Of a stretch of 35,285 nt of DNA, positions 1 through 35,285 are shown in pieces; the first letter of the stretch is position 1, and every line of letters begins with the position of its first letter. The position numbers and the translations under genes are program-made. The notes below the pieces were generated by a model. It saw only the letters and a list, made by a program, of their open reading frames with translations. It did not search any database and was not told the DNA's origin. Source of the stretch: a virus; the IMG/VR virus record IMGVR_UViG_3300043313_000657, positions 1-35,285 of that record. One strand, 5' to 3'.

Positions 1-3000
1 CACTGCGGATCGCGAAGGACAGCGGGCAGATGACGATCACGCTGTTCGACGGTCGCTGGGACGAGTCGACGATCGTGCACGAGGGCGCGCATATGTTCCT
101 CCGCATCATGGAGGACCTGGCCGCCGACAGCCCGGAGATCGCCGCCGACCTGGAGACGATCCGGCAGTGGGCTCCGGACGCGACCGCGCAGCCGGGCGGC
201 CGGATGACGCGCTACCAGCACGAGCAGTTCGCGCGAGGCTTCGAGCTCTACATGCGCGAGGGCACCGCGCCGAGCCTGGGCCTGCGCGCGGTGTTCCACT
301 CGTTCAAGCTCTGGCTCCTCGATATCTACAAATCGGCGCGCGACCTGAACGTCACGATCAACGACGACGTGCGCGCAGTGTTCGATCGCATGCTCGCGAC
401 GGAAGAGGCGATCGCGGAGGTGAAGGCGATCGGCAACCTGGTGCCGCTCTACACCGATGCCGCGGCCGCCGGCATGTCCGATGCGGAGTTCATGCCCTAC
501 CAGGCGCTCGTGCTCGACGCCGGCCTGGAGGAGCGCGAGCGCCTCGAGCAGCGCCTCATGGCGGAGCTCAAGCGCGAGCAGACCAGGGCCTACAAAGCGA
601 AGCAGGCCGAGGTGCTCGAGCAGGTGTCGCGCGAGGTGAACCAGCGACCGGTCTACCGCGCCCTGGCGTTGATGCAGAAGGGCACCGAGCCGGACGGCAC
701 CGCGGTCGCCAACGTCGACGAGCCGATCAAGCTGTCGCGCACGATCGTCACCGCGCGCTACGGGATCGAGCGGCTGAAGGCGGCTCCCCGCGGCGTGCTC
801 GCGAAGGAGGGCGGAGGCGTCGACCCGGACGCGATCGCCGAGCGCTACGGCTTCCGCTCCGGCGACGAGCTCCTGCAGGCGATCACCGACGCGCCGCCGC
901 GCCGCCAGGTGGTGCTCGAGGAGACGAAGCGCCGCATGGCCGCGGAGTATCCGTCGCTGATGCAGGACCGCGCGCAGCTGCTCGAGGCGGCCCAGGAAGC
1001 CATGGGCGGCGAGGCCCGCGAGCGGGTGATCAAGGCGGAGCTCGCCGCGCTCCACCACCGGCAGCGCCTGGCGCGGCCGCACGTGCGAGTCGCCGAGCAG
1101 GCCGGCCGCGAGGCCCTCGCGCAGGAGCGGAAGGAGCGCGACTACGAGCGCCGGTGGTTCGAAGCCGAGGCCAAGCTGAAGGCCGCGATCGCCGCCGGCA
1201 AAGCGCAGGAGGTGATCGACGAGATCCGCAAGGAGCTCTCGGCGCTGAAGGCGTCGATCCGTGGCGCGGCCAAGCGCATGCGCGGCGCGATCCCCGACGA
1301 CGACACGTTCCGCCTGGCCGCCCAGGCACGCCTCGCCGGCACGGTGGTCCGCAACGTCAACCCCCAGGTGTTCTGGTCCGCCGCGCGCAAGAGCTCGCAG
1401 GTGGCTGCGGAGAAGGCCGCCCGGCAAGACCTCGAGGGCGCGATCGCAGCGAAGCACCAGGAGCTCCTGAACCTGGCGCTCTTCCGCGAGGCGACGAAGA
1501 TCAAGCGCGACGTCGAGGCGCGAGTGAAGCGGGCGCGTGCGCTGTCGAAGACCGCGGCGCGCGAGCGCCTGGGCAAGGCTGGCGGCAGTTACCTGGAGCA
1601 GGTCGAGGCGATCCTCGAGCGCTTCGAGTTCACGCCGATCACCGGGTCCGAGCGCAAGCGGCGCGCGTCTCTGATCAACTGGGTCGAGGGGCTGCAGTCG
1701 CAGGGCCTGCCGGCGGACCTGCCCGAGGCGCTGCTCAACGAAGCGCTGCGCGCCAACTACGCGGAGCTCACCTACCAGGAGCTCGTCGACGTCACCGACG
1801 GACTGCAGCAGATCGTCCACCTGTCGCGGGTGAAGAACAAGCTGCTGAAGAACAAGAAGGCCCGCGACCTGCAGAAGCTGGTGGCGCGCCTGGTCGAGTC
1901 GATCCAGGAGAACGCCGGCAAAGCGCCGCGGGCGGGCGAGCGCGATCGCCGACCCGAGGAGGAGCAGCGCCGGCTGATCGCGGACTTCTTCGCGAGCCAC
2001 CGCAAGCTGTCCAACATCCTGCGCGAGTTCGACGGCTGGGAAGATGGCGGCCCGATGTGGGAAGCGATCATGCTGCCGCTCAACCAGGCCGGCGCGCGCG
2101 AGGCGAGCATGAACGCCGAGGCCACGCGCGTGCTCGGCGAGCTCGTCGAGCACGCCTTCCCTGGCGCGCAGAAGAGTCGTCTCTACGAGAAGACCAACGT
2201 GCCGGCGATCGAGCAGGAGCTCTCGCTGATGCAGCGGCTGATCGTGGCAATGAACTACGGCAGCGACGGGAACCGCGAGCGGATGATGCGCGCCGAGGGC
2301 TGGAGCGAGGACCAGCTGCAGGCGATCGTCGAGACGCTCTCGCGCAAGGAGCTCGCCTTTGTCCAGGGCGTGGTCGATCACATCAACAGCTACTGGGAGC
2401 AGATCGCCGCGAAGCAGAAGCGGGTCACCGGGCTCGCGCCGGAGAAGGTCGCGGCGGTCGCCTGGTCGACACCCAACGGCGTGCAGCGCGGCGGCTACTT
2501 CCCGCTGAAGTATGACGACCGCCTGAACGCGAAAGCGATCCAGCAGCTGGACCTGTCGACGGCGGAGCTCGCGAAGAGCGCGGCCTACACGCAGGCGACG
2601 ACGCAGCGCGGGCACACCAAGGGGCGCGTCGAGATCACCAGCTTGCCGGTGCGCCACGACTTCGGCGTGATCTTCGAACACGTCGGCCAGGTCATTCACG
2701 ACCTGACGCACCACGAGGCGCTCGTCGACGTCAGCCGGATCCTCGGCCACCCGGAGGTGGCGCAGGCGATCATCGCGCACCACGGCGACGTGCTCTACAA
2801 GCAGATCCGCAACACGATCCGCGACGTGGCCTTCGGCGACGTGCCGGCGCAGGGCGGCTTCGAGCGCGCCATCAATCACATTCGCATCGGCTCGACGGTC
2901 GTCGGCCTCGGGTGGAATTTCACGACGTCGCTGCTGCAGCCGCTCGGCCTGTTCAACTCGGCCCACCGCATCGGCCTGGGCTGGGTCGCGCATGGCGTGG

Positions 3001-3953
3001 GTCGCTGGCTCCGCAATCCGGCGACGATGGTGGAGACGGTGCGCTGGGTGCGCGAGCGCTCGGAGTTTATGAAGACGCGCGGCCTGACGCAGCAGCGCGA
3101 GATCAACGAGATCCGCAACTCCCTCGGCATGGGCTCGGGGCGCGTCACCGGCTGGGTCGACCAGGTGCTCGACGACGTGCAGAGTCCGGTGACCCGGCAC
3201 GCGATCGCCGACAGCTACTTCTCCATGATCGCCTTCGCGCAGACAATCGCTGATATACCGACCTGGCTCGGCATGTATCAGAAGCAGATGGACGCCGGCG
3301 TGTCGGAGGACCGCGCCGTGGAGCTCGCCGACCAGGCGGTGCTCGACAGCCAGGGTGGTGGGCAGATCAAAGACCTCGCCGGCATTCAGCGCGGCGGGCC
3401 CATGCTGAAGCTGTGGACCAACTTCTACTCGTTCTTCAACGTGCTCTACAACCAGGCCGCGGAGACGAAGCGGCGCACGCAGAAGGAAGGCGACCCCGCC
3501 GCGATCGCGCGCGCCATGGCCGACTACCTGGTGCTGTTCGTGGTGCCGGCGACGGTCGGCTACTTCATGCGGCAGCTGCTGCGCCGCACGCACGACGACG
3601 ACGACGAGCCGGAGCAGCTGGCGAAGCACCTGGCTGTCGAGAACCTGAGCTACCTGTCGGGGATCATGCTCGGCGTGCGCGAGGTGTCGTCGGTGTTCCA
3701 GGGCACGCAGGGCTACGAGGGCCCGGCCGGCGCGCGGTTCTTCGCTTCGCTCTCGAGAGCCGGCACACAATGGTCGCAGGGGGAGGTGGACGTGCCGGCG
3801 GTGCGCGCCACCGCGGAGGTGCTCGGCGCACTCACGCACCTGCCGAGCGGCCAGGTGATGCGATCGATCCTCGGGACCATGGCGCTGATGGAAGGCGAGA
3901 CGGATAACCCCTGGGCCGTCGTCTCCGGCCCACCACCGAAGAACGGACGCTGA
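1..3953 (+). CDS. Giant polyvalent virion protein, zincin motif plus LPD38-like C-terminus (5' partial)
   Basis: The frame is open from the first full codon at base 3, so the gene begins upstream; the ATG at 30 is only the first in-window Met. Counting from that Met, HEGAH at residues 17-21 is an HExxH zinc-peptidase motif, followed by Glu65 and Glu72 (HEQFARGFELYMREG), either of which could be the third ligand, as in gluzincin-like domains of phage polyproteins. A long charged, helical, coiled-coil-prone middle follows (about 170-640). The last 350 residues carry hydrophobic segments and a WTNFYSFFNVLYNQ stretch typical of 'large polyvalent protein-associated domain 38'. Such proteins are thought to be packed in podovirus heads and ejected with the DNA. 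Peptidase activity is inferred from the motif only. Stop TGA at 3951-3953. Confidence 0.85.
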   Translation, partial: LRIAKDSGQMTITLFDGRWDESTIVHEGAHMFLRIMEDLAADSPEIAADLETIRQWAPDATAQPGGRMTRYQHEQFARGFELYMREGTAPSLGLRAVFHSFKLWLLDIYKSARDLNVTINDDVRAVFDRMLATEEAIAEVKAIGNLVPLYTDAAAAGMSDAEFMPYQALVLDAGLEERERLEQRLMAELKREQTRAYKAKQAEVLEQVSREVNQRPVYRALALMQKGTEPDGTAVANVDEPIKLSRTIVTARYGIERLKAAPRGVLAKEGGGVDPDAIAERYGFRSGDELLQAITDAPPRRQVVLEETKRRMAAEYPSLMQDRAQLLEAAQEAMGGEARERVIKAELAALHHRQRLARPHVRVAEQAGREALAQERKERDYERRWFEAEAKLKAAIAAGKAQEVIDEIRKELSALKASIRGAAKRMRGAIPDDDTFRLAAQARLAGTVVRNVNPQVFWSAARKSSQVAAEKAARQDLEGAIAAKHQELLNLALFREATKIKRDVEARVKRARALSKTAARERLGKAGGSYLEQVEAILERFEFTPITGSERKRRASLINWVEGLQSQGLPADLPEALLNEALRANYAELTYQELVDVTDGLQQIVHLSRVKNKLLKNKKARDLQKLVARLVESIQENAGKAPRAGERDRRPEEEQRRLIADFFASHRKLSNILREFDGWEDGGPMWEAIMLPLNQAGAREASMNAEATRVLGELVEHAFPGAQKSRLYEKTNVPAIEQELSLMQRLIVAMNYGSDGNRERMMRAEGWSEDQLQAIVETLSRKELAFVQGVVDHINSYWEQIAAKQKRVTGLAPEKVAAVAWSTPNGVQRGGYFPLKYDDRLNAKAIQQLDLSTAELAKSAAYTQATTQRGHTKGRVEITSLPVRHDFGVIFEHVGQVIHDLTHHEALVDVSRILGHPEVAQAIIAHHGDVLYKQIRNTIRDVAFGDVPAQGGFERAINHIRIGSTVVGLGWNFTTSLLQPLGLFNSAHRIGLGWVAHGVGRWLRNPATMVETVRWVRERSEFMKTRGLTQQREINEIRNSLGMGSGRVTGWVDQVLDDVQSPVTRHAIADSYFSMIAFAQTIADIPTWLGMYQKQMDAGVSEDRAVELADQAVLDSQGGGQIKDLAGIQRGGPMLKLWTNFYSFFNVLYNQAAETKRRTQKEGDPAAIARAMADYLVLFVVPATVGYFMRQLLRRTHDDDDEPEQLAKHLAVENLSYLSGIMLGVREVSSVFQGTQGYEGPAGARFFASLSRAGTQWSQGEVDVPAVRATAEVLGALTHLPSGQVMRSILGTMALMEGETDNPWAVVSGPPPKNGR

Positions 3954-3954
3954 T

Positions 3955-4644
3955 ATGAGCACAGGCTGCGTGAACGGACGACTCGCGGATCCCCAGGCCT
4001 ACTTCTTCGCCGACATGATCAAGCGGCCAGAGGGGTCGCCGGCGGACGACTACAAGCAAGTGCTCCGGGGGCTGATCGACCAGGGCATGGGCGTCAACCC
4101 GCGGCCCGGCGAAATCCAACCACCGGGCGCGCCGTTCTACGGGTTCACGTGCATGTGCTCGAGCGGCACGCTCGACCCCCGCGGTCGGATCTGGTTGCCG
4201 GCGAGCTCGCCCGTCGTGGTCGACGGCAATGCCTGGTATACCCACGAGATCCAGGTGATCGCCAACGGCCCCACGCCGGGCTCGTTTGTCTGGGCCTGGA
4301 TCGACAAGGGGGGCGGACCCTATGAAGCGCGGCCCTGCGAGGGCGGCGAATCTGGTGGTGGCGACGGCGGCGACGGTGGTGGGGGCGGCACCGACCCAGC
4401 CCTGGTGGCGCGCGTCGAGGAGCTCGAGAAGCGGCTGGCCGAGCTCGAGGCGGCCGCGGTCAAGAAGGGCGACACGATCGGCCTGGAGTCGTGGGGCGAC
4501 CCGGAGCATGACCGCCAGGGCAAGCTGCTCTGCGCGGAGGCCGGCGGCCCGACGAGGGACCACGTGCCGTTCTCGCTCACCTCGCGGCCGGCCGCGGAGA
4601 AGGCGGGCCCGTGGGAGTCATGGAAAGTGCGCGAGGGTCAGTAG
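3955..4644 (+). CDS. Hypothetical protein with Gly/Asp linker and coiled coil
   Basis: Starts one base after the stop of the giant protein gene; 229 residues, not recognised. The first ~120 residues look like a compact domain ending in an aromatic stretch (FVWAWIDKGGG). A Gly/Asp-rich low-complexity linker follows (residues ~127-145), then a short coiled coil (VARVEELEKRLAELEAA) and a polar C-terminus. Domain, flexible linker and short coiled coil is an arrangement seen in oligomeric phage structural or accessory proteins, but no family is identified. Close linkage to the upstream gene suggests late expression with it. Confidence 0.7.
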   Translation: MSTGCVNGRLADPQAYFFADMIKRPEGSPADDYKQVLRGLIDQGMGVNPRPGEIQPPGAPFYGFTCMCSSGTLDPRGRIWLPASSPVVVDGNAWYTHEIQVIANGPTPGSFVWAWIDKGGGPYEARPCEGGESGGGDGGDGGGGGTDPALVARVEELEKRLAELEAAAVKKGDTIGLESWGDPEHDRQGKLLCAEAGGPTRDHVPFSLTSRPAAEKAGPWESWKVREGQ

Positions 4645-4645
4645 G

Positions 4646-4996
4646 GTGGACTGGGGGACCTTCACCGTCAAGGACGCAGTCTATGGAGGCGTAGCGCTCT
4701 TCGCGCTCGTCGCCGGCCGGCAGAAAGTGTGGTGCTGGTTTTACCAACTCGAGGACTGTAAACAGACCTATGTCAAGCAACTCGAGGAGCTCCGGGCCGA
4801 CTTCCGGTCACAGCTGGACGAAGCCAGGGCTTCGTTCCGCACCCAACTCGAGACAGCCAGGGGAGATTTTCGAACGCAACTGGACGCCTCAGAAGCACGC
4901 GCCGAAGGCTGGCGAGAGCTCGTGCTCGAGGGGCGCGCCTTGGTCAGGCACTCGGTGGACGCGACGGTTGAAATCGCGAAGCGGCATGTGGTTTGA
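4646..4996 (+). CDS. Small membrane-anchored coiled-coil protein with 11-residue repeats
   Basis: GTG start at 4646, just after the TAG of the previous gene; 116 residues. Residues ~12-24 (YGGVALFALVAG) are hydrophobic and fit one membrane segment. Behind it is a coiled coil built from an 11-residue repeat whose units begin FRSQLDEARAS, FRTQLETARGD and FRTQLDASEAR. One N-terminal membrane segment plus a long helical rod resembles an inner-membrane spanin or other lysis accessory protein, but no endolysin is visible nearby, so lysis is only a guess. An alternative is a tail- or membrane-associated structural protein. Confidence 0.65.
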   Translation: MDWGTFTVKDAVYGGVALFALVAGRQKVWCWFYQLEDCKQTYVKQLEELRADFRSQLDEARASFRTQLETARGDFRTQLDASEARAEGWRELVLEGRALVRHSVDATVEIAKRHVV

Positions 4997-5231
4997 AGGG
5001 CTCCGGAGCATGATGCGTCTTTTCGGAACCAGAGAGGCTACGGTTGTGCAACCCCTGGCGGTGCGCGAGAGGAGTGACGACCGCCGCCGGTCGATCGGGT
5101 TTGAGGTGCGCCAGACACCGCGTGTCAGCCTGCAGCAGCAGCGACACGACCACGACCTGGCGCTGCAGCAGGAAGTGCGTGAAGAGTTCGCCGAGCTCCG
5201 CGAGCGTCTCGAGTCGGTGCGGCCGGCGTAG
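4986..5231 (+). CDS. Small hypothetical protein, charged C-terminal helix
   Basis: 81 residues from ATG 4986, overlapping the preceding gene by 11 nt. An alternative start at ATG 5010/5013 has GGAG just upstream and would remove most of the overlap. The sequence is Arg/Glu-rich and ends in a helix (EEFAELRERLESVR). There is no lipobox or membrane segment, so an outer spanin is not supported. Its stop codon abuts the promoter-like palindrome at 5231. Confidence 0.55.
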   Translation: MWFEGLRSMMRLFGTREATVVQPLAVRERSDDRRRSIGFEVRQTPRVSLQQQRHDHDLALQQEVREEFAELRERLESVRPA

Positions 5232-5263
5232 TTCTTGACAACAACGGTCGTGGGGATTAGCCT
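5231..5263 (+). promoter_or_regulatory. Sigma70-type promoter overlapping operator-like palindrome (site 1)
   Basis: GTTCTTGACAACAAC at 5231-5245 contains a consensus -35 box, TTGACA (5235-5240). TAGCCT at 5258-5263 is a plausible -10 after a 17-bp spacer. The 15-mer is nearly palindromic around its centre and is identical to the element at 8845. The predicted transcript would start near 5270, with a short leader carrying AGGAG before ATG 5281. Confidence 0.65.
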
Positions 5264-5280
5264 GGCAGCAGGAGATCCCC

Positions 5281-5622
5281 ATGGCCGACGACGGCGTCTA
5301 TCGCATTCCCACGTTCCCCGTCTCGAGCAGTAACATTGCCGCCGTCGGCTACGACGACGACAAGCACGTGCTCGCCATTGAGTTCGCCAGCGGCGTGATC
5401 TACCACTACGCCGGCGTCACCGCCGACCAGGCGCTCGACCTGAAGAACGCACCATCGATCGGGCGCTACTACTCCACCAACATCAAGGGCAAGTTCGCCG
5501 GCCAGAAGATGACCGGGCACTGCCCACGCTGCGGGATCCAGGCGCGGGTCGGAGAGGTGTGCCCCGATTGCGGGTGCGACCTGATCGCCGCGGACCCCTT
5601 CAAGGAGAAGCACCATGTCTGA
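5281..5622 (+). CDS. KTSC domain protein with C-terminal zinc ribbon
   Basis: 113 residues; strong SD (AGGAG) before the ATG. Residues ~14-76 match the KTSC domain pattern: VSSSNIAAVGYD, a beta strand LAIEFASGVIYHYAGV, then SIGRYYSTNIKGKF. KTSC is a small domain of uncertain function seen alone or fused in phages and bacteria, and proposed to bind nucleic acid. Residues ~80-98 hold two Cys pairs (CPRCG and CPDCG), a classical zinc ribbon. The fusion suggests a nucleic-acid-associated role, which is inference. First gene after promoter site 1; its end overlaps the next gene by 8 nt. Confidence 0.8.
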   Translation: MADDGVYRIPTFPVSSSNIAAVGYDDDKHVLAIEFASGVIYHYAGVTADQALDLKNAPSIGRYYSTNIKGKFAGQKMTGHCPRCGIQARVGEVCPDCGCDLIAADPFKEKHHV

Positions 5623-5899
5623 GAAGAACCGCGGGAACCTGGGACGCCTGCACGACGGCGACCCGATGGAAGCGACGAACCCGATCCAGGTGCTCGTCGA
5701 CCCGACACCAGGTGAGCTCGGCGAGAACGAGCTCGAGGTTCGCATCACGCTGCGCGGTGGCGTCGTGGCGGTCGTCAAGGCGATCACCGACGGCCTGCCG
5801 CGCGACGTGGTGCTCGAGCTCCAGGCCGCGCTGTTCGCGGAGGTGGAGCGCCGCGCCGGCGGGAAGATCGGACCGCAAGCGTTGCCGGCGCGTTCTTAG
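5615..5899 (+). CDS. Hypothetical protein (94 aa)
   Basis: ATG 5615 lies inside the end of the KTSC gene, with AGGAG about 8 nt upstream, so the two are probably translationally coupled. It has a disordered polar N-terminus, then alternating strands and helices (ELEVRITLRGGVVAVVKAI, DVVLELQAALFAEVERRAG), a compact alpha/beta fold of unknown family. Its TAG stop lies within palindrome site 2. Confidence 0.65.
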   Translation: MSEKNRGNLGRLHDGDPMEATNPIQVLVDPTPGELGENELEVRITLRGGVVAVVKAITDGLPRDVVLELQAALFAEVERRAGGKIGPQALPARS

Positions 5900-5906
5900 T
5901 AAGATT
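5892..5906. promoter_or_regulatory. Degenerate operator-like palindrome (site 2)
   Basis: GTTCTTAGTAAGATT: the arms match at 5 of 7 positions around a central G. It overlaps the stop of the upstream gene and ends 5 nt before ATG 5912. The embedded TAAGAT (5900-5905) could serve as a -10 box, but no -35 is seen and no SD precedes the ATG, so a leaderless start is possible. Confidence 0.35.
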
Positions 5907-5911
5907 GCGCC

Positions 5912-6148
5912 ATGGCGAAGACACAGATCGGACGGGCCTCGATCTTTCGAGGCAAAGAGAACGGCGTGCGCGTGCAGGGCGTGCTCACCAAGACCGGCGG
6001 CCAGGCCTTCGAGCGGAAGCGCAGCGAGCTCTCGCGGCTCTATCGCGAGGTGAAGAAGCGCAAGCCGAAGGTGGTCAGCGATGCGGACGTGATCGAGTTC
6101 ATGGCGCTCGGGGAAGAGGCAACGACGGTGTATCTCGAGCGCGAGTAG
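5912..6148 (+). CDS. Hypothetical basic protein (78 aa)
   Basis: 78 residues, Lys/Arg-rich in the middle (FERKRSELSRLYREVKKRKP) with an acidic helical C-terminus. It has no recognised domain. There is no visible SD upstream of the ATG, only the palindrome/TAAGAT element 6 nt away, unlike most neighbours. A terminator-like hairpin follows directly, so it may be a short stand-alone unit. Confidence 0.65.
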   Translation: MAKTQIGRASIFRGKENGVRVQGVLTKTGGQAFERKRSELSRLYREVKKRKPKVVSDADVIEFMALGEEATTVYLERE

Positions 6149-6153
6149 AAACA

Positions 6154-6186
6154 GCAACGCCGGACCGTGTGAGGGTCCGGCGCTGC
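6154..6186 (+). terminator. Terminator-like hairpin
   Basis: GCCGGACC (6159-6166) pairs perfectly with GGTCCGGC (6174-6181) around a 7-nt loop. The stem extends outward by GCAAC/GCTGC with one mismatch. ATTT follows, so the U-tract is weak. A second small hairpin, GGCGG/CCGCC (6196-6214), lies before the next gene's SD. Confidence 0.5.
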
Positions 6187-6229
6187 ATTTCCGGAGGCGG
6201 CCTTAGACCCCGCCATCCTACAGGAACCC

Positions 6230-7255
6230 ATGGCAAAAAAGAAAACGCGAGGCACGCCTCGGCGTGCGAAGAAGCGCATGCCGGCCGCGCGCAAGCAGGC
6301 CCTGGTGCGTCAGCCGGCGGTGCGCGAAGTGCAGGCGCAGGTGGTGTCGCCGGAGCTCGAGCGCCGGATCGGATCCGACGACGAGATGCTCGGCGAGCTC
6401 GGCCTGGTGGAGCTCAAGCTGACCGACAAGGAGGAGGCGATCCTGAGCGAGCCGGTCGACCCGGCCAAGGTTCGCATCCGCCCCGACGGCGTCGTCTACC
6501 TGCCGCACATCGAATACACCCGGTGGTTCAATCGCGCCTTCGGGCGCTGCGCCTGGACCATCGTGCCGATCGGCAAGGCGCAGCTGGCGAACAACTCTGT
6601 CGTGGTGCCATACGTGCTCTTCGTTCACCGCATGCCGGTCGCCGGCGCGAAGGGCGAGCAGGACTTCTTCGCCAGCAACCGCGGCCAGACCTACGGCGAT
6701 GCGCTCGAGAGCACCGTGGCCTCCGGCCTGCGGCGCTGCGCGAAGCGGCTCGGCGTGGGCCTCGAGCTCTGGGACCACGAGTGGACCCGGACCTGGCAGG
6801 CGACCCACGCGATCCAGGTGAAGGTCCGGAAGAAGAAGCGCGAGGGCGACGGCTACTACATGGCGACGGAGTGGCGTCGTCCCCAGGACCCCCCGCTGCC
6901 CTTCGAGAAGGGCGTAGGCGCGGTCGAGGACGAGCACCAGGGGGAAGGGCCAGCCGACTGGGTGCGTGGCCCCAGCGAGCCGGAGCGGCCGCGGCAGCAG
7001 GCTCCCAGGCGCGAGGCCCCGCGGCCGCCCCAGGACGCCGGCACGCATGCCCAGGCCGGCGAGGCGATCACCGCCCCGCAGCGCGCCAGGCTCAACACGC
7101 TGATCTACAACTCGGGACGTGACGAAGCGGAGGTGCTCGCGTGGCTGAAGCGCGCCTACGGTTACGACAACACCGGCCAGGTGAAGCGGTCGGAATACGA
7201 CAAGGTCTGCAAGGCGGTCGAGGCAACGGGCTCGCTGCCGAAGGGCCACGCGTGA
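6230..7255 (+). CDS. Rad52/Mgm101-like single-strand annealing protein
   Basis: 341 residues. After a Lys/Arg-rich N-terminus, residues ~90-185 show the Mgm101/Rad52 pattern: a YLPHIEYTRWFNRAFGRCAW segment, a central beta sheet, then GQTYGDALESTVASGLRRCA and KRLGVGLELW. These correspond to the 'GDA..EA...ALKR....GI..ELW' signature of annealing proteins. A Pro/Gln/Arg-rich linker (~230-275) leads to a C-terminal helical domain (APQRARLNTLIYNSG...) as in ERF/Rad52-type phage recombinases. It probably binds ssDNA and anneals strands during replication or repair. The overlapping downstream nuclease supports a two-component recombinase. SD AGGAA precedes the ATG. Confidence 0.8.
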   Translation: MAKKKTRGTPRRAKKRMPAARKQALVRQPAVREVQAQVVSPELERRIGSDDEMLGELGLVELKLTDKEEAILSEPVDPAKVRIRPDGVVYLPHIEYTRWFNRAFGRCAWTIVPIGKAQLANNSVVVPYVLFVHRMPVAGAKGEQDFFASNRGQTYGDALESTVASGLRRCAKRLGVGLELWDHEWTRTWQATHAIQVKVRKKKREGDGYYMATEWRRPQDPPLPFEKGVGAVEDEHQGEGPADWVRGPSEPERPRQQAPRREAPRPPQDAGTHAQAGEAITAPQRARLNTLIYNSGRDEAEVLAWLKRAYGYDNTGQVKRSEYDKVCKAVEATGSLPKGHA

Positions 7256-7827
7256 TCCACTTCCGCTTCGACGTGGAGGCCCACACCTACACCGAGCTCG
7301 GCACCGGTTACGTGTTCCCGCACGTGACCGGCATGCTGACCCGCACCGGCTGGGTCGACGACACCTGGATGACGGAGGAGTCGTGCGAGCGCGGGCAGAT
7401 CGTGCACACGCTCACCGCCGACTTCGACCTGGGCGCGATCGAGAACCCGCACACCGTGACGTCCGCCCACAAGGGCTACCTGCTCGCGCACGTCGCGCTC
7501 ATGCAGGCGCTCGGCGTCACGGTGCTCGCGGTCGAGGAGCCGATCGTCTGTCCGGTGCACCGCTTCGGCGTGCGTCCGGATCGTGTCGTCGACGACGCCG
7601 GCCTGGTCGGGCCCTTCGAGATCAAGAGCGGCGAGGAGGCGAAGAGCCATCCGATCCAGACGGCGCTCCAGGCGATCGCGCTCGAGCACAAGCTGCAGGT
7701 GCCGGCGGAGCTCCAGCAGCGCCTCTGCGCCTACCTGAAACCCAACGGCCGCTACAAGCTGCGCGAGCACCGCGACCCGGCCGACTTCACCAGGGCGCGC
7801 GAGATCCTCCGCGCCTGCGCGGGGTGA
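7252..7827 (+). CDS. PD-(D/E)XK family exonuclease, recombinase partner
   Basis: GTG 7252 overlaps the stop of the annealing gene by 4 nt (GTGA), giving 191 residues. The centre carries GVRPDRVVDD, then PFEIKSG, then HPIQTALQAIALE. This is the D...ExK...Q signature of Cas4/RecB-type nucleases, with the Asp in PDR, Glu-x-Lys in EIKSG, and the following QxxxY-like helix containing Gln. In phages such nucleases resect double-strand ends to make ssDNA for the annealing partner, comparable to lambda Exo with Bet. The exact polarity cannot be read from sequence. Confidence 0.8.
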   Translation: MIHFRFDVEAHTYTELGTGYVFPHVTGMLTRTGWVDDTWMTEESCERGQIVHTLTADFDLGAIENPHTVTSAHKGYLLAHVALMQALGVTVLAVEEPIVCPVHRFGVRPDRVVDDAGLVGPFEIKSGEEAKSHPIQTALQAIALEHKLQVPAELQQRLCAYLKPNGRYKLREHRDPADFTRAREILRACAG

Positions 7828-7829
7828 CC

Positions 7830-8192
7830 ATGGACTACTCGTTCCTCGACAAGATCCCCGGTGCGATCACCAAGGGGCCCAGGCACGTGAAGGTGATCAA
7901 GAAAGCGAAGACCGCGCGCAAGACCCGCGACGAGGAGGAGAGCGACAAGGTGCGCGAGCGCAGTGGCGGCCGCTGCGAGATCGAGGTGAAGGGCACGCGC
8001 TGCCGCCGGCGCGGCTTCCACGTGCACCACCGCCTGGCCGGCAACGGGCAGCGCGGGCGCAACGACTCCGCGCTCGCGAAGAACAAAGATCACGCCTGCA
8101 GTCAGTGTCACCAGAAGATCACCGACGGCGACCTGGTCCACGTGAAGGGCCACGCCTACCGCGAGCGACCGCTCGGGAAGGGGGAGCAATGA
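7830..8192 (+). CDS. HNH endonuclease-like protein
   Basis: 120 residues; ATG 7830 lies 2 nt after the previous stop. A Lys-rich N-terminus leads into Cys49 and Cys58, then FHVHHRLAGNGQRGRND (His64, His66, His67) and AKN...CSQCHQKI (Cys90, Cys93, His94). This is a beta-beta-alpha HNH core with structural zinc Cys pairs. In this recombination cluster it may act like NinG/Rap-type junction nucleases, but a homing or packaging-associated HNH is equally compatible. The stop overlaps the next ATG (ATGA). Confidence 0.75.
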   Translation: MDYSFLDKIPGAITKGPRHVKVIKKAKTARKTRDEEESDKVRERSGGRCEIEVKGTRCRRRGFHVHHRLAGNGQRGRNDSALAKNKDHACSQCHQKITDGDLVHVKGHAYRERPLGKGEQ

Positions 8193-8494
8193 TCCGGCTG
8201 GCCGTGCACTGCTGTTGCGAGCCGGCGATCCGCCTGGGCACGGTGCCGGTGCACGAGGACTACGTGCGACACCGGCGCGCGATCCGGTTCGCGATCCCGC
8301 CGCGCACGCGCCTGGTCGCGAGGGCCAACATGATCCTGCCGGAGCAGACCATGCCAGGCGCGGAGATCTGGACCGAGGTGGCCGAGCTCCAGCTGTCCGA
8401 CGGCACGATCTACTACGCGGTGAAGAGCGCGCACCAACCGCTCGAGGTGTGGCAGCGCGTGCCGGGGTTCATCACCGACGGAGGGCTCGTATGA
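8189..8494 (+). CDS. Hypothetical protein (101 aa)
   Basis: ATG 8189 overlaps the HNH stop by 4 nt, with AGGGGGAG just upstream. 101 residues, mostly predicted beta (RLVARANMILPEQTM, EVAELQLSDGTIYYAVKSA), with a CCC-containing N-terminus. No family recognised. Coupled to its neighbours, so probably part of the early operon. Confidence 0.65.
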   Translation: MIRLAVHCCCEPAIRLGTVPVHEDYVRHRRAIRFAIPPRTRLVARANMILPEQTMPGAEIWTEVAELQLSDGTIYYAVKSAHQPLEVWQRVPGFITDGGLV

Positions 8495-8613
8495 GCAGAG
8501 TCCGACGTCGACGCAAGCACCGCCAGGAGCGCATGCACCGGCAGTCGTCGCGGTGGCCGCTGATGGGGTTCTTCCGGTTCTGGAAGAAGTGGGGCCAGGG
8601 GTTCGCGCCATGA
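8491..8613 (+). CDS. Very small basic protein (40 aa)
   Basis: ATG 8491 overlaps the previous stop by 4 nt and its own TGA overlaps the next ATG, the usual coupling here. It encodes 40 residues with ten or more Arg/Lys and an aromatic stretch (MGFFRFWKKWG). It could bind nucleic acid or a membrane; nothing identifies it. Support comes mainly from perfect coupling on both sides. Confidence 0.5.
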   Translation: MSRVRRRRKHRQERMHRQSSRWPLMGFFRFWKKWGQGFAP

Positions 8614-8852
8614 AGGGCTACCGCGAGGAGGGCGATCGGTTCATGGTCGAGCGCCTGGCCGACGGCGTCTCGTTCAAGGTGCGCCACTTTCCCGACCCGG
8701 TCACCAGGCGCAGCTGCTGCACCGTCACCGTCACCATGACGGACGCCGACCGCGCGAAGGCGATCCCGGACGCTGACCCCCACGGCGAAGCGGCGTGCCT
8801 GGCGCGCGCCACCGTCGCGATCGAGAAGCGACACGCCCGACCCCGTTCTTGA
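8610..8852 (+). CDS. Hypothetical protein (80 aa)
   Basis: ATG 8610 overlaps the previous stop by 4 nt; 80 residues. The middle looks like beta strands (GVSFKVRHFP, SCCTVTVTMTDADRAKA). No domain recognised. Its TGA (8850-8852) lies inside the TTGACA of the promoter for the next operon, so the operons abut without free spacer. Confidence 0.6.
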   Translation: MKGYREEGDRFMVERLADGVSFKVRHFPDPVTRRSCCTVTVTMTDADRAKAIPDADPHGEAACLARATVAIEKRHARPRS

Positions 8853-8878
8853 CAACAACTCCGGCCGCGGTGTAGTCT
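8845..8878 (+). promoter_or_regulatory. Sigma70-type promoter overlapping operator-like palindrome (site 3)
   Basis: GTTCTTGACAACAAC (8845-8859) is identical to the site at 5231. TTGACA (8849-8854) is followed after 18 nt by TAGTCT (8873-8878). Transcription would begin about 8885, immediately before the conserved hairpin at 8886. Confidence 0.65.
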
Positions 8879-8885
8879 CTGAGCT

Positions 8886-8910
8886 CGCACCGAGGCGCGA
8901 CCCTCGGGCG
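8886..8910 (+). ncRNA. Conserved 5'-leader hairpin, copy 1
   Basis: A 25-nt hairpin: a 3-bp stem (CGC/GCG), a bulged A at 8889, a 6-bp stem (CCGAGG/CCTCGG) and loop CGCGAC. It shares 22 of 25 positions with 10228-10252, and all three differences keep the pairing. Flanking bases extend the stem (GAGCT before, AGTTC after). It sits at the predicted 5' end of the mRNA, 16 nt before ATG 8926 and next to its GGGAG SD, so it could affect mRNA stability or translation. Confidence 0.55.
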
Positions 8911-8925
8911 AGTTCGGGAGACAAC

Positions 8926-9672
8926 ATGGACCTTCGTAGTTACGACTGGATCGTGATCAACTCGAGCGCCGGCAAGGACAGCCTGTCGATGCTCGACCTG
9001 ATCGTGGAGATGGCGACCGCGCAGCAGGTGCTCGAGCGCGTGCTCGTGGTGCACGCTGACCTGGGCCGGGTGGAATGGGCCGGCACGCGCGAGCTCGCCG
9101 AGCGGCAGGCGCAGCGCTACGGCCTCCGCTTCGAGGTGGTCGCCCGCTCCAAGGACCTGCTGTCGCACGTCGAGCAGAAGGGCATGTGGCCGGACAGCCA
9201 GGCCCGCTACTGCACGAGCGACCACAAGACGTCGCAGGTGCACAAGCTGTTCACGCGCCTGGTCGACGAGCTCGCGCCCGGCCGCCAGGTTCGCATCCTC
9301 GACTGCCTGGGCATCCGCGCCCAGGAGTCCCCGAAGCGCGCGAAGAAGGAGCCGTTCAAGTTCAACCGGCGCGCGTCGAACGGCCTGCGCCACGTCGACA
9401 CCTGGTTGCCGATCTTCACCTGGACGCTCGACGAGGTGTGGGCCCGCATCAACGACCGCGGCCTCGAGAGCCACCCGGCCTACGCGCTCGGCATGAGCCG
9501 GCTGTCCTGCTGCTTCTGCGTCCTGGGTTCGAAGCCGGACCTGCTGATCGCCGCGCGCCACAACCCCGAGCTCCTGGACGCCTACGTGGCCGTCGAGGAC
9601 CGCATCGGCCACCGCTTCACCCACAAGTTCAGCATCCGCGAGATCCGCGACGAGGTGACCTGCAATGACTGA
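8926..9672 (+). CDS. PAPS-reductase/PP-loop family protein
   Basis: 248 residues. SAGKDS (residues 14-19) is the PP-loop that binds the ATP/adenylyl pyrophosphate. RYCTSDHKTSQV (95-104) resembles the CxxxxK segment of phage PAPS-reductase-like proteins, and GIRAQES (129-135) is the family's third motif. CCFC (195-198) is an unusual Cys cluster that could bind metal or Fe-S together with Cys96. The family includes sulfonucleotide reductases and DndC/TilS-like enzymes; in phages the substrate is generally unknown, with nucleic-acid modification suggested. It is the first gene of its operon, behind a promoter and a conserved leader hairpin. Confidence 0.8.
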   Translation: MDLRSYDWIVINSSAGKDSLSMLDLIVEMATAQQVLERVLVVHADLGRVEWAGTRELAERQAQRYGLRFEVVARSKDLLSHVEQKGMWPDSQARYCTSDHKTSQVHKLFTRLVDELAPGRQVRILDCLGIRAQESPKRAKKEPFKFNRRASNGLRHVDTWLPIFTWTLDEVWARINDRGLESHPAYALGMSRLSCCFCVLGSKPDLLIAARHNPELLDAYVAVEDRIGHRFTHKFSIREIRDEVTCND

Positions 9673-9967
9673 CGATCGACTCTTCGAGCTCCTGGACGCC
9701 ATGCGCGGCGCGCCCTCCTACGTCGAGGGCACCGGCCGGCGGATGTGGACCCACGCCCCCGGCTTCGGCATCGTCGAGCAGCGCCGTCTCGGCAAGGGGC
9801 AGCGCTGGTCGTTCGCGCCGTCTCGAGACGTGGTGCCGCCGGCGCTCTACGCCTACGGCCTCATGGGCCCGCGGTCGTGGTCGCGGCCGCTGCTCGAGTG
9901 GGCCCGCCGCGCCGAGCTCCTCAACGTCGCCGCGCACGCGCAGGCCATGTCGGTGCGGTGCCTCTGA
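9665..9967 (+). CDS. Hypothetical protein (100 aa)
   Basis: ATG 9665 overlaps the PP-loop gene by 8 nt. 100 residues, rich in aromatic and Arg residues (GRRMWTHAPGFGIVEQRR), ending in a helix (PLLEWARRAELLNVAAHAQAM). No domain recognised. Coupled to the following gene through TGATG. Confidence 0.65.
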   Translation: MTDDRLFELLDAMRGAPSYVEGTGRRMWTHAPGFGIVEQRRLGKGQRWSFAPSRDVVPPALYAYGLMGPRSWSRPLLEWARRAELLNVAAHAQAMSVRCL

Positions 9968-10155
9968 TGGCGACCTCGCAGAAGGCGATCACGATCGGCC
10001 GCTACCTGGCGCGCGAGCTCTTCGCCGCGCGCGGCAACCACTCGGAGGTGCACCTCTCCGAGGCGGAGCTCGTGGCACTCCTGGCCCTCGCGGTCGAGCG
10101 GTCGGAACTGCCGGCGGAGTTCTTCGAGGACCTGCTCGGCCAGGGCCGCCGGTAG
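9967..10155 (+). CDS. Small helical hypothetical protein (62 aa)
   Basis: ATG 9967 shares a base with the upstream TGA (TGATG). 62 residues, mainly helical, with an acidic end (LSEAELVALLALAVERSELPAEFFEDLLGQ). Unknown function. Its stop lies just upstream of the next promoter/palindrome. Confidence 0.6.
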   Translation: MATSQKAITIGRYLARELFAARGNHSEVHLSEAELVALLALAVERSELPAEFFEDLLGQGRR

Positions 10156-10157
10156 GG

Positions 10158-10192
10158 AGTTGTTGACAACAACTGCCGTCTCGGCGTAAGCT
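10158..10192 (+). promoter_or_regulatory. Sigma70-type promoter with perfect 17-nt palindrome (site 4)
   Basis: AGTTGTTGACAACAACT (10158-10174) is a perfect inverted repeat with 8-nt arms around a central A. It contains TTGACA (10163-10168); TAAGCT (10187-10192) follows after 18 nt. This is the best-formed member of the palindrome family and looks like a repressor-type operator over a -35 box. Confidence 0.7.
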
Positions 10193-10201
10193 CTCTCTCG
10201 T

Positions 10202-10252
10202 CCCCGTCGGGTAGGGGCAAACTTCAACGCACCGGGGCGCGACCCCTGGGCG
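10202..10252 (+). ncRNA. Structured 5' leader with conserved hairpin, copy 2
   Basis: Two hairpins lie between the promoter and ATG 10275: CCCC/GGGG (10202-10217), and the 25-nt conserved hairpin at 10228-10252. Relative to copy 1 at 8886, the A-U pair becomes G-C and a G-C pair becomes G-U, so structure is kept while sequence changes. The bulged A and the CGCGAC loop are identical. Confidence 0.55.
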
Positions 10253-10274
10253 GCAACGAGAGGGCAAACTGAAA

Positions 10275-10643
10275 ATGGCACAGACACACTTCGCGGCAGT
10301 CAAGGATGGCATCGTCGTCGGCACGCGCTCGAGCGCTTCGCGCCACGTCGACGGCCTGGGCAAGTTCGGTCCCTACACCCACGCGCTGCTCCGCTCGGAG
10401 CGCAAGACCTTCCTGCAGTCCGGCCAGGTCGTCGAGTCCACAGACGTGATCAGCTGGCACGGCAGCGCGCCGCTCGCCGCGGCCGCCCGCCGCCTGGCGC
10501 ACGTCGGCCTCACCCACACGATGGACTACAGCTACCGGCCGGTCGAGGAGCACTACAAGCTGACCTACACCGCGGCGGAGATCGTCCCCGTCGTCGTCGT
10601 CGCCCGCAAGGCCAAGCTCGGCGCGCGCGTGGAGGGCAACTAA
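10275..10643 (+). CDS. Hypothetical protein (122 aa)
   Basis: 122 residues behind promoter site 4 and a structured leader; GAGAGGG upstream could act as SD, though it lies about 11 nt away. Residues 1-45 look like a small beta/helical fold (HFAAVKDGIVVGTRSSASRH), with a Val/Lys-rich end (EIVPVVVVARKAKLG). No family recognised. Having a promoter of its own suggests a product needed early or in quantity. Confidence 0.7.
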   Translation: MAQTHFAAVKDGIVVGTRSSASRHVDGLGKFGPYTHALLRSERKTFLQSGQVVESTDVISWHGSAPLAAAARRLAHVGLTHTMDYSYRPVEEHYKLTYTAAEIVPVVVVARKAKLGARVEGN

Positions 10644-10645
10644 CC

Positions 10646-10774
10646 ATGAAGGCCTACTTCACCAACATCGAGGACCTGGCGCGGTTCTGCGCCCAGCTGA
10701 CCCGCGAGCAGATCGACTACGAAGTCTCGGAAACCAACGCGCCGGGGCGCTATCAAGTGCAGGTGATCCAGTGA
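10646..10774 (+). CDS. Small hypothetical protein (42 aa)
   Basis: ATG 10646 follows 2 nt after the previous TAA; the TGA at 10772-10774 overlaps the next GTG (GTGA). It encodes 42 residues (starting MKAYFTNIEDLARF and ending GRYQVQVIQ) with a plausible helix-then-strand layout. Codon use matches the neighbours and coupling is perfect on both sides, which supports a real gene despite its size. Confidence 0.55.
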   Translation: MKAYFTNIEDLARFCAQLTREQIDYEVSETNAPGRYQVQVIQ

Positions 10775-11136
10775 GCGATACCGTTCTCCCGACCGACCAC
10801 TTCTCGCGCCGGCTGCGCGAGCTCTCCGACAACCCCGGCGCGATCCGCCGGACGTCGACGGTGCAGACCGCCGACTTTTACGGCAACGCGCAGACGTGGG
10901 TGATCGACACGTTCCGCGACGGCGCGAAGGAGGAGGTGCTCGTGCAGCGCATCGACTCCCAGGGCGGCCTGCAGCTGGTGCTGCCGCCGGTGGTCACCGC
11001 GGTGCTGCTCCGGCAGCGTGACAGCGCGGTGGGCGTGTCCCGACGTCGGGCAGCGCAGACCGCCCTGGCGACCAAGCGCGCCCGCGGCATCGACCCGGCC
11101 GCGGCGCTGAAGCGCCACCGGAAGGCGGCCAAGTAG
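10771..11136 (+). CDS. Hypothetical protein (121 aa), basic C-terminus
   Basis: GTG 10771, 4-nt overlap with the previous gene. 121 residues: an N-terminal half with a beta-rich stretch (TWVIDTFRDGAKEEVLVQRI) and a strongly basic C-terminus (SRRRAAQTALATKRARG, KRHRKAAK) that could contact nucleic acid. The perfect palindrome CCCGACGTCGGG (11039-11050) lies within its coding sequence. Confidence 0.65.
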   Translation: MSDTVLPTDHFSRRLRELSDNPGAIRRTSTVQTADFYGNAQTWVIDTFRDGAKEEVLVQRIDSQGGLQLVLPPVVTAVLLRQRDSAVGVSRRRAAQTALATKRARGIDPAAALKRHRKAAK

Positions 11137-11345
11137 TGGGCTGGGTGCCGGCCGGCCACAACGGAGCGACATGCTCCTGTTACCTCTGCGTGGCGGGACG
11201 CGAGGCCGAGCGCCGGCCGGCACCCGATTGTAAGCACTGCGAGGGCAAGCAGCAGGACAACCTGCGCTGCCAGGGGTGCCGCGGCCCGGTGTGCCGGCGG
11301 TGCTACCGCGAGAGTCAGAACATACGGACGCGCTGCCGGCGCTAA
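11136..11345 (+). CDS. Cys-rich zinc-binding small protein
   Basis: GTG start sharing one base with the upstream TAG. 69 residues with nine Cys: CSCYLC near the N-terminus, then CKHC, CQGC and CRRC in the second half (GCRGPVCRRCYRES). This fits one or two small zinc ribbons. Basic and compact, so it is probably a nucleic-acid- or protein-binding adaptor; the specific role is unknown. Confidence 0.6.
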   Translation: MGWVPAGHNGATCSCYLCVAGREAERRPAPDCKHCEGKQQDNLRCQGCRGPVCRRCYRESQNIRTRCRR

Positions 11346-11362
11346 CCGGCAAGGAGTGAATC

Positions 11363-12364
11363 ATGGCGAAGCGAACGAAGGCGAACGACGTGCTCGAGGG
11401 GGAGCTCGTGCTCCCGGTGGTGGCGACGGACGAGGACGAGCAGACGGTGCTCGCCGCGGGCAAGACGGTGATCGGGTTCCTGCAGTCGGTGTCGGCGTTC
11501 TTCACCACCGCCCGCGCGCTCGAGCACCGCGCGCTCGCGACCCAGGCGCGGTTCAAGGCGATGCCGGTGCCGGCGGACATGGCGGCCGACGAGCTCCTGC
11601 AGCGGGAGATCAGAACCGCGAACGAGGACAAGCGCGAGGTGGAGGGGCACTGGAAGATCACCGCGGTGATCTCCGGCTTCCACCGCAAGATGACCGCGCG
11701 CCGCGCCAAGGCGACCGAGGCGCTCGAGGACGCCGCGCGCATCGGCAACGCGCTGCACAACGGCTACGTCACCGCCGAGCGCCGGCGCGCCGAGGAGGAG
11801 AACCGCCGGCGGGAGGAGGAGTCGCGCCGCGCCGCGGAGGAGCGGCAGCGCCAGGAGCTCGAGCGCATGGAGCTCGAGGCGGTCAAGCGCGAGGAGGCGA
11901 CCGAGGGCCTCAGCGGCCGCGAGCAGATCTTCGTCGAGCAGATCGTGGGCCACGGCGACGGGCTGCGCGCCGCCCGGCAGGCCGGCTTCCCTGACCCGGC
12001 GAAGAGCTCGACGCGCCTGCTCAAGCTGGCGAAGATCCAGGCCGCCATCAAGGGGGCCCAGGAGGCCGCCGCCATTCGTCGCCAGGCGGTCGCGGTGAAG
12101 GCCCGGCCGGTCGTGGCTGACCCGGTCCCCTACGTCGCGCCGCAGATCACCAGGGCCCCCGGCGCGCAGGACCGCAGCTATCACTACGGCGACCTGACCG
12201 ACGAGGGCGCGCTGATCGCCGCCATCCTCTCGGGCAACCACGGGATCCCGACCGACCTGCTGAAGATCGACACCTCGAAGCTGAACGACTACGCGAAGGA
12301 CCTGGGCGACCGCATCAACCGCTGGCCCGGCGTGAAGTATCGGAAAGAGACGAAGGTGGTCTGA
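11363..12364 (+). CDS. Coiled-coil protein with internal TerS-like helix-turn-helix
   Basis: 333 residues; SD AAGGAG upstream. Residues ~75-180 form a long charged helix with an Arg/Glu coiled coil (AERRRAEEENRRREEESRRA). Residues ~185-237 (LSGREQIFVEQIVGHGDGLRAARQAGF...SSTRLLKLAKIQAAIKGA) follow the HTH pattern of the Terminase_2 small-subunit family, similar in layout to the true TerS encoded at 21467. A distinct C-terminal domain (YHYGDLTDEGALIAAILSGNHG) ends the protein. It sits among replication/recombination genes, so a DNA-binding role there is likelier than packaging. Function unknown. Confidence 0.7.
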   Translation: MAKRTKANDVLEGELVLPVVATDEDEQTVLAAGKTVIGFLQSVSAFFTTARALEHRALATQARFKAMPVPADMAADELLQREIRTANEDKREVEGHWKITAVISGFHRKMTARRAKATEALEDAARIGNALHNGYVTAERRRAEEENRRREEESRRAAEERQRQELERMELEAVKREEATEGLSGREQIFVEQIVGHGDGLRAARQAGFPDPAKSSTRLLKLAKIQAAIKGAQEAAAIRRQAVAVKARPVVADPVPYVAPQITRAPGAQDRSYHYGDLTDEGALIAAILSGNHGIPTDLLKIDTSKLNDYAKDLGDRINRWPGVKYRKETKVV

Positions 12365-12365
12365 G

Positions 12366-12545
12366 GTGATCTGCCTCACCTGCGGGCACTACTCGAATGC
12401 CGACGGCGAGATGGAGCGGGCCCAGAACAGCGGGTCCTGCTCCTGCCGCTGCCACCCCTGGAACCGCCGCGACGTCGCGCCGGCGGCCGACCTGAAAGAG
12501 TCGCCGAAGCGTGACGCAGCCCTCGACAGATGGAGACGATCGTGA
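12366..12545 (+). CDS. Small Cys-rich putative zinc-binding protein (59 aa)
   Basis: GTG 12366 lies one base after the previous TGA. It encodes 59 residues with CLTCGHY and, 19 residues later, CSCRCHPW, giving Cys3, Cys6, Cys25, Cys27, Cys29 and His30, followed by a basic tail. This fits a small zinc finger as found in many phage ORFs. It overlaps the next gene by 4 nt if that gene starts at GTG 12542. Confidence 0.5.
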   Translation: MICLTCGHYSNADGEMERAQNSGSCSCRCHPWNRRDVAPAADLKESPKRDAALDRWRRS

Positions 12546-13165
12546 CCACTGAACGCAGACCCCTCGACCGCTACGACACTGCCGCCTGGCAGGTCCGCGC
12601 GCTGCTCGCCAACGTCCCGGAGATCAAGGGCCGGATCGTCGAGCCGTGCTCGGGCGACAACTCAATCGTGAAGGTGATGCACGACTACCTGCCGGGGAAG
12701 ATCGACAGCATGATCACCAACGACATAGACCCGGAGACGCCGGCGGCGATGCACATGGACGCCACCGGCCGCGCCTTCTGGGAGCTCGTCGCGCCGCGCT
12801 GCGACTGGGCGGTGAGCAACACGCCCTACGACATGCCGACGTGCCTGGAGATCGTGCAGCATGCGGTGACCTACGCGAAGGTGGGCGTGGCACTGATGCT
12901 CCGCCTGACGTTCCTCGAGCCGACCGACACCAGGCACCCGCGGGGCCCCTGGCTCGCCGACCACCCGGTGTCGCGCCTGCTCGTGCTCCCGCGCTACTCG
13001 TTCACCGGCAACGGCAAGAGCGACAGCGTCACGACCGCCTGGTTCGTCTGGTCGCGCAAGCGGCTCGTCGGCCGGCCGATGCTCTGCCTGAACGCTGCCG
13101 ACGTCACCTACGCCACGCTCCCCGAGATCGAGCAGGAGGCCCGCCATGCTGACGCCCAATGCTAG
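12542..13165 (+). CDS. DNA adenine-type methyltransferase (NTPY variant)
   Basis: GTG 12542 is preferred because GGAG lies 6 nt upstream and it gives a 4-nt GTGA overlap; ATG 12530 in the same frame would add four residues. The protein has a motif I-like segment for SAM binding (RIVEPCSGDNSIV), an acidic strand (MITNDIDP), and DWAVSNTPY at the position of the [DN]PP[YF] catalytic motif. Thr replaces the first Pro. This layout fits phage N6-adenine methyltransferase-like proteins acting on DNA. Lack of an obvious target-recognition domain and the variant motif leave activity uncertain. Its C-terminus overlaps the helicase gene by 20 nt. Confidence 0.7.
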   Translation: MTTERRPLDRYDTAAWQVRALLANVPEIKGRIVEPCSGDNSIVKVMHDYLPGKIDSMITNDIDPETPAAMHMDATGRAFWELVAPRCDWAVSNTPYDMPTCLEIVQHAVTYAKVGVALMLRLTFLEPTDTRHPRGPWLADHPVSRLLVLPRYSFTGNGKSDSVTTAWFVWSRKRLVGRPMLCLNAADVTYATLPEIEQEARHADAQC

Positions 13166-15005
13166 TGCGCCGACGCTGCGGCCCTACCAGGGCGACCAGC
13201 TGCAGGCGATCGCGGACTCCTGGTCGGCCGGCACCAACCGGGTCCTGATCAAATCGCCGACGGGCACCGGCAAGACGGTGACGTTCGCGGCGATGCCCCG
13301 CTTCCCCCAGGTCGCGAGTCGGCTCGCGGCGTTCCCGCAGCGCGGCGCGTTCATGCTGGTGATCGCCCACCGCGAGGAGCTCCTCACCCAGGCCGCCGCG
13401 AAGCTGCAGGCCGCCAACCCGAAGCTGATCGTCGATATCGAGATGGCGGACAACTACGCCTCGCGCGCGGCGAACATCATCGTCGCGTCGATCCAGACGC
13501 TGGCCGCGGTGAGCGGTGGCCGGAAGTTCAGCCGGCTGTTGCGCCTGATGCGGGACCACACGTTCCGCCTGGTGATCGTCGACGAGGCGCACCACTCGGC
13601 GGCCGCGAGCTACCGCACCGCCCTGGTGCACCTCGGGTTCCTGCCGGCGGAAGATGCCAGCGACGTCGACAACGTCGAGGCCCCGGACTACGACGACGTG
13701 GCGCTGATGCAGGCGCACCTGGGGGCCTGGGACAAGCGCGCGCCGCAGGACCGCATGCTGGTCGGGTTCACCGCGACCCCGACCCGGAGCGATGCGATCG
13801 GCCTCGGCTGCGTGTTCCAATCGATCGCCTACAGCTACGCGCTGAAGCAGGCGATCGACGACGGCTGGCTCGTGCCGATCACGCCCTGGGTCGTCGAGTC
13901 GAACATCAGCCTGGACGACGTCGCCATCACCGCCGGCGACTTCAACCAGAAGCAGCTGGCCGCGGCGGTGAACCAGAGCCGGCGCAACGACCTGGCGGTG
14001 GCGGCCTGGCGCGACCACGGCGAGGACCGCCAGACCCTCGCGTTCACCGTCGACGTCGCGCACGCGCACGACGTGGCCGCGGCGTTCCAGGCGGCCGGCA
14101 CGCCGGCGCTCGCGATCAGCGGCGAGACACCGAAGCCGGACCGCCGCAACGCGCTCGAGGCCTACCGCAACCGGCGCGTGCGCCTGCTCGCCAACTGCAT
14201 GGTGCTCACCGAGGGCACCGACCTGCCGGAGACGGGCTGCATTCTGCATCTCAAGCCGACGAAGAGCGCGACCCTCTACGAGCAGATGACCGGCCGCGGG
14301 CTCCGGCTGTTCGACGGCAAGGAGGACTGCCTGGTGATCGACCTGGTCGACGTGGCGAAGAAGCACTCGCTGCAGACCGCGCCGGTGCTCTACGGTCTGC
14401 CGCCGGGCCTGGTCGTCAACGGCGAGAGCCTCGACCAGGCAGAGTCCGACCTCGAGGCCTTCAAGGAACAGCACCCGACGATCGACGTCGAGGAGCTCCT
14501 CCGCACCGGGCGGCTGACGCTGGCGCAGCTGCAGGCCCGCGCGACCACGTTCGATATCTGGAAGATCCCGAGCCTGGGGGCGCTCGAGGCGGTGGTCAGT
14601 CTCAACTGGATCAAGCAGTCAGCCGACCGCTTCAAGCTGTCCTACCCCTGGGGCGACGGCTACGAGACGATCGAGGTGGGCCCCGACCTCCTGGGCAAAT
14701 TCGAGATCGCGCTGACCATGCGCGAGAAGCAACCGGGCGGGATGGGCTACGACGTCCGCCAGCGGACCCTCGCCAACGGGCTCCAGGACGCCGCTACGGC
14801 GCTGCGGGCGGCCGAGGCATGGGTAGGGTCGGACCGCCGGACGATCGCACGCCTCCGGTCCAGGGAGGCCCCCTGGCGCAGCCGGCCGGCGTCCCCTGGG
14901 CAGCTGGGGGTCCTGCGGAAGCTGCGCGTGCCCTTCTCGCCGAGCATCAACAGCGGCCAGGCGAGCGACATGATCGACATGGCGCGGCAGCGCACCCGTC
15001 GGTGA
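13146..15005 (+). CDS. SF2 DEAH-type helicase
   Basis: 619 residues with a full superfamily 2 motif set: Q-like LRPYQ (11-15), Walker A SPTGTGKT (37-44), motif Ia VIAHREELL (72-80), Walker B DEAH (146-149), motif III FTATPTR (208-214), and a C-terminal RecA domain with LTEGTDLP (354-361) and motif VI YEQMTGRGLR (378-387). It resembles RecQ/RAD25-like phage helicases used in recombination, fork restart or origin opening. The last ~150 residues are an extra Arg-rich region that could contact DNA. It ends at a long structured intergenic region, so it probably closes its operon. Confidence 0.9.
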   Translation: MLTPNASAPTLRPYQGDQLQAIADSWSAGTNRVLIKSPTGTGKTVTFAAMPRFPQVASRLAAFPQRGAFMLVIAHREELLTQAAAKLQAANPKLIVDIEMADNYASRAANIIVASIQTLAAVSGGRKFSRLLRLMRDHTFRLVIVDEAHHSAAASYRTALVHLGFLPAEDASDVDNVEAPDYDDVALMQAHLGAWDKRAPQDRMLVGFTATPTRSDAIGLGCVFQSIAYSYALKQAIDDGWLVPITPWVVESNISLDDVAITAGDFNQKQLAAAVNQSRRNDLAVAAWRDHGEDRQTLAFTVDVAHAHDVAAAFQAAGTPALAISGETPKPDRRNALEAYRNRRVRLLANCMVLTEGTDLPETGCILHLKPTKSATLYEQMTGRGLRLFDGKEDCLVIDLVDVAKKHSLQTAPVLYGLPPGLVVNGESLDQAESDLEAFKEQHPTIDVEELLRTGRLTLAQLQARATTFDIWKIPSLGALEAVVSLNWIKQSADRFKLSYPWGDGYETIEVGPDLLGKFEIALTMREKQPGGMGYDVRQRTLANGLQDAATALRAAEAWVGSDRRTIARLRSREAPWRSRPASPGQLGVLRKLRVPFSPSINSGQASDMIDMARQRTRR

Positions 15006-15078
15006 CCGTCCTACACCACATCTTGGGGGGTTGATCGACGGGAGCGGACCCGCGTAGGATCCGCCCCGAAACGAAAGC

Positions 15079-15113
15079 GGGCCGGCGAAGGGGGCTGATC
15101 CCCCCGCCGGCCC
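15079..15113 (+). terminator. Strong terminator-like hairpin after helicase gene
   Basis: GGGCCGGCG (15079-15087) pairs perfectly with CGCCGGCCC (15105-15113). Inside it, after two unpaired A, GGGGG pairs with CCCCC around loop CTGAT. There is no U-tract (CTAAGACC follows), so it may instead be an RNA-processing or protein-binding hairpin. Confidence 0.5.
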
Positions 15114-15224
15114 TAAGACCGCAGCCCGTGGTGAAGTCACGGGAACGGCGTTCCGGCGGCTATTCTACGTCGGACCCCTTCCTGGCAACAACTCCACAAA
15201 ACTCCACCCGGCTGCGAGCTCGCG

Positions 15225-15406
15225 CGAGCGACGGCTCAACCCACCGGGGCGCGCGGGTGATAGGCCGGCACTGGGAGTGCCACGCCGGCAAAGGACTGGA
15301 GCGAAGGTCTGCGTCCTGGCAGGGGCCGGCGTGCGTCAGCTGGCCGAAAGAGCAGACCCACCTGGGTGCGTGACGTCACGCGCGCCTGGGGCCACGAGCG
15401 ACGGCT
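15225..15406 (+). repeat. Direct repeat CGAGCGACGGCT (two copies, 170 nt apart)
   Basis: Exact 12-nt copies at 15225-15236 and 15395-15406; a 7-nt partial third copy (GACGGCT) lies at 15410-15416. Iteron-like repeats inside a non-coding region next to replication genes. Confidence 0.45.
15306..15358 (+). ncRNA. Nested hairpin, candidate structured RNA
   Basis: An outer stem GGTCTGC (15306-15312)/GCAGACC (15352-15358) encloses a 7-bp stem GGCCGGC (15324-15330)/GCTGGCC (15339-15345, one G-U pair) with an 8-nt loop. Nearby are hairpin GGCACT-GGG-AGTGCC (15267-15281) and the palindrome at 15368. This could be part of a larger folded RNA; no known RNA family was recognised. Confidence 0.35.
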
Positions 15407-15433
15407 TTAGACGGCTGAATCGTGCAGTGGCTG

Positions 15434-15458
15434 GCTCTCCCTTTTCGGTAGGGGGAGC
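15434..15458 (+). terminator. Hairpin upstream of replication operon
   Basis: GCTCTCCC (15434-15441) pairs with GGGGGAGC (15451-15458) with one G-U, loop TTTTCGGTA. No U-tract follows. It could terminate upstream transcripts, stabilise an RNA 3' end, or form part of the structured region. Confidence 0.4.
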
Positions 15459-15496
15459 TCTGCCTCGTTCGCTCTGGCATTACCGGCTGTTGAATA

Positions 15497-15511
15497 CTTC
15501 TTACTAACAAC
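15497..15511. promoter_or_regulatory. Operator-like palindrome before loader-dnaB operon (site 5)
   Basis: CTTCTTACTAACAAC, a member of the TTCTT...AACAA family with near-symmetrical arms around a central C. It ends 13 nt before GTG 15525. TAACAA could be a -10 element, but no good -35 is seen. Confidence 0.4.
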
Positions 15512-15524
15512 TCAGGGGTGAACA

Positions 15525-16031
15525 GTGGCAAAGACACCAGCACCACCAAAAGCAAAACCCACGATCGACGTGACGGCATTGAAGACCCTGCTGGAGGCCG
15601 CGGTGAAGCTGGCCGATCAGCAGGCGCAGCTGCTCGAGGAGATGCAGGCGATCATTGCCGGCAAGCGGGGGATGGGCGCGCGCATGCGTCTGCTCTCCGA
15701 CGGCTACCTGGCCGCCTGGGCGAAGCGCTACGGCGGCAAGTATGTCTGGCAGCGCACCGAGGACTCGGCCGCGGCGAAGCGCCTGCTGCAACACCTCGAG
15801 CCGGAGGAGCTCGTCAAGCGCGCCGCCCGCTACCTGCGATCGCCCAACCCGTTCTACGCCGATCAGCGGCACCCGTTCCGGCTGTTCGCGCGCGACGTCA
15901 ACGCGTTCGCCGACGACCTGCAGATCCCCTTCGAGGACAACGGCGCGACGGTGGTCGACTGCAAGCACAACCCGGCCTGCCGATCGGACCAGGAACACAC
16001 GCGCCGGCGCGCGGCGGACATGCGGGCATGA
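15525..16031 (+). CDS. Probable DnaB helicase loader / replisome organiser
   Basis: GTG 15525 with AGGGG 6-7 nt upstream; 168 residues. An N-terminal helical part (VTALKTLLEAAVKLADQQAQLLEEMQ) is followed by LLSDGYLAAWAKRYGGKYVW, DSAAAKRLLQHLEP and YLRSPNPFYADQRHPFRLFARDVNAF. This layout is seen in C-terminal domains of phage helicase-loader/replication proteins ('W..Y...k..w...d...l..ll...Yl.d..pf......l..f....n'). The position directly before and overlapping dnaB (ATGA) supports loading DnaB onto DNA. The assignment rests on pattern and context, not a clear family hit. Confidence 0.6.
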   Translation: MAKTPAPPKAKPTIDVTALKTLLEAAVKLADQQAQLLEEMQAIIAGKRGMGARMRLLSDGYLAAWAKRYGGKYVWQRTEDSAAAKRLLQHLEPEELVKRAARYLRSPNPFYADQRHPFRLFARDVNAFADDLQIPFEDNGATVVDCKHNPACRSDQEHTRRRAADMRA

Positions 16032-17449
16032 AGGCCGCCACGCTCGCCAGCGGACCCACGCACGTCGACCCCGACACGTTCGTCCTGCCGCACTCCCTCG
16101 AGGCCGAGCGCGCCACCCTGGGCGCGGCGCTGCTCTCGTCGCATGCGGCCGACTACGTCTGCGATCACCTCCGGAGCTCGAGCTACTTCCGCCGGGCGCA
16201 CCAGCTGCTCTACGACGCGATCGCCACCGTGCGCGAGCGCCGCATCGACGTGGACTTCCTGACGCTGAAGGCGGAGCTCGAGCGCCGCGGCAAGCTGGAC
16301 GACGTCGGCGGCCCGAGCTACCTCTCGGCGCTGACCGACGGCGTGCCGCGCTCGTCCAACGTCAGCTACTACGCCGGCATCCTGCGCGACCTGGCGGCCA
16401 AGCGCGCGGTGGTGGCGGACGCCAGGCGCACGATCGACCTGGTCGCCGGCGGCACCCACACCGCGACGGCGATCCTGCACGACGCTGACCGCCGGCTGAT
16501 GGACCTGCAGGCCGGCCACGTCGAGGGCCGCATGCGCTCGGTGAGCTCGAGCCTGGGTGAGCTCACCGAAGATCTGGACTGGCGCATGAACCACCGCGGC
16601 GAGGTGACCGGGATCCCGAGCGGCTACCCGGCGATCGACGAGCTCACCCTGGGCTGGCAGGCCGGCGACCTGGTGATCATTGCGGCGCGGCCGTCGGTCG
16701 GTAAGACCACCTTCGTCGTCAACTCCGCGGTGCTCGCGGCGCAGACGTTCCGCAAGGATGGCGCGGCGACCCGGATCGCGCTCTTCTCCCTCGAGATGCG
16801 CCGGCGGCAGATCGAATACCGGATCCTCTCGCAGCTGTCGCAGGTGCCGCTCACCCGGATCCTGAACGGCGCGATCGGGGAGCTCGACGTCAAGACCATG
16901 AGCGAGAGCATGGGCACCATGGCAAACCTCTCGATCGAGATCGACGACCGCGCCGGCCAGACCGCCTGGGACGTGCGCGGCGCGTGCCGGCGGCTGAAGG
17001 GCGAGGGCGGGCTCGACCTGGTGATCGTCGACTACGCGCAGCTGATGCCCGGCACGCTCGACGGCCGCGGCTCGAATCGCAACGCCGAGCTCGAGGACAT
17101 TGTCATGCGGCTGAAGACCCTGGCCGACGAGCTCGCGTGCCCGGTGCTGCTGCTGTCGCAGCTGAATCGCCAGAATCAAATGCGGACCGACCCGCGGCCA
17201 AAGCTGTCCGACCTGCGCGACTCCGGCGCGCTCGAGCAGCATGCGGACATTGTCGGGTTCCTGCACCGGAAGAACCACCGCGAGGGCGGGCCCACCGAGT
17301 TCATTCTCGAGAAGCAGCGCAACGGCCCGACCGGCACGGTCATGCTCTCCCTGGACCGCGACACCACCACGTTCTCGCCGGCTCCCGACCAACAGCCGCT
17401 GCCGGACGATCCGCCGGCAGAATCCCCTAGACGTCGCAAGCATTCTTAG
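16028..17449 (+). CDS. dnaB: Replicative DNA helicase DnaB
   Basis: 473 residues from ATG 16028, which overlaps the loader gene's stop. The N-terminal DnaB domain (PHSLEAERATLGAALLSS, YFRRAHQLLYDAI, residues ~20-125) is followed by a linker and a RecA-fold ATPase. That fold has GIPSGYPAIDELTLGWQAGD, Walker A ARPSVGKTT (220-228), LFSLEM, Walker B LVIVDYAQLM, LLSQLNR, and KLSDLRDSGALEQHADIV with the arginine-finger region. Length and motif order are normal for hexameric DnaB, which unwinds the replication fork. The acidic/basic C-terminal tail is unremarkable. Its stop lies inside palindrome site 6. Confidence 0.95.
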   Translation: MKAATLASGPTHVDPDTFVLPHSLEAERATLGAALLSSHAADYVCDHLRSSSYFRRAHQLLYDAIATVRERRIDVDFLTLKAELERRGKLDDVGGPSYLSALTDGVPRSSNVSYYAGILRDLAAKRAVVADARRTIDLVAGGTHTATAILHDADRRLMDLQAGHVEGRMRSVSSSLGELTEDLDWRMNHRGEVTGIPSGYPAIDELTLGWQAGDLVIIAARPSVGKTTFVVNSAVLAAQTFRKDGAATRIALFSLEMRRRQIEYRILSQLSQVPLTRILNGAIGELDVKTMSESMGTMANLSIEIDDRAGQTAWDVRGACRRLKGEGGLDLVIVDYAQLMPGTLDGRGSNRNAELEDIVMRLKTLADELACPVLLLSQLNRQNQMRTDPRPKLSDLRDSGALEQHADIVGFLHRKNHREGGPTEFILEKQRNGPTGTVMLSLDRDTTTFSPAPDQQPLPDDPPAESPRRRKHS

Positions 17450-17458
17450 TAACAATGC
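17440..17458. promoter_or_regulatory. Operator-like palindrome at dnaB/resolvase junction (site 6)
   Basis: GCATTCTTAGTAACAATGC: 9-nt arms around a central G with 8 of 9 positions paired. It overlaps the dnaB stop and lies 11 nt before ATG 17470. The embedded TAACAAT could be a -10 box. Confidence 0.45.
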
Positions 17459-17469
17459 GGAGGCACCGT

Positions 17470-18156
17470 ATGCAGTTATTCATCGGGATCGATCCTGGCG
17501 CGTCTGGCGGCATTGCGCTGCTCGACGCGCGGGGCCGAGTCGTGTGGGTGGTGAAGATGCCCGACACCGACCAGGACCTGCTGGGCATGCTGACGAAGTG
17601 GCCGGCGGACGGCTGGGCGGCGCGCGCGGTGGTCGAGCGGGTGCACGGGGGCATCGGCCGCCAGGGCGCGTCGGGCATGTTCAACTACGGGCGCAACTAC
17701 GGCGCGGTGCTGATGGCTCTGGCCGCCGGCCAGGTGCCGTTCGACACCGTCCCACCGCAACGCTGGCAGAAGCTGCTCGGCGTCACCTACCCGAAGGGCG
17801 CGACCCAGACTGAGCGCAAGAACATCTCGAAACGCCGGGCGCAGCAACTGTTCCCGGCGATCACCGTCACGCACGCGATCGCGGACGCGCTGCTGTTGGC
17901 GGATTACTGCCGGCGGACCGCCGGCGCTCTCCGCGACGAGGACTCCATTCATGGCGAAGAAGAAGTCAGTGAAGAAGACCGCGCGCTCGAAGCCCGCGCC
18001 CGCGAAAGCCGCGAAGCGTTCGAAGCCGACGAACAGCAAACCGCCAAAGAGCGCCGGGCCGCGCAAGCCGCTCCGGCAGAAACCGCTGCCCGGCATGGAG
18101 CAGGTGCGCGATCAGACCCTCGACCGCTACTGCGAAAGCATCGGCGACACGCGTGA
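17470..18156 (+). CDS. RuvC-like Holliday junction resolvase
   Basis: ATG 17470 is chosen over ATG 17455 because GGAGG lies 6 nt upstream. The RNase H-fold acidic residues are visible: Asp8 in FIGIDPGASGGIALL, Glu56 in AVVERVHG, and Asp139 in HAIADALLLADY with Asp145 close by. FNYGRNYGAVL (71-81) is typical of phage RuvC/YqgF-like resolvases. It probably cuts branched DNA before packaging or in recombination. The recognisable fold ends near residue 150; the last ~68 residues are low-complexity Ala/Arg/Glu and lie in an alternative frame over the next gene (206-nt overlap). Confidence 0.8.
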   Translation: MQLFIGIDPGASGGIALLDARGRVVWVVKMPDTDQDLLGMLTKWPADGWAARAVVERVHGGIGRQGASGMFNYGRNYGAVLMALAAGQVPFDTVPPQRWQKLLGVTYPKGATQTERKNISKRRAQQLFPAITVTHAIADALLLADYCRRTAGALRDEDSIHGEEEVSEEDRALEARARESREAFEADEQQTAKERRAAQAAPAETAARHGAGARSDPRPLLRKHRRHA

Positions 18157-18430
18157 TCAGATGAACCGGCTGCGCCAGGACGAGGCCGCGGACACCTCGG
18201 GCGCGCTGCGCCGCATGCAGGGGAAGGGCGTCAACCACTACATCCACGCCGGCGTCGAGCTCACGCGCGTGCCTGGGAGCGACAAGCTGCGGGTGCGCCG
18301 CACCTCGGCCGACGATGCCCAGGAGCTCGAGACACGGGAGGCGAGCGACAACGTGCTCGGCGACGAGGAGCAGGACCAGGCTGACAACGATGCGCTCGTC
18401 AACGGCGAGGGCCAGGAAGCGGAGGGCTAA
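17951..18430 (+). CDS. Hypothetical protein with Lys/Pro-rich N-terminus
   Basis: ATG 17951 has GAGGA about 8 nt upstream. 159 residues: a histone-H1-like basic, disordered start (KKKSVKKTARSKPAPAKAAK), a helical middle (MEQVRDQTLDRYCESIGDTRDQMNRLRQDE), and an acidic tail. A basic arm plus acidic end suggests nucleic-acid association. No family recognised. The first 206 nt overlap the resolvase reading frame; the last base starts the next gene (TAATG). Confidence 0.65.
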   Translation: MAKKKSVKKTARSKPAPAKAAKRSKPTNSKPPKSAGPRKPLRQKPLPGMEQVRDQTLDRYCESIGDTRDQMNRLRQDEAADTSGALRRMQGKGVNHYIHAGVELTRVPGSDKLRVRRTSADDAQELETREASDNVLGDEEQDQADNDALVNGEGQEAEG

Positions 18431-19419
18431 TGTCAAGCGCCAAAATATCCCGACGTCGGGACACCCTGTTCGACGTGCGGCCGATCGCGCTCGACGGGTT
18501 CACCCTGCACGCGCGAGGTGTCGAGGCGCACGGGAAGCCGACGGCCAAGCAGTGGGTGGCGGTGGCACAGTATGCCGCCGCCACCGAGGCCGCCTCACCC
18601 TACTGGATCGGGTCGCTGATGGCGTATGCGGAGAGCCGCGACGACTGGCGCGAGAAGCTCGATCAGATGGTGTCGCTGACCGGGCTCTCTGAGAAAACGA
18701 TCCGCAACCACACCGCGGTGGTGCGCTCGGTCGAGCCGCCCGAGCTCGAGCTCGCGCCGACGTTCAGCCACGCCGCGGCGGTGGCCGGCTTGACCAGGCC
18801 GCAGCAGACCAGGGTGCTGACCAACGCGAAGCTCGAGGGCTGGACGGTCAGCCAGACGGCGCGCGCGGTCCGGCATATCAAGCGGCCGCTGGTGCTCGAG
18901 GGCCAGGCCGAGCTCGCCGGCGAGTATCGGGTGGTCTACGCCGCGCCCGACTGGGGACGGATGACCGTCGAGAAGATCGCCGGCTTGCCTGTGGCGGCGC
19001 ACGTGCTCCGCCAGGCGGTGCTCTTCCTGTGGGTGCCGCCCCGGCTCCTGCTGGCCCGCCCTGGGGCGATCGATGTGCTGGAGGCCTGGGGGTTCACCTA
19101 CCAGACGAACGCCGTCTGGGACCGGGTTATCGAGGGCAGCGGGGGCAAGTTCCTGTCGGTCAGTCACGAGCACCTGGTGATTGCAACCCGTGGCGATATT
19201 CAGGCAGACGTGACAGACTTCCGGCCGCGCTCGGTCTACCTCGAGCGCCGCACCCTCGGCGAGTCACACGTCAAGCCGTCAGAGGTGCGAACATGGATCA
19301 CCAAACTCTTCGCGCGCGGCCCCTTCCTCGAGCTCTTCGGGTCCAAGCGGACCGAGGGGTGGAGCAGCTTCGGCCACGACCCGTCCCAGTGGGCGGCCCA
19401 GGCCAGGACGGGCACCTGA
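18430..19419 (+). CDS. MT-A70-like adenine methyltransferase with N-terminal HTH and altered catalytic motif
   Basis: 329 residues. Residues ~80-150 contain two helical DNA-binding-like stretches (SLTGLSEKTIRNHTAVVRSV; GLTRPQQTRVLTNAKLEG) similar to ParB/KorB-type HTH. Residues ~165-325 follow the MT-A70 layout: EYRVVYAAPDWGR, AVLFLWVPPRLL, VLEAWGFTYQTNAVWDR, GKFLSVSHEHLVIATRGD, SHVKPSEVRTWI, FLELFGSKRTEGW. The catalytic DPPW reads APDW (172-175), so the key Asp is replaced. It may be a non-catalytic DNA-binding relative (compare METTL14) or use different residues. It overlaps its neighbours by 1 nt. Confidence 0.75.
   Translation: MSSAKISRRRDTLFDVRPIALDGFTLHARGVEAHGKPTAKQWVAVAQYAAATEAASPYWIGSLMAYAESRDDWREKLDQMVSLTGLSEKTIRNHTAVVRSVEPPELELAPTFSHAAAVAGLTRPQQTRVLTNAKLEGWTVSQTARAVRHIKRPLVLEGQAELAGEYRVVYAAPDWGRMTVEKIAGLPVAAHVLRQAVLFLWVPPRLLLARPGAIDVLEAWGFTYQTNAVWDRVIEGSGGKFLSVSHEHLVIATRGDIQADVTDFRPRSVYLERRTLGESHVKPSEVRTWITKLFARGPFLELFGSKRTEGWSSFGHDPSQWAAQARTGT
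18448..18461. repeat. Perfect 14-nt palindrome near start of MT-A70-like gene
   Basis: TCCCGACGTCGGGA is self-complementary over 14 nt. Its 12-nt core also occurs at 11039-11050. Both copies encode Ser-Arg-Arg-Arg with TCC CGA CGT CGG. It lies 18 nt inside a gene with an HTH domain. Confidence 0.4.
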
Positions 19420-19730
19420 TGAAAGTCTCACGCACCATCTCGGCGGATGCCGCGCACGTCGACCTCGCGGTCGTGGTCGAGCGCCTCCTCCTCGAGCTCG
19501 GCCCGCTGCACGAGGGCGAGCTCACCATCACGCTCGAGCGCGTGCCGCCGTCGCTGCCGGCAATCACGCGCCCGACGGTGACCATGGACCTGGCGCGCCC
19601 GAAGGGCTTCCACTACCGCTGCTGCTGCGGCTGGGACACCGAGGACGTGATCCAACTGGTCGAGCACCTGGAACGGCATGGCGCGCGGCAGCTGACCGTG
19701 GTGCCCGAAAACTGGAGGGAGCGATCGTGA
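19419..19730 (+). CDS. Hypothetical protein with short zinc-finger-like motif (103 aa)
   Basis: ATG 19419 overlaps the previous TGA by 1 nt (TGATG). 103 residues: N-terminal alpha/beta part (ADAAHVDLAVVVERLLLELG, ELTITLERVP), then FHYRCCCGWDTEDVIQLVEHLERHG. There CxC...HLxxH resembles a single C2H2/C2HC finger. No named family. Coupled to the next gene by GTGA. Confidence 0.6.
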   Translation: MKVSRTISADAAHVDLAVVVERLLLELGPLHEGELTITLERVPPSLPAITRPTVTMDLARPKGFHYRCCCGWDTEDVIQLVEHLERHGARQLTVVPENWRERS

Positions 19731-20062
19731 TTGCCTTTTGCGTTCGTATGGAGTGCACCCAGCACGCCGAGGTGCTGCCGGTGCTGCAGATCTGGGCCCC
19801 GAAGGCGCTCTACCCACGCGACCCGCCGGCGCGCGTGTTCCTGGGGCTGACGTTCTGCCGGCGCTGCGCGCACGACACCACGGTCGCCACGCTCGTGCCG
19901 CCGGGCGATTGGTTCCCACTGCTCGCGGAGTTCCGCCGGCAGCGCGGCGGCCAGCGGCCGGACTTTTCGACCACGACGATCGACTGGATCCCACTCGAGA
20001 GCGCCGAGGCTCTGGCGTTCATTGCGACGATCCCGGCACCGGTGAAGGGCATCGTGCACTGA
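19727..20062 (+). CDS. Hypothetical protein with Cys/His pairs (111 aa)
   Basis: GTG 19727, 4-nt overlap. 111 residues; CVRMECTQH near the N-terminus and FCRRCAHDT in the middle give a possible split zinc site, followed by a Pro-rich C-terminus. No domain recognised. Last gene before palindrome site 7. Confidence 0.6.
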   Translation: MIAFCVRMECTQHAEVLPVLQIWAPKALYPRDPPARVFLGLTFCRRCAHDTTVATLVPPGDWFPLLAEFRRQRGGQRPDFSTTTIDWIPLESAEALAFIATIPAPVKGIVH

Positions 20063-20076
20063 TTGTTGGCTACAAT
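20062..20076. promoter_or_regulatory. Operator-like palindrome and TACAAT element (site 7)
   Basis: ATTGTTGGCTACAAT: 7-nt arms around a central G, 6 of 7 paired. TACAAT (20071-20076) lies only 5 nt before ATG 20082 and no SD is visible, a spacing seen for leaderless transcripts. Confidence 0.45.
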
Positions 20077-20081
20077 GCGGC

Positions 20082-21467
20082 ATGCTCAAGACCCTGCCGC
20101 TCCTGATCGCACTCGCGCTGCAGACCCAGGCGAGTCCGACTCCGCAACAGATACGCGACCAACTCGAGGCGGTGCAGCGCCAGCTGCAGGTGTTGATCGA
20201 CACGCTCCCCAAGGTCGTGCCGATCACCACCGCCGCCGAGCTCCAGGCAGCACTCGACGCCGGCGGCACCGTGGAGCTCCCACGGGGCATGACGTTCGTC
20301 GGGCAGTTCACCATCAGCCGCAGCGGCACGGTGCTGATCGGCAACGGCTCCGGCATCTCGGCGAGCGGCGCGCCGGCGCTGACCATTCGCCCAGGCGTCA
20401 ATGACGTGCACGCCTCCGGCCTGGTGCTCGTCTCGAGCTACGACGGCGCGGTGCTGCTCTGCGGCTACAACGGCGCGCCGCAGACCGCGCTCGCGCAACA
20501 GCCGAAGCGCATCACGCTCGACAACATCACGATCCCCACGCACCGCGGCAAGCGCGGGATCGAGTTCAACTGCGGCGGGTCCATCCTGAACAGTTCGATC
20601 GCCGACGTGTGGGCCACGACCCTGGCCGACTCGCAAGCGATCGCGATCCTCAACACGTGCGGCCCGGTGATCATCCAGGGCGGCACCTACGTCGCTGCCT
20701 CGGAGAACATCATCAGCGGGGGCGACACGCTGAAGATCACCGACTGTCCCGAGCGCGTCGTCGCGGACATTCTGATCGACAACGTCACGCTCTCGAAGCC
20801 GGAGCTCTGGCGCACCGACGGCGTGCGGCGCGCGGTCAAGAACCTGCTCGAGCTCAAGGCCGGCAAGCGCGTGCTCATTCGCGACTCGCGGCTCTCGGGC
20901 TCCTGGGGCCCGGTGTTCGGCGGCGCGCAGGATGGCAGCGCGATCGTGATCACCCCGAAGAACGGGCAATACATTGCCGACGTGACGATCGAGAACGTCA
21001 CCGTCGATCGCGCCGCGAACGGGCTGCAGCTGATGGGCAAGGACTACAACAGCGTCACGCCGGTGGCGACCACCAACGTGATCGTCCGCAACTCGCGGTT
21101 CACTGGGCTGACGAAGACCTGGGCCACCGGCCGCGGCATCCTCGCCCTGGTCGTCGACGGCATGCAGGCGGTGACCTTCGAGAACAACGTCGTCACGCTC
21201 GACGGCAACGCGATGATCCTCTGCGACACCAGGGTGCCGGTCGGGCCGCTCGCGTTCCGCGGCTCACAGATGCAGACCGGGCCCTACGGTGTCATGGCAC
21301 CAGGCGTCAACTTCGGCGGGCCCACGCCTCCGGCCTACGCCGGCCGCGAGTGCGTGACGACCTTCGAGGGCAACACGCTCGGCGGTGCCGCCTCGCAGTT
21401 CAAGACGAACTATCCCAACAACACCTACGTGCCGCGCGAGGGCATCCCGGTGCAGGCCGGCGGCTAA
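20082..21467 (+). CDS. Secreted-type right-handed beta-helix protein
   Basis: 461 residues. The N-terminus (MLKTLPLLIALALQTQAS) is a Sec-type signal peptide with a likely cleavage near residue 18, then a short helical stretch. From ~50 onward, repeated short strands with Asn and Gly turns (ITLDNITIPTHRG, VADILIDNVTLSK, IADVTIENVTVDR, TTNVIVRNSRFTG, VTFENNVVTLDG) describe a parallel beta-helix as in pectate lyases and phage tailspikes. It could be a polysaccharide-binding or -cleaving enzyme, but I see no assured active site. A signal peptide is unusual for a virion spike. No SD precedes the start. Confidence 0.8.
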   Translation: MLKTLPLLIALALQTQASPTPQQIRDQLEAVQRQLQVLIDTLPKVVPITTAAELQAALDAGGTVELPRGMTFVGQFTISRSGTVLIGNGSGISASGAPALTIRPGVNDVHASGLVLVSSYDGAVLLCGYNGAPQTALAQQPKRITLDNITIPTHRGKRGIEFNCGGSILNSSIADVWATTLADSQAIAILNTCGPVIIQGGTYVAASENIISGGDTLKITDCPERVVADILIDNVTLSKPELWRTDGVRRAVKNLLELKAGKRVLIRDSRLSGSWGPVFGGAQDGSAIVITPKNGQYIADVTIENVTVDRAANGLQLMGKDYNSVTPVATTNVIVRNSRFTGLTKTWATGRGILALVVDGMQAVTFENNVVTLDGNAMILCDTRVPVGPLAFRGSQMQTGPYGVMAPGVNFGGPTPPAYAGRECVTTFEGNTLGGAASQFKTNYPNNTYVPREGIPVQAGG

Positions 21468-22003
21468 TGGCGAAGCGCAAGCCACCAGGCGCTCGAGCGC
21501 AGCGCGACCCGGACGTGCTCACCAACGGGCAGCTGCTGTTCGCCCAGGCCTACGTCGCCAACGGCTGCAACGGGGCGCGCGCGTATCGCGAGACGCACCC
21601 GAAGGCGAACAACCAGACCTGCCAGGTCGAGGCCTGCCGTTTACTCAGGGAACCCAAGGTCGCGAGCTACGTGAAGCGCGAGCTCGAGGCGAAGCACAAG
21701 CGCATGGCAATGGAGGGCGACGAAGCGATCGCGCTGCTCTCCGCTCGAGCGCGCGCGAACCTCACCCACGCCTTCGACGAGAAGGGCAAGCTGCTGCCCT
21801 TCGACGTGTGGCCGGCTGAGCTCCAGCTGGCGCTCAAGAGCTACGACGACGGCAAGGTGGTGCTGCACGACGGGCTGAAGGCCGCGGAGCTCATGGCGCG
21901 CGCGACGGGCCGGCTGAAGGATGCGGTCGACCTGACGCACAAGTTCGATCACGCGAAACACCTGGCGGGCATCGACACCCCGCCACCACCGCCGGAGGAG
22001 TGA
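21467..22003 (+). CDS. terS: Terminase small subunit
   Basis: 178 residues from ATG 21467, overlapping the previous TAA by 1 nt. VLTNGQLLFAQAYVANGCNGARAYRETHP followed by CQVEACRLLREPKVASYVKRELE is the Terminase_2-type HTH (residues ~17-70) that recognises the packaging site. A helical oligomerisation region and an acidic/Pro-rich tail (PPPPPEE) follow, which may contact TerL. Five small genes and one larger insert separate it from terL at 24512; the two are usually adjacent or nearly so. Confidence 0.85.
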   Translation: MAKRKPPGARAQRDPDVLTNGQLLFAQAYVANGCNGARAYRETHPKANNQTCQVEACRLLREPKVASYVKRELEAKHKRMAMEGDEAIALLSARARANLTHAFDEKGKLLPFDVWPAELQLALKSYDDGKVVLHDGLKAAELMARATGRLKDAVDLTHKFDHAKHLAGIDTPPPPPEE

Positions 22004-22318
22004 ATGGCTCGAGACACGCCAGTGATCCCACGCGAGGAGATCGACGCGACCAGCAAGCTGCTGCTCGAGATCCAGCTGCGCGAGCAGCGACAGCAGGCGC
22101 TCTTCGAGCTCCTGTCCGCCGGCGATGCCGCCTGGCAGGACCTGCACGACTGGATGAAGACCGCGCGCGGCCTGCGCGAGCGCAGCCAGGCGGCCCGCGG
22201 CGCAGACTACGACCCAGCGTGCCCGCACCAGCGGGGCATCGACGAGAGCGATCGCATTGCCACCAGGCTGGGCCACGCGCTCGAGGCAATGCGGCAGCTG
22301 GTCGAGGCGAAGCCATGA
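22004..22318 (+). CDS. Helical hypothetical protein (104 aa)
   Basis: ATG 22004 follows terS directly, with GGAGG nearby upstream. 104 residues, almost all helical and charged (IDATSKLLLEIQLREQRQQALFELL; DESDRIATRLGHALEAMRQLVEA). No family recognised. Coupled to the next gene through ATGA. Confidence 0.65.
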   Translation: MARDTPVIPREEIDATSKLLLEIQLREQRQQALFELLSAGDAAWQDLHDWMKTARGLRERSQAARGADYDPACPHQRGIDESDRIATRLGHALEAMRQLVEAKP

Positions 22319-22515
22319 GCAACCACACCCACGGCGACAACTGGTGCGAGCTCTGTGGGCGCGCGATCGCGCAGGAGTCGTTCCTCGGCCATGCGCTGAT
22401 GCACTGCGCGCTCATGCTCGCGGTGATCGGCGCGAAGTGCGACCTGATGCTCGCCGAGCTCCGCTCGCCGGCACCGACCACGACACCGAAGCCAAAACGG
22501 AAAGCGCTGAGGTAG
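22315..22515 (+). CDS. Small zinc-finger-like protein (66 aa)
   Basis: ATG 22315, 4-nt overlap. 66 residues: WCELCGRAIAQESFLGHALMHC supplies CxxC plus His/Cys ligands for a small finger, then a hydrophobic helix (ALMLAVIGAKCDLMLAEL) and a basic tail (PKPKRKALR). Function unknown. Confidence 0.55.
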   Translation: MSNHTHGDNWCELCGRAIAQESFLGHALMHCALMLAVIGAKCDLMLAELRSPAPTTTPKPKRKALR

Positions 22516-22543
22516 ACTCTCGCCGGCGGGAGGAGGGTGGCGG

Positions 22544-23611
22544 ATGCGACGAAGGATTGCGGCGGTGGTGCTCGGCCTGGTGCTGGCGACGGGGACGGTG
22601 CTCGCCTACAACCATCAGTTCAGCATGTGGAGTTTCGCCTGGGGGAGCAGCTGGAATCCGCGAACCATCGAGGCGCACGGGCATGTGTTCGCGGCCTACA
22701 CCGAGGGCGTCACGTATCTGAAGGTGCGCGTCGACGGGTTCCAGTATGGCCGCTATTGTTGGGACGGCTTCGACGACGGCGGATGGTGCGCTGACACCGC
22801 GCACCCGGACATTGCCGGCTGGAACAGTGAGGCGAACCAGCGGATCGAGGCGCAGGTCCTGAACGGGTGCTACACGTCGACGATCATGATCTGGGTCGAC
22901 GGCAGCGTCCGCGAGAACTACCCGATCGGCGACTGCTACTACCCACCGCCGCCGCCCTACGACCCCGCGACCAACGAGAGCGAATGCGCCGCGGTGTCCG
23001 CCCACTGGGGGTGGGAGTGGTATTACTGGAACGGCGAGACGTGCAGCGGCCCCTCGAGTCCGATCCTGATCGCGACCGGCAACAGCCGCAACTACACGCT
23101 CGAGCGCCAGGCCACCGTGCACTTCGACATTGACGCCGACGGCGACCAGGACGCGATCGCCTGGACGAAGCCCAACTCCGACGTCGCCTTCCTCGCGCTC
23201 GATCGCAATGGCAACGGCACGATCGACGACGGCCGCGAGCTCCTCGGCTCCGCAACGGTGCCAGGTCAGCGCAACGGCTTCGAGGCGCTGCACGCGCTCT
23301 CCGGTCTGCAGCAGGTCGGCACCCTCGACGCGTCGAACGGCGGCGAGCTCTTCGCGAGCCTGCTGCTCTGGCACGACCGCAACCAGAACGGTCTGTCGGA
23401 ACCTGGCGAGCTCACGCCGGCGAGCTCGGTGCTCGAGGCGATCGGCCTGGGCTACGAGACGCGCAACCGCAAGGACGGAGCGGGCAACACGTTCCGCTAT
23501 CGCGGGTGGGCACGCACGCTGGCGGCACCAGGCCAGAGCAAGACCACGCGCACGCTGAACGCGCCGAGCCGCGAGTTCGATATCTTCGACGTCTACCTGG
23601 CCTACCGGTGA
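22544..23611 (+). CDS. Secreted protein with EF-hand-like calcium-binding domain
   Basis: 355 residues behind a very strong SD (GGAGGAGGG). The N-terminus RRRIAAVVLGLVLATGTVLA is a Sec signal peptide with AxA-like cleavage. Residues ~25-165 form a Cys/Trp/Tyr-rich domain ending in a Pro-rich hinge. From ~195 the pattern seen in RTX-type and other secreted bacterial proteins appears: FDIDADGDQDAIAW, LDRNGNGTIDDGRELLG, WHDRNQNGLSEPGEL, then YRYRGW-like strands. The DxDxDG-type loops are typical calcium sites. It resembles a host-type extracellular protein acquired between the terminase genes; a role in changing the host surface or in adsorption is speculative. Confidence 0.75.
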   Translation: MRRRIAAVVLGLVLATGTVLAYNHQFSMWSFAWGSSWNPRTIEAHGHVFAAYTEGVTYLKVRVDGFQYGRYCWDGFDDGGWCADTAHPDIAGWNSEANQRIEAQVLNGCYTSTIMIWVDGSVRENYPIGDCYYPPPPPYDPATNESECAAVSAHWGWEWYYWNGETCSGPSSPILIATGNSRNYTLERQATVHFDIDADGDQDAIAWTKPNSDVAFLALDRNGNGTIDDGRELLGSATVPGQRNGFEALHALSGLQQVGTLDASNGGELFASLLLWHDRNQNGLSEPGELTPASSVLEAIGLGYETRNRKDGAGNTFRYRGWARTLAAPGQSKTTRTLNAPSREFDIFDVYLAYR

Positions 23612-23718
23612 TTGGCACCGGGGTCATAGAAGCATTCTGCGCCGGCATCCTGGTAGGCCTCTGCCTGGGTGCCGGCGGCCTCGTTGCCCTGGCCGCGCTG
23701 CTATCTGATCGACGGTGA
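23608..23718 (+). CDS. Tiny single-membrane-span protein (36 aa)
   Basis: GTG 23608 overlaps the previous stop (GTGA). 36 residues, nearly all one hydrophobic helix rich in Gly/Ala/Leu (AGILVGLCLGAGGLVALAAL) ending in DRR, so probably inserted in a membrane. Such mini-proteins are sometimes holin-like or host-modifying; there is no further evidence. Kept because of the exact coupling and neighbour-like codons. Confidence 0.45.
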   Translation: MIGTGVIEAFCAGILVGLCLGAGGLVALAALLSDRR

Positions 23719-23731
23719 AGGGAGCAAGACC

Positions 23732-23920
23732 ATGGAGGCACGCAAAGCGCTGGAGATCGCCACGGCGATCGTCGAGGACATATTCACCAACGGTGCAGGC
23801 GAGAAGGCCGACCGCCTGGTGATGGTGCTCGAGCTCGAGGGCGGCCGCCGGCGCGACCTGGGCGGCTGGAGCCGGGTGGCAATTCAGGACCGGGTCGCGA
23901 GGCTGCTCGAGGGCGTCTGA
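23732..23920 (+). CDS. Small hypothetical protein (62 aa)
   Basis: ATG 23732 with GGGAG about 8 nt upstream. 62 residues: helix (EARKALEIATAIVEDIF), beta strand (RLVMVLELEGG) and helix (WSRVAIQDRVARLLEGV), a compact alpha-beta-alpha fold. Unknown function. Confidence 0.6.
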   Translation: MEARKALEIATAIVEDIFTNGAGEKADRLVMVLELEGGRRRDLGGWSRVAIQDRVARLLEGV

Positions 23921-23980
23921 CTGTGACCACACGCCGGCCGGGTGCCGGGCAACGCACCACCAACTGAGGGACCGACACAC

Positions 23981-24325
23981 ATGCTCGCAACGCTGATCCT
24001 CGCGCTCGCTATCCAGACCGCGCCCAACGTCAAGAACCCGCGCAACATCGAGTTCACCTGTCCCGACCACGCGCGCGACGACGAGCACCGGGTGAACATC
24101 TACAAGTCAGACGGCACGCTGGTGCAGACGATCGTCATTGGCGACCCGCCGCAGGGCACCGACGGCCTGGTGCGCGCCACGCTCAACGTGCAGCCGATTG
24201 CCTTCGGCACCGGGTTCTACGTGACGGTGCACGCGATCGCGGGCGGTGCCTTCAGCGACGAGAGCGCGCACTCCAACCTCTTCGATCGCGTGCCTGGCGC
24301 ACCGACCGGCACGGTCGTGAAGTGA
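23981..24325 (+). CDS. Secreted-type fibronectin-III-like beta-sandwich protein
   Basis: ATG 23981 is chosen because it begins a hydrophobic leader (MLATLILALAIQTA) and GAGGG lies upstream; an upstream in-frame ATG at 23942 would bury the leader. 114 residues. The mature part has alternating strands (HRVNIYKSDGTLVQTIVIGD; RATLNVQPIAFGTGFYVTVHAIAGG) and an ending typical of Fn3/Ig-like domains. It is probably exported or a small virion decoration; the role is not identified. Confidence 0.6.
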   Translation: MLATLILALAIQTAPNVKNPRNIEFTCPDHARDDEHRVNIYKSDGTLVQTIVIGDPPQGTDGLVRATLNVQPIAFGTGFYVTVHAIAGGAFSDESAHSNLFDRVPGAPTGTVVK

Positions 24326-24519
24326 CACCGGAGCTCGAGCGCTTCCTTCGCCGGCGGCTCTGGTTCGGCGTCGACTACGCGAAGGCGCGCGACTACACGG
24401 TGGCGGTGAGCGAGGACGGCAAGTTCCTGCACATCGGTCTGCCCTCGAGCTCCGGCGAATGGCTGCGGCAATGCTTCGTCCCGCGGCCGGCTCCCTGGGA
24501 CGTGCCCACGCATGAGTAG
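24322..24519 (+). CDS. Small hypothetical protein (65 aa)
   Basis: GTG 24322 overlaps the previous stop (GTGA), and the end overlaps terL by 8 nt. 65 residues, mixed alpha/beta (LERFLRRRLWFGVDYAKARDYTVAVSEDGKFLHIG), not recognised. Its place directly before terL is suggestive of packaging linkage only. Confidence 0.55.
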   Translation: MTPELERFLRRRLWFGVDYAKARDYTVAVSEDGKFLHIGLPSSSGEWLRQCFVPRPAPWDVPTHE

Positions 24520-26050
24520 CACGGTCGACGGCGAGGAGCTCACCGCCGCGGTCCGCGAGCGCTTCCGCCGGTGGCGGTGGTATCCGGACACGATGGTGCG
24601 CGAGGAGTTCGGCGTCGAGCCGGACGCCTGGCAGAAGGAGGCGCTGCGCGCGTTCCCGCACAACCCGCGCCTGGCGCTGAAGGCCTGCAAGGGCCCAGGC
24701 AAGACCGCGGTGCTCGCGTGGATCCTGCTCAACTACCTGGCGACCAGGCCGCACCCGAAGATCGGCGCGACGTCGATCACCGGCGACAACCTCGACACCA
24801 ACCTGTGGCCGGAGATCTCGAAGTGGATGGCGCGCTCGTCGTTCTTCAGCGAGACGTTTATCTGGACCGCCTCGAGAGTCAGCCACCGCTACCACCCGCA
24901 GACCTGGTTCGCGGTGGCGCGCACCTGGCCGAAGCAGGCCGACGCTGACCAGCAGGCCGACGCACTCGCCGGCATTCACGCCGACTACGTGCTCTTCATC
25001 CTCGACGAGGTGGGCGGCATCCCCCAGGCGGTGATGGCGACCGCCGAGGCCGTGCTTGCCTCCGGCATCGAGTCGCACGTCGTGATCGCCGGCAACCCCA
25101 CGCACACCACTGGCCCGCTCTACGCAGCCTGCACGTCGCAGCGGCACCTCTGGTATGTCGTGACGATCACCGGCGACCCGACGAACCCGATGCGCTCGCC
25201 ACGCATCAGCGTGCAATACGCCCAGGAGCAGATCGATCTCTACGGCCGCGACAATCCCTGGGTCATGGTCAACGTGCTCGGGGAGTTCCCGCCGGCGAGC
25301 ATCAACGCGCTGCTCGGCGTCGAGGACGTGGAGCGCGCCATGAACCGGCACCTGCGCCCGGACGCCTACAACTGGGCGCAGAAGCGCATCGGCGTCGACG
25401 TCGCCCGGTTCGGCGACGATCGCACGGTGCTGTTCCCGCGGCAGGGCCTCGCGGCGTTCAAGCCAGTGATCCTGCGCCAGGTGCGGACCACCGAGATCGC
25501 GACGAAGATCATGCGCGCCGAGCAGCTGTGGCAGCGGAGCGGCAGCAAGGACGTGCTGATCATGGTCGACGACACCGGGCACTGGGGCCACGGCGCGGTC
25601 GACATTCTGATCACCGCCGGCAAGCCGGTGATCCCGATCATTGCGAGCGCGCCCTCGTTGAACAAGCGCTACAAGACCGTGCGCGACGAGCTCTGGCTCG
25701 CCGGCGCGGACTGGGTCAAGAAGGGCGGGGTGCTGCCGAAGATCCCCGAGATGGTGCGCGAGCTCATCGAACCCACCTACAGCTTCATTGGCGGCAAGTT
25801 CGTCGTCGAGCCGAAGGACCTGGTCAAGAAGCGCCTGGGCTACTCGCCCGACCTGGCCGACGGGCTGTTCCAGACGTTCGCGCTGCCTGACGCACCCGCC
25901 GATATCATGCAGCGCCTGGCGGACCGCTCGAGAGCGAGCACCGACTATCACCCCTACGAGATCGCCGGCGATCACATGGGCCGGCAAGACGACTACGACC
26001 AGGGCGTGGGCAAGGTCGCGCTCGACTTCGATCCCTTCGACCGGAGGTAG
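24512..26050 (+). CDS. terL: Terminase large subunit
   Basis: 512 residues. ATPase: Walker A-like ACKGPGKT (58-65), Walker B YVLFILDE with Asp165 and catalytic Glu166, and a coupling-type AGNPTHTTG (193-201). RNase H-like nuclease: Asp296 in RIGVDVARFGDD, Asp353/354 in IMVDDTGHWGHG, and Asp447/Asp450 in SPDLADGL. The motor translocates DNA into the prohead through the portal and cuts concatemers. Family length and motif order are complete. It overlaps the preceding small gene by 8 nt; a GNAT gene follows 1 nt after the stop. The packaging type (cos or pac) cannot be told from sequence. Confidence 0.95.
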   Translation: MSSTVDGEELTAAVRERFRRWRWYPDTMVREEFGVEPDAWQKEALRAFPHNPRLALKACKGPGKTAVLAWILLNYLATRPHPKIGATSITGDNLDTNLWPEISKWMARSSFFSETFIWTASRVSHRYHPQTWFAVARTWPKQADADQQADALAGIHADYVLFILDEVGGIPQAVMATAEAVLASGIESHVVIAGNPTHTTGPLYAACTSQRHLWYVVTITGDPTNPMRSPRISVQYAQEQIDLYGRDNPWVMVNVLGEFPPASINALLGVEDVERAMNRHLRPDAYNWAQKRIGVDVARFGDDRTVLFPRQGLAAFKPVILRQVRTTEIATKIMRAEQLWQRSGSKDVLIMVDDTGHWGHGAVDILITAGKPVIPIIASAPSLNKRYKTVRDELWLAGADWVKKGGVLPKIPEMVRELIEPTYSFIGGKFVVEPKDLVKKRLGYSPDLADGLFQTFALPDAPADIMQRLADRSRASTDYHPYEIAGDHMGRQDDYDQGVGKVALDFDPFDRR

Positions 26051-26051
26051 C

Positions 26052-26597
26052 GTGATCAGCGTCCGCCCTGCCACCCATGACGACCTCGAGCGCCTGGCCG
26101 ACCTGGCGCGATCGTTCATCGAGAAGACTCGCTACGCCCGCTTCCTGGCGTTCGATCGCGCGACGGTGCTGCAGTTCCTCCAGCTGCTGCTGCTGCGTGG
26201 CCTCCTGGTGGTTGCCGAGGTGACCGATCGGCCTGGGCAGCTGGTCGGATTCGTCGCCGCGGTCTACGGGACCGACCCGATCGGGTCCACTAAGATGCTC
26301 GATGAACTAGCGTGGTGGGTCGAACCCGTGTATCGTAACGGGCGCACGGGCCCCAAGCTGTTGCGCGCGCTCGAGGCGTGGGCACAAGCCAATGGGGTCG
26401 ACACCATCACCATGAAGGCCCCGGTCGACACGGACGTCGGCCGGTTTTACGAGCGGCACGGCTACGAGCCTGTCGAGACGGTCCACTTCAAGAGGCTGCA
26501 GCATGGGACTGATGACGGGGTTACTCCTGGGCGGCGCGATCCTCGGCGGCTGGCGAGCGATGCAGCAGTCGACGAAGAAGACCGAAGCCGAGTATGA
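26052..26597 (+). CDS. GNAT-family N-acetyltransferase
   Basis: GTG 26052 with GGAGG upstream (in the terL end); 181 residues. The GNAT fold is seen as SVRPATHDDLERLADLARSF, a central LLVVAEVTDRPGQLVGFVAAVYG strand pair, the ELAWWVEPVYRNGRTGPKLL acetyl-CoA loop, and a DVGRFYERHGYEPVETVHFKRL end. GNATs next to terminase/portal genes are common in podoviruses, with unknown targets. The fold ends near residue 149; the final ~32 residues overlap the next gene for 95 nt and look like read-through of another frame. Confidence 0.8.
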   Translation: MISVRPATHDDLERLADLARSFIEKTRYARFLAFDRATVLQFLQLLLLRGLLVVAEVTDRPGQLVGFVAAVYGTDPIGSTKMLDELAWWVEPVYRNGRTGPKLLRALEAWAQANGVDTITMKAPVDTDVGRFYERHGYEPVETVHFKRLQHGTDDGVTPGRRDPRRLASDAAVDEEDRSRV

Positions 26598-26931
26598 CGC
26601 CGGCAAAGACCCGGAGACGGGTATGCCGGCCAACTGGCCCGCAGGCGTGACACCGGAGGAGGCCTACGCGTGGCGGCGCAATCGGACGATCGCCGGCCGC
26701 GAGCAGATGATCGCCACCGGCGCAGCCAGGGTCGCCAAGACCGACGTCGAGGCCTCGGGCATCCCGGACGCCGCGGCCATGGAGAGCAGCAACACCAAGG
26801 ACGCGCTGAAGGCCGGCACGCGCACCAGGCGGCGCGCCTCCGCCGGCAACAGCGGCCGAGTCACCACGGGCCCGAGCTCCACGCCAGGCGTCACCGCCGG
26901 CGGCTCGGCGCGCACGCTGATCGGCTACTAG
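26503..26931 (+). CDS. Small virion/assembly-type protein with N-terminal hydrophobic helix
   Basis: 142 residues. N-terminal GLMTGLLLGGAILGGW is a Gly-rich hydrophobic helix; the rest is polar and disordered, ending in a Gly/Ser/Thr-rich tail (SSTPGVTAGGSARTLIGY). The size, membrane helix and place just before the portal recall small T7-type assembly/tail proteins such as gp7.3, but this is analogy only. The start overlaps the GNAT gene by 95 nt. Confidence 0.6.
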   Translation: MGLMTGLLLGGAILGGWRAMQQSTKKTEAEYDAGKDPETGMPANWPAGVTPEEAYAWRRNRTIAGREQMIATGAARVAKTDVEASGIPDAAAMESSNTKDALKAGTRTRRRASAGNSGRVTTGPSSTPGVTAGGSARTLIGY

Positions 26932-26934
26932 ACC

Positions 26935-28716
26935 ATGGCACGCAGCGCCCTCGGCGACCTCTACTCCGGCAGCGGCATCACCAAGCGCAATCGGCTCGAG
27001 CAGATCAAGAGCTCGCTGCACGAGGACCGCACCAGCTTCGACTCGCACTGGCGCGAGCTCGGCGACTGGATCATGCCGCGGCGCATTCGCTTCCAAGGCT
27101 CGGACCGCAACAAAGGCGATCGGCGCAACCAGAACATCATCGACAGCACTGCGCGGTTCAGCGCACGCACGCTCGCCTCGGGCCTGCACGCCGGGCTCAC
27201 CTCGCCGGCGCGCCCCTGGTTCAAGCTGACGACGCCGGACCCGACGCTCGCGAGCTACAAGCCGGTCAAGGACTGGCTCTACAAAGTCACGCAGCGCATG
27301 TCGGTGCTCTTCACCGATTCGAACCTGTATAACTCCCTGCCGGTCGTCTACGGCGACCTGGGCACCTTCGGCACCGGGTGCATGTCGTTCCTGCCGGACA
27401 GCGTCGACCTGTTCCGGACCTACACCTACCCGATCGGCAGCTACTGGCTCGGCCTCAACTCGCGCAACCTGGTGTCGACGTTCGCCCGCGACTACGAGCT
27501 CTCCGTCCGCCAGGTGGTCGAAGAGTTCTGCCTCAAACCCGGCACGCGCGAGATCGATTGGTCCGTCGTGTCGCTGACGGTGAAGACCCTATGGGACCGC
27601 GGAAACTATCAGGCAGCCGTCCCGATCACGTGGATCGTCCTGCCCAACGACGACGCCGACCCGGAGCGCCTCGAGAGTCGCTACCTGCCGTTCAGCAGCT
27701 GCCACTACGAGCAGGGCGGCGAGAGCCGCGACGGCCGCTTCCTCCGGGAGAGCGGCTACCACTCGTTCCCGATCCTGGCTCCCCGCTGGGAGACAAGCGG
27801 CGAGGACACCTACGGGGTGGACTGCCCAGGCATGACCGCCCTGGGCGACGTGAAGCAGCTGCAGTCCATGCAGCGCATGAAGGGCAAAGCCATCCACAAG
27901 GCCGTCGACCCGCCCCTGGTGGGCCACCCCGAGCTCCGCGCGCAAAAGACTAGCCTGCTGCCGGGCGATATCACCTACCTGCGGGACGCGCAGCATGGGC
28001 TCCGCGCGATTCACGAGGTGGGCCTGAACATCGATCACCTGTCGAACGATATCGGCCTGGTGCAATACCGGATTCAACGCGCCTACTTCGAGGACCTGTT
28101 CCTGATGATGGCGCGCAGCGATCAGATCCGGGAGAGCGGCCAGCCGCTGACCGCGCGCGAGGTGCAGGAGCGCCACGAGGAGAAGCTGCTCGCGCTTGGC
28201 CCGGTGCTCGAGCGCACCAACGACGAGCTCCTCGACCCGATCGTCGATCGGGCCTACAAGATGATGGAGGACGCCGGGCTGTTCGACGACATGCCGCCAC
28301 CCGAGGAGCTCGAGGGCGTGAAGGTCAAGGTCGAATACATCTCGATCATGGCGAGCGCGCAGAAGCTGGTGGGCGTCACCGGGCACGATCGCTTCGTCAA
28401 CAGCGTGGTCCCCCTGGTCGAGGTGTTCCCCGGCATCCGCCACAAGATCAACGTCAACAAGCTGGTCGACGACTACGCCGAAATGCTCGGCACCGATCCG
28501 GAGATCGTGCGGACCGACGAAGAGGCGCAGCAGCTGGCGCAGACCGAAGCGACCGAAGCGCAGGCCACCGCCATGGCCGAGCGCACGCAGATGCTCGCCG
28601 CGGCGTCGAAGGATGCGGCGGCCGCGCAGCAGGCGACGGGTGCGAGCGGCACACCCCCGCTCGACCAGGTGCTCGGGGCCGGGCAGAACAGCGCGGCCAG
28701 TCAGACAGTGGTGTAA
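26935..28716 (+). CDS. Portal (head-to-tail connector) protein, podovirus type
   Basis: 593 residues. NIIDSTARFSARTLASGLHAGLTSPARPWFKL (near residues 65-96) is the hallmark of T7 gp8/BPP-1-type connectors. Later come the LPFSSCHYEQGG and GEDTYGVDCPGMTALGDVKQLQSMQRMK wing/crown region, a QPLTAREVQERHEEK helix that continues into the long stem, and a Gln/Ala-rich C-terminus. It forms the dodecameric DNA channel at the head vertex, binding TerL during packaging. Starts 3 nt after the preceding gene. Confidence 0.9.
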   Translation: MARSALGDLYSGSGITKRNRLEQIKSSLHEDRTSFDSHWRELGDWIMPRRIRFQGSDRNKGDRRNQNIIDSTARFSARTLASGLHAGLTSPARPWFKLTTPDPTLASYKPVKDWLYKVTQRMSVLFTDSNLYNSLPVVYGDLGTFGTGCMSFLPDSVDLFRTYTYPIGSYWLGLNSRNLVSTFARDYELSVRQVVEEFCLKPGTREIDWSVVSLTVKTLWDRGNYQAAVPITWIVLPNDDADPERLESRYLPFSSCHYEQGGESRDGRFLRESGYHSFPILAPRWETSGEDTYGVDCPGMTALGDVKQLQSMQRMKGKAIHKAVDPPLVGHPELRAQKTSLLPGDITYLRDAQHGLRAIHEVGLNIDHLSNDIGLVQYRIQRAYFEDLFLMMARSDQIRESGQPLTAREVQERHEEKLLALGPVLERTNDELLDPIVDRAYKMMEDAGLFDDMPPPEELEGVKVKVEYISIMASAQKLVGVTGHDRFVNSVVPLVEVFPGIRHKINVNKLVDDYAEMLGTDPEIVRTDEEAQQLAQTEATEAQATAMAERTQMLAAASKDAAAAQQATGASGTPPLDQVLGAGQNSAASQTVV

Positions 28717-28728
28717 GGGAGGAGCAGC

Positions 28729-29142
28729 ATGAAACGGTTGGCACTCGCACTCGCACTCTCGATCGCGCTCGCGCCGGCGATCGCGTTGGCCCAGGCGCGC
28801 ACCCAGTTCCCGTCGACGGTCATGCTGACCGACGCGACCACCACGAGCTCGAGCGCCAACTTCAAGCCGGCGACCGGCGTGCGGACGTTCCAGGCCTACG
28901 GCGCGACGAGCTCCGGCGCAGGGGCCGCGACGATCGTCATTGAGGTGTCGAACATCGAGGCCGCGGTCAACAGCACCAACGTCGACTGGATCACCGCGGG
29001 CACGATCACGCTGACGCTGGCGACCACGCGCTCGAGCGACGGCTTCACGATGGACGCCCCCTGGCGCAACGTGCGCGCGCGCGTCACCGCGATTAGCGGC
29101 ACCGGCGCTGCGGTGTCGGTCGTCATGGGGAACGCGCAGTGA
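28729..29142 (+). CDS. Signal-peptide-bearing small beta protein
   Basis: ATG 28729 with GGGAGGAG upstream; 137 residues. The N-terminus KRLALALALSIALAPAIALAQA is a textbook Sec signal peptide with a LA-QA cut. The rest is beta-rich and Thr/Ser/Ala-rich (TFQAYGATSSGAGAATIVIEVSN; RARVTAISGTGAAVSVVMG), like small virion decoration or fibre domains, with a layout recalling the Bbp16-like protein at 31925. A secretory leader between portal and capsid genes is unusual. Confidence 0.7.
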   Translation: MKRLALALALSIALAPAIALAQARTQFPSTVMLTDATTTSSSANFKPATGVRTFQAYGATSSGAGAATIVIEVSNIEAAVNSTNVDWITAGTITLTLATTRSSDGFTMDAPWRNVRARVTAISGTGAAVSVVMGNAQ

Positions 29143-29768
29143 CCGTCCACTACAAGCTCGCGGCGTTCGCCTCGAGCGCGGTGCTCGCCTGGATGCTCTG
29201 GGTAGCCGCGCTCGTCGCGCAGTCGACCGTCACGGTCAACCCGCGCATCACCGGCAACGCCGGCGGCCAGTCGGTGACGGTCGGCACCGGGGGCGCGGGC
29301 GCGCTCAACTGCGGGACGATCACAGCGGCCACACTGACGACCACCACGACGTCGGTGCAGACGGGCGCGAACACAACCGAGACAGACCTGTGGACCTACA
29401 CGGTGCCCGCCGGCACGCTCAACGCCGACGGCCGCGGGTTCCGGGTGCATATCGACGGCACGACGGCGGCGAACGCCAACAACAAGACGGTCCGGTTCTA
29501 CATCGGCGCGGCCAACTCCGCCTCGGTGCTCGGTGGCGCTCCCAACGGGATCGCCTGGTGGGCTGACATACACATCATCCGCAACGCCGACAGCGGGCAG
29601 CGGACCATGCTCACGACCTTCTCGAGCGCCGCCACGTTCACGTTCAACACGAACACCACGACGCCGGGCTCCTGGTCGTCGCCGGTGCAGCTGAAGGTGA
29701 CCGGCCAGAACGGCACCGCGAGCGCCGGCGATATCGTGCTGCGGACCGTCACGGTGGAGTGCTTCTAA
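29139..29768 (+). CDS. Beta-sandwich protein with N-terminal hydrophobic leader
   Basis: GTG 29139 overlaps the previous stop (GTGA). 209 residues: YKLAAFASSAVLAWMLWVAALVAQ is a signal peptide or anchor. A Thr/Gly-rich region with a jelly-roll-like strand pattern follows (WTYTVPAGTLNADGRGFRVHIDG, KTVRFYIGAANSASVLGG, WWADIHIIRNADSGQR, SPVQLKVTGQNGT), typical of phage fibre tips or receptor-binding heads. It may be a head fibre or exported lectin-like protein; not resolved. Confidence 0.65.
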   Translation: MTVHYKLAAFASSAVLAWMLWVAALVAQSTVTVNPRITGNAGGQSVTVGTGGAGALNCGTITAATLTTTTTSVQTGANTTETDLWTYTVPAGTLNADGRGFRVHIDGTTAANANNKTVRFYIGAANSASVLGGAPNGIAWWADIHIIRNADSGQRTMLTTFSSAATFTFNTNTTTPGSWSSPVQLKVTGQNGTASAGDIVLRTVTVECF

Positions 29769-29769
29769 C

Positions 29770-30150
29770 GTGAGCCGGCGCGCGCTGCAACGCAACGCCG
29801 CGGACCCGAAGCAGGTCGCCTTCGCCGAGCGCAAGGCGCGCCAGGCCGAGGAGCTCTTCATCGTCAGCCTGCAAGCGACCATGGGCTCCCTCGAGGGGCG
29901 CGTGGTGATCTGGACGCTGATCGCGCGCGCCGGCGTCTACGAGTCGATCTGGGATCCGAGCGCGAAGATCCACTACAACGCCGGCCGCCAGGACTACGGG
30001 CACATGCTGCTCCACCTGGTGACGGAGCACTGCCCCAGGGAATACCTGCTGATGGAGCAGGAAGCGCGACAGCGCGGCGGCGCGCTCGATCGCGAAGCAC
30101 AGGCGGTCCAGGCGGCCGCGGAGGCACAGAGCAATGACGACAACAGCTAA
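29770..30150 (+). CDS. Bbp19-like conserved podovirus protein
   Basis: GTG 29770; 126 residues. GRVVIWTLIARAGVYESIW, YNAGRQDYGHMLLHLVTEHCPREYLLMEQEA fits the small family that precedes the scaffold gene in BPP-1-like phages (Bbp19). Function unknown, assumed to be in head assembly. It overlaps the scaffold gene by 17 nt. Confidence 0.65.
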   Translation: MSRRALQRNAADPKQVAFAERKARQAEELFIVSLQATMGSLEGRVVIWTLIARAGVYESIWDPSAKIHYNAGRQDYGHMLLHLVTEHCPREYLLMEQEARQRGGALDREAQAVQAAAEAQSNDDNS

Positions 30151-30832
30151 GACCGGCACGGGCGCAGCGACCAGCGAAGCCCCCGCCGGCACGAGCACCG
30201 AATCGACCGCAACCAAACCCGGCGAGACGACGAGCTCGAGCACCACCGCCGAGAAGACCGGCGAAGCGCCCCAGGGCGAAGCAGCGAAGACTGGCGACCA
30301 GGGCAGCACCACGACCGAGAGCAAGGCCGGCGAGACAACGACGCCGAAGGCTCCCGAGAAGTATGCGCTCACGGTGCCGGAGGACATGAAGGCAGGCGTC
30401 GACGATCAGCTGCTCGGGCAGCTGGAGACGGTTGCCCGCACGCAGGATATGTCGCAGGAGGAGGCGCAGGCCTTCCTCGAAGACACGCTCGCGCGGATCA
30501 AGGTCCAGAGCGATGCGTGGGCCAACGAAACGAAGGCCGACAAAACCTACGGCGGCGACAAGCTCGCGGAGACGCAGCGCCTCGCGAAGCTGGCGATCGA
30601 CAAGGTGCGTCCTGTCGGTCACCCGATGCGTGACGCGTTCAACAATTTCCTCGCCCGAGGGGGATCCGGCAATCACATCCAGGTCGTGTCGTTCCTGGCC
30701 GACCTGGGCCGATTGATGGGTGAAGACGCAGGGCCTGCCGGCCACCGCAGTAGCACGGGTGCCGTCACCGCCGCCGACAAGGCTGCGGTGCTCTACGACC
30801 ACGCCGACTCGCGCGCCGCCGACAAGACCTAG
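30134..30832 (+). CDS. Capsid scaffolding protein
   Basis: 232 residues. The first ~75 are Thr/Ser/Glu/Ala low complexity. A helical acidic/basic part follows (YALTVPEDMKAGVDDQLLGQLETVARTQDMSQEEAQAFLEDTL, then WANETKADKTYGGDKLAETQRLAKLAIDK), and residues to the end include FNNFLARGGSGNHIQVVSFLADLGRLMGED. This is a common pattern of podovirus scaffolds, which guide prohead formation and then leave. The place just before the coat gene is diagnostic. Confidence 0.85.
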   Translation: MTTTAKTGTGAATSEAPAGTSTESTATKPGETTSSSTTAEKTGEAPQGEAAKTGDQGSTTTESKAGETTTPKAPEKYALTVPEDMKAGVDDQLLGQLETVARTQDMSQEEAQAFLEDTLARIKVQSDAWANETKADKTYGGDKLAETQRLAKLAIDKVRPVGHPMRDAFNNFLARGGSGNHIQVVSFLADLGRLMGEDAGPAGHRSSTGAVTAADKAAVLYDHADSRAADKT

Positions 30833-30856
30833 ATCGCCCATCACTGGAGAGCGTAA

Positions 30857-31855
30857 ATGGCAACACTTTCGACTGGAGTGCTGACGCTGTTGGACTGGGC
30901 GAAGCGCCTGGATCCCAACGGGAAGGTCCCCGTGATCATCGAGATGCTCAAGCAGAGCAACGAGGTGCTCGAGGACATGCAGTGGCGCGAGGGCAACCTG
31001 CCGACCGGGCACCGCGTGACGATCCGCACGGGCCTGCCGACGGTCTACTGGCGCATGATCAACCAGGGCATCCCGCCCAGCAAGAGCTCGACGGCGCAGG
31101 TCGACGAGCAGAGCGGCATGCTCGAGGCCTGGTCCGAGGTGGACAAGGACCTGGTGCTGCTGAACGGCAACGCGAGCGCCTTCCGGCTCTCCGAGGCGAG
31201 CGCGTTCCTGGAAGCCATGAACCAGGAGATGGCGTCGACGCTGTTCTACGGCAACGTCGGGATCGCGCTCGAGGAGTTCACCGGCTTCGCGCCGCGCTAC
31301 TCGGCGATCACCGGCGTGGCGAGCGGCGAGAACATCATCGACGCCGGCGGCAGCGGCTCGGACAACACCTCGATCTGGCTCGTCGCCTGGGGTGAGCAGA
31401 CCGCGCACGGCATCTTCCCCAACGGCTCGAAGGCCGGCATCGTGCACGACGACTTCGGCGAGGTGACCGTCGAGGTGACCGCCGGCGTGGCCGGCAACCG
31501 CATGCGCGCGTTCCAGGAGCGCTACCAGTGGAAGGCGGGCCTGGTCGTCAAGGACTGGCGCTACGTGATCCGGATCGCGAACATCGACGTCAGCGACCTG
31601 GCGGGCGGCTCGCCGGCGGATCTGATCGACGCTATGGAAGCGGCCGAGGAGATGATCCCCAACGAGCTCGGGCGCAAGGTGTTCTACATGAACCGGCGCG
31701 TGCGCCGCTACCTGCGGAAGCAGGAGCGCAGCGACGTCAGCGCCGGCGGCGGCACGACCTACGAGAACGTCGAGGGCAAGCCGACGCTCATGTTCGGCAC
31801 CACGCCGATCCGTCGTGTGGACTCGATCCTCAACACCGAGGCGCGCGTCACGTAG
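30857..31855 (+). CDS. Major capsid protein
   Basis: 332 residues; GGAGAG upstream. The sequence (LSTGVLTLLDWAKRLDPNGK..., MQWREGNLPTGHRVTIRTGLP, YGNVGIALEEFTGFAPRYSAI, YQWKAGLVVKDWRYVIRIANIDV, VFYMNRRVRRYLRKQE) matches Bbp17-type/HK97-fold coat proteins of BPP-1-like podoviruses. These make the icosahedral shell. Standard length and position between scaffold and cement genes. A short GACCC/GGGTC hairpin lies downstream (31863-31882). Confidence 0.9.
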   Translation: MATLSTGVLTLLDWAKRLDPNGKVPVIIEMLKQSNEVLEDMQWREGNLPTGHRVTIRTGLPTVYWRMINQGIPPSKSSTAQVDEQSGMLEAWSEVDKDLVLLNGNASAFRLSEASAFLEAMNQEMASTLFYGNVGIALEEFTGFAPRYSAITGVASGENIIDAGGSGSDNTSIWLVAWGEQTAHGIFPNGSKAGIVHDDFGEVTVEVTAGVAGNRMRAFQERYQWKAGLVVKDWRYVIRIANIDVSDLAGGSPADLIDAMEAAEEMIPNELGRKVFYMNRRVRRYLRKQERSDVSAGGGTTYENVEGKPTLMFGTTPIRRVDSILNTEARVT

Positions 31856-31924
31856 GCTTTTCGACCCTCTCTCGAGCGGGTCAGAAAGCGGCAGCGACAG
31901 CAACTTTTTGCGGAGGAGTTCACG

Positions 31925-32368
31925 ATGTTCATTGATGCTCTGTTGACCGTGTCGGACGCGCAGGCGCTGACCGGCACCTCGGCGATCCTTAGCACCAACA
32001 CGATCGACCTGGGGAACACCACCCCGAAGCGGGATATCGGCACGGGCACGCCGCTCCGCTTCGCGGTCGGCTTCGACGTCGCCATGGGCGGCACCACGCC
32101 GGCGATCACCATCGAGGTGGTCCAGTCGGCCAACGCAGACCTGAGCTCGAGCGATGTGATCGGCTCGAGCGGATCGCAGTCGGCCGTCGCGGCCGGCAAG
32201 GTCCACGAGGTGTCCGTCGATCCGGGTCGCGTCACCAAGCGCTACCTCGGGCTCAAATACACCATGACGGGCACCTCGCCGACGGCGACGGTGACCGCGG
32301 CACTGCAGCCGGCTCAGATGAGCTCGCAGTCGGTGCCGACGGCTTACGCGCGCGGCTACTCGGTCTAA
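31925..32368 (+). CDS. Bbp16-like capsid cement/decoration protein
   Basis: 147 residues behind GGAGGAG. A beta-rich protein (FIDALLTVSDAQALTGTSAIL, FAVGFDVAMGGTTPAITIEVVQSAN, VHEVSVDPGRVTKRYLGLKYTMTG), matching the small Bbp16 family encoded straight after coat in BPP-1-like phages, where the equivalent is a jelly-roll cement protein. It probably clamps adjacent coat subunits on the head surface. Confidence 0.75.
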   Translation: MFIDALLTVSDAQALTGTSAILSTNTIDLGNTTPKRDIGTGTPLRFAVGFDVAMGGTTPAITIEVVQSANADLSSSDVIGSSGSQSAVAAGKVHEVSVDPGRVTKRYLGLKYTMTGTSPTATVTAALQPAQMSSQSVPTAYARGYSV

Positions 32369-32431
32369 CCCGAGTCCGCGCTCGCCACCGTTTCAACCGT
32401 TCACTTGTGAGAGCTCGAGGAGATCAGCACC

Positions 32432-33109
32432 ATGGCGAAAAAAGGCAACAAGCGGCAGGCCACGACCCGCGACGAGCGCGACACGCGCACGGCCGCGGAG
32501 CGCCGGCGCGCCGACGAGAAGGCAGCGCAGCGCGCCCAGGCTGAAGGCGAAGCCGCGGAAGCGGCCGCCGGCGGCAGCGACGACGACGTCGACAACGACC
32601 AGCTGCCCATCAACCACCAGACGATCGTCGACCACCGCGACGTCGAAGCCGGCCGGCTCCCGCCGGAGGCGTCACCGCGCGAGGGTCGCACCTCGCCGGC
32701 ACCGCCGATCGGCCCGGCGAAGAGCGACACCGTGCGCGTGGGTCGCGGTCCCAACAACGACTTGCCGGACAGCGATCGGGCCGAGGGCCCGAAGCGCACC
32801 CCCAGCAAGCGCATCGTCCAGGCCACGCAGCTGGGCTACTACGCGCACGCGCGCCGGCGTCCCGGCGACGTGTTCCAGCTGGAGTTCGAAGAGGACTACT
32901 CGGTTCGTTGGATGCGCCCGGCACCCCGCGGGGCGCAGCTGCACACCACGGGTGCCAACGAAGCGATCCGGCGATCGAACCGCGCTACGCGCGACCTGCG
33001 CGCCGGCGTGGGTGCGTTCCCCACCGTGCCGAATAGCGACCCGCCGACCACCGCGGCCGCCACGGCACGGCTCGACCAGGCCGTCGAGGCCGACCCGCTG
33101 AACGACTAG
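32432..33109 (+). CDS. Structural-region hypothetical protein with basic, disordered N-terminus
   Basis: 225 residues; GAGGAG about 11 nt upstream. The first ~125 residues are charged and disordered (KKGNKRQATTRDERDTRTAAERRRA). A small beta domain follows (RIVQATQLGYYAHARRRPGDVFQLEFEEDYSVRWMRPA) like short domains in phage head genes. The end is Thr/Ala-rich. Position among head genes suggests a minor virion protein. The following 99 bp contain two overlapping hairpins. Confidence 0.65.
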   Translation: MAKKGNKRQATTRDERDTRTAAERRRADEKAAQRAQAEGEAAEAAAGGSDDDVDNDQLPINHQTIVDHRDVEAGRLPPEASPREGRTSPAPPIGPAKSDTVRVGRGPNNDLPDSDRAEGPKRTPSKRIVQATQLGYYAHARRRPGDVFQLEFEEDYSVRWMRPAPRGAQLHTTGANEAIRRSNRATRDLRAGVGAFPTVPNSDPPTTAAATARLDQAVEADPLND

Positions 33110-33125
33110 CGGGGTCCGTTCAATA

Positions 33126-33202
33126 GGGCCGCCGGGGGCGGCTGACAACAGGTGGTTGTCAGCTGGCAACCCCGCCGGCGGCCCGCCTTTCTCAGAGGCG
33201 GG
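33126..33202 (+). terminator. Overlapping alternative hairpins between head and tail genes
   Basis: Hairpin I: GGGCCGCCGG (33126-33135) pairs with CCGGCGGCCC (33175-33184) and encloses a perfect 9-bp hairpin, GCTGACAAC/GTTGTCAGC (33141-33163). Hairpin II: CCCGCC (33182-33187)/GGCGGG (33197-33202). The two share three bases, so the outer stem of I and II compete. II covers the G-rich SD of the next gene. TTTCTC follows I. It could be a terminator or attenuator. Confidence 0.5.
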
Positions 33203-33208
33203 GGCGCG

Positions 33209-35285
33209 GTGGCAATCTTCGACGCGAACAGAGTCCAGAACCTGACCTTCTACATCGTCCTGGACGATGCCGAGCGGGTCGCCGAGCTCAACGCGCAATA
33301 CCCCGACGGGGTGAACCTGCCGCCCTACGTGCCAGGTCCACCCGAGGGCGGGGCGTCCATCGACTACGACGCGCCGTGGATCGGCCTGGCGTCCCCAGGG
33401 GCGCACCTGCCGCCCTACTCCTACACCGACTGGCCGAGCTCCCCCAGTAAACCCTTCCCGACGGACGTGCACACGTTCTCGAGGCACACAGGGGGCTTCC
33501 TGGGCATCGGCGGCACGACGGTCCGCTACTACTGGATCGCGAAGTTCGTCTACATGCCCAACGCGAACGTGGGCAACGACGAGGCGGGCGTGCCCTCGTG
33601 GGCGGCGACCCCGGCCAAGCTGTTCCTGGAAGGCTTCGAAACCCCTGGCCGCGGCGCAGCGGTGGGCAACGTCGGCGAGTATTGCATCACCGATGCGAGC
33701 CGGCACGTCGGCGGCCGCGGCCTGGCGGTGCGCGGGCAGACGAGCGCCACCTACTCGCTGGCTCCGACGTCGTCCGGCGCGACCCCGTTCGACGTCAAGG
33801 AGCAGTGGGACCGGCTCTACATCCGGCTGCGGAAGCTGCCGACCGCGACCAGCAACTTCTGGCGCTACTCGACCACGCCGTCGGCCGGTGTCGGGCACGT
33901 GCTCGGCGTCACCGCGAGCGGGGGCATTGCCATCTTCTCGAGCAACTCGAGCTCGGTGCTCTCCCTGGTGACGGTGATCTCGGGCTTCGAGCTCGAGGTG
34001 TGGAACGGCCTGGCGAGCCACGACGTCTGGTGCAAGGTCGATATCGTCTACAAGGTCGGCGCGGGCGGGGTGTTCCGGCTCTATCTGAACGGCGAGCAGG
34101 TCTACTCCGGAGCCACGCCGTCGGGCCCGACCGCGATCGTCAACAGCAGCGTCGGCGCGCCTGGGCAGAACCCCAACGACCTCGAGCTCGATATCGACGA
34201 CTGGTCCGCCGCCAACTGGCCGCGGAAGGGCGGCGACTTCTACGTCAGCAAGGACTTCCTCAACGGCACCAAGATCGCGCTGATCCGGCCCACCGAGTTC
34301 AACGCCGGCGCGGGCTGGACCGGCAACGTGCGCGTGCTCGCGCAGAATGCGTTCGGCTTCGTGCCGGCGGAGCTCACCTCGAGCACCAGCGGCGCGCTCG
34401 TCCAGGTCGACACCGACAGCACCCAGGTGGTCGACAACGATCCGGGGGCCGCCGGCTACGGCGCGACCGCCATCCAGGTGCAGGCCTACAGCAAGCGCGG
34501 CGGCGCGCCGAGCGGCTCGCTGGGCTACAACATCAACGGAGCCGGCGCGGTCGACACCGCGGTGACGCAGTCAGCCTCCCTGGGCGGCAACTCGCTGATC
34601 TACTCGACCGAGACAGCGGAGGACGAGGACCCCTTCGAGGACGTCACGCCGGTGATCCTCCGGCACACCAAGGCGGCGGACGCGACCGCGGCGACGATCG
34701 CCTCGCTGAACGCCAGCGTCGAGCTCGTGGGCAAGTTCACCACGTGCGACTACCGCGACGACGAGCAGGAGGCCCTGGGCACCGACCCGAGCGCGAACCT
34801 GAACCTCGGGACCGGTCCGCACAACACGCCCTATCCGCGCACGCCCTGGGCGAAGCGCGGCCTGGCTCCACCGATCGGCACGTTCATCGTGCACGCCGGC
34901 ACCTACACCGGCAACGGCACGGGCCAGGACCTGATCTTCCGCCAGCCGGTGCACTGGCTGTGGATCCGCCCGACGTCGGGAGCGTTCGGCGGCGGCACCT
35001 TCTGGCTGTCCGCCGGCCAGGGCTCGCACACCGCGCTGCAGACGGGCATCTATCCCGGTATCGCCCACGCCGAGGCCGACCCCGCCTTCACGCCGGCGGA
35101 TGGCGAGGACGTGGTGCAGTTCCAGTTCCGGGTGCGGATTGCCGGCAACGACCAGGAGGTGAACGCCAACACGGTCGTCTACCAATACATCGCGGTCAGC
35201 GACCCGTCGATGCGCTTCCTGATCACCGGGACGATCGCGCACAAGGACACCGACACCGCGACGATCAACAAGCTGCCGGTCGAAG
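33209..35285 (+). CDS. Tail/virion protein with LamG-like domain (3' partial)
   Basis: Open reading frame from GTG 33209 to the window end, at least 692 residues. No stop is reached. Residues ~120-330 form a concanavalin/LamG-like sandwich: KLFLEGFETPGRGAAV, EQWDRLYIRLRKLP, HDVWCKVDIVYKVG, FRLYLNGEQVYSGA, LELDIDDWSAANWP. After that come Ig-like or fibre-type repeats (NVRVLAQNAFGFVPAEL, TAIQVQAYSKRGGA) and a second beta region with TFIVHAGTYTGNGTGQDLIF. Such proteins are tail fibre or appendage components contacting host glycans. SD GGGGG lies just upstream, partly inside hairpin II. Confidence 0.8.
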   Translation, partial: MAIFDANRVQNLTFYIVLDDAERVAELNAQYPDGVNLPPYVPGPPEGGASIDYDAPWIGLASPGAHLPPYSYTDWPSSPSKPFPTDVHTFSRHTGGFLGIGGTTVRYYWIAKFVYMPNANVGNDEAGVPSWAATPAKLFLEGFETPGRGAAVGNVGEYCITDASRHVGGRGLAVRGQTSATYSLAPTSSGATPFDVKEQWDRLYIRLRKLPTATSNFWRYSTTPSAGVGHVLGVTASGGIAIFSSNSSSVLSLVTVISGFELEVWNGLASHDVWCKVDIVYKVGAGGVFRLYLNGEQVYSGATPSGPTAIVNSSVGAPGQNPNDLELDIDDWSAANWPRKGGDFYVSKDFLNGTKIALIRPTEFNAGAGWTGNVRVLAQNAFGFVPAELTSSTSGALVQVDTDSTQVVDNDPGAAGYGATAIQVQAYSKRGGAPSGSLGYNINGAGAVDTAVTQSASLGGNSLIYSTETAEDEDPFEDVTPVILRHTKAADATAATIASLNASVELVGKFTTCDYRDDEQEALGTDPSANLNLGTGPHNTPYPRTPWAKRGLAPPIGTFIVHAGTYTGNGTGQDLIFRQPVHWLWIRPTSGAFGGGTFWLSAGQGSHTALQTGIYPGIAHAEADPAFTPADGEDVVQFQFRVRIAGNDQEVNANTVVYQYIAVSDPSMRFLITGTIAHKDTDTATINKLPVE

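Follow-up and report, generated by a model that had tools for sequence, protein, structure and literature searches.

The window analysed here, a stretch of 35,285 nucleotides (positions 1 to 35,285 of IMG/VR virus record IMGVR_UViG_3300043313_000657), is phage DNA with a G+C content of 69%. A DNA search of phage records gave no near matches. TerL is 49% identical to that of Xanthomonas phage CP2 and the epsilon15-like head-tail connector is 46% identical to that of phiV10, and by these two proteins the closest cultured relatives are proteobacterial phages (46-49%). A sibling phage, IMGVR_UViG_3300044466_000011 (G001), shares 87-90% nucleotide identity with the window across most of the compared DNA. 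Genes of the replication region encode a Rad52/Mgm101-like protein, a helicase, DnaB and a resolvase. The window phage also encodes a large polyvalent protein; positions 30-3953 correspond to the C-terminal part of a 3772-residue large polyvalent protein of the sibling (L154:3162-14480), which has LPD22, DUF7178, acetyltransferase-like and ParB-like parts. The promoters (predicted from the sequence), palindromes and genes that concern us are as follows.

5231-5245, no strand assigned: palindrome like that at 8845-8859
8845-8859, no strand assigned: imperfect palindrome GTTCTTGACAACAAC over the -35 hexamer
8849-8878, + strand: predicted promoter 1 (TTGACA at 8849-8854, 18 nt, TAGTCT at 8873-8878)
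8926-9672, + strand: first gene behind hairpin copy 1, PAPS-reductase-like protein (phrog_424)
10158-10174, no strand assigned: perfect palindrome AGTTGTTGACAACAACT
10163-10192, + strand: predicted promoter 2 (TTGACA at 10163-10168, 18 nt, TAAGCT at 10187-10192)
10275-10643, + strand: first gene behind hairpin copy 2, a 122-residue protein for which no family was found
11363-12364, + strand: core gene of the copy 2 operon, a 333-residue terminase-small-subunit-like (TerS-like) helix-turn-helix protein
13146-15005, + strand: DNA helicase gene of the copy 2 operon, used as the query for relatives

The sequence-only reading had placed two copies of a hairpin behind the same kind of promoter, and both do lie 3' of like TTGACAACAAC promoters with TA---T -10 hexamers. 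At 5235 there is a further TTGACAACAAC promoter without a hairpin, so that only the last two of the three + strand promoters (5235, 8849 and 10163) carry one. The generic consensus scan did not call promoter 1, the -10 hexamer of which matches at only three of six positions. Transcription is predicted to start at about 8885 and about 10199; from the former start the hairpin would open at the very 5' end of the transcript. A palindrome over the -35 hexamer, GTTGTTGACAACAAC, is common to all three predicted early promoters of the window, and most relatives have related palindromes at their promoters; it is possibly a shared operator, perhaps for a repressor. The two hairpins, both on the + strand, are composed as follows, the scores being those of a model in whose building both copies were included.

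8884-8912: hairpin copy 1, whole (40.0 bits, E 9e-7)
8884-8888 / 8908-8912: copy 1 outer stem CTCGC/GCGAG
8889: copy 1 bulged A
8890-8895 / 8902-8907: copy 1 inner stem CCGAGG/CCTCGG
8896-8901: copy 1 loop CGCGAC
10226-10254: hairpin copy 2, whole (37.2 bits)
10228-10230 / 10250-10252: copy 2 outer stem CGC/GCG
10231: copy 2 bulged A
10232-10237 / 10244-10249: copy 2 inner stem CCGGGG/CCCTGG, with one G-U pair
10238-10243: copy 2 loop CGCGAC

The copies had been noticed as 25-nucleotide elements, CGCACCGAGGCGCGACCCTCGGGCG at 8886-8910 and CGCACCGGGGCGCGACCCCTGGGCG at 10228-10252, said to agree at 22 positions with preserved pairing, and inspection of both bears this out: the mismatches, at positions 8, 19 and 20, turn an A-U pair into G-C and a G-C pair into G-U, and the bulged A and the loop are constant. 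In copy 1 the stem reaches beyond these 25 nucleotides. Pairs of 25-mers with three or fewer mismatches number 18 in the window (overlapping windows counted), against 0-2 in block shuffles. Folding-energy z scores are -1.7 for 8885-8925, -1.25 for 10220-10262 and -5.3 for 8873-8935, the last taking in a longer copy 1 stem; such energies are by themselves weak evidence in DNA of 69% G+C, and comparison was therefore needed to decide. Over the full predicted leader of copy 2 (10199-10275), the lowest-energy fold is a competing one rather than the hairpin. The complementarity of copy 1 runs past the predicted transcription start, with GTCTC 5' of the stem and GAGAC at the Shine-Dalgarno sequence (8870-8925); an extension of this type is absent from the sibling.

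Relatives gathered by helicase-alignment search brought the total to 19 copies (15 different sequences) across 13 phage records, namely the window, the sibling and 11 relatives whose helicases are 46-63% identical, carriers being found down to about 46% helicase identity. The carriers belong to a clade of phages with an epsilon15/CP2-like terminase and head-tail connector. The family consensus is an outer stem, a bulged A, a 6-bp stem and a hexaloop CRNGAC closed by a G-C pair. Copy 2 of the sibling is identical to that of the window over 25 nucleotides, and its copy 1, at the orthologous site, has the outer stem TCGGC/GCCGA and inner stem CCGGGG/CCCTGG in place of CTCGC/GCGAG and CCGAGG/CCTCGG, amounting to four double-sided compensations and one change of G-C to G-U around an unchanged bulge and loop (A and CGCGAC). 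Inner stems of the other relatives include GTTCAG/CTGAAC, CGGAGG/CCTCCG, GTGGAG/CTCCAC and CGCGGG/CCCGCG.

In the alignment of the 15 distinct sequences (A3), 92.1% of the cells in the stem are paired (shuffled, 61.8 +- 2.8), 45 cells carry double-sided changes (shuffled, 15.3 +- 2.8) and the covariation is 0.793, compared with 0.237 +- 0.039 after shuffling and at most 0.207 for slid structures, a control that preserves the relatedness of the rows. Double-sided changes occur in ten of the 11 base pairs, the eleventh being the invariant loop-closing G-C. As A3 had been gathered partly with a structure descriptor, bias was checked in three ways. A hairpin search of the leaders with stem length, loop length and bulge left free returned, as its strong cases, hairpins of 6 bp and 6 nt with the loop CRNGAC and a purine bulge (A, once G). 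An IMG/VR-wide scan with a pattern that fixed promoter, loop and spacing and did not require pairing found all ten clade sites perfectly paired and 15 other sites with 1-5 mispairs. L471 (one mispair) encodes no clade protein and was set down to chance. The selection on RNA structure that had been proposed for these operon leaders is supported by covariation across 13 records; the condition named in advance as refuting it, that related phages would lack additional covarying copies, was put to the test and did not hold.

As the third check, the descriptor was run over 5.3 Mb of strand-bases; each of the 13 perfect bulged-A hairpins that it gave stands immediately behind a promoter (matched automatically for 12, and by eye for L321:19153). 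Reversed-sequence controls gave 28 sites, not one of them perfectly paired. The copies score 29-41 bits, and the best background score in other DNA, 1.2 Mb in all, is 17-18 bits; no copy occurs in CP2 or in phages further removed (best score 18 bits). Weak model matches of about 19 bits in G038, G043 and G039, coding-like and in a context unlike that of the leaders, were taken as chance. Among the matches listed from a pattern scan of bacterial genomes, none combined perfect inner pairing, an outer stem and a promoter-like -10.

What is kept in the hairpin is its bulge and loop. Among the 15 distinct copies the loop-closing G12, C13, G16, C18 and C19 are invariant, and G14, A17 and the bulged A are each present in 14 (the bulge exception is a single G); loop and bulge columns carry 1.65-2.0 bits apart from the free N of the loop, and most stem columns vary. 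A fixed loop and bulge beside a varying stem argues for sequence-specific recognition by a specific binder, although loop conservation could partly reflect hairpin stability rather than binding. On the coding strand G-U outnumbers A-C by 11 to 1, so that it is the sense RNA, and not the DNA, on which selection acts. The comparison shows that this selection bears on the pairing, on the bulged A and on the GCRNGACC loop region, and that the element is linked to predicted operon promoters.

All copies stand just 3' of sigma70-like promoters, usually with the predicted 5' nucleotide of the transcript paired within the hairpin. In ten of the 15 measured copies the bulge is the 10th-12th nucleotide past the -10 hexamer, which means that the conserved outer pairs, about three in number, begin at the predicted +1; outer pairing is near-complete for three pairs below the bulge and fades further out, at about the predicted transcript start. 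The remaining five lie 18-39 nt away: copy 2 of the window (39 nt) and of the sibling (29 nt), and copies in G003, G048 and G042 (G042a). With starts predicted by sequence and taken to lie 7 nt after the -10, the minimum-energy fold has the first nucleotide paired in nine of 15 leaders and the Shine-Dalgarno sequence free. The start codon follows the end of the inner stem by 16-42 nt, and the hairpin overlaps neither this codon nor the Shine-Dalgarno sequence. A hairpin promoter for an N4-type virion RNA polymerase was also considered and rejected: the 3772-residue protein matches LPD22 and no polymerase family, and the hairpin sits 3' of sigma70-like promoters.

The main copy heads the operon of the 333-residue core protein and the helicase; homologues of the former stand behind the hairpin in carriers and occur also in hairpin-free phages. 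Second copies precede the PAPS-reductase gene in the window and sibling, stand directly before the helicase part of the operon in G038 and G043 and are placed elsewhere in G042. Several genomes carry two copies that head different operons, which points to a shared tag rather than to autoregulation of one gene. In 16 of the 29 phages in the helicase tree the same operon is without the hairpin, and several of these have nothing more than a Shine-Dalgarno-bearing leader of about 20 nt; the element is therefore dispensable, an optional module. Its distribution on the tree is patchy (seven changes, compared with a shuffled mean of 9.8), suggesting an old module that has repeatedly been lost or moved. 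No gene exclusive to carriers, as a candidate partner, was found. The first early gene of the window, at 5281-5622, has a leader of only about 20 nt, and its product is a KTSC-domain protein (sibling homologue at 7.7e-21) that is present in 19 of 28 clade records; it was rejected as the binder, being found also in phages without the hairpin and not in the carriers G038, G043, G052 and G056, some of which are fragments.

No Rfam 15 family matched at gathering score in the window or at six loci from relatives, and a permissive search of 8800-10350 gave only two unrelated sub-threshold matches. Among the nearest known systems are the coat-protein operators of the RNA phages MS2 and PP7, which have an upper stem of 2 bp (MS2) or 4 bp (PP7) and a loop ANYA or AUAUGG, that of PP7 being a hexaloop. 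Like these, the present element is a short hairpin in which an A (a G in one of 15) bulges from the 5' side beneath the loop, the loop letters being fixed and the stem free. However, it has 6 bp between bulge and loop, its loop is CRNGAC, and it stands upstream of the Shine-Dalgarno sequence before several operons of a DNA phage, whereas the RNA-phage operator spans the ribosome-binding site and start codon. A start-codon operator would account for the fixed letters, not for the position, and no homologue of Levi_coat (PF01819) was present in the 12 records searched. Cluster K mycobacteriophages carry the SAS/ESAS elements, likewise repeated, with inverted repeats, before several phage genes, and of unknown function (PMC3203893). 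SAS, GGGATAGGAGCCC, lies at the ribosome site, and ESAS has conserved arms and a variable spacer, the reverse of the hairpin described here; the window has one match to GGGATAGGAGCCC with two mismatches, at 35044, against a chance expectation of 0.73. Features that define MS2/PP7 operators, put, nut and SAS are thus missing from the family. The phage leader hairpin is a known kind of element, and this family is new as far as tested against Rfam 15 and, by keyword search, open-access papers.

The hairpin is probably a regulatory signal recognised by something; of the roles suggested from sequence alone, a translational operator bound by protein, a 5' stabiliser and a riboswitch are each possible. 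Our preferred reading, to which we assign a probability of roughly one half, is a 5'-terminal hairpin bound through its bulge and loop that regulates the replication-operon mRNAs. Lying in cis at the predicted 5' end of these mRNAs or no more than about 30 nt from it, it would form as the nascent leader folds, pairing the 5' nucleotide and leaving the Shine-Dalgarno sequence free; a macromolecule, whether a phage or host protein or RNA polymerase, would read the bulged A and loop and, acting on each tagged mRNA, would bring two separate operons of one phage under joint control. The outcome we favour is that a hairpin-binding protein at the 5' end controls how stable these mRNAs are and how they are translated; more widely, any of stability, translation and elongation might be affected in the replication operons. 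We tentatively entertain the further possibility of a new class of sequence-specific 5' tag, in which a protein or RNA polymerase binds the bulged A and CRNGAC at the first transcript nucleotides and so singles out phage messages to be protected, preferentially translated or processively transcribed.

A generic 5'-terminal stem-loop of the ompA or papA type, in which pairing of the 5' end would impede RppH/RNase E or RNase J and there is no specific binder, appears rather unlikely. Such stabilisers need no particular loop, whereas here GCRNGACC and the bulged A are nearly invariant across the clade as stem letters change, and the five copies at 18-39 nt from the -10 are not terminal. Points of likeness are a stem-loop at what is predicted to be the extreme 5' end, the predicted 5' nucleotide paired in nine of 15 leaders, a free ribosome site and an optional module before otherwise short leaders. 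Bacterial RppH requires unpaired 5' nucleotides (PMC3997798), consistent with protection by a paired 5' end. A stabiliser of this type would account for the 5' position, not for the fixed loop and bulge.

It is also unlikely, in our judgement, that the early operons open with a signal for processive antitermination or antipausing, either a put-like RNA acting on RNA polymerase or a nut/boxB-like site for a phage protein. The put RNA of HK022 is about 70 nt long, folds into two stem-loops with a triple helix, and acts through the beta' zinc-binding domain to let RNA polymerase pass terminators. It opens two early operons, and putL lies directly behind its promoter PL (PMC9378689). The present element similarly heads more than one operon in one phage just behind a promoter, but is a single hairpin of about 25-29 nt, and the folded leaders contain no constant second stem-loop. 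Lambdoid nut sites resemble it in having a small hairpin with a specific loop in early operons, and the loop can be read as C-GNRA-C; the hexaloop and bulge differ from the boxB pentaloop, the hairpin is at the predicted 5' end, and no boxA-like motif was found in the 15 predicted leaders. Strong intergenic hairpins of 13-14 bp within the operons, at 6154-6186 and 15079-15113, would suit such a mechanism, but they lack a + strand U-run, and no clear U-tailed terminator was found on the + strand within the operons. Antitermination therefore explains the promoter-proximal site, the several operons and the specific loop and bulge, and leaves the two-stem put shape and boxA missing.

A DNA palindrome for a dimeric DNA-binding protein near the transcription start would fit the inverted-repeat arms and the nearby palindromic promoter operators, but is highly improbable: the arms vary around a constant spacer, the reverse of a dimer site, the conserved bulge is off-centre and G-T pairs are frequent on one strand only. 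Chance, or a recent duplication without function, which would suffice for the two window copies alone, can practically be dismissed in view of the covariation across 13 records, the scores far above background and the reversed-sequence controls.

This is a structured phage RNA family outside Rfam that was noticed from raw sequence, and sequence-specific 5' elements are rarely known on DNA-phage mRNAs. Its 19 copies, with compensated stems and fixed bulge and loop, are ready-made natural variants, and its optional presence in otherwise like operons offers a natural comparison with and without it. Should its reader be a small phage protein, hairpin and protein would make up a new RNA-protein pair of the order of MS2/PP7 or boxB/N; should the hairpin act on RNA polymerase, it would be a minimal put-like element.

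A third, decayed copy had been suggested at 15242-15253. This sequence, CACCGGGGCGCG, scores 10.1 bits, compared with 37-40 for the true copies, lacks the CRNGAC loop and forms no hairpin of the same type; it sits instead within a different conserved non-coding stretch. That stretch, about 450 nt of non-coding DNA between the helicase and DnaB genes (15030-15500), contains a promoter-like TTGATC-18-TAGGAT, and over much of its core it hardly differs from the sibling. Weak matches occur in G003 (downstream of its helicase), G044 and G060, and the region is a candidate for a larger structured RNA or an origin.
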